Below are positions 1 through 64,000 of a stretch of 64,000 bases of DNA, one piece after another (positions within the stretch are counted from its first letter, which is position 1; each line of letters begins with the position of its first letter). The position numbers and the translations under genes are program-made. The notes beneath the pieces are model-generated. The model searched no databases and had not been told where the DNA came from. It saw only the letters and a list, made by a program, of their open reading frames with translations. Source of the DNA: Procambarus clarkii (lineage: Eukaryota > Arthropoda > Malacostraca > Decapoda > Cambaridae); contig NC_091176.1 of NCBI RefSeq assembly GCF_040958095.1, forward strand, positions 45,727,374 to 45,791,373, given 5' to 3'.

Positions 1-727
1 GAAAACTGCCACCTAGGGAAAGAGAGGGAAGGGCGAAAAGAGAAAAAGGAAAGAAGGATGGAGAAATGATCACTTCCATGGAGGTCATCAAGAACCTGCC
101 ACGTGAAATCTAAGTAAAGAGAAGAAGAGCAGAGAGAAAGATCAAGACAAGAAAGGGTGCGAGTCCGAGAGTCCAAATGAGTGGGCTCACCAGAATTCAG
201 AAGAGACAGGGAAGAAGAGAGGAGAAACGGCTCAAGGAGGCGACCCCGGGTATTCGTCAGAACGTCACCCCAAAGAGAATGACGATAATTGAAGTCACCC
301 AGCAGGAGCACAGGCTCCGGCAAGGAGTCTAGGAGGTGTTTCAAATCTGGAAGAGAGAGCGGGACACTCGGAGGGAGATAAATGGAACAAACTGTGTACC
401 ATTTCCCCACAAAGATACAAGCAGCAGAACAATGGAGAGGCGAAGGAAAAAGTAAAGGAACAAAGGGAACATCAGCACGAATCAAGAGAGCAGAAGAATT
501 AAAAGCCCCAGCAATGGCTGGGGGGGGGGGGAAAGAAAGGAATAGCCACGAAAACGACTAGGACGAGCACCAAGCATTGGCTCCTGGAGACAGACACAAA
601 GGGGCGAAAACCGCAAAATCAGAAGTTGGAGTTCGAGGAAATTGGCGTAATAACCTCGAACGTTCCATTGAAGAATGGACAACGACGAGAAGAGAAAGGA
701 CAAAAACAGAGAACAAGGAAGAAACAA
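1..727 (-). pseudogene. LINE ORF2 start, APE-type endonuclease (cut by window edge)
   Basis: Just downstream of ORF1 the minus strand encodes the opening of an apurinic-type endonuclease, with the blocks LQWNVRGYYANF and CLQEP. Further blocks (a LLLGDFN-like motif, SGEPTHL and SDHF) lie between about 400 and 50 but in shifted frames, so this copy is broken. The endonuclease nicks genomic target DNA in LINE retrotransposition. Reverse transcriptase and RNase H of this copy would lie outside the window. Confidence 0.75.
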
Positions 728-750
728 AGGCGAAAGAGCAACAGAGCACG

Positions 751-2418
751 TTAAAGAATATCAGGGTCGGGATCAGGGTCAGCAAAGTCAGGGTTAGGGG
801 GCATGGGTAAACTGAGCAAAGACGGAGGGAAGGAAACAGGAAAACAGATCAGAGGTGGGCGGGCGGGGTCCAGAGGAGGAGGAAGAGGAGGAGACAACGG
901 AGAGGAGCAGTCAAGGACAGCAGCAGGAAGAGGGGGAGTAGAAAGAGGGGAGCGCACCCCAGCAAGAGCAGCAACCGAAAGGGAAGCAGGGGCCAAAGAA
1001 ACCTCCATAGCAGGAACAGGGGGCGCAATCACTGAAACGGGAGGGGAAGGAGCAACAGAGCCAGAAGTAGGAGCTGAGGAAGAAAGCGAAGCCTTCTTAC
1101 CCGCCGGGGAAGAGGAAGGAGAGGAGCCAGGCTTACGCTTCTGACTTAAAGAGACCGGTGTCCCAGCAACTACGTACCGGGCAACGGATTCCAGTGTCTC
1201 AACAGGAGAAGCCGAACGAGAGCACACACGACGGCCATTAGGAGAGCGATGGACATCCGCCCGCACCGACAGGCGGTGGGGAGAGCCGATAAATGGAGGA
1301 AGAGGATGGGAAGGAGGATCGGAGGGGGACGAGGAAGAAGACACAGGAGACATGACAGACCGGGTTGAAAGAAGGGGAACCCCAGACAGAGGACCAGGGG
1401 GGGGGGGACCCCTCGGGAGAGAACTCAAAGGAACAGAGGAGGGGGCAGTGGGCGTATCAGGGTCCAAGGCCCGGAAACGGTTGAGAGTCTGAGGAAGGGG
1501 GGAAGGACGAGGAGAGGAAGAGCGCAACACGCGAGCATAAGAGATGTTAGTATAAGGCGGGAGCCGGCGAACCTGGCGCCTCGCCTCAGGAAAAGATAAA
1601 CGCTCCCGGTGCTTCAGGTTAAGGACGGCCGCCTCAAGCTTGTAATGGACACAGGCACGGGAGAAGGTAGGATGGGCCTCACCGCAGTAGAGGCAGCGAG
1701 CTTGGGGAGAAGTGCACTCCGACTTAGAGTGACCTTCACTCCCACACAAAGGACAGAGAGAGACAGTCCCAGAGCAGCGGAGGGCACCATGCCCAAACCT
1801 CCAGCACTTGTTGCAGAGCCTAGGAGAAGGAATATACTCCTGGACAGAGCACCTGGCACCAGCAAGAATGACAGAGGATGGAAGGGTCCTACCATCAAAG
1901 GTGATCTTCACAACACGAAGGGGTTGATGGCGACGACCACGAGGGGGACGAGTAAACGAGTCAACCTGGAGGACAGAATGGCCTTGGGCATCAAGGATAT
2001 GCCGAATATCATCGTGGCAATCCTGCAGATTCCGAACACCGGTTGCAACATGGGGTGGGAGGAGAATAGTGCCAACACTGGCATTCATCTGAACGTTCTT
2101 GGAGACCCGAACAGGGATCTCGCCAAGGCTAGGTAAGGCAGCCAAGCGGGAAGCTGCATCCTGAGAAGGAGCAGCAACGACACGTGTACCGAGACGAGTG
2201 GGGTTGAAAGTAACAGACACATCCACGGAATCTACAAGATGCCGATGGAGGGAGAAATCGTCAGGAGGCGCAGAATCAAGAGGGAGGAGATCAAAGTATT
2301 TGGCCCATGAAGCAGGACCAAACAAGGCCTGATACGCAGCAGCACAGGAAGGACTCGAGCGAGTGCGGTTGGGCCACGAACGGCGTTGAGAATCCCTAGA
2401 TCTAGAGAGAGGGGTCAA
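751..2418 (-). CDS. LINE ORF1, gag-like protein with three zinc knuckles
   Basis: This is an open frame of about 555 codons. Residues 202-215, 222-235 and 242-256 form three successive CCHC/CCHC-like zinc knuckles (for example CNKCWRFGHGALRC), preceded by a basic region of roughly 200 residues and followed by a Ser/Pro-rich tail. Proteins of this kind coat LINE RNA and assist target-primed reverse transcription. The frame as measured opens at a TTG, so the true initiator is uncertain; no convincing ATG lies before the knuckles. It is the most intact ORF1 of this family in the window; other copies are broken. It overlaps no host gene. Confidence 0.8.
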   Translation of the reverse strand: MTPLSRSRDSQRRSWPNRTRSSPSCAAAYQALFGPASWAKYFDLLPLDSAPPDDFSLHRHLVDSVDVSVTFNPTRLGTRVVAAPSQDAASRLAALPSLGEIPVRVSKNVQMNASVGTILLPPHVATGVRNLQDCHDDIRHILDAQGHSVLQVDSFTRPPRGRRHQPLRVVKITFDGRTLPSSVILAGARCSVQEYIPSPRLCNKCWRFGHGALRCSGTVSLCPLCGSEGHSKSECTSPQARCLYCGEAHPTFSRACVHYKLEAAVLNLKHRERLSFPEARRQVRRLPPYTNISYARVLRSSSPRPSPLPQTLNRFRALDPDTPTAPSSVPLSSLPRGPPPPGPLSGVPLLSTRSVMSPVSSSSSPSDPPSHPLPPFIGSPHRLSVRADVHRSPNGRRVCSRSASPVETLESVARYVVAGTPVSLSQKRKPGSSPSSSPAGKKASLSSSAPTSGSVAPSPPVSVIAPPVPAMEVSLAPASLSVAALAGVRSPLSTPPLPAAVLDCSSPLSPPLPPPLDPARPPLICFPVSFPPSLLSLPMPPNPDFADPDPDPDIL

Positions 2419-3207
2419 AAGGCGCAGTAGTCACAACGAAAGACTTAGCCACACCAGGGGACGAAGTGGTCACCACCGGGGGCTGGAGGCTCGACCCAAC
2501 CACAGAGGAGGGAGGGGAGCTGGGTGAAGAAGTCAGGACGGTCAGAGGAGGAGCAAGGTCGGGGCCCAACGCATCGGGAGCTACAGAGCCCGGTCTTCCA
2601 ATACAGGCCGACTCGGGGGCTTGGTCGCCACCCCACGAGCCTGAGAGGGTACAACGGAAACATTCAACGACAGAGACGAAAAGTGACAAATTCATCCACG
2701 AATGTGCCCCCATACCCACCATGGAGCCACAATTAGAGGCAGGACACCCAACAGGAAGTTATCGCCGATCATGCCGGGGCCCCCTAGGGGTGCGTCGTGA
2801 GTATACGCCCCACAAACGCCACCTTAAGAACCGTCAGTCCGTCGAGATCGGGTTCAGCGACGAAAGGGGGAATGACAATAAAAGGTTCCCCTCGCTCGAG
2901 ACGTTGGGTACTACAGTTCTACGGGTGCAAGAGTATGCCTCCTCAAGCACCCGGGCGTCAAAATAGAAGAAGTCCAAAGAAATAATCCAAAACAAGCAAA
3001 AGGTCGGCAGGAAACGACAAGCAGATAGGAGAAGAGGGGGGAGAAAAACGAAACATAAGGAAAAGGAAAAGCGATCCGGCACAATTGGAGAAGACAGCAG
3101 CAAGAGTGCAAGGCCAGAAAAGGACAGAGGACTGCCCAACGGAGCATCACACTCCGGCAGCCGTCCACCAAGCCCCCTCACGACGCCAACGGGCCGGATG
3201 GGGAGGG

Positions 3208-3982
3208 GGCCTTTTCCTTAAGCACGTCTCACTCCTGCTCCATTTTCGTTTTCACCGATGGGTTTAAGTCTGCGGACGGTGTAGGCTACTCTGTTTTTCC
3301 TGATTGCACTTATGTGTGTCGCTTACCTCCGGAGACTAGCATCTTCACAGCGGAACTTTATGCAATTCTCTATGCTCCTCTTCTCCTGCTTTCTGGTTGT
3401 CACTTTGTAGTTGTTGATTCTGTTATTGCCCTCATGGCTCTCAGGTCATTTAATCCGGTTCATCCAGTCGTTGTCGAGATTCAGCATTGGCTGTTTCTTG
3501 TTCACAGTAAATTTAAGTCGGTTGAGTTGTTTGATTGTCAGCCATATTGGTGTCTGTGTGCTTGCGGATGCTTCCGCGAGGGAAGCTGTCTGCTCTTGTC
3601 CCATCTCTCATAAAAGAATTCCTTATTCCAACTTATACCCCAGTTATCCATTCCTCCATCCTTACCTGTTGGCAGGCTTCTTGGTCGTCTGTTACTGGTA
3701 ACAAACTGCGTACTCTTAAGAGCTGTGTCCTCGTGGCTGTCCTCCTACCACCGTAACCGGCAATGGGAAACGGCTCTGGCGAGATTGTGTATTGGCCACA
3801 TTCGCTTAACTCATGGTCACTTGATGGAGCGCCGCCCTGCTCCTTATTGTCCGAATTGCATTGTCCCTCTTATGGTCATGCATATCCTTGTTGAATGTCC
3901 CAACTTCCGGGACGAGCATGTGTCATGTTTTCCATCCATCCCCTGCGGTCGCTTGTCCCTCGATAATATTCTTGGTGACTGG
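3208..3982 (+). pseudogene. I-type LINE copy B, RNase H and C-terminal zinc region
   Basis: Plus-strand reading gives a degenerate RNase H (a T/HDG-like start near 3255, then PPETSIFTAELYAIL near 3330 and a VVDS block near 3410). A C-terminal zinc-binding region follows (ALARLCIGHIRLTHG, then CPNC and HILVECPNF). Frameshifts separate the blocks. The copy is interrupted at 3983 by a complete LTR retrotransposon and resumes at about 11265, where the 3' end of the LINE continues to about 11410. Confidence 0.75.
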
Positions 3983-5927
3983 TATTATAGACTGTGGGTT
4001 GGTTGGTGTTGTCGTCGTTGGTCCTTCTCTACGGACAACCCAACCCACAACTCGGTAGAGTGCTTACACTTCACTAGGAGATCACACTAGGCGCTTCTGG
4101 CTCTTGGAGAGGGGCTCCACGTCACACGTTTAGGGGATGCGGCTCCAACACTCAGCCTCGTTGTCACGTGCACACACCCACTCGAGCCGCTGTGACTCCC
4201 CACTCTCTCCTTAGGTGATATGATCTCCTCAATCCCCTTTTGACTTATTAGTATTACCTTTTACCCTGTCCACAGCAGTGGTTCTTGGTTCTTTCTCTCT
4301 CTCTCTCCTTCTTCACTACTTCCTGGGAAGCCTCACTAGGACAAGGGCAAACACCAGCAAATTGTGACACATTTACTGAACAAAGCACATACACGATACA
4401 TACACACATATAATAATAATGAATCCTATACTCTATAATATCACAATCAGGTTGCACTCCAATACCATCAGAACTCTATTATCAGCTTATCAAGTGGTAT
4501 CCTATCTCCTGGTTCACCACCTGATACTATCAACCTCCTCAAGTTGATCAAGTCTACATACACTGTTGCACCATCAGCAAGATAACATATATATACAGAA
4601 AATCAGCATTTGAATGCAATAACATATACCAGTATAAATGTTCATTGATACTTCAGTATAAAAAACTCCTTGACGTAAGAATGCCAACAGTCACTCACCT
4701 CTCACTGCGTCTTGCACGCTAATGACAACCAAACACTATCAACTCCCTATAAGTAATCCACCAGAACTTCCCCTTCCACCTCTGGAAGTTCACTACCCTA
4801 ATATCCTTAGGTTCTTCCGGGCTTCACTACCAGGATCCTCTGCAGCTCCTCCAGGCTGCTATCATGAAGTTTCCTTGAGTAACTACGGTGCTTCACCACC
4901 TCTACAGAAGCACGTGACACTCCTCTTCACTGCTGCTTCTCCTCACAGCTCGAGGTCCTCTGCTCCACTACCTTGGAGTCTCATCAGCTACATCATCTGC
5001 TGGCTTCGAAGTTCTCAGCAACTTCTTCCCCAAAAGACAAACCTGCAACCCATCGACGTTCCAATAAAATGTTCCCCTTTAACACATAAACAAAAATAAC
5101 CACACAATATGCTTGCCTCAAACCTCTATCTGTTCTCTACATACAGTGAGAGTGGACTCCCCCGTTTTGGGCGGGTCCATACTCCACCTCGCCTGGCGGC
5201 GGTCCTCACTCACTGGGAGGGTCTTCCTCCATCCGGAGCCAGGCTCCCTCAGTCGTCCGCCAGCGCTCAGAGGGGACGGACGTCGCTCCGTGTTCCTCCC
5301 TCTCCACTCTCTTATTTCAGGCTTTCTGCCTTATTAAAATATGTCTAACTTATAAATAAACATCGCTACTGTCGCTGGGCACACGACCAACTACAAGCAA
5401 TCACTATGAACTGGCGTTTATCGTGCTTACCACAGATTAATTGGTCGAGGGCGCTTTCCCTCTGACGGCGTCTGGTCAGGGCGCTCCCACGGCCCACAAT
5501 AATGCCTCCGGGCGGCTTAATATTCACTAATTATCGTCCACGACTTGAGACCACACGTCCCCAGCTCGATTCCACAGCTGGCACGTCTGCACACTTCTCT
5601 TCTCTTAGAGATATATCACTAGGGGTTCCCTTCTGACGGGAGCTCAACGGAGCGCGGCTTCCCCCTGCGATGTCTGGCACTCAAGTGAGGTCAAGGTCCT
5701 CCAGAAGCGAGCCTCACGCCTCCAGCAAAATGTCCACATCTCCTAGCCCGTCATTTATCTATTTTCTTCTGCATTGCCCATAATCTCAAACTGTTACACA
5801 TATCCAACCAACTATTTTACATATGCGTTATCACCTCAATACTTGCTAGACCTTCCAGTTAGGTCAGGCTTGCTGAATAACTCTCAAGAAGGGAGACTCG
5901 TTTCTCCTGCAGGCTGAGATCATAACA
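3983..5927 (-). repeat. 3' LTR of the Ty3-like element
   Basis: Direct copy of 9316-11260. On the minus strand it starts TGTTATGATC immediately after the polypurine tract and ends ...TATAATA. It shows no difference from the other LTR in the segments compared, implying a very recent insertion or conversion. Confidence 0.9.
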
Positions 5928-5940
5928 CTCCCCTCCCCTT
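5928..5940 (-). other. Polypurine tract
   Basis: On the minus strand AAGGGGAGGGGAG lies directly upstream of the 3' LTR, the usual primer for plus-strand DNA synthesis of LTR elements. Confidence 0.7.
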
Positions 5941-6173
5941 ATTTTTGAGAGTTATTCCAGTGGCAAAGCTCGGGATAATACATCCGCCACCACACTGTCT
6001 CGTTCTTCAACCAATATACTCTCTTAGGAGTCTACAATTAATTCGTTGCACCTTGCAACATCTGGCTCACAACTCTCCAGAAACACGATCTTCTCATAAA
6101 CGATTTGACCTCTCTGACACCTCTTGGCTAGGCTGTCCACCTTGGACGCCTGCAATCCATTGGTCCACTCTAC

Positions 6174-9100
6174 TTACTGTCTCCACCCTCCGTTTCCTCG
6201 TCTTCTCTTCTCGTCCAGAGTCAGACATCTACTGTCTGTACCTCCTCTGTCGTCTTCATACTTCCATCTACTGCCATTATACTTCCGTCTCCTGTCATCA
6301 TACTTCACTCCCTCGTCTTCACCGACGATTCTCCCTTTCGTCTCCTCATTTATCCAAGACATCGTCCTGTTTGACTTCCATCGAGTCCTCGGCTTTCTTC
6401 TATTCATCCCTGCTTGCATCATCATCCTCTTCCCACACTTCTCACTTCTATACAACTCCATTTCTTCTCCTTCAACTCTTCTTCGTTCCCTAAAAGTTTC
6501 TTCGAGCACTGCACTACATCCAACAGCACTCGACCATACATGTCGCTTTGCCTCTCCCAGAGTGCTCGTAAGCATCTCTCCACACATACTGTCTCTTCTC
6601 CTTTCATTTTCCAGGCTATTACTCTTCTTCATTATCTCTACTCTACGGTTTCTGTGAAACATGTCAACTCCTGACATCTCAAACAACTTAACTCTACTAC
6701 CCAAATGCCTCTGTGCTCGTGGACAACTTGACGCTCTACTCTTGTCCTCTGTATGTCCACATCCTTCCTCATTCCTACTCAGCACAGTTGCATTCGCCTT
6801 CCGACTCTTAATTTCAGCAGTCTGGGCTCTACTCAGGTCCGCTCTCTTCACATGATTCTTCTTCGGCTGGGCCATCTTCACTTTTGACCTCACCGAGACT
6901 TCATTTTCCTGGGCTGGACCTTCATCAAACCGCCATGATATATCTACATCGATATCTTCCACTGGCTGAATCGACACTGTCTCACCTTCTCCAGTGTCTT
7001 CCTCGTCGGCCACTTCTGCCTTCATCACTACCGAGGCAGGGTACTCAATGGCTTGGCGGTCTCCTGACTCATCTCCTCGGATGTCAGTCAGGTTCACACT
7101 CTCAGGTGTCCCACCCGTGCTGTGGCCTTCTGGGCACTCCTCTGGCACAGTCTCCGCTACGACTCTCGGCAACACCTTTGTCCCGCACAAGTCATTCCCC
7201 AGGATCACTTGGACTCCTGGAATAGGTATGTCGGGGCATACTCCCAACATCACCTCTGCCGACACATATTCCGACCTTAGCTGGACAGCACATACGGGCA
7301 TGTCACTCTCCGACAATAACCCATATACTTTCATCTTCCCACTGCCAGCTAACCGTCGACCATCCCCAATCAGGCTTCTCGCAATCAAGCTCTGATTAGC
7401 TCCGGTATCTCTTAAGATACCAACTTCTACCTCAGGTTGGCCTCTTATACTGATCCAACCTTTACTCATGAACGGTCTATACCTCTCGTTCACTAAATTC
7501 GCTCTCTGTGGTTTGTCTCGGAACACATTAGTATATTTACTTCCGGGGTCACACATGGCCAGGGTCACAACTCTCTTGCCCTGTCTACAATCTCGCATCA
7601 CGTGACCCAATCCGTTACAATTGTAACATCTCATCTGGGAGAAATCTCTCCTATACGTACCAAAGCGGCTCTGACTTTGTCCACTCACATGAGAGTTCCT
7701 CGGGCCAGACGTACTACTCATACTCTGTGGAGCTTTACTGGACTCTTGATTTCCTGGATAACGATCAGTTTCTCGTTTTGCTCCTCCATCCTCACTTTCA
7801 GATGAAGTGCGCGACCTACTCTTCTGAGTTCCAGGGTACTTACTTTTATCTGCCCATTTATCAAAATTTTTCTCACCCCAGACTCCTCTGGGTCTCTCAT
7901 AATTTCTTCCTCCCCAGACTCCATTGGATCTGCCATTGCTGCGTCTCGCCTCGCTTCTTACTCTGTTCTCCCTTAAGCTCTTGTATGCTTCAGTAATCAT
8001 ATCCGCCCTATCTGCGGCATCTTTCACCTCCATTATCCCTGCTTCTTGGATCTTGAACTTTGTTTCGGGATGCATCATCTCCAAGAACTTCTCCATGACC
8101 ATCAGTTGCTTCAGGTCAGCGTAAGATCCAACTCCAGCAGCCTCAATCCACTTCTGGAATCGTCTTTCCAGATCTCTTGCTGTCTCAGCAAACGTACATG
8201 CTCCAACTTTGATCATTTCTCTGAAGCGCTTCCTATAAGCTTCTGGGGTTAACTGAAACGAGCGCAATATGCTGCTCTTTACTGTGGCATAATCCTGGCA
8301 CTCTTCCAGTGACAATTGGGTGTATGCCTCCCTGGCTGCACCGGTCAATCTTAACTGGACCAGCTGGGCCCATTCCTCCTGTGGCCACTCCTTGATACTG
8401 GCTACTTTCTCAAAATGCTCGAAGAAGCTCTCTGCCTCTTCGGGCACAAACAAGGGAATGTCCTTCTCCCTAACCCTAACATCTGGTGGGTGTGATACCT
8501 GGGTGGTGCTCTCTGGCAACCCATGTTCAATCCTTTGCTCAGCCAAGGTTCTATTCGCTTCTATCTGCATTTGTTTTGTTCTCTCTTTTTCTTTTTCGAC
8601 CTGGGCTTTTTCTTTTTCGACCTGGGCTTTTTCTTTTTCGACCTCTAGTCTTGCTTTCTCTTTTTCTTTCTCCTGTTCCAACTCCAGTTCTCTTACTCTG
8701 GTTTTCTCTTTTTCTACTTCCAGTCTGGTTTTCTCTTTTTCTACTTCCAGCCTGGTTTTCTCTTTTTCCTTCTCGGCTTCATTTTTCATCTGGAGTTCTA
8801 ATTTCATCTTTTCCAGCTGGAACTGTCTCTCCTTGTCCTCACGCTGCATCTGGAGCTCTAACTGGAATCTCTCCAAGCTCCTATTCCGGCTACTCCTGCT
8901 ACTGCGGCTACTCTTGCTGCTCCTACTCGATCCCTGGGATCTCACGTCATCCTGCCCATCATCCTCCTTTCCACTTTCAGCTCCTTTCTGGGCTCCTTGT
9001 TCTGCCGCTTCACTTCTGGCTCTCAACTGCCTCAGGATCTCATCCTTCATCCCAGCTACTTTAGATGCTTTCAACCTAATGCCACATTTTTCTGCTATTT

Positions 9101-9176
9101 GTTTCAATTGATCCCTCGTGCAACCTTCCAAGTCCTCAGGCTTGCCTGACTCCACAAACGCTTGCACCTTATCCAT
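6174..9176 (-). CDS. Gag-protease polyprotein of the Ty3-like element
   Basis: The frame opens at the first ATG (9176) and runs 1000 codons. An N-terminal SAP-like helical segment is followed by a long Lys/Glu-rich coiled coil with short tandem repeats, a capsid-like domain (around FFEHFEKVASIKEWP), one CCHC zinc knuckle (CYNCNGLGHVMRDC) and an aspartic protease with the catalytic triplet in RDTGANQS. After the protease the sequence becomes charged and low-complexity and stops before the polypurine tract. No polymerase region remains. The product would build particles and cleave Gag, but replication needs polymerase supplied in trans. The frame is uninterrupted, consistent with youth. Confidence 0.85.
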   Translation of the reverse strand: MDKVQAFVESGKPEDLEGCTRDQLKQIAEKCGIRLKASKVAGMKDEILRQLRARSEAAEQGAQKGAESGKEDDGQDDVRSQGSSRSSKSSRSSRSSRNRSLERFQLELQMQREDKERQFQLEKMKLELQMKNEAEKEKEKTRLEVEKEKTRLEVEKEKTRVRELELEQEKEKEKARLEVEKEKAQVEKEKAQVEKEKERTKQMQIEANRTLAEQRIEHGLPESTTQVSHPPDVRVREKDIPLFVPEEAESFFEHFEKVASIKEWPQEEWAQLVQLRLTGAAREAYTQLSLEECQDYATVKSSILRSFQLTPEAYRKRFREMIKVGACTFAETARDLERRFQKWIEAAGVGSYADLKQLMVMEKFLEMMHPETKFKIQEAGIMEVKDAADRADMITEAYKSLRENRVRSEARRSNGRSNGVWGGRNYERPRGVWGEKNFDKWADKSKYPGTQKSRSRTSSESEDGGAKRETDRYPGNQESSKAPQSMSSTSGPRNSHVSGQSQSRFGTYRRDFSQMRCYNCNGLGHVMRDCRQGKRVVTLAMCDPGSKYTNVFRDKPQRANLVNERYRPFMSKGWISIRGQPEVEVGILRDTGANQSLIARSLIGDGRRLAGSGKMKVYGLLSESDMPVCAVQLRSEYVSAEVMLGVCPDIPIPGVQVILGNDLCGTKVLPRVVAETVPEECPEGHSTGGTPESVNLTDIRGDESGDRQAIEYPASVVMKAEVADEEDTGEGETVSIQPVEDIDVDISWRFDEGPAQENEVSVRSKVKMAQPKKNHVKRADLSRAQTAEIKSRKANATVLSRNEEGCGHTEDKSRASSCPRAQRHLGSRVKLFEMSGVDMFHRNRRVEIMKKSNSLENERRRDSMCGEMLTSTLGEAKRHVWSSAVGCSAVLEETFRERRRVEGEEMELYRSEKCGKRMMMQAGMNRRKPRTRWKSNRTMSWINEETKGRIVGEDEGVKYDDRRRKYNGSRWKYEDDRGGTDSRCLTLDEKRRRGNGGWRQ

Positions 9177-9294
9177 CTTTGTCCTGTGAGTCTTCCCAAG
9201 AGAGAATATACACCTGCGTTCACACAGTTTATCTATTTCAGCAAGGGTGTACAAATCCACTCTTGGACAGGGTGTGGGTGTGTCAGTTCACTCT

Positions 9295-9312
9295 CCCGGA
9301 CACAGGCCCCCA
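9295..9312 (-). other. Primer-binding-site-like sequence
   Basis: Three bases inside the 5' LTR the minus strand reads TGGGGGCCTGTGTCCGGG. The TGG start fits pairing to a tRNA CCA end; the tRNA was not identified. Confidence 0.55.
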
Positions 9313-9315
9313 ATT

Positions 9316-11260
9316 TATTATAGACTGTGGGTTGGTTGGTGTTGTCGTCGTTGGTCCTTCTCTACGGACAACCCAACCCACAACTCGGTAGAGTGCTTAC
9401 ACTTCACTAGGAGATCACACTAGGCGCTTCTGGCTCTTGGAGAGGGGCTCCACGTCACACGTTTAGGGGATGCGGCTCCAACACTCAGCCTCGTTGTCAC
9501 GTGCACACACCCACTCGAGCCGCTGTGACTCCCCACTCTCTCCTTAGGTGATATGATCTCCTCAATCCCCTTTTGACTTATTAGTATTACCTTTTACCCT
9601 GTCCACAGCAGTGGTTCTTGGTTCTTTCTCTCTCTCTCTCCTTCTTCACTACTTCCTGGGAAGCCTCACTAGGACAAGGGCAAACACCAGCAAATTGTGA
9701 CACATTTACTGAACAAAGCACATACACGATACATACACACATATAATAATAATGAATCCTATACTCTATAATATCACAATCAGGTTGCACTCCAATACCA
9801 TCAGAACTCTATTATCAGCTTATCAAGTGGTATCCTATCTCCTGGTTCACCACCTGATACTATCAACCTCCTCAAGTTGATCAAGTCTACATACACTGTT
9901 GCACCATCAGCAAGATAACATATATATACAGAAAATCAGCATTTGAATGCAATAACATATACCAGTATAAATGTTCATTGATACTTCAGTATAAAAAACT
10001 CCTTGACGTAAGAATGCCAACAGTCACTCACCTCTCACTGCGTCTTGCACGCTAATGACAACCAAACACTATCAACTCCCTATAAGTAATCCACCAGAAC
10101 TTCCCCTTCCACCTCTGGAAGTTCACTACCCTAATATCCTTAGGTTCTTCCGGGCTTCACTACCAGGATCCTCTGCAGCTCCTCCAGGCTGCTATCATGA
10201 AGTTTCCTTGAGTAACTACGGTGCTTCACCACCTCTACAGAAGCACGTGACACTCCTCTTCACTGCTGCTTCTCCTCACAGCTCGAGGTCCTCTGCTCCA
10301 CTACCTTGGAGTCTCATCAGCTACATCATCTGCTGGCTTCGAAGTTCTCAGCAACTTCTTCCCCAAAAGACAAACCTGCAACCCATCGACGTTCCAATAA
10401 AATGTTCCCCTTTAACACATAAACAAAAATAACCACACAATATGCTTGCCTCAAACCTCTATCTGTTCTCTACATACAGTGAGAGTGGACTCCCCCGTTT
10501 TGGGCGGGTCCATACTCCACCTCGCCTGGCGGCGGTCCTCACTCACTGGGAGGGTCTTCCTCCATCCGGAGCCAGGCTCCCTCAGTCGTCCGCCAGCGCT
10601 CAGAGGGGACGGACGTCGCTCCGTGTTCCTCCCTCTCCACTCTCTTATTTCAGGCTTTCTGCCTTATTAAAATATGTCTAACTTATAAATAAACATCGCT
10701 ACTGTCGCTGGGCACACGACCAACTACAAGCAATCACTATGAACTGGCGTTTATCGTGCTTACCACAGATTAATTGGTCGAGGGCGCTTTCCCTCTGACG
10801 GCGTCTGGTCAGGGCGCTCCCACGGCCCACAATAATGCCTCCGGGCGGCTTAATATTCACTAATTATCGTCCACGACTTGAGACCACACGTCCCCAGCTC
10901 GATTCCACAGCTGGCACGTCTGCACACTTCTCTTCTCTTAGAGATATATCACTAGGGGTTCCCTTCTGACGGGAGCTCAACGGAGCGCGGCTTCCCCCTG
11001 CGATGTCTGGCACTCAAGTGAGGTCAAGGTCCTCCAGAAGCGAGCCTCACGCCTCCAGCAAAATGTCCACATCTCCTAGCCCGTCATTTATCTATTTTCT
11101 TCTGCATTGCCCATAATCTCAAACTGTTACACATATCCAACCAACTATTTTACATATGCGTTATCACCTCAATACTTGCTAGACCTTCCAGTTAGGTCAG
11201 GCTTGCTGAATAACTCTCAAGAAGGGAGACTCGTTTCTCCTGCAGGCTGAGATCATAACA
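9316..11260 (-). repeat. 5' LTR of the Ty3-like element
   Basis: Same 1945-bp sequence as 3983-5927. Its outer edge abuts the CTGG target duplication, after which LINE copy B resumes. It should carry the promoter of the element. Confidence 0.9.
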
Positions 11261-11264
11261 CTGG

Positions 11265-11410
11265 ATACTTTTGATATCGTTCGCCTTATGCGTCTCTGTT
11301 CTCGTATTGGCTTTCCTTAGTGATATTTAGCGCCCTCTGATTATCCCACACATTTGGTGCTGCTACATAGCCTTCCCAGTTTGGTGCCTTCTTTTGATAA
11401 TTATCATACT
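11265..11410 (+). pseudogene. I-type LINE copy B, 3' end after the LTR element
   Basis: Continues the fragment broken at 3982. The same 3' sequence (through TTTGGTGCCTTCTTTTGATA) occurs in reverse at about 22950-23080, behind another copy, which identifies it as the family's 3' end. Confidence 0.7.
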
Positions 11411-12318
11411 AATTCATACCGTACTTTGTTTGGGCCTGCTACGTGGCCTAAGTACTTTGACCTCCATCCTTTAAATTCATCCCCTCCTGACGATTTTTCC
11501 CTTCATAGGCATCTTGTAGATTCAGAAGGTGCTCCTGTGACCTCCCACCCCACCTGTCTTTGTACCTGTGTCGTTGCTGCTGCTCCTCAGGATGCTGCGA
11601 CTCACTTGGCCGCCTTATCCTGCATTGGCGAGACCCCTGTTCGGGTCTCCAAGAACGCTCTGTTAAATGCCAGTGTTGGCACTGTTCTCCTCCCGCACCA
11701 TGTTGCAACCAGAGTTAGGAATCTAAAAGACTGCCACGAGGATATCAAGCATATGGATGGACCCTGGACCATCCTCGTAGTCCAGGGTCATTCTGTCCTT
11801 CAGGTGGATATGTTTACTCGTCCCCCTCGTGGTCATCGCCGTCTGCCCCTTCGGGTTGTGAAAATTATCTTTGATGGTAGGACGCTTCCATCCTCTGTCA
11901 TTCATGCTGGTGCCAGATACTCCGTTCAGGAGCGTATTCCATCTTCTCGGCTCTTCATTAAGTGCTGGAGGTTTGGGCATGGTGCCCTCAAGTCCTCTAG
12001 TCCTGTCTCCCTCTGTCCCATGTGTTGAGGCGAGGGTCCCTCTAAGTTGGCGTGCACTTCTCCCCAGGCCCGCTGCCTCAATTGCGCTGAGGCCCACGGT
12101 ACCTTCTCCCGTACATGTATACGTTACAAACTTGAGGCAGCTGTCCTCAACTTTAAGCACTGGGTTCAGTTTGTCTTTTCCCGAGGCTAGGCGCCAAGTT
12201 CATCGTCTCCCCCACTTTCACTGGCGTCTCTTATGCTAACGTGGTGCGCTCTTCCTCTCTTCGTCCTTCCCACCTTCCTCCACCTTCTTCCTCCACCTTT
12301 CTTCCTTCCTGGGCCACC
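11411..12318 (+). pseudogene. I-type LINE copy C, ORF1 fragment
   Basis: From about 11430 the plus strand encodes a gag-like ORF1 beginning inside the protein at FGPATWPKYFDLH. It stays open to about 12028, where a stop interrupts the second knuckle. The rest (knuckles two and three) is readable in shifted frames to about 12300. It ends at a tail-to-tail junction with a minus-strand copy, marked by a short hairpin at 12311-12332. Confidence 0.75.
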
Positions 12319-15300
12319 ATGATTGGTGGCCCAAGATGACACGGCATCAATCCCAAGTTGAAGCCGCCGTTGAAGGAGAGGCGAATCATCACCCCAACAG
12401 CAAAGAGTAAGATCGTCGACATAAAGAGCAGAGAAGATGCCAGAAGGAAGGGAGGAAAGAAGACCATTGAGGGCAACCAGAAAAAATAGTAGTACTAAGA
12501 ACACTACCTTGGGGCACACCTTCATACTGCCGAAAAGAGGCAGAGAGAGAGGTATCAAGCCTGACTCGAAGGTACGATGAGAGAGCAAGCTTTTAAGGAA
12601 GAGAGGGAGATTACCACGAAGGCCAAAAGAACGAAGTTTGGACAGAATATGGTATCTCCAAGTCGTGTCATAAGCCTTTTCCAGGTCAAAAAGGACAGCA
12701 ACAACGGAGGTTTTCGCAGCAAAAGCAGTATGAATATAGACTTCCAAGTTCACCAGGACATCAGTCGTGCTGCGGCACTTGCGAAAACCAAATTGAGAAG
12801 AGAGAGGTGGTGATGGTGTTCCAAGAACCACATCAGACGGACATTTACCATACGCTCAAACAGCTTGCAAACACAACTCGTGAGAGCAATGGGCGGAAGT
12901 CCTTAGGGGACGTACCGAGAAAACCTGGTTTCCGAATAGGGAGTACAACGGCATCGAGCCAGTCCTCATGAACGGACGACGACTCCCAGACCTGGTTATA
13001 CAGACTCGGTAAATACCGAGACGTGCACGGAGGGAGATGGCGAAACATCTCAATGAACGTCTTCCGAGCCCTCCGCCATAGATCCGCAGAGGGCCAGGGC
13101 AGACTGTAGTTCAGAATGAGAGAAAGGATCGTTATAGGGAAGGCGGAGATGAGTGCGGAAATCTAAAGGATAAGGTTCAAGAACAGGCTTACGAAGAAGG
13201 AAGGATTGAGGAAGATGAGAAACAGAGCTAACAGAAGAAAAGTGGGAACCCAGTTCGGTTGTGACCTTCACTGGATCCGCCACAAGAGTACCACAAACGT
13301 GGAGAACCAACGAGACATCTGGAACGAACTTGCCACGCAATCTTGCAGATCTTCTTCCAGATCTGTGACAGAAGTATCTGATGTAATGGGGGAAACATAC
13401 GATTTCCAACTCTCACGTTTAGCTGTACAAATCGTCCTACGGGCCACCGCACTTGCCTTCCGAAACAAAATAAAAGAATCAGCCGTCTGCTAGCGGCGAT
13501 GTCTCTTCCAGGCTGCACGCTTACAGCGGACAGCCCGAGCACAGTCCGCATTCCACCAGGGAACGCACTTCCGTGTGCCCCGGGAAGAAGCACGAGGAAT
13601 AGAGTGGAGCGCAGCAGTGAAGTCATAAAAAAGAAGGAGGGCGCGAGGAAGAGGCGAGAGGTTAGAGAGAGTAGCACGGAGTGTGAATAGGCACCAGTCA
13701 GCCTTGGCAAACTGTCAACTAGGGAAGGAAAGGGGAGGGTGGAAAGAAAAAAAGAAACGAGGATAGGGAAATGATCACTTATGGAGGTCATCAAGAATCT
13801 GCCACGTGAAATCTAAGTAAAGGGACGACGAGCAGAGAGAAAGATCAAGACAGGAAAGGGTGCGAGTTCGAGAGTCCACATGAGTGGGCTCACCAAAATT
13901 TAGAAGAGATAGAGAAGAGGACGAACGGTTCGAGAAGACGGCCTCGGGTGTTTGCCAGAACATCACCTCAGAGGGAATGTCGACAGTTGAAATCACCCAA
14001 AAGAAGCACCAGCTCTGGCAAGGAGTCCAGGAGGTGCTTAAGATCAGGAAGAGAAAGTGGGACATTTGGGGGGAGATAAATGGAACAGACAGAATACCAT
14101 TTAACCACAAAGATACGAGCAGTAGAACAATGGAGAGGCGAAGGAAAAAGTAAGGGGACAAAGGGAACATCAGAGCGAATCAAGAGAGCAGAAGAGTTAG
14201 GAGCCCCAGCAACAGCTGGGGGGGGGGGAAGAAAGGAATAACCACGAAAGTGACCAGGACTAGCACCAAGCATGGGTTCCTGGAGACAAACACAAAGCGG
14301 TGAAAACTGTGTAATTAGAAGTTGGAGTTCATGGAAGTTGGCATAAAATCCACAAATATTTCACTGAAGAATAGACATTATCAAAGAGAAAGTACAGTAA
14401 CAGAACAAGAAATAAGTAAAGGTATAGAAGAACACAGATTATTAAAGAATCTCAGGATCAGATTCAAGATCAGGGTCAGGATCAGGGTTGGTAAAATCAG
14501 GGTTAGGGGGAATGGGTAAGCTTAGTAAGGATAGAGGGAAGGAAACAAGAGGACAGACCAGAGGCGGACTGACGGGGTCCGGAGGAGGAGGAGACAACTG
14601 AGAGGGGCAGGCAAGGATAGCTGGAGGAGGGGGAGGGACAGAACTGAGTGCACCTCAGCAAGGGCAGCAACTGAGAGGGAATCGGGGGCGAAAGAAACCT
14701 CCATATCTGGGACAGGGGGTTCGACCACTGAAATGGGAGAGGATTGTCGTTACAGTGTTAGAGGGAGGGGGGTGAGGAAGAAAGCAAAACCACCTTACCC
14801 GCTGGAGAGGAAGGAGGAGAGGAGCCAGGCTTACGTTTCTGACTCGAAGAGACAGGCGTTCCAGTAACAATGTACCGGGCGACAGACTCAATGGTCTCAG
14901 CAGGAGAAGAGGAATGAGAGCGAACAACACGAAGAATGCTGGGAGGATGATGGATATCAGCCTGGACAGACAGGTGGCGTGGAGGGTCAAGAGACTGGGG
15001 GGAGGGTCGGGAGGAAAGAGTGGGGGGAGATGGGGAAGAAGACAAAGGAAATCTGATGGACTGGGTAGGAAGGGGGGAAACCCCAGATGGAGAACCGCGA
15101 GGGAGATCATCCAGGAGAGGAGGCAAAGGAATAGAGGAGGAGGTGGTGGGTGTGGTCGGGTTTAAGGCCTGGAAACAGTTGAGAGACTGAGGAAGACGGG
15201 AAGGACGAGGAGAGGTAGAACGCAACACGCGAGCGTAAGAGACGCCCGCGAAAGGGGTGAGACGACGAACTTGGCGTCTCGCTTCAGCAAAAGACAGACG

Positions 15301-16030
15301 ATCACGGTGCTTCAAGTTGAGGACGGCTTCCTCGAGTTTGTAGTGCATACACGAGCGTAAGAAGGTAGGGTGGGCTTCACCGCAATTGAGGCAACGAGCT
15401 TGGGGAGAAGTGCACTCTGACTTATAAAGACTATCGTTCCCACACAAGGGGCACAGACACACAGTACTGGTGCATTCGAAGACACCGTGCCCGAACTTCC
15501 AACACTTATTGCAAAGTCTAGGAGAGGGAATGTACTCTTGAACGGAGCATCTGGCACCAGCAAGAATAATATAGGGCGAAAGGGCCCTACTATCAAAGGT
15601 GATTTTTACATCTCTAAGGAGCTGACGGCGACGACCACGAGGGGGTCGAGTAAACGTGTCCACCTGGAGGACAGAATGGCCTTGGATTTCGAGGATATGT
15701 TTAATATCCTCATGGCAATCTTTGAAGTCCCGAACACCAGTTGCAACATGGTGTGGGAGGAGAACAGTGCCAACACTGGCATTTAACCGAGCGTTTGTGG
15801 AGACCCGAACAGGGGCCTCTCCAATGCAGGACAAAGCGGCTAAGCGAGTAGCTGCATCCTGAGAAGGAGCAGCGACGATACGTGTACCGTAACTGGTGGA
15901 ATTAAAAGTAGCAGAGACATCTACTGAATCAACAAGGTGTTTATGGAGGGAGAAATCGTCAGGATCAGTAGAATCCAGATGGTGGAGATTAAAGTATTTA
16001 TCCCACGTAGCGGGACCAAACAAGGCGTTT
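12319..16030 (-). mobile_element. I-type LINE copy D (ORF1, endonuclease, partial RT)
   Basis: On the minus strand: ORF1 from about 16023, endonuclease from about 14280 (LLLGDFNCRH block), and reverse transcriptase from about 13050 to 12333. The RT shows QFGFRKCRSTTDVLVNLEVY, DLEKAYDTTW and the catalytic YVDDLTL block. It lacks RNase H and the 3' end and begins inside ORF1, so both ends are truncated. Several frameshifts lie in ORF2. Confidence 0.8.
14758..16023 (-). pseudogene. LINE copy D ORF1, gag-like, 5'-truncated
   Basis: An open frame of about 421 codons begins at FGPATWDKYFN, equivalent to residue 33 of the copy A protein, so the natural N-terminus is missing. Three zinc knuckles are present (CNKCWKFGHGVFEC, CPLCGNDSLYKSEC and CLNCGEAHPTFLRSC), but the usual His of knuckle two is changed. 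A Ser/Pro-rich tail follows and the frame shifts before the expected end. Confidence 0.75.
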
Positions 16031-17802
16031 TAAGTACTATTACGGGAAAGGATCGGGGGGGAGGTGCTCAAGAAAAAGGCATTTTAGAACCGTAGGAGGG
16101 GTAAAACCTTTAGGGATGCAGGTCATGGATGTACAGAACTGCGGAAGGACGACTCTCCACGGGGGCAAAGAAGAAACACGAAGAGAAACATTAGAAATAC
16201 GAACGGAAAACGAATCCTGTAAGCGAGATAACCGGACAGAAAAAGGGAGGTGATGAAGAGGAACAGGAACCGCAGGAGGAGTAAAAGTTAAAGCACAACA
16301 GAGGCGAGAGGAAGGATGTTGCAAGGACCGCGCAAGATAGCGAAGACAGCAGCGATCACGGCGATCCTGAGGAGATAGGAAGCCAGTGTCAACATGCAAG
16401 CTGAGGGTGGGAGTCGAACGAAAGGCACCAGAAATGAGGCGCAACCCAGTATGATGCAAAGCATCAAGACGGCGAAGCGTAGAAGGAGAAGCAGACGAGT
16501 AAGCAGGGCAACCATAATCGAGCTAAGACAGGACGAGAGAGTAATGTAGTGCAAGGAGTGCGCGCCTATCCGCTCCCCAAGAAGTATGGGACAATACCCG
16601 AAGGAAGGCAAGGGCCTTAGAGCACTCAACACTGAGGTAAGAGATATGTGGAGACCAAGACAAAGTAGTGTCAAAAAATAACCCCAAAAGCTTCGCGGAA
16701 TCTTTGTACTCAAGGGGATGACCATGAAGTGACAGAGGGACGAAGAAAGACCCGTTTCCCAGTTAAAGTCATGACAAGTCTTTGTAGTAGAGAACTAAGC
16801 CATGATCGGTGGCCCAAGACGACACGACATCAATCTCAAGTTGAAGCTGGCGTTGAAGGAGAGGCGAATCATCACCCTGACAGCAAAGGGTAAGATCATC
16901 GACAGAGCGAAGACGACGCCTGAAGGAAGAGAGGAAAGAAGACCACTGAGGGCAACCAGAAAAAGTAGTGCTCAGAACACTACCCTGGTACATACCTTCG
17001 TATTGCTGAAATGAGGCAAAGAGAACAGTACCAAGCCTCACCCGAAAGGAACGACGAGAGAGGAAGCTGCTGAAAAAGAGGGAGATGACCACGAAGGCCA
17101 AATGAATGAAGCTGGGATAGAATACGAAATTGCCAAGACGAGTCGTAAGGCTTTTACAAGACAAAAACGACAGCAATAACGATGGTCTTCCCAGCAAAAG
17201 CAGTACGAATATAGACCTCCAAGTTCACCGGGACATCTGTTGTGCTGCGCCACTTGCGGAAGCCAAATTGATAAGAGGAGAGATGGTGATTGTGTTCCAG
17301 GAACCACAGACGAACATTTACTATACGTTCAAAGTTTGCAGACAACTTTTGAGGGCAATATGGCGAAAGTCCTTAGGGGATGATCCCAGAGACCCTGGCT
17401 TGCAAACAGGGAGGACAACAGCATCGAGCCAGTCCTCAGGGACTGACGACGACTCCTACATCCGATTATTCAGACTTGGTATATACCGAGACGTGCACAG
17501 AGAGAGATGGCGAAGCATCTCATAAGGAATGTCATCGGAGCCCGCCGCCGTAGAACCGCAGAGGGCCAGGGCAGAACGAAGTTCAGAGAGAGAGAGAGAC
17601 AGAGAGAGAAAGGGATCATTATAGGGAAGTCGAAGACGAGTGCAGAAATCTAAATGCCAAGATTCAAGGAGAGGTTAACGAAGAAGGAAAGATTGAGGAA
17701 GATGAAGACCAGAGCTAACAGAAGGAAAGTGGGAACCCAGTTCGGTAGCAACGTGCAACGGGTCCGCCACAAGAGTACCACGGAGGTGAAGGACCGGTGA
17801 AA

Positions 17803-18494
17803 CATCGGGAAAGAACTTACCCGCTATCTTGCGGATACGCTTCTAGATCTGTGGCAGGGGAGTTTTGGACGTAATGGGGGATATATAAAATGCCCAACAT
17901 TCACGTTTAGCTGTATGGATGGCCCTACAGGCCACCGAACACGCCTTCCGAAAGAAAAGAATCGTCCGTCTGCCGACGGCGGGCTCTCTTCCAGGCTGCA
18001 CGCTTACAGCAGACAGCCCGAGCACAGTCTGCATTCTACCAAGGAATGCACTTCATGGACCCCGAGAGGAAGAGCGAGGAATAGAGCGGAGGGCAGCGTC
18101 GAATAGAGCGGAGGGCAGCGTCGAAGACAGTGTCATGAATAAGAAGAACATCGGGAAAGAACTTACCCGCTATCTTGCGGATACGCTTCTAGATCTGTGG
18201 CAGGGGAGTTTTGAACGTAATGGGGGATATATAAAATGCCCAACATTCACGTTTAGCTGTATGGATGGCCCTACAGGCCACCGAACACGCCTTCCGAAAG
18301 AAAAGAATCGTCCGTCTGCCGACGGCGGGCTCTCTTCCAGGCTGCACGCTTACAGCAGACAGCCCGAGCACAGTCTGCATTCTACCAAGGAATGCACTTC
18401 ATGGACCCCGAGAGGAAGAGCGAGGAATAGAGCGGAGGGCAGCGTCGAATAGAGCGGAGGGCAGCGTCGAAGACAGTGTCATGAATAAGAAGGA
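17803..18494. repeat. 346-bp direct tandem duplication in LINE copy E
   Basis: The block beginning near 17803 (ACATCGGGAAAGAACTTACC) is repeated 346 bp later with almost no change, including a nested doubling of GAATAGAGCGGAGGGCAGCG at the end of each unit. The duplication lies in the endonuclease-RT linker and destroys the frame. Confidence 0.85.
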
Positions 18495-19992
18495 GAGAGG
18501 CAAAAGGGAGAGGTCAGAGAGAGCATCAGCACTGAGGGAAAATAAGTTCCAGTCCGCTTTAGCAAACTGCCCCCTGGGGAAGGAGAGGGAAGGGTGAGGA
18601 GTAAAAGGTAACAAGGTTGGGGAAATGGTCACTGCCATGGAGGTCATCAAGAACATGCCACATGAAATCTAAGTAAAGAGAAGACGTGCAAAGAGAAAGA
18701 ACAGGAAAGGATGCGAGTCCGAGATTCCAAATGCGTGGGCTCACCAGAATTCAGATGAGACAGGGAAGAAAAGAGGATAAACTGCTCAAGAAGGCGACCC
18801 CGGGTGTTCGTCAGAACATCACCCCAAAGGGAATGACAATTGAAGTCACCCAGCAGGAGCACTGGCTCCGGCAAGAAGTCCAGTAGGTGTTTCAGATCAG
18901 GAACAGAAAGCGGGACACTTGGGGGGGGGGGGGGGAGATAAGGAACAAACGGTGTACCATTTCCCCCCCCCCCCCACAAAGATTCGACCAGCAGAACAAT
19001 GGAGAGGCGAAGGAAAAAGTATGGGGGACAATGGTAACATCAGAGCGAATCAAGAGAGCAGAAGAGTTAGGAGCCCCAGCAACAGCTGGGGAGGGGGGGG
19101 GAGAAAGAAAGCCACAAAAGCGACCAGGACGAGCACCAAGCATCGGCTCCTGGAGACAGACACAAAGGGGCGAAAACCCCGAAATCAGAAGTTGGAGTTC
19201 AAGGTAATTGGCGTAATAACCCCAAACGTTCCATTGAAGATTAGACGTCGACGAGAAGAGAAAGAATAACAGAGAACAAAGAAGAAACAAAGGCGAAAGA
19301 GCAACATAGCACATTAAAGAAGATCAGGGTCGGAATCAGGGTCAGCAAAGTCAGGGTTAGGGGACATGGGTAAACTGAGCAAAGACGGAGGGAAGGAAGC
19401 GGGAGAACAGACCATAAGCAGACTGGCGGGCTCCTGAAGGAAGGAGACAAACGAGAGGAGCAGTCAGGGACAGCAGCAGGAAGAGTAAAAAGAAAGAGGG
19501 GAGCGCACCTCAGCAAGGGCAGCAACCTAGAGGGAAGCTGGGGCCAAAGAAACCTCCATAGCAGATAACAGGGGGCGCAACCGCCGAAACGGGAGGGGAA
19601 GGAGCGAGTGTCAGAAGTAGGGGCCGAGGAAGAGAGCGAAGCCTTCTTACCCGCTGGGGAGAAGGAAGGAGAGGAGCCAGGCTTACGCTTCTGACTGAAA
19701 GACAGGTGTCCCAGCAACCAAGTACTGGGCAACGGATTCCAGCGTCTCCACAGAAGCTGAAGGAGAATACACATGACGGCCGTCATGTGTGTTCATCAGC
19801 CCGCACCGACAGGCGGCGGGGAGAGTCAAGAGACGGAGGAGAAGGATGGGAAGAAGGAACGGAGGGAGACGAGGAAGACGACACAGGAGACATGACAGAC
19901 TGGGTAGAAAGAAAGGGGAACCCCAGACAGAGGACCAGGAGGGGGGACCTTTCGGAACAGAACTCAAAGGAACAGAAGGAGCAGTGGGCGTA

Positions 19993-20859
19993 TCAGGGTC
20001 CAAGGCCCAGAAACGGTTGCGAGTCTGAGGAAGGTGGGAAGGACGAGGAGTGGAAGAGTGCAACACGCGAGCATAAGACTTGAGCACAAGGCGGGAGCCA
20101 AGGAACCTGGCGCCTCGCCTCAGGAAAAGATAAACGCTCCCGGTGCTTCAAGTTGAGGACGGCTGCCTCAAGCTTGTAATTGATACACGAACGGGAGAAG
20201 GTAGGATGGGCCTCAACGCAGTCGAGGCAGCAAGCCTGGGGAGAAGTGTACTCCGACATAGAGTGACCTTCGCCACCACACAAAGGACAGAGAGAGAGAG
20301 TCACAGAGCAGCAGAGGGCACCATGCCCAAACCTCCAGCACTTGTTGCAGAGCCGAGGAGAAGGAATGTACTCCTGGACAGAGCACCTGGCACCAGCAAG
20401 AATGACAGAGGGCGGTAGGGTCCTACCATCAAAGGTAATCTTCACAACCCGGAGGGGTTGACGGCGACTACCACGAGAGGGACGAGTAAACGTGTCCACC
20501 TGGAGGACAGAATGGCCTTGGGCATCGAGGATATGCCGAATATCATCGTGGCAGTCCTGCAGATTCCGAACACCGGTCGCAACATGGGGCGGGAGGAGAA
20601 TAGTGCCAACACTGGCGTTCAACTGAGCGTTCTTTGAGACCCAAACGGGGGTCTCGCCAAGGCAGGATAAGGCACCCAAGCGGGAAGCTGCATCCTGAAA
20701 AGGAGCAGCAACGACACATGTACCGAGACGAGTGGGGTTGAAAGTAACGGAGGCATCCACGGAATCAACAAGATGCCGATGGAGGGAGAAATCGTCAGGA
20801 GGCGCAGAATCAAGTGGGAGGAGATCAAAGTATTTGGCCCACGAAGCGGGACCAAACAA
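19993..20859 (-). pseudogene. LINE copy E ORF1 N-terminal half with zinc knuckles
   Basis: About 288 codons read from FGPASWAKYFD to just past the three zinc knuckles (CNKCWRFGHGALCC, CPLCGGEGHSMSEY and CLDCVEAHPTFSRSC). Knuckle two has lost its last cysteine. The Ser/Pro-rich remainder continues in other frames to about 19350. Confidence 0.7.
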
Positions 20860-21790
20860 GGCTTGATAGGCATCAGAACGGGAAGGAATCGAGCGAGTGC
20901 GGCCGTGACGAGGACGGCGGTGAGAACCCCCAGAGAGAGAGGGGGTTAAAAGGCGCAGTAGTTACAACTAGTGATGGAGCCGCGCCAGGGGACGAGGTAG
21001 TCACCACTGGGGGCTCGACCCAACCACAGAGGAGGGAGGGGAGTATTCAGAGAGGCCTAAGGAGGAGCAAGATCGGGGCCCAATGCAGCGGAGGCTACAG
21101 AACCCGGTCTTCCAACACAGACCGACTCGGGGGCTTGGTCGCCCACCCCACGAGCCTGAGAAGGTAAAGGAGGAAGAGAATTTAACATAGGTACAAAAAA
21201 GAAACATTCATTCACGAATGTGCCCCCACACCCACCATGGAGCCACAATTAGAGGCAGGACACCCAACAAGAAGCTATCGCCGATCATGCCGGGGCCTCC
21301 TAGGGGTGCGTCGTGAGTATACGCCCCACAAACGTCACCTTAAGAACCGTCAGTCCGTCGAGATCGGGTTCAGTGACGAAAGGGGGATTGACAATAAAAG
21401 GGTCCCCTTGCTCGAGACGTCGGGTACTACAGTTCTACGGGTGCAAGAGTATGCCTCCTCAAGCACCCGGGTGTCAAAATAGAAGAAGTCCAAAGGAATA
21501 ACCAAAACAAGCAAAAGGTCGGCAGGAAACAACAAGCAGATAGGAGAAGAGGGGGAAGAAAAACGAAACAAAAGGAAAAGGAAAAGTTGTTTAGCACAAT
21601 TTGAGAGGACAGCAGCAGGAGCACAAAGCTACAAATGGACAGAGGACTGTCCCAAGGAGCATCACACTCCGGGAGCCGCCCACTCAGCCCCCCTCACGGC
21701 ATCAACGAGCTGAACGGAGAGGGGGGGAGGAGCGACCTGGGAACCGTGGAACCTCACACCATTGGAGGACAGGCGTTGTGGACAGGAGTG

Positions 21791-22944
21791 ATTAAGGTAG
21801 ATCATATTTCCCTCCAGATTCTCCTCGATGTTTAGGCTAGATAGGCTGGTAGAAATACATATACATTATTAGTATGTTTCTTATTACATTAGTGCTAGAA
21901 TAGGCTGTAGGGCAGTCAGTATCTTCTACTGTTTGGAGAAGACAGTGTGTGGATGACGTGGCAGTTGGTGAGGCAGCAGACGACGCTGATGAAGCTGCCC
22001 TTTTCGAGAGGGTGCTAGTCCCCCCATTGATATTTGCCCAGTTGACATAGTTGCCAGAGGTGGCAAGAGAGCTGCCAACGTTCTCCAGAGTATCTATTTC
22101 ATATTTCCACCCATGTATTATTCTATATATGTTTATTGTAGTTTTCGTTAGTAAATTTCATACAATTTTACTGACGTGTTTATGTGCGCCCTCAATATAT
22201 TTGAGCATTAACGAGTGAAACTATAGCACCATATATGAGCAGTATTATTTCATATGGAAATATCCTAGTGGCTGGCACAGTTGGAGCAACACTGATGTTT
22301 ATGGAAACATACCCGTGGCTGGCAATCCTGTTTTAATACTAAGAGAAGCAACATGTAACACTGTCAGGCAACAGTGTAACCACTGAACTGCACTGTTGGG
22401 GACCTTGTGGATAGTCGAGTAACATAGGTGTGGACGAGGGACCTGTGACTCCTTTGTTATGGCAAGCAAGACTGAGAAAGTGCTGTTGCCGCACAAAGCG
22501 ACATCTTGAAGGTAAATCTGAGTCTTCTTCACTTTTCCGCGACACAAGGCTGGAATTGCTGGTAGCAGTTCCCCCGTGTTTCGACTGAGGGACTTCCAGG
22601 GCGATCAGTGGCACCCAGGTGTGTGGGAGCATAGACCTGCGGCAGTGGGCATGACGTGGTCCCCATCGTAGGGACCGATAGACTCTGGTAAGTTATGCGA
22701 GTCGGACAGACTAACCCCTTTTTCCCTTTGCCCGTCCCACTCCCTGTAAAAATACTCACAAGCATTGTGAAATTAGACACATTAGAAACATGCACTTTCT
22801 TTTTATTTTCCATTTAACCAGACTGAGCTACAGCAATGTAGCTCAGTCATTAAATACTTAATTCATAATGATGTGCTGTGGGGAATCTTAGCACAGTATC
22901 CAAAATTTGTGTACTGTGGGTAATGCAGTCACACGAGTGTAAAG
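21791..22944. other. Gene-free interval
   Basis: About 1.15 kb with no convincing open frame, splice-bounded exon or recognised repeat. It holds one perfect short hairpin at 22821-22848 (separate entry) and a loosely repeated phrase around 22255-22325 (TGGAAA..TAxCC.GTGGCTGGCA). Confidence 0.5.
22821..22848. other. Perfect 12-bp hairpin with GCAA loop
   Basis: GACTGAGCTACA is followed by GCAA and its exact reverse complement, giving a 12-bp stem closed by a GNRA-type tetraloop. No function is assigned. Confidence 0.6.
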
Positions 22945-23385
22945 TAAGTAATTATCAAAAGAAGGCACCAAACAGGGAAGGATATGTAACACTATCAAAT
23001 GTGTGGAATAATCAGAGTGTGCTAAACATCACCAAGGATGCCAATACGAGAACAGAAATGCATAAGGCGATCAATTTCAAAAGTATTTGATTCACCAAGA
23101 AGTCTATCAAGGGACAAGCGACAGCGAGGGATGGTCAGAAAACAAGATGCACGTTCGTTCTGGAAGTCAGGACATTCAACAAGGATATGCACAACTGTAA
23201 GAGGGACATTGCGATTTGGACAATAAGAAGCATGACGGCGCTCCATGAAGTAACCCTGAGATAAGCGTGTATGGCCAATATGCAACCTCGCCAGAGCCGT
23301 TTCCCATCGCCAGTTACAGTGGTAGGAGGAAGGCCATGAGGACACATGACTTAAGAGTACGCAGTTTGTTACCAGTAACAGGACA
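22945..23385 (-). pseudogene. I-type LINE copy F, 3' end (left of nested LINE)
   Basis: The minus strand encodes the C-terminal zinc region (ALARLHIGHTRLSQG, then HILVECPDFQNE) followed by the family's 3' untranslated end. It joins logically to 27332-32400: the CR1-like LINE at 23386-27331 was inserted between RNase H and this region. Confidence 0.75.
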
Positions 23386-23386
23386 C

Positions 23387-23560
23387 CAACAATCGCACCC
23401 AGATGCGATTCATCAGTGCTTCGTTAGAGATGGCTTGATTAAAGTGAGAAAGACTGCAGGGGGTAAAATGTTTACAATTGCTAATAAAGAGAACCTCAAC
23501 ACTTTCCTCTCCCAATGTGGTTTGTCTCGCCTTATTACCACTCTCAATGAGTCGACTTAA
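23387..23560 (+). pseudogene. ORF1 C-terminal fragment of CR1/L2-like LINE
   Basis: About 55 codons ending in a stop at 23560, including LIKVRKTAGGKMFTIANKEN. Its place just upstream of ORF2 on the same strand supports its identity as the ORF1 end of this LINE; the rest of ORF1 is missing. Confidence 0.5.
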
Positions 23561-24173
23561 TTAACCCCCTTGTCACCTAGTGCGGGCTAGGTATCCTAAG
23601 TCTCCTTGTTTCACTTTTTAAATTAATTTTTAATTTACTCTTTACTAGTCATTTACTGGACTTAATTGAGTGCATTAATATTTCTTTAGGTCTTATTAAT
23701 TATACAGTCATAACTGAACTATTTATAGTTAATAATCATTAGCTTAAATTTGCCTATGTTTATTATTCAACTTTTTTCTTTGATTTCATTTATTACCTAG
23801 TTTGTCTAGCCTCGCCATGCTCCCTTACTCCATTGTACCCCTGGCTTTGCCTGTACCTCAAATTGCAAATTGTTACTTACAGTGTACCTGAGAGTACTTG
23901 TAAGCAATCTACCTCATTTTACTTTTTTTGTTCATTTTGTTTTTGTATTGTATAGTCTTGTTTATATATTTTTCCCCTTCTATATCAAAATTCTATTTTG
24001 TAATTGCCATTCTTGCCTTTTTTTCCTACAACCAGCTTTTTTATGCAGACATGTATAGACCCAGAACTAAACCTCTTATCCACTATCTATGACAATCATC
24101 ACTTTAATGATCAAAATTGCAGATATTTTACAGCACATGATGTAAACAATGTATTAACACAATCACAATATGT

Positions 24174-26999
24174 CTGTAATCAACTTGAACGTTAGATCCC
24201 TAGGTAAACATTTCGATGATGTTAGTGCCTTGATTGAAACTATTGACAACAAATTCTCTTATTATACTTACTGAAACGTGGTTGAAAGAGGATACTACTC
24301 AACTCTTTAACATGCCTAACTACGCGGCAATTCACAACTGTCGTCAAAATCAGAGTGGTGGTGGTAGTGCTGTTTACTACAAGAACTAACATGCTTAAAA
24401 GTAATTAGAACTAGAGACTGCTGTGGGGAGTATATCTTCGTCAGTTTCAGAGTCAAGGATGCCGAGTCTGTCCTGTCTGTGGGTGCAGTTTATAGAATTC
24501 CTAACACTGGTGTGTCCGAATTCAACTCAAACCTTAGAAATCTAATACTAGATAACAGACTGAACAAAAACTATAATTATCGCAGGGGATTTCAATATTG
24601 ACCTCTGAGAGCCTGAACACCCTACTGCTGTTAGCTTCCTCAACTGTATGAATTCCTGCTTCCTCATACCCTTAATCACTAGACCTACTAGAATCACCGA
24701 TAGTACTGCTACGACTCTAGATCACATCTGGACCAACATAACCTCTCCGCTTACTTCAGGTATAATCTCCGATAGCACTACAGACCATTACCCCACATTT
24801 CTCTTAACTAACATTAGCAAACCACCTCTAGAGTCAAGGGAATTAAGCTTTAGGCTGCACAATGAAACTGCTATAGACAATTTTATAACTGCTGCTGATA
24901 ATGTCAACTGGGAGTCCGAGTTAGGTAACTTAGGGGACATCACCCTAGCAGTGCAATCTTTTCTACAAACAACTCTTAGCCTTTATAACACCCACTGTCC
25001 TATGCTAACGAAACAAGTCACAACCAAAAGGCTTAACAATCCTTGGCTTACAAAAGGAATACTTAAATCCATTAATAAAAAACATGACCTTGAGAAGAAG
25101 TATAGGTTAGGAACCGTCTCCAGAGAATTCTCAAAGAATTACTCGTTATTGCTATCTAAAATAATTAGACGAGCCAAAACCAAGTACTACGAAGATAAAT
25201 TTACCCAAATAAAGAGCAACATTAAAAAAAACTTGGAGCACAATTTCACAAATATTGGGATCCAAGAAGATTTTAAATAACAAACCAACACTCCTGTCCA
25301 ATAACGATGGTCGACTTTCAGCCTCTGATTCTGCTATTAAGTTCAATAGGTTCTTCTCTTCCATTGGGACATCCTTTGCAAATGATATTCCATCTTCCAG
25401 TACTGATGTTAAGGACTATCTTACAGGTAACTATCCACAGTCTCTGAACCTAAAGCCTACTAATTCCACTGACGTTAATGAGATAATCCTTTCCCTTAAA
25501 ACCAAGTCTAGTGCCCTTGAGGAGATACCAACTTTAATTTACAAAAAAGCCTCCAGATCTTTAGCCCCTGCTATTGCATTGCTCTTCAACAAGTCACTTG
25601 AACTCCAAATCTTTCCAGATATGCTAAAAAAGCGAGAGTAACCCCTGTCCACAAATGTGGTGATCTCACAGATGTTAACAACTACAGACCTATATCAATC
25701 CTGCCTAACTTGTCAAAAATATTTGAAAAACTAATCTACAAGCAGCTTTACTCTTATCTAGCCAAACACAATATACTTAGCTCTTGTCAATATGGTTTCA
25801 GACCCAAAAACATCATTAACGATGTACTTATTAATATGATTAACTTGATTCATGCAGCTCTTGATAAAATTGAGTTTCCTGTTGGGTTATTTGTGGACCT
25901 GCGTAAAGCTTTTCACACTGTCAACCACCAAAACCTTCTTCTTAAATTACATCATTATGGAGTCAGAGGACACTCCCTGCAATACCTCAAACCTTATCTT
26001 ACTGACAGGCTCCAATATGTTTCTGTGAATAATTCAATTTTTTCCACCTTACCCATCAACATTGGTGTTCCTCTGGGCAGCATACTTGGCTCTCTCCTCT
26101 TTCTCATCTATATTAATGACCTTCCAAATGCCTCCCAACACCTCAAACCAATTCTATTTGCTGACGACAACCTTCATTTACTCCAGTCCTGACCCCCTTG
26201 CTCTAAATGCCACAGTAAATACTGAGCTAAATAAAGTCCATCTTTGGCTAACTGCCAACAAACTCACCCTTAACATTGACAAAACTTTCTATCTTCTGTT
26301 TGGCAATAAATCCTCTAATCAAATAAATCTCAAAATAAACAATACCCAAATTTGTAATAAATTAGATGACAAATTCCTTGGCGTTCTCATTGATCACAAG
26401 CTGAATTTCCAGGGACACATTCTAAATATATCAAAAAAAGTTTCAAAAACTGTTGGCATTCTTTCTAAGATAAGATATTATGTACCTCGCCCTGCCCTGG
26501 TGACTCTCTATTACTCCCTCATCTATCCATATCTCAACTATGGTAATTGTTCTTGGGGTTCTACTACCCAAAATCATTTACGTCCTCTAATTACTCAACA
26601 AAGCTGCCATTAGGACAATATCCAACTCTGGCCCCAGATATCACTCGGTACCCCTACTCAAATCTCTGAATATGATAGATATTAAGTCACTGCACATTCT
26701 CTCATGTGAATTATACATATATAAAACGCTGAACTGTAATGCCAATCCTGACCTCAAAAGCTTCAATGAAGGTTGTAACAGAGCCTATGAGCACCACACC
26801 AGAAATAAATTCAGTTTTGATATTCCAAGAGTACGACTTAAACTATAAATGCTCTACAATAGTAGAGCATTTATACACAAGGGATACAATACACAAGGGA
26901 CCCAGAATGTGGAATGACCTTCCCAACCATGTTAAAGACTGTACTTCTCTCAACCAGTTTAAGATAAAAACAAAGCACTACCTAATAAATTCCCTGTAA
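24174..26999 (+). pseudogene. ORF2 (endonuclease-RT) of CR1/L2-like LINE, broken
   Basis: The endonuclease begins near 24174 with INLNVRSLGKHFDDV, then ILTETWL and, near 24690, TLDHIWTN and STTDHYP blocks. The reverse transcriptase follows: SKIFEKLIYKQLYSYL at 25710, a QYGFRP block, FVDLRKAFHTVNHQNLLLKL, PLGSILGSLLFLIYINDL, and the catalytic FADD at about 26158. A frameshift then separates the thumb (26200-26613) from a C-terminal block ending in FKIKTKHYLINSL. The enzyme would nick and reverse-transcribe LINE RNA at the target, but breaks in at least four places prevent this. Confidence 0.8.
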
Positions 27000-27488
27000 C
27001 CTACCTTACCCCTCTATTGTCAACCCATGTCTGTTTTCTTAAACAACACTGTTTGTCGACCTATTTGTATTTGTGCTGCTTTTTCAGCCATGTTTCCCCC
27101 TTTTTATCTTTATTTTTATTTGTTCTCAACATATTTTATTCTTTATACTCATTTAGTATTAAGTATTAGTCATTAATGTGTTCCCTGCCCAAAACGCTTT
27201 GCGTAATAGTGGCTTTAGGCATTGTATGTACTAGCTCTATCTATAAATCTATCAATTTATGTAAAATCACTTGTATGTATGTACCTTACCTGAATAAACA
27301 TTTTATTTTATTTATTATTTTTTTTATTAATCCTGCTAACGGGTAAGGATGGAGGAATGAATTACTGAGTAAATGTCTGAATAAGGAATACCTTTATGGG
27401 AGATAGGACAAGAGCGGACAGCTTCCCTAGCGGCAGCATCCGCACACTCATTTAAAAATCACCAATATGGCTGGGAACCCAACAAAAC

Positions 27489-28430
27489 TCAACTGACAAA
27501 TTTACTGGAAATAAGAAACAGCCAATGTTGAATCTCGACGACCATTGGATGAACCGGATTAAAGGACCCTAGAGCCATGAAGGCACTACGAGAGTCAACG
27601 ACAACTACAAAAGAAGATTGACAACGAGAAAGTAAGAGACGAAGAGCATTGAGAATAGCATAAAGTTCCGCTGTCAAGATGCTAGTCTCCGGAGGTAGGC
27701 GACACATACAAGTGCGATCAGGAAAAAGAACAGAGTAGCCTACACCGTCTGCAGACTTAGACCCATCTGTGAAGATGGAAACGGAGCGGGAGTGAGAAGA
27801 AAAGTGCTCAAGGAAAAGGCGTTTTAGAACCGTAGGAGGGGTAAAAGCTTTAGTGATACGGGTCAAGGAAGTACAAAACCGCGGAAGAGGGACTCTCCAC
27901 GGGGGCAAAGAAGGAACAATACGAGGAGAAACATTAGAAATACGAACGGAAAGAGAGTACTGTAGGCGAGATAACCGGACAGAAAGTGGGAGGTGGTGAA
28001 GAGGAACAGGAACCGCAGGAGGGGTAAAAGTTAAAGCACGACAGAGGCGAGAGGAAGGATGTTGAAAGGACCGCGCAAGATAGCGAAGACAGTAGCCATC
28101 ACGACGGTCTTGGAGAGACAGGAAGCCAGTGTCAACATACAAGCTAAGGACGGGAGTCGAACGAAAGGCACCAGAACTGAGGCGCAACCCAGTATGGTGC
28201 AAAGCATCAAGACGGCGAAGAGTAGAAGGAGAAGCAGACGAGTAAGCAGGGCAACCATAATCGAGCTTAGACAGGACGAGAGAGGAATGTAAAGCAAGGA
28301 GAGTGCGCCTATCTGCCCCCCAAGAAGTATGGGACAAGACCCGAAGGAGGGTAAGGGCCTTAGAGCACTCAACACGGAGGTAAGAGATATGGGGAGACCA
28401 AGACAAACGAGTGTCAAGGAATAACCCCAA
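27489..28430 (-). pseudogene. RT C-terminus and RNase H of LINE copy F
   Basis: A 313-codon open segment. The first half is the RT thumb and connection (LFLDTRLSWSPHISYL). RNase H follows from about residue 216: IFTDGSKSADGVGYSV gives the first catalytic Asp, ILTAELYAILNAL the Glu, and VVVDSRSAFMAL the next Asp. RNase H removes LINE RNA from the cDNA hybrid. The presence of this domain sets the family apart from the CR1/L2-like LINEs in the same window. Confidence 0.8.
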
Positions 28431-28452
28431 AAGCTTCGCGGAATCTTTGTAC

Positions 28453-29290
28453 TCAAGGGGATGACCATAAAGTGACAGAGGGACGAAGAACGACCCGTTT
28501 CCGCATAAAAGTCATGGCACAAGTCTTAGAAGTAGAGAACTTGAAGCCATGACCGGTGGCCCAAGACGACACGGCATCAATCGCAAGTTGAAGCCGGCGT
28601 TGAAGAAGAGGCGAATCATCACCCTGACAGCAAAGGGTAAGATCATCGACAAAGAGAGCGGAGAAGACACCTGAAGGAAGAGAGGAAAGAAGACCATTGA
28701 GGGCAACCGGAAAAAGAGTAGTGCTCAGAACACTACCCTGGGGCACACCTTCGTATTGCTGAAAAGAGGCAGAGAGCAGTACCAAGCCGCACACGAATGG
28801 AACTACGAGAGGGGAAGCTCTGGAGGGAGAGACTGAGGTTCCCACGAAGGCCAAAAGAATGAAGTTGAGACAGAATATGATACCGCCAGGTAGTGTCGTA
28901 AGCCTTTTCCAGGTCAAAAAGGACGGCAACAACGAAGGTTTTTGCAGCAAAAGCAGTACGAATATAGACCTCCAAGTTCACCAGGACATCTGTTGTGCTG
29001 CGGCACTTGCGGAAACCAAATTGAGAAGGGGAGAGGTGGTGATAGTGTTCTAAGAACATCAAACGAACGTTAACCATACGTTCAAAGAGCTTGCAGACAA
29101 CTAGTCTGCAAGCAATAGGGCGATAGGGCGGAAGTCCTTGGGGGATGACCCGAGAGACCCTGGTTTGTGAACAGGAAGGACAACAGCATCGAGGAGCCAG
29201 TCTTCAGGGACTGACGACGACTCCCAGACCCGATTGTACAGACTCAGTAAATACCGAGACGTGCATGGAGGAAGATGGCAAAGCATTTCA
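28453..29290 (-). pseudogene. Reverse transcriptase core of LINE copy F
   Basis: Two overlapping frames cover the RT palm and fingers: SQFGFRKCRSTTDVLVNLEV and VAVLFDLEKAYDTTWRYHIL, then, after a frameshift, YEGVPQGSVLSTTLF and the catalytic FVDDLTLCCQGDDS. The FVDD box replaces the commoner YADD or FADD; all copies here share V, so it is a family trait rather than damage. Confidence 0.8.
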
Positions 29291-29469
29291 TAATGAATGC
29301 CATCTGAGCCCGATGCTGTAGAACCACAAAGGGCTAGGGCAGACTGAAGCTCAGAGAGAGAGAGAAGGGATCATTATAGGGAAGGTGAAGCCAAGTAGAG
29401 AAATTTAAAGGACGAGATTCAAGAAGAGGCTTACGAAGAAGGAAGGATAGGGAGAAATGAGAACCAGAA

Positions 29470-30675
29470 CTAACAGGAGAAATGGGAACCCAGTTCGGTC
29501 GCAACCTGCAACGGGTCTGCCACAAGAGCACCATGTAGGCGAAGGACCGGTGAGACATCGGGAACGAACTTGCCCGTAATCTTGCGGATACACTTCCAGA
29601 CCAGTAGGAGAGGAGTTTCAGACATAACGGTTGAGACAAGACTCCCAGCAAGCACGTTTAGCCGCACGGATGGTCCTACGGGCCACTGCACTCTCCTTCC
29701 GAAACAAAAGAAAAGACTCGACTGTCTGCCGGTGGCAATGTCTCTTCCAGGCTGCACGCTTATAGCTGACAGCCTGAGCACAGTCCATATTCCACCAGGG
29801 AACGCACTTCCGCGTTCCCCAGAGAGGAACAGCGAGGAATAGAGTGGAGGGCAGCGTCAAACACAGTGTCATAAAAAAGAAGGAGGGCGCGAAAGAGACA
29901 GGATGGAGAGGTCGGAAATAGTAGCACGGAGAATAAAGAGGCGCCAGTCAGCCTCGGCAAACTGTCACCTAGGGAAGAAGAGAGGAGGGCGAAAAGAGAA
30001 AAGAAACAAGGATAGGAAAATGGTCACTGCCATGGAGGTCATCAAGGACCCACCACCCGAAATCTAAGGAAAGGTATGACGAGCACAAAGATCGAGACAA
30101 GAAAGGGAGCGAGTCTGAGTTCAAATGAGTGGGCTCACCAGAATTAAGAAGGGACAGAGAAGAAGAGAGGATGAAAGGTTCAAGGAGGCGACCCCGGGTG
30201 TTTGTCAGCACATCCCAGAGGGCATGACGGCAATTGAATTCACCCAGCAGGAGCACAGGCTCCGGCAAGGAGTCTAGGTGTTGTTTAAGATCGGAAAGAG
30301 AAAGTGGGGGGGAGAGAAATGTGAGAAACCGTGTACCATCTACGCAAAAAGACATGGGCGGCAGAACAGTGGAGAAAAAAAGTAAGAGGACAAAGGGAAC
30401 ATCTGAGCGAATCAAGAGAGCAGAAAATTATGGACTCCAGCGACATGGGGGTGGGGGAGAAAAGATTAGCCACGGAAGCGACCAGGACGAGCAAGCATCG
30501 GCTCCTGGAGAGAGACAAAGGGGCGAAAACTGAAATGAGAAGTTGGAGGCAAAGGAAATTTGCGTAAAATCCACGGATATTCCATTGAAGAAAAGACATC
30601 AGCAAAGAGAGAGGAGAGCAACAGAGCAAAGAAAAAGGTGAAGGAACACAGCACGCCAAAAAAAAAAAAAAGCAC
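29470..30675 (-). pseudogene. Endonuclease and linker of LINE copy F
   Basis: Pieces in three frames: FLQWNIRGFYANFLCLQLL at the start, LLLGEFNCRHALWDVLTNTR near 30230, SGEPTHLNS and GSDHFPILVSF near 30030. In the Asp-Phe-Asn block of APE-type endonucleases this copy has Glu instead of Asp. Frameshifts make it inactive. Confidence 0.7.
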
Positions 30676-31077
30676 AGTCAGGATCAGGGTCAGCGAAGTC
30701 AGGGGGCATGGGTAAACCGAGTAAAGGAGGTAAAGAAGCAGGACAGACCAGAGGTGGACGAGCAGGGTCTGGAGGAAGGGGAGGAGGGGGCAGAAAGAAG
30801 GGAGCGCACCTCAGCAAGGGCAGTAACCGAGATGGAACCGGGAGGTAAAGAAACCCCTACAGTAGGAACAGGGGCTCCACCACCGAAGCAGAAGGGGAAG
30901 GAACGATAGAATCAGAGATAGGGGGTAAAGAAGAAAGCAAAGCCTTCTTACCGACAGGGGAGGAGAAAGGAGAGAAGCCAGGTTTCCGCTTCCGACTCCA
31001 AGATACGGGCGTCCCAGCAGCAATGTACTGGGCAACAGACTCCAGCGTCTCGATAGGACAAGAGCGAACAACAACCA

Positions 31078-32046
31078 TCAGGAGAGCGATGGACGTCGGC
31101 CGCAAGTCAGGCGGCGTGGAGAGCCAAGAGACGGACGAGAATGACGGGAAGGAGGACTAGAGCGAGAGGCAAAAGAAGACATGACAGACTGGGTAGAAAG
31201 AAGGGGAGCCCTTGACAGAACCAGGAGGGGGACCCTTCGGAACAGAACGGAGGGAAACGGGCGGTGATGGTGGGCGTGTCCGGGTCCAAGGCTCTGAAAA
31301 GGTTGCGAGACTGATGAAGGCGGGAAGGACGAGGAGACCAAGAATGCACCACGTGAGCATAGGAGACACCAGCGAAAGAGGGGAGACGATGAACTTGGCG
31401 CAGAGTCTCGGGAAAAGACAAACGGTCCCGATGCTTCAAGTTGAGGACAGCCGCCTCAAGTTTGTAACGAATACACACATGGGAGAAGGTACGGTGGGCC
31501 TCACTGCAGTTTAGGCAGCAGGCCTGGGGAGAAGTGCACTCCAACTTAGAGTGACCCTCACTTCCACACAGGGAACAGAGAGAGACAGGACTAGAGCATT
31601 TGAGGGCACCATGCCCAAACCTCCAGCACTTACTGCAGAGCCGAGGAGATGGAATATATTCTTGAACGGAGCATCTGGCACCAGCAAGAATGATGGTAGG
31701 ACCCTTCTGCCCCGTCAAAGGTAACCTTCGCAACCCGAAAGGGTAGACTGCGATGACCACGAGGGGGACGAGTAAATTTATCCACCTGGAGGACAGAATG
31801 ACCCTGGGCCTCGAGGATATGCTTGATATCCTCGCGGCAGTCCTCGAGATCCCTAACACCAGTTGCAATATGGTGCGGGAGGAGAACAGTGCCAACACTG
31901 GCATTTAACCGAGCGTTCTTCAAGACCCGAACAGGGGTCTCGCCAAGGCAGGATAAGGCGGCCAAGCGAGTGGACGCATCCTGAGAAGGAGCAGCAACGA
32001 CACGGGTACCAAGACGGGTGGGGTTAAAGTTGATAGAGGCATCCAC
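31078..32046 (-). pseudogene. ORF1 of LINE copy F, broken
   Basis: The N-terminal part (32046-31630) and the knuckle part (31720-31107) are in different frames. The three knuckles are legible (CSKCWRFGHGALKC, CSLCGSEGHSKLEC and CLNCSEAHRTFSHVC). A frameshift near 31700 separates them, and a further shift lies in the Ser/Pro-rich tail. Confidence 0.7.
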
Positions 32047-32400
32047 GGACTCGACAAGATGCCTACGAAGGGAAAAATTGCTAGGAGTTTAATCCAAAGG
32101 TTGGAGGTCAAAGTACTTAGTCCATGTAGCAGGACCAAACAAAGCATGGAACGAAGTTGGATGGGAAGGGAGCATACGAGAGCGGCCGTGGCGGGGACGG
32201 CGATGAGAACCCATAGAGAGAGAGACACGGGTCGAAAGGTGCAGTAGTCGCAAGAAGAGATGGAGCCGTGCAAGGGAACGAGACAGTCACCACAGCAGGC
32301 TTGAGGCTCTACCCAACCACAGAGGAGGGAGGGGAGCAGGGAGGAAGAGTCCGGTCTGGGCCTAAACCGGGTCCTGTAGCGGAGGACTGGACATGATGGC

Positions 32401-34148
32401 CTGGTCGCCCATCATGAGCCTGGGTAAGAGAAGTCAAGTCGTAATCCATACAGCAAACTAATATATAAGGGATGGGACCGGGAAACAAGGGATACCACCT
32501 ACTAGGGCAGCCGAGCGCGGGCCAGTGCAGGAAGGGTGTGTTGTCCCCAGCGGTGGTCCCCCATTTCAACAGTGGAGTCCTACTTCGTTCATTCTCCCAC
32601 ACTGGTGCTAAGACCCCAGTCCCCCTATCACCCCAGCCTGGACACCCAACCATCCACTCGGGGCGGCCTCTCACAGGCGACCCCTCCAGCGGGTGGTCCG
32701 ATGGCTGAAGGCCCCTACGTGGTGCCCTTCAGCACGTATACCACCCAAAGAGGGGGCAGGAGAGGGGGCACAGGCAACCCACACCGGTCCCAGGGAGGTG
32801 TACGCGAGCCCCTCACCACGGCATGGAGGCACCACGGAGGTGATAATAGGTATTCTCCAATATCACATACTACACACCTAGTTTTGCATACGTAACTATT
32901 TCACTCTTATCCATATCTATTGTAGTATCTGCCTGGGGATCAACCACCCTTACTCAATGACAATCAGGACAAATTTGTCTCAAACACTACTCTGCTCTTG
33001 TATGCAAATCTTTAAATATGCTAAATATCAAGCCTGCATACTCATCTGTAATGACAATCTAATGATGTTTTGAAAACAGATCTGCAGTGCCAATACTAAC
33101 TTTATGTTCTTTGTTGAAGGCTTTAATATGTATGGACAACACTAGTAAAATCAAATTTTTCTAGAGAAAAATCAAAAGCAGAAATACTATGCAAAGTACA
33201 GCATCTCTTACAGATTGCACTTTGAATTTCACAAGTAGACAATAGGACGGCAAACCTTCAATCTCTTTTTAAACGGAACTTCGAAATGGGTCACAATAAC
33301 TCATAGGAGTAAGTGCCAGTTAGTGTCCTATGTAAAGGTGTAAATATAAAAATTAGCTACACAAACTTTGTAAAACTACACTATAAAAAAGAAGGCAAGA
33401 AGGTTTTGTAGTCATGGCTGAACACATTTTAATGAATAAAAATCATTTAGTGTCTACTCGAAACTGCGTTAGCTTAGCAAGACAGTACACCGATATTATT
33501 ACCCTCAATCCTATACACCTTTCATTCAAAAGATAATCCAGTTGTCAAACCTGCAAGATATAGGGCAAGTTGGATAACTAGACCGTTACAAAAGGCATAC
33601 TAGTTGCGACATTAAATTAATGCTCTAGGGGTGGAATATTTTAACATGCTTACAGCGCCATTGGAAGCAAGAGAAACGAACATTGAAAGCATACAAGATG
33701 TTTACTACTAGAACATGACCAAAACTAAAATTAGTGTAACCGCTTAAAAGTTTTAAAACTTCCCTAAAGCACAGGCAGAAGGTATTAATAATTTTGCACA
33801 ATAATTTTTTTTACAAGTACCGGTTCCAAACCTGCATAAAAACTATACGCCATAGCAAGATGTGCACAATATTCTAAGCCTAAAGTCCTTAGCCAAAACT
33901 TTACAAGTTATGCTAATAATAAATAAAAACCACTACACTTTTCAAACCAACCTCTTACCAGGTTGAGAGCAGCCGCAACGAACAACCTAGCTGATCAATC
34001 CAACTAAAGGCCTGATCAAAGGGCTGTAGGGGAACACCAATGCTTTGAATTTTCAAACCAAGATAGTTAAACCTTGGTAAAGAATTGGGGGGGGGGGGAC
34101 AGAGGGTGTTCTAAAGTGGAGTTGCTGGGGAGAGAAGTTACATGTTAA
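32401..34148. other. Non-coding interval, low-copy looking
   Basis: 32401-32880 is GC-rich and contains the stretch upstream of the LINE leader; 32880-34148 is AT-rich. I see no coding exon, RNA gene or familiar element. A G-run of about a dozen bases lies at 34087-34098. Confidence 0.5.
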
Positions 34149-34152
34149 AGAC

Positions 34153-34489
34153 TGTAACGGTTCTATTGTTACGTAAAGTATGGTGACAAATAAACACAGA
34201 CACTAAGATACTATATATATATTTGGTCGAATATACAGAAGTACACAGGTGATACGTTGGTGTGAGTTGAGCGCACTGAGCGTTGGTACAGTATCTCGCA
34301 AGTGTCTGCTCTAGACCACACTTGAAAGTAGACTAGTTAATGTTTGATATTCTTGCCGCTTATATTGCTCGGGCAACACCTCACCGTGCTGCCCGGGCAA
34401 CGCCTCACCTCATTCATCTCCAAAGGTTGACAGGAATATTAACACTATATTTGGAGCGAGTATATTATTGGGATAATCTACTCGCTACA
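34153..34489. repeat. Solo LTR with AGAC target duplication
   Basis: A 337-bp unit starts TGTAACGG and ends CGCTACA, with an inner ACTATATATATATTT box and an AATAAA. It is flanked on both sides by AGAC (34149-34152 and 34490-34493). No internal retrotransposon sequence remains. It lies about 280 bp downstream of the stop of the SVWC gene. Confidence 0.7.
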
Positions 34490-34767
34490 AGACTTACAGT
34501 CTAAAATTGTCTAAATTTGAGCTTAAAATGGTTCCGACACCGTTTTATCCTTATTATAGGTATATGGAAAGTAATAAATTGCATTAATTTCTTTAATATT
34601 TTAACAAGTCACCTCCAGCGCTTAACACCTAGACTACATTGAGGAGTTCTTAAAGATAATCTATACTAAAAATTAGGACTATAGGAGTGTAGAGTAAATA
34701 CACAAGGGGTGGAGGAAGCAAGCTTATGATAAAGTACAAACAGCAGGCAGTCAACAAGAAGTAGTCA

Positions 34768-35285
34768 TCAGCATATCTGACGAGGGCAGCAGGCAGGGTA
34801 ACGTTTGGTCAAGTCTTCTTTGCTCAGGCGGCATCCATTTTGTACCCCTATCACACCGCACCTAAGTACGAGCAAGTATAAATAGCATTTTACTTTAAAA
34901 GTTAGTTTTTAGTCCATATATGCGAGAAACTGGCTTACTTACGATGCGAATTGTACGTATGTTTTACCACCGGAAGATATACACTTTCCTACTTCACAAC
35001 GTCGAGGAATACTCTTTTCTTCCTTGAAGGAATATCCCACGCCCTTATACGTACACCGATCTGGGTTACCTGAAAATTTGAATCTCATCTCAGAGCGAAG
35101 TAATATTTAGGTGTAACCCGTCACATTAACTATACAAATGTAGAGCCCAATTTTAACAGGCGACACCGTGATGACCTCGTTACATTCTTACTTGGATCAA
35201 GTTCAGCTTCGGCGAGAGAGACCGCTGCCAGGCTACTGCCTACAGGTGTCAGTAGAACAACCAAGAACATCAGCTTCGCCGCCAT
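34768..35285 (-). CDS. Secreted single-VWC-domain (Vago-like) protein, three exons
   Basis: Coding exons are 35285-35192, 35069-34943 and 34861-34768, with GT..AG introns in phases 1 and 2, giving 104 residues. Residues 1 to about 20 are a signal peptide (MAAKLMFLVVLLTPVGSSLA). The mature part has exactly eight cysteines in the SVWC pattern, opening with NPDRCTYKGVGYS and closing with YPACCPRQIC then TGA. Known SVWC proteins of insects and shrimps (Vago and relatives) are secreted and respond to infection or diet. A role in antiviral signalling here is inference from the family. A TATA box lies about 90 bp upstream of the ATG. All splice sites and the reading frame are intact, so I regard it as a functional host gene. 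Confidence 0.85.
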
Positions 35286-35370
35286 AACTGCAACAATAAC
35301 GCTGTATCAGGGAAGCACGACCCTCTATCCAGCACCTTCTGCGACTACTGTCCGCCAGGTTCACCATGCT

Positions 35371-35382
35371 GGCTTATATAAC
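35371..35382 (-). promoter_or_regulatory. TATA box of the SVWC gene
   Basis: The minus strand reads GGTTATATAAGCC about 90 bases before the start codon, leaving room for a 5' leader of roughly 60 bases. It is the only strong TATA match between the gene and 35500. Confidence 0.65.
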
Positions 35383-35389
35383 CTCGCGC

Positions 35390-35850
35390 CCAGTGGTACA
35401 CCCTCCTCCTCCCCTTCCCCCTCCCATGCGCTAACACCCTCCAGCCACTACTGTTAGCTAGTTACTTAGGTCTTGGCTTCAACATGAGAGAAAAAATCCA
35501 CCTATGATAACAGTATTCTATATTGTTATATTTAGTGTGGTGTATAGTGACATATATTCTATACAGTATGATGATGATATATCTATATAGTGTGCTGTTG
35601 TATCTGGTGTATGAGGGGTAACAAGATTATATAACTGGCTAATGATAACATCACATGTTGGGTTCAGTGGTTTGTCTACTGTACGATAACTAAACTCTCA
35701 TATATTATGATATAACATAAGATCTAATATGATATAACATAATGATCTCGGAACCAAATCACAGTTTAATTAAATAATAATATTTATGTATTTAGACAAA
35801 CATACTAATATAAATAGGATACAAGAACTGTGGAGAACTCCTAGGTAAGA
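35390..35850. other. AT-rich interval upstream of the SVWC gene
   Basis: Contains repeated short TATA-like and ATGATATAACATAA phrases around 35550-35760. No coding sequence or known element recognised. Confidence 0.4.
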
Positions 35851-37049
35851 CAACAATATTGCCTAAAGCCACTAATATGCAGAGCGTTTCGGGCATAATG
35901 TGGAAACAAATTGGTAAACATTAGATAAACTCAGTGGAGTAACTCTTAAAACTAAATGAGACAAAACACATTTATGAATTACAAAAAGAAATTAATAAAT
36001 TTAAAATTTTTACGTTATAATTGGAACTGTAATAAATGCAACAGAGTTAATTCCCATCCAGTGGGCAGCGGTGGATAGGTTACAATCACTTAGTTACTGC
36101 CTACAGTTAGCAAACTGGAGATATTTCTGATAGCAGATAATTTTGAATGAAATAATTACACATCTCTTGAATTAAGGCGAATTACCAGATACTTATTGCC
36201 GAGCAGTAGTAACATCTAGGAGTCCTCTGATTTTATTGGATGAACCATAGATGTGTGGCTCTTCTTGCATGATAATATGATGATAGATGGAATTACTGGT
36301 GTCAATTTCACTTTGCCTCAGATCTACAAGATTTTGTTTAAGTTCTTGGTGTACTATTGCTCTCAGACTGTTTAGAGACAATCCAAGGTTATACTAAATT
36401 TCGTCTTAAAGACAGATTCTTTGGCTAACTCATCAGATCTATCATGCATTCGAAGATCAACATGAGATGGAATCCACATGAAAGGAACTCTGTTACCATC
36501 ATTAATAATTTTGCTGTATTTGTGTCTAGCTTCAGACACGAGCATATTACAGTTATGTCTTAAAGAGTTGAGTTTAATTAAGGATGATAAAGAATCACTT
36601 ACAATTACTGTATCAAGTTCGAAAACCTGTACACATTTCAATGAAAGAAGCAAGGCAAATAGTTCGGTCTGAAGGGTAGGGGCCCAGTTGTTTATACGGA
36701 CTCCCCACTCAAAATATAAGCTATCTCCCAATGTCAGGACAACTGTACTTCCAGCTGCACCCGTGGGGCGGTGTAGGGATCAGTGTATATAGTTTGAGAG
36801 AGAGAGAGAATGCTCTGTGGACAGAGAATCAATATGGCTTAAGGCGTTGAACTTTGCTTCAAGACGATGCTTTGGCTTATGTCTAATTTGCTTCTTGGAT
36901 GGAAAGGGAGGGATTAAAATTGGAAAGGGTGTAATCTCCCACGGTACAGGAAAGTGCCGTTAATGTCCCTCTTGGTACAAATTATATATCTGATACCTTC
37001 TGAGTTCAGTTACAGTTTTAGTTATTAATTTTGAACAATGTTGACCTTC
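35851..37049 (-). pseudogene. RNase H-bearing LINE fragment (second I-type family)
   Basis: Minus strand: a degenerate RNase H start (GSLHRPTGAAGSTV) near 36770, WAPTLQTELFALLLSL near 36680, VIVSDSLSSLIKL near 36610, and PFMWIPSHVDLRMHDRSDEL near 36460. A C-terminal region runs to about 36190. The 3' end near 35860-35905 carries GCCCGAAACGCTCTGCATAT, the same tail motif as the CR1-like LINEs and the SINE. Stops and shifts show it is dead. A matching RT-connection piece lies at 39600-39950, on the far side of a Ty3-like element. Confidence 0.65.
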
Positions 37050-37480
37050 TGTTACGACCCTGGGTTCTCCAGTGGAAACCAGAGGTCAAAATTGAGCTAT
37101 TAAACTTTCTAGTAGTACAGTTGAGTGCATCTCGAACGGCAATTGTTTGTATCTTCCCTGCCAGACGTAAGACTATTATTGCTTCTCAAAGAGCATTTAA
37201 AGACTGAGCTGGGGGTTGATTATTAAATAATAACATAGGCACCAACTTTGCTTACTAATACTTTCTAATCAGTCATAGAGTAACAATACGTTGCATAGGG
37301 GAAGATCTTTAATGTGCTTAGCTGCACGATCAATTAGGCTCCTTCCGGCACCACGACATGAGGGAGGCCAGCTGGTCGCTAGGAGCTCTCTCTTCTCTGG
37401 CTGGCATTTGTGCGGACGAGACCTACTCTGTGGCGTCACCCCTAATCTTCTCCCTTCTCCTCTTACTTATTTCCCTTACC

Positions 37481-38364
37481 CGTTCGGCTTGCGTAATGCC
37501 CCTGCCACGTTCCAAAGACTCATGAACTCTCTACTCGCTAAGGTGCCAAATTGTCGGGCGTATTTAGATGATATCGTGCTGTTTGACAGTAATTGGGCTG
37601 ACCACATAGCTAGGTTACGCCAGTTGTTTGCCATCTTGAAAAGGGCAAATCTTACCTTAAATGCTAAAAAGTGTCATTTTGGCCAAGGCACAGTGACATA
37701 CCTCGGTTATGAAGTGGGCCAAGGAAAAGTGTTACCTCGGCAAGATAAAATCAGTGCCATTCTGGAGTATCCAGTACTAAAGTCTAAAAAGGACGTTCAA
37801 AGATTTATCGGTATGTGTGCGTACTATCGACGTTTTTGTCAGAACTTTTCCAGTGTTGCCACTCCTCTCACAGACTTGTTGCGGAAAGCCGTTAAATTTA
37901 AGTGGTCATCAGACTGTGCAGAGGCATTTAAAAATTTGAAATTGATCTTAGCTTCCGCCCCAGTGCTTGCTAGTCCAAGGTTCGACCGACCGTTTAAAAT
38001 TCATGTTGACCCGTCTGACTCGGGTGCTGGTGCAGTGTTGTTGCAAACTGGGGATGATCAGGTGGAACACCCAGTATATTATTACTCTGTGAAATTCGAC
38101 AAGGCGCAACGCAATTATTCAGTGGTAGAAAAAGAGGCGTTGGCGCTAGTGTTAACATGTAAAAAGTTTGAAGTTTACCTCGCAGGTAATATAGTGGAAG
38201 TGTACACGGACCATAACCCACTAGTCTTCCTGACTCAGATGAAGGGTAAGAATAAACGCATCCTCAGGTGGGCGTTGTACCTACAGGACTTCAATCTTTC
38301 CATTACTCACCTACCGGGCAGACTCAACGTGATAGCCGACGCTCTGTCCCGGTTGCCTGAATAA
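37481..38364 (+). pseudogene. Ty3-like reverse transcriptase-RNase H, N-terminally truncated
   Basis: After an LTR-derived leader, the frame enters RT at FGLRNAPATFQRLMN and shows the catalytic YLDDIVLF box, the thumb (KCHFGQGTVTYLGYEV) and the connection. RNase H follows (HVDPSDSGAGAVLLQ, EKEALALVLTCKKFEVYL, YTDHNPLVFL). The protein stops at ADALSRLPE. In ordinary Ty3 elements integrase follows, but here the stop is followed only by the polypurine tract and LTR. The fingers of RT are lost at the LTR junction. The retained frame has no internal stop. Confidence 0.8.
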
Positions 38365-38676
38365 CATTCATCTGAGCCACAGAAAGCCATTTACCAACTG
38401 TCATGCTTTAGTTAATTTTTTTTTAGGTTCTCCTGTGACATTAAATATTCCGTGTCCAATTTATTTACTTCCCTGTTCTTTTATTTTTTTTGTGTATGTT
38501 TTTTTTTTTTCTCTTTCAGAGAACTCCTTTGTATTTTTTTTTTGCAGAGAAATTGTTTTTGATTGATTTTTTGTTTTTGTCATATGTTTTTTCTTTTTAT
38601 TCTCTGTAAACTCTTACAAAAAAATATGACTACTATTCTAGTAGTCACATTTTTTTTTCTCTGAAGGGGGGAGGAG

Positions 38677-39590
38677 TGTTACGACCCTGGGTTCTCCAGT
38701 GGAAACCAGAGGTCAAAATTGAGCTATTAAACTTTCTAGTAGTACAGTTGAGTGCATCTCGAACGGCAATTGTTTGTATCTTCCCTGCCAGACGTAAGAC
38801 TATTATTGTTTCTCAAAGAGCATTTAAAGACTGAGCTGGGGGTTGATTATTAAATAATAACATAAGCACCAACTTTGCTTACTAATACTTTCTAATCATT
38901 CATAGAGTAACAATACGTTGCATAGGGGAAGATCTTTAATGTGCTTAGCTGCACGATCAATTAGGCTCCTTCCGGCACCACGACATGAGGGAGGCCAGCT
39001 GGTCGCTAGGAGCTCTCTCTTCTCTGGCTGGCGTTCGTGCGGACGAGACCTACTCTGTGGCTGCACCCCTAATCTTCTCCCTTCTCCTCTTACTTATTTC
39101 CCTTACCTGAAGTTCCTGTACCCTTAAGTTAAGTACGGGGCATTATTAAGTGTACCTACTCTGGTAGTAACGATTGGTGAGACCTGGGGGTAGTATTTGC
39201 CAGTGTTTTGGGTACCCCTAAGTGTTGTGTTTTGTATTAGGGTCCCACGTGGTTTCTCTACCCTAAGCTGCATCCAGCTTCAGTGCTTATCCAGTAGTAC
39301 TTTACCCTAGCTTGTTATTAGTGTAAACCTTGTATCCTGCCTAAGTGGACCAAGGTTTTTAACGTAAGATAGTGTGGTAAAGTTATTATTATTATTGTTA
39401 TTGGTGTGAGTGTATATGGGGGGTTGTTAAGGGGTTAATAAATAAGTACATGAATTACAGAGTATCCCTTCTTCCTATGTGAGAGCGCATTGATCAACCT
39501 TTAGACTAACATATATGGCTAGTAGCAAGTTATTACTACTGTGAATAGTTTATTTTGGGGGCCGGGCCTTTTAGCTCTCCCATATTTGAT
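38677..39590 (+). repeat. 3' LTR of the deleted Ty3-like element
   Basis: Starts TGTTACGACC right after a purine tract. The first 430 bp repeat the 5' LTR; the remainder (39108 on) has no partner because the 5' LTR is truncated. A TTTTGGGGGCCGGGCC sequence near 39552 resembles the primer-binding site of the other Ty3-like element, so the LTR may end just before it. Confidence 0.6.
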
Positions 39591-39599
39591 ACTCTGTCT

Positions 39600-39950
39600 T
39601 CTAACTACCCTTACCCCTTAATAGTACCAGTACCCATAGAAGCCCCACACCACAATTATTTATAACACCTTCAATAAAGAAATTCTGGAGGGTTTCTGTG
39701 CAAGGGTTAGGATGAGTTAGCCTAAGCATTTTTCTACCAATTTGACAGCTAATTTGAGAAACACGATCAACGACGGTCGGAATATTAAGTTCCTTTCTCA
39801 CGTTAAGTATCTTAGTATTACGAGGGCACATTACTCAACGTTCCGTTCTTCAATTGTTCAAACCCTCCAAGCTTTCTTTCAGGCACTAAAGCAAGCAGAG
39901 GTGCAGCATAATCTACTAAAGATCTAATTTATGCATCAGCTCGGTACTGA
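39600..39950 (-). pseudogene. LINE RT-connection fragment
   Basis: About 76 codons including NTKILNVRKELNIPTVVDRV and SQISCQIGRKMLRL, a block found between RT and RNase H in I-type LINEs. Strand and order match the RNase H fragment at 35851-37049, so the two probably were one LINE split by the Ty3-like element. Confidence 0.5.
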
Positions 39951-40112
39951 AGGATAACAGTGGCTATTGATGTACCGCGGTGGTACATCATTTTGACAAT
40001 TTTGACAGTGACACTATAGCCTTAGTGATAACTTACAACAGCCTTGAGAGCTCTGAGCCACAGAACGGGGTGTCGGTGATTGGCTGAGGTTGGTGACGGA
40101 ATGACCAGCTTG

Positions 40113-41192
40113 GGAGGGTCCTAGGAGACCACTACCACCTGGTGGCAGGGTCCTGGGAGACCACTCCCGACTGGTGGCAGGGTCCTGGGAGACCACTCCC
40201 GACTGGTGGCAGGGTCCTGGGAGACCACTCCCGACTGTTGGCAGGGTCCTGGGAGACCACTGCCTCCTGGTGGCAGGGTCCTGGGAGACCACTGCCCCCT
40301 GGTGGCAGGGTCCAGGGAGACCACTGCTCCCTGGTGGCAGGGTCCAGGGAGACCACTGCCCCCTGGTGGCAGGGTCATGGGAGACCACTGCCCCCTGGTG
40401 GCAGGGTCATGGGAGACCACTCCCGACTGGTGGCAGGGTCCTGGGAGACCACTCCCGACTGGTGGCAGGGTCCTGGGAGACCACTCCCGACTGGTGGCAG
40501 GGTCCTGGGAGACCACTCCCGACTGGTGGCAGGGTCCTGGGAGACCACTCCCGACTGTTGGCAGGGTCCTGGGAGACCACTGCCTCCTGGTGGCAGGGTC
40601 CTGGGAGACCACTGCCCCCTGGTGGCAGGGTCCAGGGAGACCACTGCTCCCTGGTGGCAGGGTCCAGGGAGACCACTGCCCCCTGGTGGCAGGGTCATGG
40701 GAGACCACTGCCCCCTGGTGGCAGGGTCCTGGGAGACCACTGCCCCCTGGTGGCAGGGTCCAGGGAGACCACTGCTCCCTGGTGGCAGGGTCCAGGGAGA
40801 CCACTGCCCCCTGGTGGCAGGGTCATGGGAGACCACTGCCCCCTGGTGGCAGGGTCCTGGGAGACCACTGCCCCCTGGTGGCAGGGTCCTGGGAGACCAC
40901 TGCCCCCTGGTGGCAGGGTCCAGGGAGACCACTGCCCCCTGGTGGCAGGGTCCTGGGAGACCACTGCCCCCTGGTGGCAGGGTCCAGGGAGACCACTGCC
41001 CCCTGGTCGCAGGGTCCAGGGAGACCACTGCCCCCTGGTGGCAGGGTCCTGGGAGACAACTGCCCCCTGGTGGCAGGGTCCTGGGAGACCACTGCCCCCT
41101 GGTGGCAGGGTCCTGGGAGACAACTGCCCCCTGGTGGCAGGGTCCTGGGAGACCACTGCCCCCTGGTGGCAGGGTCCTGGGAGACCACTGCC
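40113..41192. repeat. 32-bp minisatellite, about 34 units, with CTCF-like core
   Basis: The unit GACCACTGCCCCCTGGTGGC + AGGGTCCTGGGA repeats with a strict 32-bp period. Because 32 is not a multiple of three, every frame is open, which explains long spurious proteins on both strands. Units with CCGACTGG, CTCC and CCCC variants occur in a set order that repeats after 320 bp (the odd CGACTGTTG unit at about 40232 and 40552), so there is a ten-unit higher-order repeat. About 18 units contain CCACCAGGGGGCAG on the minus strand. Confidence 0.9.
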
Positions 41193-41923
41193 TCCCTTTG
41201 ACATACGTCTCTGCTCCTCTATCTACAGTACGACGCAACTGGCACTTTTGAACCTCTTATCATTTTCTACATCAACGCGTCTCCCAACATTTGTCCTGGT
41301 GCAATCATCGCGGATAAATCCTTCATGCAAACTGTACCTACTGTGAGAGTTTGAAGATAAGTGGAATAATGAAATGGTTGAGGAATTGAGCTCGGAAAAT
41401 TTCCTAGAATTTTCTTTAACCTTTATTCCTGTCGTGATATTCAGTTAGGTCGCCTGAGGAAGGACTTGCTTAGCTAACACACCAGTGTAGTGAGCAGCTC
41501 ATTCCTCACTCTGGGACCAGATATGAACAATTGACTAGGCTTGAGCTAACGCCGAGACTCAAAAAAAGTTGAAATCCCCTCCACTTGGGCCGTCGACCTT
41601 CGCCATTCGCCGAAGTGAATCTAGCGAGTAGGTCCTGGGCTCTCACAACAATAATTTATTGTTGTATGGTGCCGTATATTTAGTCCAAAACCCATGAATC
41701 AGTCTCAATTTTAATAGTCGAGTGAGAAGAATCACTTGCAGGGCATTAATAATGTGTGGGGTGTAACGAAAAGACAGTGTTGAGCATAAGAACTTAGTTT
41801 ATTCAATAAAGTACTAACTACTACAACAAAACAAAAAGAAATATCAATAACGTTACTCGAAATCCTTCCTGTGACACTATCAATGACAGCTAGACACCAG
41901 CCCCTCGGACTGCATAATGAACT
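41193..41923. other. Non-coding interval
   Basis: No convincing coding frame. 41740-41923 looks like the left part of a sequence that continues after the retroposon at 44414; both sides contain ACGTTA-type motifs. Confidence 0.4.
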
Positions 41924-41935
41924 AACTCGAACATA

Positions 41936-44401
41936 TGGAGTCCACCTGGAGCTGCCGTGGGGTACAGACGTGTCGTCTGGCCTCTGGTAGTTTGGGGTGT
42001 TTGCTGTTTTCGTCACCAGGGGGTGTGGACGTCTCTGCCCTCCAATCCCCCTGCTGTTGCTGCTGGCTGCGTGTTGACGTGGCGAGCTTGCCATGGGTGG
42101 TCCCCTTCCTCCTGTTAAGCGCGTGAACTCCGTGGGCCTGGAGTTCACTGGTCGTGCTGGATATGCGGCTATAGAAATGGTTATGTGCGACATGCTCCGT
42201 ATCCCTGTGATGGCCATTTACGGTACTGAGCTTGTAACTGCCCACCGGGTTGTCATCAAGTTCGTGTTGGAGGAGGAGTACCGTGATTTCCTCCATCGTT
42301 ACGAGAGACGTTCGTTGCCGCTGCCGGGTGGTGCCGGCTCTGTATCCATCTCGGACCGTAGTGGTGCACTGACTTATGTCAGTGTGCATGGGGCGCCCCT
42401 GGAGTTTCCCGAGGACCTTCTTCGGCATTACTTTCAGCGGTTAGGAGCGGTCGTCAGTGTGCGGGTGAACACGCTCTCCTCTGGGTGGTATGCAGGTAGG
42501 TGGACGAACGTTCGCACCTTGGGGATGCGCCTGCGGTCAGATATTCCATCTTCGGTCCGGCTTCTGGGGTACTACGTCCGGGTATACTATGCCCGGCAGC
42601 CTCGTACCTGTTTCCGTTGTGGCCTGTGGGGCATCAGGCTGCTGGGTGCGCTGTGGCTCCGGTTGCTCAAGTCAACTTGTTCCGGGAAGAGGATTTCCCG
42701 CCGCTCCCTCTGGACGAGGACTCCGGGGGTGAGGAGGTGAACGTCCCGTTCGTTGCTGAGGCTCCCCCTGCGTCGCCCGACGTTCCCCTGGTTGTCGCTG
42801 ACCCTCCTCCGGATATTGCGGTGCCGTCGGATGCTACTCCTGCTCCTGTCATTGCTGCTCCCGTGGGCCTTCCTGATGCTCCCTGTGAGGCATCGCCGTC
42901 TGCTCACCCGACTTCTGCTGCTGCGTCTGGCTCTGCATCCTCGCCTCGGGTCCTGGCGGCGGGCGTCAGTTCGTCCGGCTAGTGGGACCCGTGTTTCTGG
43001 GTCAGCTTCCGGCTCTGACGATCTCCGGCCGGTGCCCAAACGTTCCCGGCTTTCGTCGTCTGCCTGGGCTGATGTTGGGGAATTCAGTGACTGTGGGTCT
43101 TCGGGTGTGGATGGAGTGGTTCCGGATGCGTCGCTGGCTCCGCAGTTAGTGGTGGCGGAAGTCCATGTGCCTGCTGACATTGGTGTCCGTGTCTCGGGTG
43201 TGCCTGATGTTTCTTCTCCACCAGGAGCCTCTCCGTGGTGGGGAGTGGTGGCCTCCGCTGCCAAGGATGGTGGGGATGAAGGGGTTGGGCATGGCCTGGT
43301 GGTGACCTTGCGGAAGGATGTGCGCAGTTCGGTTTCCCGGCAGTCGTCCGGTGGTGTGCCCGTGGACGCTGGTGCCCCAGTGGTGGTGCTTTCTGTCCGG
43401 CTCCCTCCTCTGAGGACGTCCGTTGGGGACTTGGGGAATGTGTTACCGGTGTCTGTGATGCCGTTGGGTTACTGGGCGCGGATTGCTGTGTTACCGATCT
43501 GCGAGGAGGCGCTGGAATTTCAGGGTGGGGCAGTTCCATTGGTGAGGGAGCGTGTGCCTGTCACTCAGATCAGGAGTGATACCATTTGGGTGCCCTGTTT
43601 GCAGGTGTTTGTTGCCAATGTCCCGGATGATATGGCGTCCCCGGTGGATAGTCAGGGCCCTTGGCAGTGGTTATGATGGGAGGCGTTCCATGTACGATTC
43701 CCTCGGGAAGTGTTTCCGGGCAAGTATGTCTGATGATTTTCTACTTTTGTGCTTAATTTTGTGTTGTGTGCCCTTCTGGCTGTTTGTTTGCCTTCAGGTA
43801 GTTTGTGTCCGTGACTCTCCCTTTGTTTGTGGCGAGGCGGGTGGTTTGGTGTGTGTGTTAGTCTTCATGTATTTATTTTGTGTTGTTACCGTGCCCTATG
43901 TGTTTTATTTTATGCTTACGTGTTGTGTTTGTCTTTTATATTTATTTTTTATTTTTATTTTTTATTTTTTATTTTTTTTTTATTTTTTTTTTTTATTTTT
44001 TTTTTTTATTTTTTTTTGTTTGTTATTGGCTGGTTGTGTGGTGTACTATCTTATTGTATTTTTTATTATATTTCATTTTGTTCATACTGTTGTGCTTTGT
44101 TGTCGGATCTTCAGGCCGGCGCTTCTGTTTTGTTTCATACTGCTAAAATGTTTTAACTTGTTGCTATTTTCTTGTTTTGCTTGCATTGCATGCTTGTTTG
44201 AATTTTTTCTGTTTTGTTCTCTATTTTGTATCCTTTTGTGTTTTTATCCTGCATTTCCTGTACCCTTTCCAGTTTTGGTAATTGTTGTTCTGTCGGTCCT
44301 TCTGGCCGCCGGTTTCTTGTTTTGTTCTGTTATGTTTCTAATTTTATGTTTTATTGTAATTTAAATCGCATGCTTGCATGTAAAAATATAAATAAAAAAA
44401 A
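41936..44401 (+). mobile_element. ORF1-only retroposon with 12-bp target duplication
   Basis: The element is bracketed by AACTCGAACATA at 41924-41935 and 44402-44413. It has a GC-rich 5' leader, a gag-like frame, a long T-rich 3' region (runs of T4-9 around 43930-44030) and an ATAAATAAAAAAA tail. No endonuclease or reverse transcriptase is present. The variable-length target duplication plus A-rich tail indicate target-primed insertion by a LINE's machinery, as for HAL1-like half elements. Confidence 0.8.
42093..43676 (+). pseudogene. Gag-like ORF1 of the retroposon, two frameshifts
   Basis: The frame starts at ATG 42093, 157 bp into the element. About 180 residues of an RRM-like N-terminal region (AAIEMVMCDMLRIPVMAIYG) lead to a zinc knuckle. 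A frameshift near 42630 falls inside that knuckle: CFRCG is in one frame and the GHQAAGC part in the next. A Pro/Ala/Ser-rich tail follows, and a second shift near 42960 returns to the first frame (PVPKRSRLSSSAWADVGEFS) to a stop at 43676. The protein resembles LINE ORF1 nucleic-acid chaperones; the exact clade is unclear. Confidence 0.65.
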
Positions 44402-44413
44402 AACTCGAACATA

Positions 44414-45362
44414 AGCGTGAACACAGAGGAATCAACAAGCAAGCAAGAACTAACAGATCTATAATCACAATTACAACAAATGACACAGTAGGTTCTGAAA
44501 CACGTCTCCAGTAACCTCCTAACTGTTCTACGCCTCAGTGCAGTCTACACATGCAATGGCGGTTGCAATGCAATCAAATCAGTAGCCTGTCAATGACCCA
44601 TCAATGACTAATGGGTTCACTGGCAACTCTAGCAACCCTTCCACAATTAATCTTTACGTTAACACTTTGTCTCACGGACGATCAATAATCAATAACAATT
44701 GATTTACGTTAATAACAAAGTAACATTTACGTTAATTTAATAACTCTTACAACTGTCACTAGTAACGCGGAAATTACACAAACACTACCCGTCGAGCATT
44801 CAGTGAGAAAATCCCATTAATCCTTGTACTTCCATACAGCTGATTAATCTCTTTACTAGTTACGTTAATTTACGTTATCGGTTACTATCACTCAACGATG
44901 GTAAACTCTGATTTACAATGTCCAACGTGCTAAGAGAATCTTAATCACTCGTGATTACCTTTAGAGTAATTAATTACTATCCTCAAGATCAATAATTAAA
45001 CAATTAAATACGCAACCTTTCACACAGGCTCACCAATTTACATTAAGGTATGAATTCCGTCCGAGCCTTCCATACTCAAACCAGTTCAGGTGATTAAGGA
45101 CGCTAATCACCACGTTTACGTTATTCTAAACTGACGTTACTCTTCCCACGAGTCAATCAAATGCCAGTACTTCCGGACAGATAAATAATGACGTTACGTT
45201 AATGGAACAATGGAGCCTTTGTGTGAGTCGATCAAACACGGATCGAAGTTAATTACTTTGACTTCCTGAAACACGTCAATTACCCGGCCCACTGACCGTT
45301 AATTACGACAGAGAATACTCTAATTGTCTGGCTGATGGCTAGGCTACCCTGAGACTATGTGG
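44414..45362. repeat. AT-rich interval with repeated TTACGTTA motifs
   Basis: Contains about nine close copies of TTTACGTTA or GACGTTA (near 44653, 44703, 44726, 44860, 44870, 45114, 45133 and 45190). No gene seen. It continues a sequence interrupted by the retroposon at 41936-44401. Confidence 0.5.
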
Positions 45363-47540
45363 TTAAGAATCGTCTCGAAAGAATTTTCAAAGATTTACTC
45401 ATCAATGCTGTCTAAAATAATTAGAAAAGCCAAAATAAAATACTACGAAAATAAATTTACCCAAATTAAGGGTAACATTAAGAAAACATGAAGCACTATC
45501 TCCCAAATATTAGGATCAAAAACGATTTTGAATTAAAAACAAATTCTCCTATCCAATGACGATGGTGTGCTTTCGGCCTCAGACACTGCTGTTGTGTTCA
45601 ATAGGTTCTTTTCTTCCATTGGGACATCCCTTGCTCATGATATTCCATCTTCACTTACTAATATTAAAGACTACCTTACAGGTAACTATCCAGAGTCTCT
45701 GTACCTAGCTCCCACTAATTCATCTGATATTAATGAGTTAATCCTCTCCCTTAAAACTAAGTCAGGCGCCCTTGATGAGACACCATCTCTAATTTACAAA
45801 AAAGCCAACAGATTTCTAGCTCCTGCCATTGCATTGCTCTTCAATAAATCACTTGAACTCCAGACCGATTGCGGACATTCTAAAAAAAGCGAGAGTAACC
45901 CCAGTCCACAAATGTAGTGATCTCACTGATGTCAACAATTACAGACCTATATCAATTCTGCCAACCTTGTCAAAAACATATCTAGCCAAACTCAATATAC
46001 TTAGCTCTTGCCAATATGGTTTCAGACCCAAAAAAGCACTAACGATGCACTTATTAATATGATTAACTTGATACATGCAGCTCTTAATAAAATTGAGTTC
46101 CCTGTTGGGTTATTTGTGAACCTACGTAAGGCTTTTGACACTGTCAACCACCAAAACCTTCTTCTTAAATTACATCATTATGGAGTCAGAGGACACTCCC
46201 TGCAATACTTTCAGTCTTACCTTTCTGACAGGCTCCAGTATGTTTCTGTGAATAATTCCATTTCTCTTACACTACCTATAAACATTGGTGATCCTCAGGG
46301 CAGCATATTTGGCCCTCTCCTCTTTCTCATCTACATTAATGACCTTCCAAATGCCTCACAATCACCTCAAACCAGTCTTATTTCCTGATGACACAACTTT
46401 CATTTTCTCCAGTCCTGACCCTCTTGCTCTAACTGTCTCTGTGAATACTGAACTAAATAAAGTCAATCTTTGGCTAACTGCTAACAAACTCACCCTTAAC
46501 ACTGACAAAACTTTCTATACTTTGTTTGGTAATAAATCCTCAAATGAAATTAATCTAAGAATAAACAATATACAAATCAGTAGTAAATCAGTAGATCAGT
46601 AAATCAAATTAGTAGTAGTTGTAAAGTTGATGGTAAATTCCTTGGTGTCCTCATCGATAACAAGCTGAATTTCCAGGGACACATTCTAAAGTTTTTAAAA
46701 ATTTTGGCATTCTTTCTAAGATCCGATATTATTTACCTCGCCCTGCCCTCCTCTATTACTCTGTCATATATCCTTATCTCAACTATGGTATTTGTGCTTG
46801 GGGTTCTACTACCCAAAATCATTTACGTCCTCTAATTACCCAACACAAAGCTGCTATTAGAACAATATCGAACTCTGGCCCCAGACAGCACTCGGTACCC
46901 TTACTAAAATCTCTGAATATGTTAGATTTTAAGTCACTGCACATCCTTTCATGTGTACTCTATATGTTTAAAACTCTGAATTGTAATGTCAATCAAATGC
47001 TTCTTAGAAGGTTGTAAAAGAACCCATGGGCACCACACCAGAAACAAATACCTATTTGATATTCCAGGAGTACGACTTAATCAACCTAGAAAGGCTCTAC
47101 AAATCAAGGGACCCAGAATGTGGAATAACCTCCCCAATCATGTCAAATACTGTACCTCTCTCAACCAGTTCAAGGTGAAAACTAAGTACTACCTAATTAA
47201 CTCCATGTAACCTACCTGACCCCTAAATGTCAACCCATGTCTTACTATTTTTAAACAATGCTGTTTGTTGACCAACTTGTATATTGGTTATTTTCTACCA
47301 TGTTCTCCTTTTTTTATCTTTTATTTTTTTCTTTCAATCGAATTTATACTCTAAGCCCAATTACTATTAAGTTTCATTCTAAGTTATTTATTCTACCACA
47401 CCTTGCCCGAAACGCTATGCGTATTAGTGGCTTTAGGTATTTGTATGTACTAGCTCTGTATATAAATAATTATAATGTTTGTAACTCTGCATCTATGTAT
47501 GTACTTTTCCTAAATAAAATATTATTATTAATATTATCAT
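45363..47540 (+). mobile_element. CR1/L2-like LINE, copy 2 (5'-truncated)
   Basis: Closely related to 23386-27331 but starting after the endonuclease. RT blocks are in several frames: GFRPKK near 46010, FVNLRKAFDTVNHQNLLLKL (Asp changed to Asn before Leu-Arg-Lys), PQGSIFGPLLFLIYINDL, and the catalytic region damaged (FPDDTTFIFSS at about 46380). C-terminal block near 47150. The 3' end carries TTGCCCGAAACGCTATGCGT and an ATT-rich tail. Confidence 0.75.
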
Positions 47541-48245
47541 TATCCAGAAACGACTCTTCTTCCTTGGCCCAGACTTCCTTACTTCTTTCTTCCCCCACGG
47601 GTTCTGGAAGACCTGTTTTTTTCATTACCAGACATGGGAACAATCTTCAACACACTAATTCACCAGTTCCACTTACAGGCTCTGATCACATTCCCTTAAT
47701 CCTCACACAATCCAACAATCCCATTCTCATCCCTACATCTCACCACTTCTCTTATCATCGAGCAAATTGGAACATGTTCAAACAATCCAATGATGACACT
47801 GACCTTACTTCTGATTATGACGACAAGCACCACTCTGACATTGACACGCAAACACATATTGCCAAGGCATTGGCATTGCTTTGAAAAAGTTCAGAGATAT
47901 GCTACTAGGCTAGTCCCAGAACTAAGAAGCATGAGTTATGAAGAAAGGCTGCGAGAAATGCACCTCACGACACTAGAAGACAGAAGAGTAAGGAGAGACA
48001 TGATCACTACCTACAAAATTCTCAGAGGAATTGACAGGGTAGATAAAGATAAACTGTTTAACACGGATGGTACGCGAACAAGGGGACACAGGTGGAAACT
48101 GAATACCCAAATGAGCCACAGGGACGTTAGAAAGAACTTTTTCAGTGTCGGAGTAGTTAACAGATGGAATGCATTAGGCAGTGATGTGGTGGAGGCTGAC
48201 TTCATAAACAGCTTCAAATGTAAATATGATAGAGCCCAGTAGGCT
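47541..48245 (+). pseudogene. LINE fragments: endonuclease end and ORF2 C-terminus
   Basis: 47541-47884 reads LTGSDHIPLILTQSN, the final endonuclease block of a LINE. 47881-48242 reads FEKVQRYATRLVPELRSMSY, GTRTRGHRWKLNTQ and NFFSVGVVNRWNALGSDVVE, the C-terminal end of an L2-like ORF2 with a proper stop at 48242. The two pieces are joined by an internal deletion of the RT. Confidence 0.6.
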
Positions 48246-48249
48246 CAGG

Positions 48250-48790
48250 AATCTGTACACATTGATACCAAATTGAAAAACCTAGGACGAGAATTGAGGT
48301 GACAAAGTTGAAAAGAGTACACACTTTCAGTATTACCGCGCCCTCTAATGGAAGGCTAGGCACTGCGTAGCGCTCTTTTCTGGGTGTCGCGGCCTGCTTT
48401 CATCACGTCAGCGGGTGGAACGCACTGCTGTTTTTTACATTTTATGCATATACTCCTATTAGGAATTCTATTGCAAACGCATTGATACTAAAATGAAAGA
48501 CATAGGACGAAAATTGAGGAGACCAAAGTGAAAAGAGTGTGTACATTTTATCGCTCTTGGGCGCTCCCGGGTAACACGCTCTCACTTTCTCTGCTTGCTG
48601 CGGGTGGTACTCTGGGCTTTTGTAGTTTATATTCATTTACCAACCCCCCCCCCCCCTCTCCCCAAGAGAATTGTACTGTGAACACATTGATACCAAATTG
48701 AAAAATTTTGGATGAGAATTAAGGTGACAAAGTTTAAAAGAGTATACACCTTTCAGTATTACCGCGCCCTACCGCAGAACGTCCAAAACC
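48250..48790. repeat. Three diverged copies of a roughly 210-bp repeat
   Basis: Starts near 48258, 48478 and 48678 share ACACATTGATACCAAATTGA, GGACGAGAATTGAGGTGACA and AAAAGAGTRTACAC-type phrases followed by CGCGCCCT. Spacing is 220 and 200 bp. A C-run lies at 48646-48657. Confidence 0.65.
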
Positions 48791-48967
48791 ACTGCAGATA
48801 GTGGAGGGTTTGTGCTCGCCCAAAATGCGGAAGTGTTTTGGGGGATTAATTAACTTTATCCTACGCTGCCACACATTCTAGTGATTTATGCAACCAAAAG
48901 TGAAGTGCATATATATCTAAATGGGGCCATGCGAACAAGCTTGAATTCCACTTCAAATGCCTTGAAG

Positions 48968-49425
48968 TGAGTAAGAGTGAATGAGAGTGAGTAAGAGGGA
49001 GTGAGAGTAAGAGTGAGTGAGCGTGAGTAAGAGTGACTGAGAGTGAGTATGAGTGATTGAGAGTGAGTAAGAGTAAGTATGAGAGTAAGAGTGAGTATGA
49101 AAGTAAGAGTGAGAGTAAGAGTGATTGATAGTGAGAGTAAGAGTGATTGATAGTGAGAGTAAGAGTGATTGAGAGTGAGAGTATGAGTGACTGAGAGTAA
49201 GAGTGATTGGGAGTAAGAGTGAGAGTAAGAGTGATTGAGAGTAGGAGTGAATATGAGAGTAAGAGTGATTGAGAGTAAGAGTAAGAGTAGGAATGAATAA
49301 GAGTGAGTAAGAGCGAGTATGAGAGTAAGAGTGATTCAGAGTAAGAGTGATTGGGAGTAAGAGTGAGAGTAGAAGTGATTAAGAGTGAGAGTAAGAGTGA
49401 GTATGAGCATCAGTAAGAGTGTAAG
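48968..49425. repeat. GAGTAA/GAGTGA minisatellite
   Basis: About 460 bp of irregular AGAGTGAGTAAGAGTGA-type units, with longer sub-blocks around GTGATTGAGAGTAAGAG. Purine-rich on the plus strand. Confidence 0.85.
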
Positions 49426-49712
49426 GTGTGATACGGTATAGCAGGTCAGGGAGGCAGGATGTGTGGTCACAGCTAGGTCTTGGCCTCGTGATCTCTAATG
49501 TTGGTTTTTATATGTATGTTGGATTTTTTGTCCTGTTTTAACTTATAATTATTTAGCAGGAATGTAATAAGATATTGCACAGTATTAATGTGACAATAAT
49601 ATATGCATTATTTCCTTGATAATCAAACTTGTTGTTCAAAGATAATATACAATCTTTGAAGGAAACATTTTGAGAGGGCGAGCGGGCAACTCTGGGCTGG
49701 TGGTGAGAGAGA

Positions 49713-50806
49713 CAGGGATGCCAGATTGGGCTACAAGTAGCGAATTGGGCTACTTTTTAGAGCCCCGCACTCCCAATTTTTTTTATTTCGCTACTTGCGA
49801 CTTTTTTGGGCTACTTTAAAAACAAGTTGGGCTATTAATGTTAAGAAACTCAATGATGATTTTTATGCTTTTTATAATGTCATGTGTACAAATCACAGCC
49901 GCGTCCAACACCTTGATTGAATAGACCACTTACCGCAGGAGGCCAGGTCAGAGACCGACCCCCTGGGGACGTTGATCCTAGGAACTTCCCAAAGAAAAAG
50001 TAACCGCAAGGCAAGATAATCCTCCCCAGGGGCTATAGATTTCCCAACCTTAATTGCCATTAATACTTCATCCCGGGTACTGTCTATGTTAATTAAGTGA
50101 CCTCCCACTGTTGCCTACTGTAAATACTAGGTTTCTCTTTAGGTGTTTCCAAGAATCAAATGAGTGTCGTTAGAGCGGATTAGCATACAGTGAACTTGGC
50201 AGCTTCATCTGTTCTTTCATTGTTAGTGTGGCTCTGACCTCCAGAAGGATAGTTCGACACAAGTTACCGCATATAGAAAAGAAGTTAACGCTGTTACTTT
50301 TAGAATTTGCTTAAGTGTTCAGATAAAGAAGTGTAAAATGGGGAAGTGGTCTAAATACCAGAAAGCGTTTCAGATGTTCTGGCTTAAGGATCCCGTGTTT
50401 GGAAAGTGGTTGGCTGAAGTGAAAGAAGATGGAAATAAGGCATATTGTAAAGTTTGTAGAACTGAGATAAGAGCTCATAGAAGTGATTTATAAAACACAG
50501 TGAAACATTAAAACACAGACAAAATATATCGGAGGTAAGTCATCAGCAGATGAGCATCAAGTCTGTTCTATCAAAGAAGGAAGATAAACTTACTAAATTT
50601 GAATGTCGTCTGTCTGTATGTACTGTCGCTATCTAGAAACCTAACAATATGTTTGTAACTCATTTTGTATGTATGTACTTTTACCTGAATAAACATTTGA
50701 TTTGATTCGATTTGACTAAACAAAAAATTGGGCTACTCTACTTGCAAATTCGCTACTTTTTGACTGTCAGCTCGCTACTTTTAGCAATGTGGATCTGGCA
50801 ACCCTG
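49713..50806. mobile_element. Non-autonomous hAT element with 8-bp target duplication
   Basis: The left end reads CAGGGATGCCAGATT and the right end, in reverse, CAGGGTTGCCAGATC, a hAT-type inverted terminal pair. Both ends continue with GTAGCGA/GGGCTAC subterminal motifs. GAGAGAGA flanks both sides (49705-49712 and 50807-50814), an 8-bp duplication as hAT transposases make. Only a zinc-finger relic of the transposase remains. A LINE-like 3' tail (TGTATGTACTTTTACCTGAA then TAAACA) is nested near 50660-50716. Confidence 0.8.
50338..50600 (+). pseudogene. BED-type zinc finger relic of a hAT transposase
   Basis: From ATG 50338 the frame reads 51 codons including FGKWLAEVKEDGNKAYCKVC, the first half of a BED finger (CKVC). 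It then hits TAA at 50491. One base out of frame the second half continues (KHSETLKHRQN, giving the two His). A one-base indel inside the finger therefore disables it. It lies inside the hAT element and fits the N-terminus of such transposases; the catalytic part is missing. Confidence 0.65.
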
Positions 50807-50864
50807 GAGAGAGACACATGGTTAGTGAAGCTCAGGCCTTCAGTGGTGGAGGTTGCGCGTGTCC

Positions 50865-51190
50865 TAGCTGGCTGCCACAGCCGCCACCACCACCCGCCAC
50901 CGCCCGCCACCAGGCACCACCGCCCGCCACCAGCCGCCATCGCCCGCCACCAGCCACCATCGCCTGTCAACAGCCACCAACGCCCGCCACCAGCGACTAC
51001 CGCCTGCCACCAGCCACCACAGCCACCACAGCCACCACCGCGCCTCCAGCAGCTGCCACAAGGCGCCACTACCCACCACAGCCACCACTGCCCGCCACCA
51101 GCCACCACCGCCCGCCACCGCCGCCACCATGCCCACCACAGCCGCCAGCGCCCGCCACCAGCCGCCACCGCCCGCCACCACCCACCACAG
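50865..51190. repeat. CCACC(G/A)CCC-type trinucleotide-rich repeat
   Basis: About 325 bp of imperfect CCACCGCCCGCCACCAGCCA units between the hAT element and the foldback element. Long open frames here are artefacts of the repeat. Confidence 0.85.
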
Positions 51191-51242
51191 CAGTAGTAGG
51201 GAGTACGACTCACAGGTAACTTTTTTTTCAGGCCAGAGATCA

Positions 51243-51266
51243 CCTGTGAGTCGTACGACTCACAGG
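51243..51266. other. Perfect 24-bp palindrome near left terminus
   Basis: Half-site CCTGTGAGTCGT followed by its exact complement; the half GACTCACAGGTAAC also occurs 51207-51220. The mirror copy is at 63875-63898. Confidence 0.85.
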
Positions 51267-51989
51267 TAACTTTTGTTTTGAGGTCCAATATCCCGCGTGA
51301 GAGTGAGGGTTTTCAGGTAAATTTTGTGTCACAGATTTTAGAAGTTGTTAAAGTTCTTATGATGAAAATAATTTCCGAGACTTAGAAGTTTGTTAAAGTT
51401 CTTATGGGAGAAATTCAAATTCGTGTTTATGAGCCAGGGTTTTCAGGTAAATTTTGTCAGTCACAGATTTTAGAAGTTGTTAAAGTTCTTATAATGAAAA
51501 ATAATGTCATACGAGTTTGTTAAAGTTCTTTTGATGAAAATAATTTCGGAGACTTTAGAAGTTTGTTAAAGTTCTTATCAAGAGATAATGTCATACGACT
51601 TTTGTTAAAAGTTCTCATGGGATTCTTACTTAGAAACTAGTATATCTGAATCATTTCACAGCCGTCCCTTTTCATCTCCCTCCCCCCTTACCTCGCAATC
51701 TGTCGCCGCACCTGTGTTTACTTTTAGACCGTCAGCCAGACGCAGCCTTCAGGTCACCTCGGTAATCTTATCTTATCTTCTCCATAATATTATCTGGACC
51801 GTCCTTCTCCTTCATATTGTTCATTCATAGTTCCTTTTCATTAAACTATTCAGTTTTACATATATAAACAAAGTCAGGGACTAGCTCACGTTCCCACCTT
51901 AGTTTTACTAATACATCTTCTTTAGTATCCAATCATTTTCTTCGAGATTTAAAACACAGCTATTTCAAACGTATTAAAATACAATAATT

Positions 51990-53060
51990 TTGTTATCGAG
52001 CTCCAGCTCCTATCCCCCGCCGTAGTCCCCTCTCGTATAATGAATACTAACAGTCCAATCCCTCTAAAATTTAAAAATAATCATATTTCAAACGTAGTTC
52101 AATACAGTAATTTAGTTACCGAGCTCCAGCTCTTATCCTCCACCTTAGTTCCCTTGCACATCTTCGTCAGCCTAATCAAATTCCCTGAAACTTTTACCCT
52201 CTGTATTTCAGACGCAGTAAATAAGATCAAGTCAGTTACTGAGCTCCAGCTCTCATCCCCCCGCCTTACTTCCCTCTCGTGTCTTCGGTATTATCCTATC
52301 AAATTCCTTGAAATTTCTACCCTCTGTATTTCAGACGTAGTTTAGTAAATCAAAACAATTATCAAACTCTAGCTCTTGTCCCCCAGCTTAGTTCATTTGT
52401 ACAAGATCGTTAGTAACAGATCAATTTTCCCCGAAATTTAAAGCAGACATACTTCAAAGTTAGTAAATAAGATCAAGTCAGTTACTGAGCTCCAGCTCTC
52501 GTCCCCACCTTAGTTCTCTCTCGTATATTTGTAAATAACCCATCAATTCCCCTGAAATTTGTACCCTCTGTATTTCAGACATCGTAAATATGATCAAAAC
52601 AGTTATCGAACTCCAGCTCTCGTCCCCCACCTTAGTTCTCTCTCGTATATTTGTAAATAACCCATCAATTTCCCTGAAATTTTCACCCTCTGTATTTCAG
52701 ACACCGTAAATAAGATCAAAACAGTTATCGAGCTCCAGCTCTCGTCCCCAACTTAGTTCTCTCTTGTATATTTGTAAATAACCCATCAATTTCCCCGAAA
52801 TTTTAACCCTCTGTATTTCAGACATAGTAAATATTATGTAAACAATTACAAAACTCTAGCTCTTGTCCTCTGTCCAAGTTCATTCCTGTAAATTCATTAC
52901 TATCAGTCCAAATCCCCCTGAGATTTAAACACCCAACTACATTTTCAGACATAGTAAATAAAAACCAGTTCAGTTATCAAGTTTCAACTCTTGTCCCCCC
53001 AGCTTAGTTCATTTTGTACAAGTTCTTTATTTTCCAACTAAATCACCCTGAGATTTAAGA
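51990..53060. repeat. Tandem repeats of about 110 bp in left arm
   Basis: Roughly nine units share GAGCTCCAGCTCT..TCCCC, CTTAGTTC, ATCAATTYCCCTGAAATTT and CTCTGTATTTCAGAC. The right arm has the matching set at about 62080-63150. They contain no usable frame. Confidence 0.8.
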
Positions 53061-54071
53061 TCACCTTATTTCTAACGTAGTAAAATTAATCTGGACATTA
53101 GCCAAGCTCCATTTCCTCAGCCTTAGATCATCAGACATCAATATATTCGATCAAGTCCATCTCCCGCCTAACTCTTATCCGAGTACTCACATAACCCCAA
53201 CCTGTGTAATTATCTTTCATCCCCTCTCACATTCCTCCGTCTCATCCAAGTCTCATAAATTTAAATGTAGCTGTTAATTTGCGTTCTTTCCCCGTTCATA
53301 GCATATTCTCTGTAAGTTCAGATCTGTACTTAGTCTTACATATTCTCTAGTTCTTTCCATTTTATACAAGACTTAAACAACTATTACTGTGTCCCCTATC
53401 TTATTTAAACATGAGTCATATGTAAATATATCCAACTCCTTCCATCCATTACAAGTCCTAGCGTGTTCACCGCCAAACTCACTACGCTATTTCTACTTTA
53501 CATGTTATAGCATGTTTTCCGCGCATCTTGGTACCAACCCTTACAATCTCTCTCAATCCTTTACACATCTCAGCATGTTCGCCTCGCATCTCACTAAGCT
53601 GTCTACTTTACATGTTGTAGCATGTTTTCCTGCACATCTTGATACCATCCCTTACAATCTCTCAATCCTTTACACGTCCCAGCATGTTCCCCCGCCCAAC
53701 TTTCAACCCTTTCTTACAATTTTCCTCCATCCTTCCGCTACATGTTCTTACCCGTTCATTACAGTCCACTACATATTCTCTATTCATCTTTGTACTAATT
53801 CGCAAAACTAGTTGTTTCTGTCATTTTAGTAAGTAAGTAGATCATCGTTATTAACAACAACAACAACAACAACAGTAACATTACTAATTCACAGTGAGTT
53901 ACTTCAGAGCATTTAGTAGTTATCCATTTTTTCAAATAAGGTCAATATAAATCATTCTAAGACATCTTCGTACAATTAAAGATACTTGCCTGTGCACTAA
54001 GTCATTACTTACAGTAGCATCTTAAGGCATTGTTTTCGTAACTCAGTTTTATTAAACATACACCTTCATTA

Positions 54072-54360
54072 CAGTCTCTGTGGTGTAGTGGTAAGACACT
54101 CGCCTGGCGTTCCGCGAGCGCTATGTCATGGGTTCATATCCTGGCCGGGGAGGATTTACTGGGCGCAATTCCTTAACTGTAGCCTCTGTTTAACGCAACA
54201 GTAAAATGTGTACTTGGATGAAAAAACGATTCTTCGCGGCAGGGGATCGTATTCCAGGGACCATAGGATTAAGGACTTGCCCGAAACGCTACACGTACTA
54301 GTGGCTGTACAAGAATGTAACAACTCTTGTATATATCTCAAAAAAAAAAAAAAAAAAAAA
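54072..54360 (+). repeat. tRNA-derived SINE inserted in left arm
   Basis: A tRNA-like head has an A box (GTGGTGTAGTGGTAAGAC) and a B box (GGGTTCATATCC). An unrelated body follows, then a tail CTTGCCCGAAACGCTACACG shared with the LINEs at 27190 and 47402, and a run of about 21 A. It sits in TTCATT|AGTC; TTA or ATTA is duplicated at 54069-54071 and 54361-54363. The right arm (61075-61085) shows the empty site. Confidence 0.85.
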
Positions 54361-54526
54361 TTAGTCAAAGGAAACTTTTCAAGTCATTGTATTCAATATT
54401 TCCGTTAAACTTACTACAACATGTCATTATTCGGTTGCATAATTAAGTACTTGTTTTAGTCCTCCAATGTATTAAGCAAATTATTCTATTAAGGATAAAG
54501 AAATCTTATTTAGAAGAGACATTGAG

Positions 54527-54532
54527 TTTATT
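54527..54532 (-). terminator. Poly(A) signal in left arm
   Basis: AATAAA on the minus strand about 130 bases downstream of the methyltransferase-like stop. It mirrors the signal at 60906-60911. Confidence 0.6.
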
Positions 54533-54660
54533 ACAACATTTGACGCATACAGTTATTCAAAGAAGTTATACAAGTGTTCAAGAAAATCATATACAGTTAA
54601 TCATAGTAGTTATGCAATTATTCAAGAAATCATATACAGGTATTCAAGAAATCATAAACA

Positions 54661-56079
54661 CTACAGTCTTATATAGAAATATACATTTGAATTTAGAAAA
54701 GAATTATAAGTAAAACATGTATTTGATTTCACGCAATGAAACTCTCTAGCCAGCAAGTTAAAAAATCCATCACAGGCACAGCAACCCCCTTCCCCTTCTC
54801 CAAAATAGATTAGTTTTTGTCCCTTAAATTCCTTTAAAACATAGAATGCATCACTATAAACATTATCATCACAAATCAATTCAGGCCAGGACATTAGAAG
54901 TACTTCTCTGTCATTACAATAAGTCCTAACTGCTTCTACAGCATCCATTTGTTCAACCTCCATCCACTTACTCTCACCCATATTTGAGTAATTATCTGTA
55001 GCTCGTACCACATTAGTATGTCTTATCCTAATAAGATTTTCAATAAAGGCTATACCAGAGAAAACACCAAGTACAGGATCCTGTCCTATAAATCTCATCG
55101 CTGCCTCTATTTCTATCTTTTAGGGGGTATGATATCCTATTTCTGGTCTCATCTTTATTAAATTTAACGGAAAAGATGGAAAGCTCTCCTCCATATGATC
55201 AATTAAACTCCAATGTTCGTCTTCTTCCGTTTTAGGGTGAATAATACTTAGCTCTTTCACAGTCTTCCTATTTACCTGCTGCTGCAGTTCATCCTGGCTC
55301 ATTATAGTATACACTTCTCGTTCTTCAGATTTCAACTTATTAATAAACCAGTTCGCAGCATTTTGAGATCCAATTTCATCCACAAATTTTCTTATAAAAA
55401 ATTTATCCTTTAAGTTACATCCTATAGGCACTTCTTCAAATTCTGGAAATATGTATTTAAAACGGGGTCTAGGTCTAAAAGTGCAAATTATTTTATCGCC
55501 TTTAAATAACAAAGAAATTTTCTTCATCTCGGCCTTACTAGGAATTTTCGTCAACAACAACACTTGACAATTCTCATGTTTCTTGAGTACGTCTGTAACA
55601 CTCTCTTTTAAGCTAAATAAGACTATGTTACATTTTATCAATGGAAGTTCTTCTTTCAACTTTATAGAATCACGACCGATCAGTATCATTAAAACATTTT
55701 CACTTTTGCTAATAAACTTTGCTAGAGCCGGAAGAATGTTCTCATGCGTACATTTATCAGTATGGGTCATCACTTTATAAGTCTGTTTTTCCGCCAGGGG
55801 CATATTCCTCCACAAAACAGTCGAAGCTGGACTTTGCCATATAGTATCTGACACAAGATCAGGCGTACTTCCAAACCCTGGTAGAGTCTTCACATCCACC
55901 ACATTGGGTAAATCTTTAAACAAAAGAAAAATACAATATTTAACCCAGGGACTATTAAATAATCATAATATTTCAAAACTAAAAGATATTCAATAATAAG
56001 CAAAAATTATATCACAATAAATATAAACAAGTACTGTAAGTACATCATACAATAAGCACTTACTGTATACAGCAGCCAT
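54661..56079 (-). pseudogene. Methyltransferase-like gene, two exons, one in-frame stop
   Basis: Exon 1 is 56079-56064 (ATG, then GTAAGT donor) and exon 2 starts 55913 after a TTTAAAG acceptor, in phase 1. The frame runs to TAA at 55122-55120 and, without any shift, continues from 55119 to TAG at 54661. The downstream part fits a Rossmann methyltransferase-like family: a VLGVFSG block where the SAM loop belongs, VVRATDNYS, LLMSWPE and KLIYFGEGEGGCCACDGFF. The loop lacks the usual second Gly, so activity is doubtful. The upstream 260 residues are not recognised. The stop separates ..GYHTP from KIEIEA.., which look like one domain; it is a nonsense mutation, a readthrough site or a sequence error. 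A separate downstream start at 55098 is possible. Confidence 0.65.
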
Positions 56080-56353
56080 CGATCCGAGTATGTCTTCTCA
56101 CTGCAGGACCAAGATGGGGAGTTTATGGTATGACATATCCCAACCTAGCTTATCACATCGGAGATAGTTACGCTCCGCCCCTCTCTCTTAGCTGTAGTTT
56201 CCAAATTAGTTATATTTATTATTTTAGATCTACTAGTTTAACTAAGACATTCTCTTCCGTTTATTAGATCCACCCTCTACTTGTTTCTTCTCTCTCCCAG
56301 TCCCCGTAACATCTTCTCCAAGAGGTATACGAACCATTAATAATTCTTTTTTA

Positions 56354-56869
56354 TTATTCTTTAAAACATAAGCTAAATGGGCTAGTCCTGGAAAATAGTG
56401 TGTCTCCCATTCTTACTTCTTCTTCTTTACTCCATCCTATTCCGTCATTAAACCCAATACCATATGGAATAATTATACGCTGGATTAAATTATTATTTCT
56501 TGCTTGACAACAAATTTGTCTTATTGCAGATTTAAAACTCCAACGTTTAATAATATCTTTCTGTAATCCTAGATCTTCATTAGAGCTACTGTATTGAAGT
56601 CCTATAATATGAGGTTTTATTTCTGGTTCTGGAGATAAAGCAAGTACTATACCACCAGGAGTTATATTATTCTGTACCACTTCACACTCGGAAACTTTAC
56701 TGTAAGGATATTTTTCCCATAACAGTTGTGCAAATCCGCCAGATAAATTATGAGAATCGTAGACAAGACAGTCTCCAGGTTTTATAATTTCATCACTAGT
56801 AAAATCAGCATCTATAATACACTTATTTAAACGCTTAAGCTTCACTTGCATGTACATAGAACAATCCAT
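56354..56869 (-). CDS. Macro-domain protein 3
   Basis: 171 residues from an ATG with a TATA box (GTATATAG, 56905-56912) about 40 bases upstream. The macro fold is suggested by CLVYDSHNLSGGFAQLLWEK (34-53; first ligand loop with GG at 44-45), PGGI at 71-74 and IIPYGIGF at 133-140 followed by W146. Macro domains bind ADP-ribose and some remove it from proteins. The first-loop Asn found in gene 1 is absent here, so activity may differ. It lies between macro gene 2 and the methyltransferase-like gene, all on the same strand, and appears intact. Confidence 0.7.
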   Translation of the reverse strand: MDCSMYMQVKLKRLNKCIIDADFTSDEIIKPGDCLVYDSHNLSGGFAQLLWEKYPYSKVSECEVVQNNITPGGIVLALSPEPEIKPHIIGLQYSSSNEDLGLQKDIIKRWSFKSAIRQICCQARNNNLIQRIIIPYGIGFNDGIGWSKEEEVRMGDTLFSRTSPFSLCFKE

Positions 56870-57057
56870 CTTGAAGTAAGGACAGAAAAAGTTTCGTACC
56901 TCTTCCTATATACCCAGAAAAAGTAGAGTTGACATTTAGACATTAAAAAAGGGAGAAAATAAACACACGAGTTTCTATTTTGTTATTTAATGTGTAAAAA
57001 TGTACAATGTATTTAATTTGTAAAAATGTACAAAGTATAAATTATTTACAGACATTA

Positions 57058-57957
57058 TTATTCCCAATCCATCTTCTCTTCTAAATTTGTAAAACTACTA
57101 CTAACACACATTGTAACATTAGTATCAACAGACGTAGTAACATTAACAGGTGTTGAATTAATTGTATCAGACAACTTAGTGTTGATAGAAGGTGAAGTAG
57201 CATCAGCGGTAGCAGGCGTAGCATCATCTGCAGGTGTCCTAGCAGCATCAGTAGCATTAGTTGTGGGTCCATTTTGAAGAACAGCAATGTATGGAATCTT
57301 ATTTTCAAAGATGCCGTGGGTGGATGACTGAGGAGGAACGATGTTTTTGGGACGTACTATGAAGAGTACAATACCTCGTTTTCGTAGTTTTTGTCCTATT
57401 TTCTCAAGTATAGGCAAATATTTACTTTCCCATACTGCGCAGTTGTCCAAATATCTTGACATGCCAAACCCATATGGAATAATAATTCTCTTAACACATC
57501 TTTTAAGAATGTAAACAAGGGCTTCCTTCAGAGCATTTTCAAACCAGCGCCATCTCTGATATTCTGTATCTTTTTCAAGTCCATCGTAAAAATGTTCATC
57601 TAAACTTCGTACTTCACACGGAGGATTTTCATATGCTGGTAAAGTTGCAGGTCTACTAGCAAACTGAGTCACTAACCCAATAATAAGGGGTAGATGGGGA
57701 TCTTCATCCATCCTGTTGTTAAATTCAGGTGGTTCTCCAATATGTATACTGCCAGGGTTACTGCGATAAGATACAACAGCACGGTTTTTGTAAGGAAAGT
57801 TTTCACGATGTAATCTTGCATATGGGTAACGATCCCACAATCCTTGCACAATTTTACACATTTGTACACTCGTAGCATCAAGATCATACAATAAACAGTC
57901 GTGATTATTGTAGACAGACAGGGAGGCAAAGTCTCCAATAATAGTCTTGATCTCCAT
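57058..57957 (-). CDS. Macro-domain protein 2 with Thr/Ala-rich tail
   Basis: I place the start at ATG 57957 (MEIKTIIGDF), which aligns with the start of gene 1 and lies about 80 bases after a TATATA box (58036-58044). An open stretch upstream to 58080 has no ATG before 58038. The domain shows CLLYDLDATS and LWDRYPYARLH near 20-45, NPGSIHI and PYGFGMSRYLDNCAVWESKY. A long insertion (SRPATLPAYENPPCE) lies in the middle. The last 70 residues or so are Thr/Ala/Asn-rich and probably disordered. Ligand-loop Asn and GG are missing, suggesting ADP-ribose binding without hydrolysis or a new ligand. Confidence 0.65.
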   Translation of the reverse strand: MEIKTIIGDFASLSVYNNHDCLLYDLDATSVQMCKIVQGLWDRYPYARLHRENFPYKNRAVVSYRSNPGSIHIGEPPEFNNRMDEDPHLPLIIGLVTQFASRPATLPAYENPPCEVRSLDEHFYDGLEKDTEYQRWRWFENALKEALVYILKRCVKRIIIPYGFGMSRYLDNCAVWESKYLPILEKIGQKLRKRGIVLFIVRPKNIVPPQSSTHGIFENKIPYIAVLQNGPTTNATDAARTPADDATPATADATSPSINTKLSDTINSTPVNVTTSVDTNVTMCVSSSFTNLEEKMDWE

Positions 57958-58094
57958 AGCCTTGAATATCCAAGCTTGAAGTAGATTCTGACATCCAAGA
58001 AGAGGAGGATACCGTAAGAGATCACTCCGGGGAAGCATATATACATCTTTAGGCTGTGTGTAGAAACACTGCGCACACAAAGGGTTGCCAAGTG

Positions 58095-58715
58095 TTACTT
58101 GCTCTTCCTCTGCATAATCTCCTCGTTAAACAGTAATTTAACTTCCACTCCGTAGGGTTTTAACTGTTTATACAAAACTTCAATAACAGGAAGATAAGTA
58201 TTTTCCCAAACTTTATCACTTCGAACACAGGTAATCCCAATTCCTGTTGGTATTATAACTCTCATAATTTGAGGAGAGTCCTTGATAAAGTTAAATAAAT
58301 CTTTCATACCATTCTTGAAGTAGACGAGACAATTAATGGATGTATCTTTGTTTAATCCAGCGAGCATGTTTCTGTCTTTTGATTTTTCTATAATTCCCTG
58401 AGCAATGTTATTACTTTCTATAGGTAATCCAATACCGTATTGAGTGGCTATAGCAACAATATACGGAAGATTTTCTCCTTTAGAGATATGTATTGTTCCT
58501 GGTACCGGACGATCTTCAGGGATACATCTCTTAAGACTGTACAAGGGTCGGCGAACATTATAAGCGTCAGCATGAGGATATTTCTTGGCTAAGTCTAGGG
58601 CCATTCCTCGAGGAACACAGGATATACAGTTCACTCCGTACACAATACAGGTTTCATTATTACGAAATGAATCGTCGGTTAAATAACCCTGGCAAGTTGT
58701 CAGAACAGTATCCAT
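58095..58715 (-). CDS. Macro-domain protein 1
   Basis: 206 residues from ATG 58715. Macro signature: VYGVNCISCVPRGMALDLAK (25-44, with Asn29 and G37-M-A), PGTIHI at 72-77, and IIPTGIGITC at 154-163 followed by W170, which match the adenine/ribose loops of TARG1/DarG/Poa1-like macro domains. It is the best conserved of the three and the likeliest to bind or remove ADP-ribose. A TATAAG box lies about 80 bases upstream (58792-58797). The gene faces away from the IAP-like gene, sharing its upstream region, and ends about 50 bp before the TATA-like box of gene 2. Confidence 0.75.
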   Translation of the reverse strand: MDTVLTTCQGYLTDDSFRNNETCIVYGVNCISCVPRGMALDLAKKYPHADAYNVRRPLYSLKRCIPEDRPVPGTIHISKGENLPYIVAIATQYGIGLPIESNNIAQGIIEKSKDRNMLAGLNKDTSINCLVYFKNGMKDLFNFIKDSPQIMRVIIPTGIGITCVRSDKVWENTYLPVIEVLYKQLKPYGVEVKLLFNEEIMQRKSK

Positions 58716-59278
58716 GGTGAATTTTCTTCCTCGTAAGGTAGTAGATACGATCCAGATAGTCGTAATAATATTCCTAATGTGTGGTCCGCACTCTTATATT
58801 GGGGGGAATGTAAAAGTTACCACTTATTTGAATATATTAATAAGGATTTTTGTTACCCTAGATTATTATTATATATGACATTATAACTAATAGTATATTT
58901 CATTTTAGGATATAGATGCTTTAAGCATTTTTTTTTTAATTAGATTAAATAAGAATTTTCTACTAAATTATATATATATCTATCATTATGTATGGCAGCT
59001 ACGAATAATGACGTAACAGTATACTTTTAGCGAGATTGCCAAAGTGATGTATTTTTCTAATAAGTCTAATAAATAATGAAAGTAGTTTACTAAGTATTTA
59101 TATAAGAGCATTATTTAATTATGAAGCTTTAAGGATTTTTTAATAGAGAAGTATTTAGAGGAAATTACTGTCTATTATAAATGGGGAAACTGTTAAATAT
59201 GTAGCGATGTACGATACTTATTTTAGGGATATATATACTTGCTTATCCTACTCTAATAGTTAGTGCTGCCCTCACACG
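58716..59278. promoter_or_regulatory. Divergent promoter region of the cassette
   Basis: 560 bp between two oppositely directed genes. Minus side: TATAAG at 58792-58797. Plus side: GGATATATATACTTG at 59226-59240, about 40-50 bases before the IAP start. The middle is very AT-rich with no frame. Confidence 0.6.
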
Positions 59279-60733
59279 ATGGATCCTTTGTGTGCCAGGA
59301 AGTTTTACAGTATAGAAAGCCTTAAATGTGCAGGAGTTAGACTACAAACATTTGTGGATTGGCCTGTTAAGTGGTTAAACCCTATTGACTTAGTTGAAGA
59401 TGGGTTCTATTACCTCCGCAATAGTGATTACTGTTTGTGTGCATTTTGTTATTGTATAGTAGGTGCATGGATTGTTGGTGATACCCCCAGAAGACGTCAT
59501 AAGATGATTAATCAAGACTGTGCCTTTATTAGAGGCAAGAGGAGTGACAATGTTTCTTTAGAGGTGTCTGAGATAGCTTTCCAATATGGACTGGAATTTG
59601 TTTCCCATAAAATAGAACTGGGAAATAAGAAAATAAGTGATAGTAGTAAGTATATATTCTTATGATGTATTCTTATACCAGTCTTATATACTCTATACAA
59701 AACTTGCTTGCTTAAATAGGTACTTCTTATTCTTCTAAAGAATAATTTACATAACTACGTTATATTTTTTAGGTGGTGCTCCTCCCAAGGAAGATCTGGG
59801 ATTGATAAAATTTAGGAACTCTCTGAATCCAGGATTGGTAACTTATAAATGTCGCCTAGAGACATTTGATATGACATGGCCTGGAAGCGTTAAACAAACT
59901 TCTCATGAGCTGGCAGAAGCTGGTTTTTTTACTGTGGTATGAAGTGTTTTAACTATTTTAAACTTAATAGAGTTATAAGTAAAGGAATAATGAATATTAG
60001 TTAAAAGATAGTAACGAGATGATGCTGGATTGTTTTATGGTTTTCAGGTATAAGTGACCACGTCTGCTGCTATCATTGCGCCTGTGGAATACGAAATTGG
60101 AGACCAGAAGATGATCCTTGGACGTTACATGCGAGATGTAGCCCAGAATGTGCTTACATTATTCTTGCAAGGGGCAAGGAATTTGTTAAGAATGCTAGAT
60201 TGACAATACCATTACCTATAAAACCTATAGACAATGATTTAATTAATATCCTAATGGAGGGTATGGATATGTTCAAACATCTGATTCATCAAAAATTAAT
60301 ACCTGTTGAGAGTATAAGATATGCTTTAAGTGAGTACCTTAAGGAATCCAGAGATTTATTACCTTTTATTATACAAAGTAGATGTCTAGAAATAGTGTTG
60401 AGGTATATGCAAGAGGGTACAGATATTTATTTACGGGTACGGGACTTAATTTATGAAGCAGTTGATGATAAAGAGGAACAAGAAGTTACGCCTGAAGATC
60501 TGGGATTGAAAACTTTACCGGAGACTTGTAATAGCACTGTTGAAAACAAGGACTGTACAGAACAATCTTGGGAAGAAGATATTTTATGCAGAGTTTGTAT
60601 GGATAAAAATATAAATATTGTAATACTACCATGTAAACATATGGTGACGTGCAGCGGTTGTCTTTTATCTCTGAAATGCTGTCCAATTTGTAGAGGAAAT
60701 ATTTTATATATAATAAATCCAATTGCTTCTTGA
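59279..60733 (+). pseudogene. IAP-like gene: two BIR domains, UBA-like helix region, RING
   Basis: Exons 59279-59645, 59773-59936 and 60048-60733, introns GTAAGT..TAG and GTATGA..CAG. BIR1 (residues 21-84) has Zn ligands C54, C57, H74, C81. BIR2 starts in exon 2 (RLETFDMTWP) and has its C..C..H..C set in exon 3 (CCYHCACGIRNW). A helical, UBA-like stretch and a C3HC4 RING (CRVCMD..CKHMVTCSGC..CCPICRG) follow to a stop at 60733. IAPs bind caspases or signalling partners and act as ubiquitin ligases. The exon 2/3 junction is out of frame as written: the T7 run at 59924-59930 is one base short of what BIR2 needs. That could be a real frameshift or a homopolymer error, so I class it provisionally as a pseudogene. 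Its introns argue against an RNA-mediated copy. Confidence 0.75.
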
Positions 60734-60905
60734 ACATTGTATATGATTTCTTGAATAATTGCATAACTACTATGAATAACTGTATGTGATTTTCTTGAAC
60801 ACTTATGATTTCTTGAATAATTGCATAACTACTATGATTAACTGTATATGATTTTCTTGAACACTTGTATAACTACTATGAATAACTGTATGCGTTAAAT
60901 GTTGT

Positions 60906-60911
60906 AATAAA
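60906..60911 (+). terminator. Poly(A) signal in right arm
   Basis: AATAAA about 170 bases after the IAP stop, the mirror of 54527-54532, so both arms serve as 3' ends for the outward-reading genes. Confidence 0.6.
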
Positions 60912-63874
60912 CTTAATGTCTCTTCTAAATAAGATTTCTTTACCCTTAATAGAATAATTTGCTTAATACATTGGAGGACTGAAACAAGTACTTAATTATG
61001 CAACCGAATAATGACATGATGTAGTAAGTTTAACGGAAATATTGAATACAATGACTTGAAAAGTTTCCTTTGACTAATGAAGGTGTATGTTTAATAAAAC
61101 TGAGTTACGAAAACAATGCCTTAAGATGCTACTGTAAGTAATGACCTAGTGAACAGGCAAGTATCTTTAATTGTACGAAGATGTCTTAGAATGATTTATA
61201 TTGACCTTATTTGAAAAAATGGATAACTACTAAATGCTCTGTAGTAACTCTCTGTGAATTAGTAATGTTACTGTTGTTGTTGTTGTTAATAACGATGATC
61301 TACTTACTTACTAAAATGACAGAAACAACTAGTTTTGCGAATTAGTACAAAGATGAATAGAGAATATGTAGTGGACTGTAATGAACGGGTAAGAACATGT
61401 AGCGGATGGATGGAGGAAAATTGTTAGAAAGGGTTGAAAGTTGGGCGGGGGAACATGCTGGGACGTGTAAAGGATTGAGAGATTGTAAGGGATGGTATCA
61501 AGATGTGCGGTAAACATGCTACAACATGTAAAGTAGACAGCGTAGTGAGATGCGAGGCGAACATGCTGAGACGTGTAAAGGATTGAGAGAGATTGTAAGG
61601 GTTGGTACCAAGATGCGCGGAAAACATGCTATAACATGTAAAGTAGAAATAGCGTAGTGAGTTTGGCGGTGAACACGCTAGGACTTGTAATGGATGGAAG
61701 GAGTTGGGTATATTTACATATGACTCATGTTTAAATAAGATAGGGGACACAGTAATAGTTGTTTAAGTCTTGTATAAAATGGAAAGAACTAGAGAATATG
61801 TAAGACTAAGTACAGATCTGAACTTACAGAGAATATGCTATGAACGGGGAAAGAACGCAAATTAACAGCTACATTTAAATTTATGAGACTTGGATGAGAC
61901 GGAGGAATGTGAGAGGGGATGAAAGATAATTACACAGGTTGGGGTTATGTGAGTACTCGGATAAGAGTTAGGCGGGAGATGGACTTGATCGAATATATTT
62001 ATGTCTGATGATCTAAGGCTGAGGAAATGGAGCTTGGCTAATGTCCAGATTAATTTTACTACGTTAGAAATAAGGTGATCTTAAATCTCAGGATGATTTA
62101 GTTGGAAAATAAAGAACTTGTACAAAATGAACTAAGCTGGGGGGACAAGAGTTGAAACTTGATAACTGAACTGGTTTTTATTTACTATGTCTGAAAATGT
62201 AGTTGGGTGTTTAAATCTCAGGGGGATTTGGACTGATAGTAATGAATTTACAGGAGTGAACTTGGACAGAGGACAAGAGCTAGAGTTTTATAATTGTTTA
62301 CATAGTATTTACTATGTCTGAAATACAGAGGGTAAAAATTTCAGGGAAATTGATGGGTTATTTACAAATATACGAGAGAGAACTAAGTTGGGGACGAGAG
62401 CTGGAGCTCGATAACTGTTTTGATCTTATTTACGGTGTCTGAAATACAGAGGGTAAAAATTTCAGGGAAATTGATGGGTTATTTACAAATATACGAGAGA
62501 GAACTAAGGTGGGAGACGAGAGCTGGAGTTCGATAACTGTTTTGATCATATTTACGATGTCTGAAATACAGAGGGTAAAAATTTCAGGGGAATTGATGGG
62601 TTATTTACAAATATACGAGAGAGAACTAAGGTGGGGACGAGAGCTGGAGCTCAGTAACTGACTTGATCTTATTTACTAACTTTGAAGTATGTCTGCTTTA
62701 ATTTTCGGGGAAAATTGATCTGTTACTAACGATCTTGTACAAATGAACTAAGCTGGGGGACAAGAGCTAGAGTTTGATAATTGTTTTGATTTACTAAACT
62801 ACGTCTGAAATACAGAGGGTAGAAATTTCAAGGAATTTGATAGGATAATACCGAAGACACGAGAGGGAAGTAAGGCGGGGGATGAGAGCTGGAGCTCAGT
62901 AACTGACTTGATCTTATTTACTGCGTCTGAAATACAGAGGGTAAAAGTTTCAGGGAATTTGATTAGGCTGACGAAGATGTGCAAGGGAACTAAGGTGGAG
63001 GATAAGAGCTGGAGCTCGGTAACTAAATTACTGTATTGAACTACGTTTGAAATATGATTATTTTTAAATTTTAGAAGGATTGGACTGCTTAGTATTCATT
63101 ATACGAGAGGGGACTAAGGCGGGGGATAGGAGCTGGAGCTCGATAACAAAATTATTGTATTTTAATACGTTTGAAATAGCTGTGTTTTAAATCCCGAAGA
63201 AAATGATTGGATACTAAAGAAGATGTATTAGTAAAACTAAGGTGGGAACGTGAGCTAGTCCCTGACTTTGTTTATATATGTAAAACTGAATAGTTTAATG
63301 AAAAGGAACTATGAATGAACAATATGAAGGAGAAGGACGGTCCAGATAATATTATGGAGAAGATAAGATAAGATTACCGAGGTGACCTGAAGGCTGCGTC
63401 TGGCTGACGGTCTAAAAGTAAACACAGGTGCGGCGACAGATTGCGAGGTAAGGGGGGAGGGAGATGAAGGGGGACGGCTGTGAAATGATTTAGATATACT
63501 AGTTTCTAAGTAAGAATCCCATGAGAACTTTTAACAAAAGTCGTATGACATTATCTCATGATAAGAACTTTAACAAACTTCTAAAGTCTCCGAAATTATT
63601 TTCATCATAAGAACTTTAACAAACTCGTATGACATTATTTTTCATTATAAGAACTTTAACAACTTCTAAAATCTGTGACTGACAAAATTTACCTGAAAAC
63701 CCTGGCTCATAAACACGAATTTGAATTTCTCCCATAAGAACTTTAACAAACTTCTAAGTCTCGGAAATTATTTTCATCATAAGAACTTTAACAACTTCTA
63801 AACTCTGTGACACAAAATTTACCTGAAAACCCCCTCACTCTCACGCGGGATATTGGACCTCAAAACAAAAGTTA

Positions 63875-63898
63875 CCTGTGAGTCGTACGACTCACAGG
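63875..63898. other. Perfect 24-bp palindrome near right terminus
   Basis: Same palindrome as 51243-51266, placed symmetrically 52 bp from the outer end. Confidence 0.85.
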
Positions 63899-63950
63899 TG
63901 ATCTCTGGCCTGAAAAAAAAAGTTACCTGTGAGTCGTACTCCCTACTACT

Positions 63951-64000
63951 ACAAGAACAAGAAGTTACGCCTGAAGATCTGGGATTGAAAACTTTACCGG
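63951..64000 (+). pseudogene. Second piece of the IAP gene outside the right arm
   Basis: 63955-64000 is identical, base for base, to 60476-60521 (coding between the UBA-like region and RING), in the same orientation, and directly abuts the outer end of the right arm. It continues past the window. It may belong to another, rearranged element copy. Confidence 0.8.

What the first reader, a model, noticed from the sequence alone, without database searches (positions are those of the whole stretch)
51192..63950. Foldback-like element carrying a five-gene conflict cassette
Seen: 3.2-kb inverted arms made largely of tandem repeats, enclosing macro x3, methyltransferase-like and IAP-like genes with their own promoters. 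Known: Foldback/Galileo transposons have repeat-built arms; large DNA viruses can have inverted ends and carry IAP genes. Inference: a mobile or virus-derived module dedicated to ADP-ribose and apoptosis control. I know of no described element with this gene set.
Basis: partly seen in the sequence, partly recalled or inferred. Interest (0 to 1): 0.92.

Follow-up and report, generated by a model that had tools for sequence, protein, structure and literature searches.

The report
Maverick satellite carrying anti-death gene
A 12.8-kb piece of an animal genome is one of many copies of a virus-like jumping element that lacks the genes needed to copy and move itself and instead carries an anti-cell-death gene and four companion genes; it is probably moved by full-size relatives that have the same ends.

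Summary
The inverted arms and five genes are real. The right-hand join at 63950 is suspect: the flank is a piece of another copy's IAP gene, then 5,000 N, without a target-site duplication. The element is not a Foldback/Galileo transposon but a non-autonomous Maverick/Polinton. Its ends are (AGT)2...(ACT)2; perfect 6-bp duplications flank 9 of 12 copies read at both ends. A Maverick with the same ends (integrase, polymerase, packaging ATPase) lies in the same 4.03-Gb genome. The cargo (intron-bearing IAP, three macro-like paralogues, one 412-aa protein) is high-copy: 150 places scored of 1,932 candidates, none within 20 kb of the 89 polymerase places scored (of 3,495). Two genes show purifying selection (pN/pS 0.24, 0.30; shifted-frame controls above 1); for two others nothing is shown. 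A second family, 61% identical in the first macro-like protein and with other arms, keeps the IAP-macro-macro-macro order. Lengths cluster (35 of 43 end pairs at 11.9-13.7 kb) across full, carrier and gene-less copies, which suggests a packaging limit. Most likely it is a satellite mobilised by Mavericks whose cargo keeps cells alive. The boldest reading is a bipartite Maverick virus. The macro assignment is unproven.

The parts
51192..54634 (+). left terminal inverted arm (about 3.15 kb plus a ~288-bp insertion at 54072-54359); starts AGTAGTAGGGA
   Evidence: same start in other copies with other flanks
52124..52868 (.). about 122-bp tandem repeat array inside the left arm (mirrored at 62271-62963)
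54072..54359 (.). insertion with a poly-A tail, present in the left arm only; SINE-like by eye
   Evidence: a 98.6% identical stretch in L024
54661..55803 (-). one gene of unknown function (412-aa ORF in other copies), split in the window copy by an in-frame stop into 227-aa and 145-aa ORFs; C-terminal part matches phrog_19090 (unknown function, E 2.4e-10)
   Evidence: pN/pS 0.30
56354..56869 (-). macro-like paralogue 3 (frame-shifted near its end in the window copy)
   Evidence: pN/pS 0.24
57058..58038 (-). macro-like paralogue 2 with a low-complexity tail
58095..58715 (-). macro-like paralogue 1; 150 places scored in the own genome
59279..60733 (+). inhibitor-of-apoptosis gene with introns: BIR (59279-59665, Pfam), second BIR by eye (about 59776-60180), RING (60254-60733, Pfam)
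60804..63950 (-). right terminal inverted arm; ends CCCTACTACT; join to the right flank is suspect
63951..64000 (+). right flank: piece of another copy's IAP exon; the assembly then reads 5,000 N
50864..51191 (.). left flank: minisatellite insertion site

Best explanation
The element is a non-autonomous (satellite) Maverick/Polinton. Its long inverted ends are the parts a helper Maverick recognises: the helper's protein-primed polymerase would copy it and the helper's integrase would insert it with a 6-bp duplication. In place of the Maverick core genes it carries a cargo: an inhibitor-of-apoptosis gene with introns, three paralogues of a possible macro domain, and one further gene. Inferred function: the cargo keeps the cell alive and removes or blocks ADP-ribosylation signals while helper and satellite replicate. 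Element lengths cluster near the helper's length, as expected if copies were packaged in the helper's capsid. Shown: ends, duplications in relatives, termini shared with a Maverick that has polymerase and integrase, high copy number, no core gene seen in the carriers read, selection on two cargo genes, same cassette order in a second family. Inferred: mobilisation in trans, packaging, and the biochemical role of the cargo.
For: Ends AGTAGT...ACTACT are the commonest vertebrate Maverick end motif, and intact ones have 6-bp duplications (PMC8097293: passages, section 7). Perfect 6-bp duplications in 9 of 12 copies read at both ends (8 distinct sites), one with 5 of 6; none in the window copy or in its C123 counterpart. 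A copy with the same ends, C28:31898401-31911878, holds DNA_pol_B_2 (1.6e-6), rve (3.7e-9) and Pox_A32 ATPase (8e-8); two more inverted pairs contain that polymerase. 156 ends form 43 inverted pairs, median 12,472 bp, 35 of 43 at 11.9-13.7 kb; 1 pair in the opposite arrangement. Cargo: 150 places scored of 1,932 candidates, 140 without an internal stop; 0 of 150 within 20 kb of any of 89 scored polymerase places. pN/pS 0.30 (0.19-0.47) for the 412-aa gene and 0.24 (0.11-0.54) for macro-like 3, against 1.35 and 3.25 in the shifted frame. Second family at 61% identity, own 2.9-kb arms, CTTTCT duplication, AGTAGT ends, same IAP-macro1-2-3 order.
Against: No transcript, virion or mobilisation data. 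The window copy's two flanks do not match each other. The macro fold is not found by sequence, and the weak macro-type hits did not recur in other copies. Selection is not shown for macro-like 1 and 2 (intervals include 1 and the shifted frame gives the same values) or IAP exon 1; the copies compared are not all independent. The polymerase and cargo searches scored only 89 of 3,495 and 150 of 1,932 candidates, so their separation is shown for a part. The helper copy read has an in-frame stop in its polymerase, and Pfam named no capsid or protease gene in it.
Confidence: 0.78

Rival explanations
1. It is the second genome segment of a bipartite Maverick virus: one 13.5-kb segment replicates and builds the particle, this 12.5-13.2-kb segment supplies host-control genes.
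For: Same ends, similar length, two cargo genes under selection, separation of cargo and polymerase among scored places. Precedent: bidnaviruses have two linear segments packed in separate capsids, and the second is thought to have evolved from the first by gene replacement with the ends kept (PMC4061559, passages).
Against: Gene-less copies of similar length exist (8 of 8 read in the middle), which points to satellites that need no cargo. No particle evidence. Nothing shows that the helper depends on the cargo.
Confidence: 0.15
2. The cargo is a passenger captured by a defective Maverick, with no function for the element.
For: Cargo capture by Mavericks is reported in nematodes (PMC10680173, passage). 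The window copy is partly decayed. Selection is not shown for macro-like 1 and 2.
Against: pN/pS 0.24 and 0.30 among copies for two genes; same cassette order at 61% identity in a second family.
Confidence: 0.1
3. It is a fragment of an endogenous nimavirus, a large DNA virus of crustaceans.
For: Nimaviruses carry intron-bearing IAP genes and wsv206-like proteins said to contain a macro domain, and insert in repeats (PMC7016691 and PMC10871703, passages).
Against: 12-13-kb units with Maverick ends and 6-bp duplications. Nimavirus genes were not searched for, as no nimavirus sequence was at hand. Nimaviruses remain a possible source of the cargo.
Confidence: 0.04
4. It is a Foldback/Galileo (P-superfamily) transposon.
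For: Long inverted arms partly built of tandem repeats.
Against: 6-bp duplications and AGTAGT ends shared with an element that holds integrase and polymerase. Galileo's 7-bp duplication is recalled, not looked up.
Confidence: 0.02
5. The window's inverted structure is an assembly artefact.
For: Right flank is an IAP fragment followed by 5,000 N; no duplication; the C123 version of the locus has a different right arm.
Against: The window's arms differ by 1-3% and by an insertion, and other copies have arms with matching duplications. The doubt applies only to the right join of this copy.
Confidence: 0.03

Closest known systems
Maverick/Polinton elements (polintoviruses)
   Same: (AGT)2...(ACT)2 ends, 6-bp target-site duplications, inverted arms, length near 13 kb; a member with polymerase and integrase in the same genome shares the ends
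   Different: No polymerase, integrase or ATPase gene seen in the carriers read; arms of about 3 kb against 46-1,447 bp in intact vertebrate Mavericks (PMC8097293); cargo of IAP plus three macro-like genes
Nematode Mavericks with cargo genes (Widen, as reported in PMC10680173; passage only)
   Same: Maverick-borne cargo genes
   Different: As reported there, Mavericks code for their own machinery and took up cargo; here cargo and machinery were found in separate elements
Bidnaviridae (bipartite, Polinton-derived polymerase; PMC4061559, passages)
   Same: A second linear unit with the same ends but other genes
   Different: Single-stranded segments of 6-6.5 kb in particles; here double-stranded genomic elements of 12-13 kb
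Foldback/Galileo transposons (recalled)
   Same: Arms partly built of tandem repeats
   Different: Ends, duplication length and helper
Endogenous nimaviruses (PMC7016691, PMC10871703; passages)
   Same: Intron-bearing IAP genes, reported macro-domain proteins, preference for repeat sites
   Different: Genomes near 265-285 kb; other ends and integrases

Membership tests
Maverick/Polinton | 6-bp target-site duplication | tested here: met
   9 of 12 copies perfect (8 distinct sites), 1 with 5 of 6, none in the window copy and in C123
Maverick/Polinton | AGTAGT...ACTACT end motif | tested here: met
   (left end of C40 copies has one mismatch); motif described in PMC8097293
Maverick/Polinton | terminal inverted repeats | tested here: met
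Maverick/Polinton | protein-primed polymerase and rve integrase in the element (autonomous member) | tested here: not met
   none among the window ORFs by Pfam nor seen in L048 and L049; present in the same-ended C28:31.9M element. Hence filed as a non-autonomous derivative only
Maverick/Polinton | capsid genes | tested here: inconclusive
   candidate ORFs in the helper without a capsid match in Pfam; none recognised in the carrier
Inhibitor of apoptosis (IAP) | BIR and RING domains | tested here: met
   BIR 2e-14, RING 4.5e-13; second BIR by eye only
Macro domain (PF01661) | match to the family model | tested here: not met
   no match at E<=1; genome search with PF01661 scored 8 candidates, 3 matches, none in these elements
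Macro domain (fold) | alpha/beta/alpha macro fold | tested here: inconclusive
   model of the family-2 macro-like 1 protein, pLDDT 75, pTM 0.75, alternating strands and helices; the fold search did not complete. Weak sequence hits: DarG 0.14, PDB 5m3i 0.19, phrog_335 phosphatase 0.042; not repeated in other copies
Foldback/Galileo | terminal sequence and duplication of the P superfamily | tested here: not met
   6-bp duplications; the family's own values are recalled
Nimaviridae | nimavirus core genes | not tested
   no nimavirus sequence at hand; only literature passages

The most novel reading that the evidence does not exclude
An animal genome hosts a Maverick virus system with division of labour: Mavericks of about 13.5 kb that replicate and integrate, carrier segments of similar length (12.5-13.2 kb) that hold a selected anti-apoptosis and possibly ADP-ribose cassette, and gene-less foldbacks of similar length filled with repeats. 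The common length would mean that all three are packed into the same capsid, so the length distribution would be genomic evidence that Mavericks form particles in an animal.
Probability: 0.25. Interest if true: 0.92.

Novelty: new variant of a known kind. Interest (0 to 1): 0.75.

Why it matters
Maverick particles had not been observed as of 2021 (PMC8097293, start of abstract). Satellites and gene-less elements held near the helper's length would make packaging testable. A mobile cassette with an anti-death gene in many copies would also be a source of IAP genes in animal genomes, and resembles the cargo reported for crustacean large DNA viruses.

Tried and rejected
Foldback/Galileo and nimavirus-fragment readings were set aside on the ends and duplications. 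Macro identification by sequence failed: Pfam, NCBIfam (weak, none), PHROGs (weak, one copy), PDB profile and single searches (weak; 75, 120-122 none), hhalign against E. coli YmdB and the genome's own macro gene (probability 0.1, no better than the reversed control). Viral contigs gave no relative of macro-like 1, the 412-aa protein or the polymerase. Phage records gave only hits at E 0.3 or worse. Rfam and tRNA scans of the window gave 0 matches. In the listings of seven literature searches I recognised no described element of this kind; a search for six phrases such as 'non-autonomous Maverick' found 0 papers. That library holds open-licence PMC papers only. A first pN/pS run had a frame error for two genes and is replaced.
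Full report
What was checked. The window is C27:45727374-45791373 of an unnamed 4.03-Gb assembly. The reported arms exist: 51192-54634 and 60804-63950 pair in blocks of 97-100% complementarity. The left arm alone holds a ~288-bp insertion with a poly-A tail. About a third of the left arm is tandem array. The genes are an IAP gene on the plus strand (BIR 2e-14, RING 4.5e-13; introns by eye) and, on the minus strand, three paralogous ORFs (28% identical to the first) and a gene that is one 412-aa ORF in other copies but split by a stop here. The window copy is partly decayed: that stop, a frameshift near the end of macro-like 3, and an IAP exon 2/3 join that looks out of frame. Copies without these defects exist.

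The right end. Beyond 63950 the window shows 50 bases that contain a 45-bp exact piece of the IAP exon (60477-60521); the assembly then has 5,000 N starting exactly at the window's end, either a gap or a withheld stretch. The left flank is a minisatellite ending CACAGC and the right flank begins ACAAGA, so there is no target-site duplication. Contig C123 repeats the left flank (99.4% over 8 kb) and the next 10 kb (98.8%), but its right arm is only 85-90% identical and runs into another flank, also without a duplication. Contig C87 shows the left junction a third time. Contig C117 carries the same IAP-to-arm junction as the window's right end, next to a short derivative made of 198 bp of arm tip and 205 bp of IAP. 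The right join of this copy is thus probably a misjoin or a recombination product.

The family. Central-region DNA gave 40 scored places of 440 candidates, main hits 94-100% identical; arm-end DNA gave 40 scored of 2,150 candidates. Counts are inflated by duplicates in the assembly, for example two C40 copies 241 kb apart with the same flanks. At distinct sites the flanks differ up to the AGTAGTAGGGA start. Of 12 copies read at both ends, 9 have perfect 6-bp duplications at 8 distinct sites (ACTATA in both C40 copies, GCGAGG, TATGGG, ACCCTC, CAGGTC, CAAAAT, ACTACC, CTTTCT), C39 has 5 of 6, and the window copy and C123 have none. For two further carrier copies sought, one end (C59) or no end (C5) was found in the pieces fetched. 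Vertebrate Mavericks most often begin (AGT)2 and end (ACT)2, and intact ones have 6-bp duplications (PMC8097293: passages, section 7).

The helper. The same-ended copy C28:31898401-31911878 (TATGGG on both sides) holds polymerase (DNA_pol_B_2 1.6e-6), integrase (rve 3.7e-9) and Pox_A32 ATPase (8e-8); Pfam named no protease or capsid among the other seven ORFs searched. Its polymerase is interrupted by a stop in this copy and was searched as two ORFs. One of them scored 89 places of 3,495 candidates at 97-100% identity, 84 of 89 without an internal stop. Two further inverted pairs of ends, C147 and C45, contain that polymerase. The helper's arms match over about 1.07 kb at 96%.

Three classes, similar length. 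A pattern for the ends gave 151 genome matches and 0 for the reversed pattern; the first 100 places were listed. From and direct reading, 156 ends form 43 inverted pairs of median 12,472 bp, 35 of 43 between 11.9 and 13.7 kb; the opposite arrangement occurs once. Some pairs are assembly duplicates. Of the 35 pairs known, three hold the macro-like gene and three the polymerase. Of the other 29, eight were read in the middle (six of them chosen because neither gene was scored there): by eye all eight are gene-less foldbacks built of repeats; their ORFs were not searched in Pfam. C46, the 19-kb outlier, contains what looks like a non-LTR retroelement. None of the 150 scored macro-like places lies within 20 kb of the 89 scored polymerase places; 9 of 150 and 4 of 89 lie near a typed end.

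The cargo. Macro-like 1 scored 150 places of 1,932 candidates: 130 at 77-100% and 20 at 61-62%; 140 of 150 have no internal stop, and dozens share the same score. pN/pS among eight copies is 0.30 (0.19-0.47) for the 412-aa gene and 0.24 (0.11-0.54) for macro-like 3; the same test read one base off gives 1.35 and 3.25. IAP exon 3 gives 0.25 (0.08-0.67) from two copies only. For macro-like 1 (0.60), macro-like 2 (0.43) and IAP exon 1 (0.29), three copies each, the intervals include 1, and for macro-like 1 and 2 the shifted frame gives the same values, so nothing is shown there. One copy of the 61% family (C13:49815121-49828056, 12,936 bp, arms 2.9 kb at about 99%, CTTTCT duplication, AGTAGT ends with otherwise different arms) keeps IAP, macro-like 1, 2 and 3 in the same order and orientation, but has another ORF where the 412-aa gene would be. 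The cassette seems older than the present copies and has been kept through a change of arms.

What the macro-like proteins are. The motif order resembles that of Poa1p-like macro domains (recalled). For macro-like 1 there are weak hits on macro-type entries, DarG 0.14 and PDB 5m3i 0.19, and on a phage 'phosphatase' family 0.042. They did not recur: NCBIfam gave nothing for a near-identical copy or for family 2, PHROGs and PDB nothing of the kind for family 2. Pfam, PDB-profile, genome-wide PF01661 and hhalign searches are negative. A predicted structure of the family-2 protein (pLDDT 75, pTM 0.75) has alternating strands and helices, but the fold comparison did not complete. Reported nimavirus wsv206-like proteins contain a macro domain and nimaviruses carry intron-bearing IAPs (PMC7016691, passages; PMC10871703, passages). 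This suggests a shared pool of cargo and was not tested by sequence.

Insertion sites. In 31 readable flanks (one of 32 dropped for N), 21 have at least half of the 200 bp next to the element in tandem repeats; grouped by eye this is 11 of 17 distinct sites. Of 2,000 random 200-bp pieces of the window outside the element, 3.6% qualify; the control comes from one 50.8-kb stretch only, and 14 of the 31 distal flank pieces also qualify.

How it most likely works. Shown: a dispersed element with Maverick ends, without recognised Maverick machinery, with selection on at least two cargo genes. Inferred: helper polymerase and integrase act on its ends; the common length reflects packaging; the cargo blocks cell death and perhaps ADP-ribose signalling. 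The nearest precedent for the bold reading is the bidnavirus second segment, thought to derive from the main segment by gene replacement with the ends kept (PMC4061559, passages). Cargo-bearing Mavericks are reported in nematodes (PMC10680173, passage). Novelty: a new variant of a known kind.

Noticed in passing
window 40111-41197: 34 copies of a 32-bp tandem repeat (95% matches), open in several frames.
   Followed up: no
window 17801-18492: Two copies of a 346-bp unit, 99% matches.
   Followed up: no
G000:C42:19548745-19583426: Three element ends on the same strand 17.23 kb apart, as in a tandem array of 17-kb units.
   Followed up: no
G000:C40:38982522 and C40:39224064: Two copies with the same flanks 241 kb apart: segmental duplication or uncollapsed haplotype.
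   Followed up: partly
window right flank 63951-63968: The right flank starts ACAAGAACAAGAAG, a doubled 6-mer against the IAP exon; it looks like a 6-bp duplication or footprint in the IAP exon.
   Followed up: no
flanks of the elements (L009-L037, L056-L062): Elements sit often inside minisatellites (11 of 17 sites grouped by eye), which recalls the repeat preference reported for nimaviruses.
   Followed up: partly
L049 8753-9358 (-): A 202-codon ORF without a Pfam match lies where the 412-aa gene would be in the second carrier family.
   Followed up: partly
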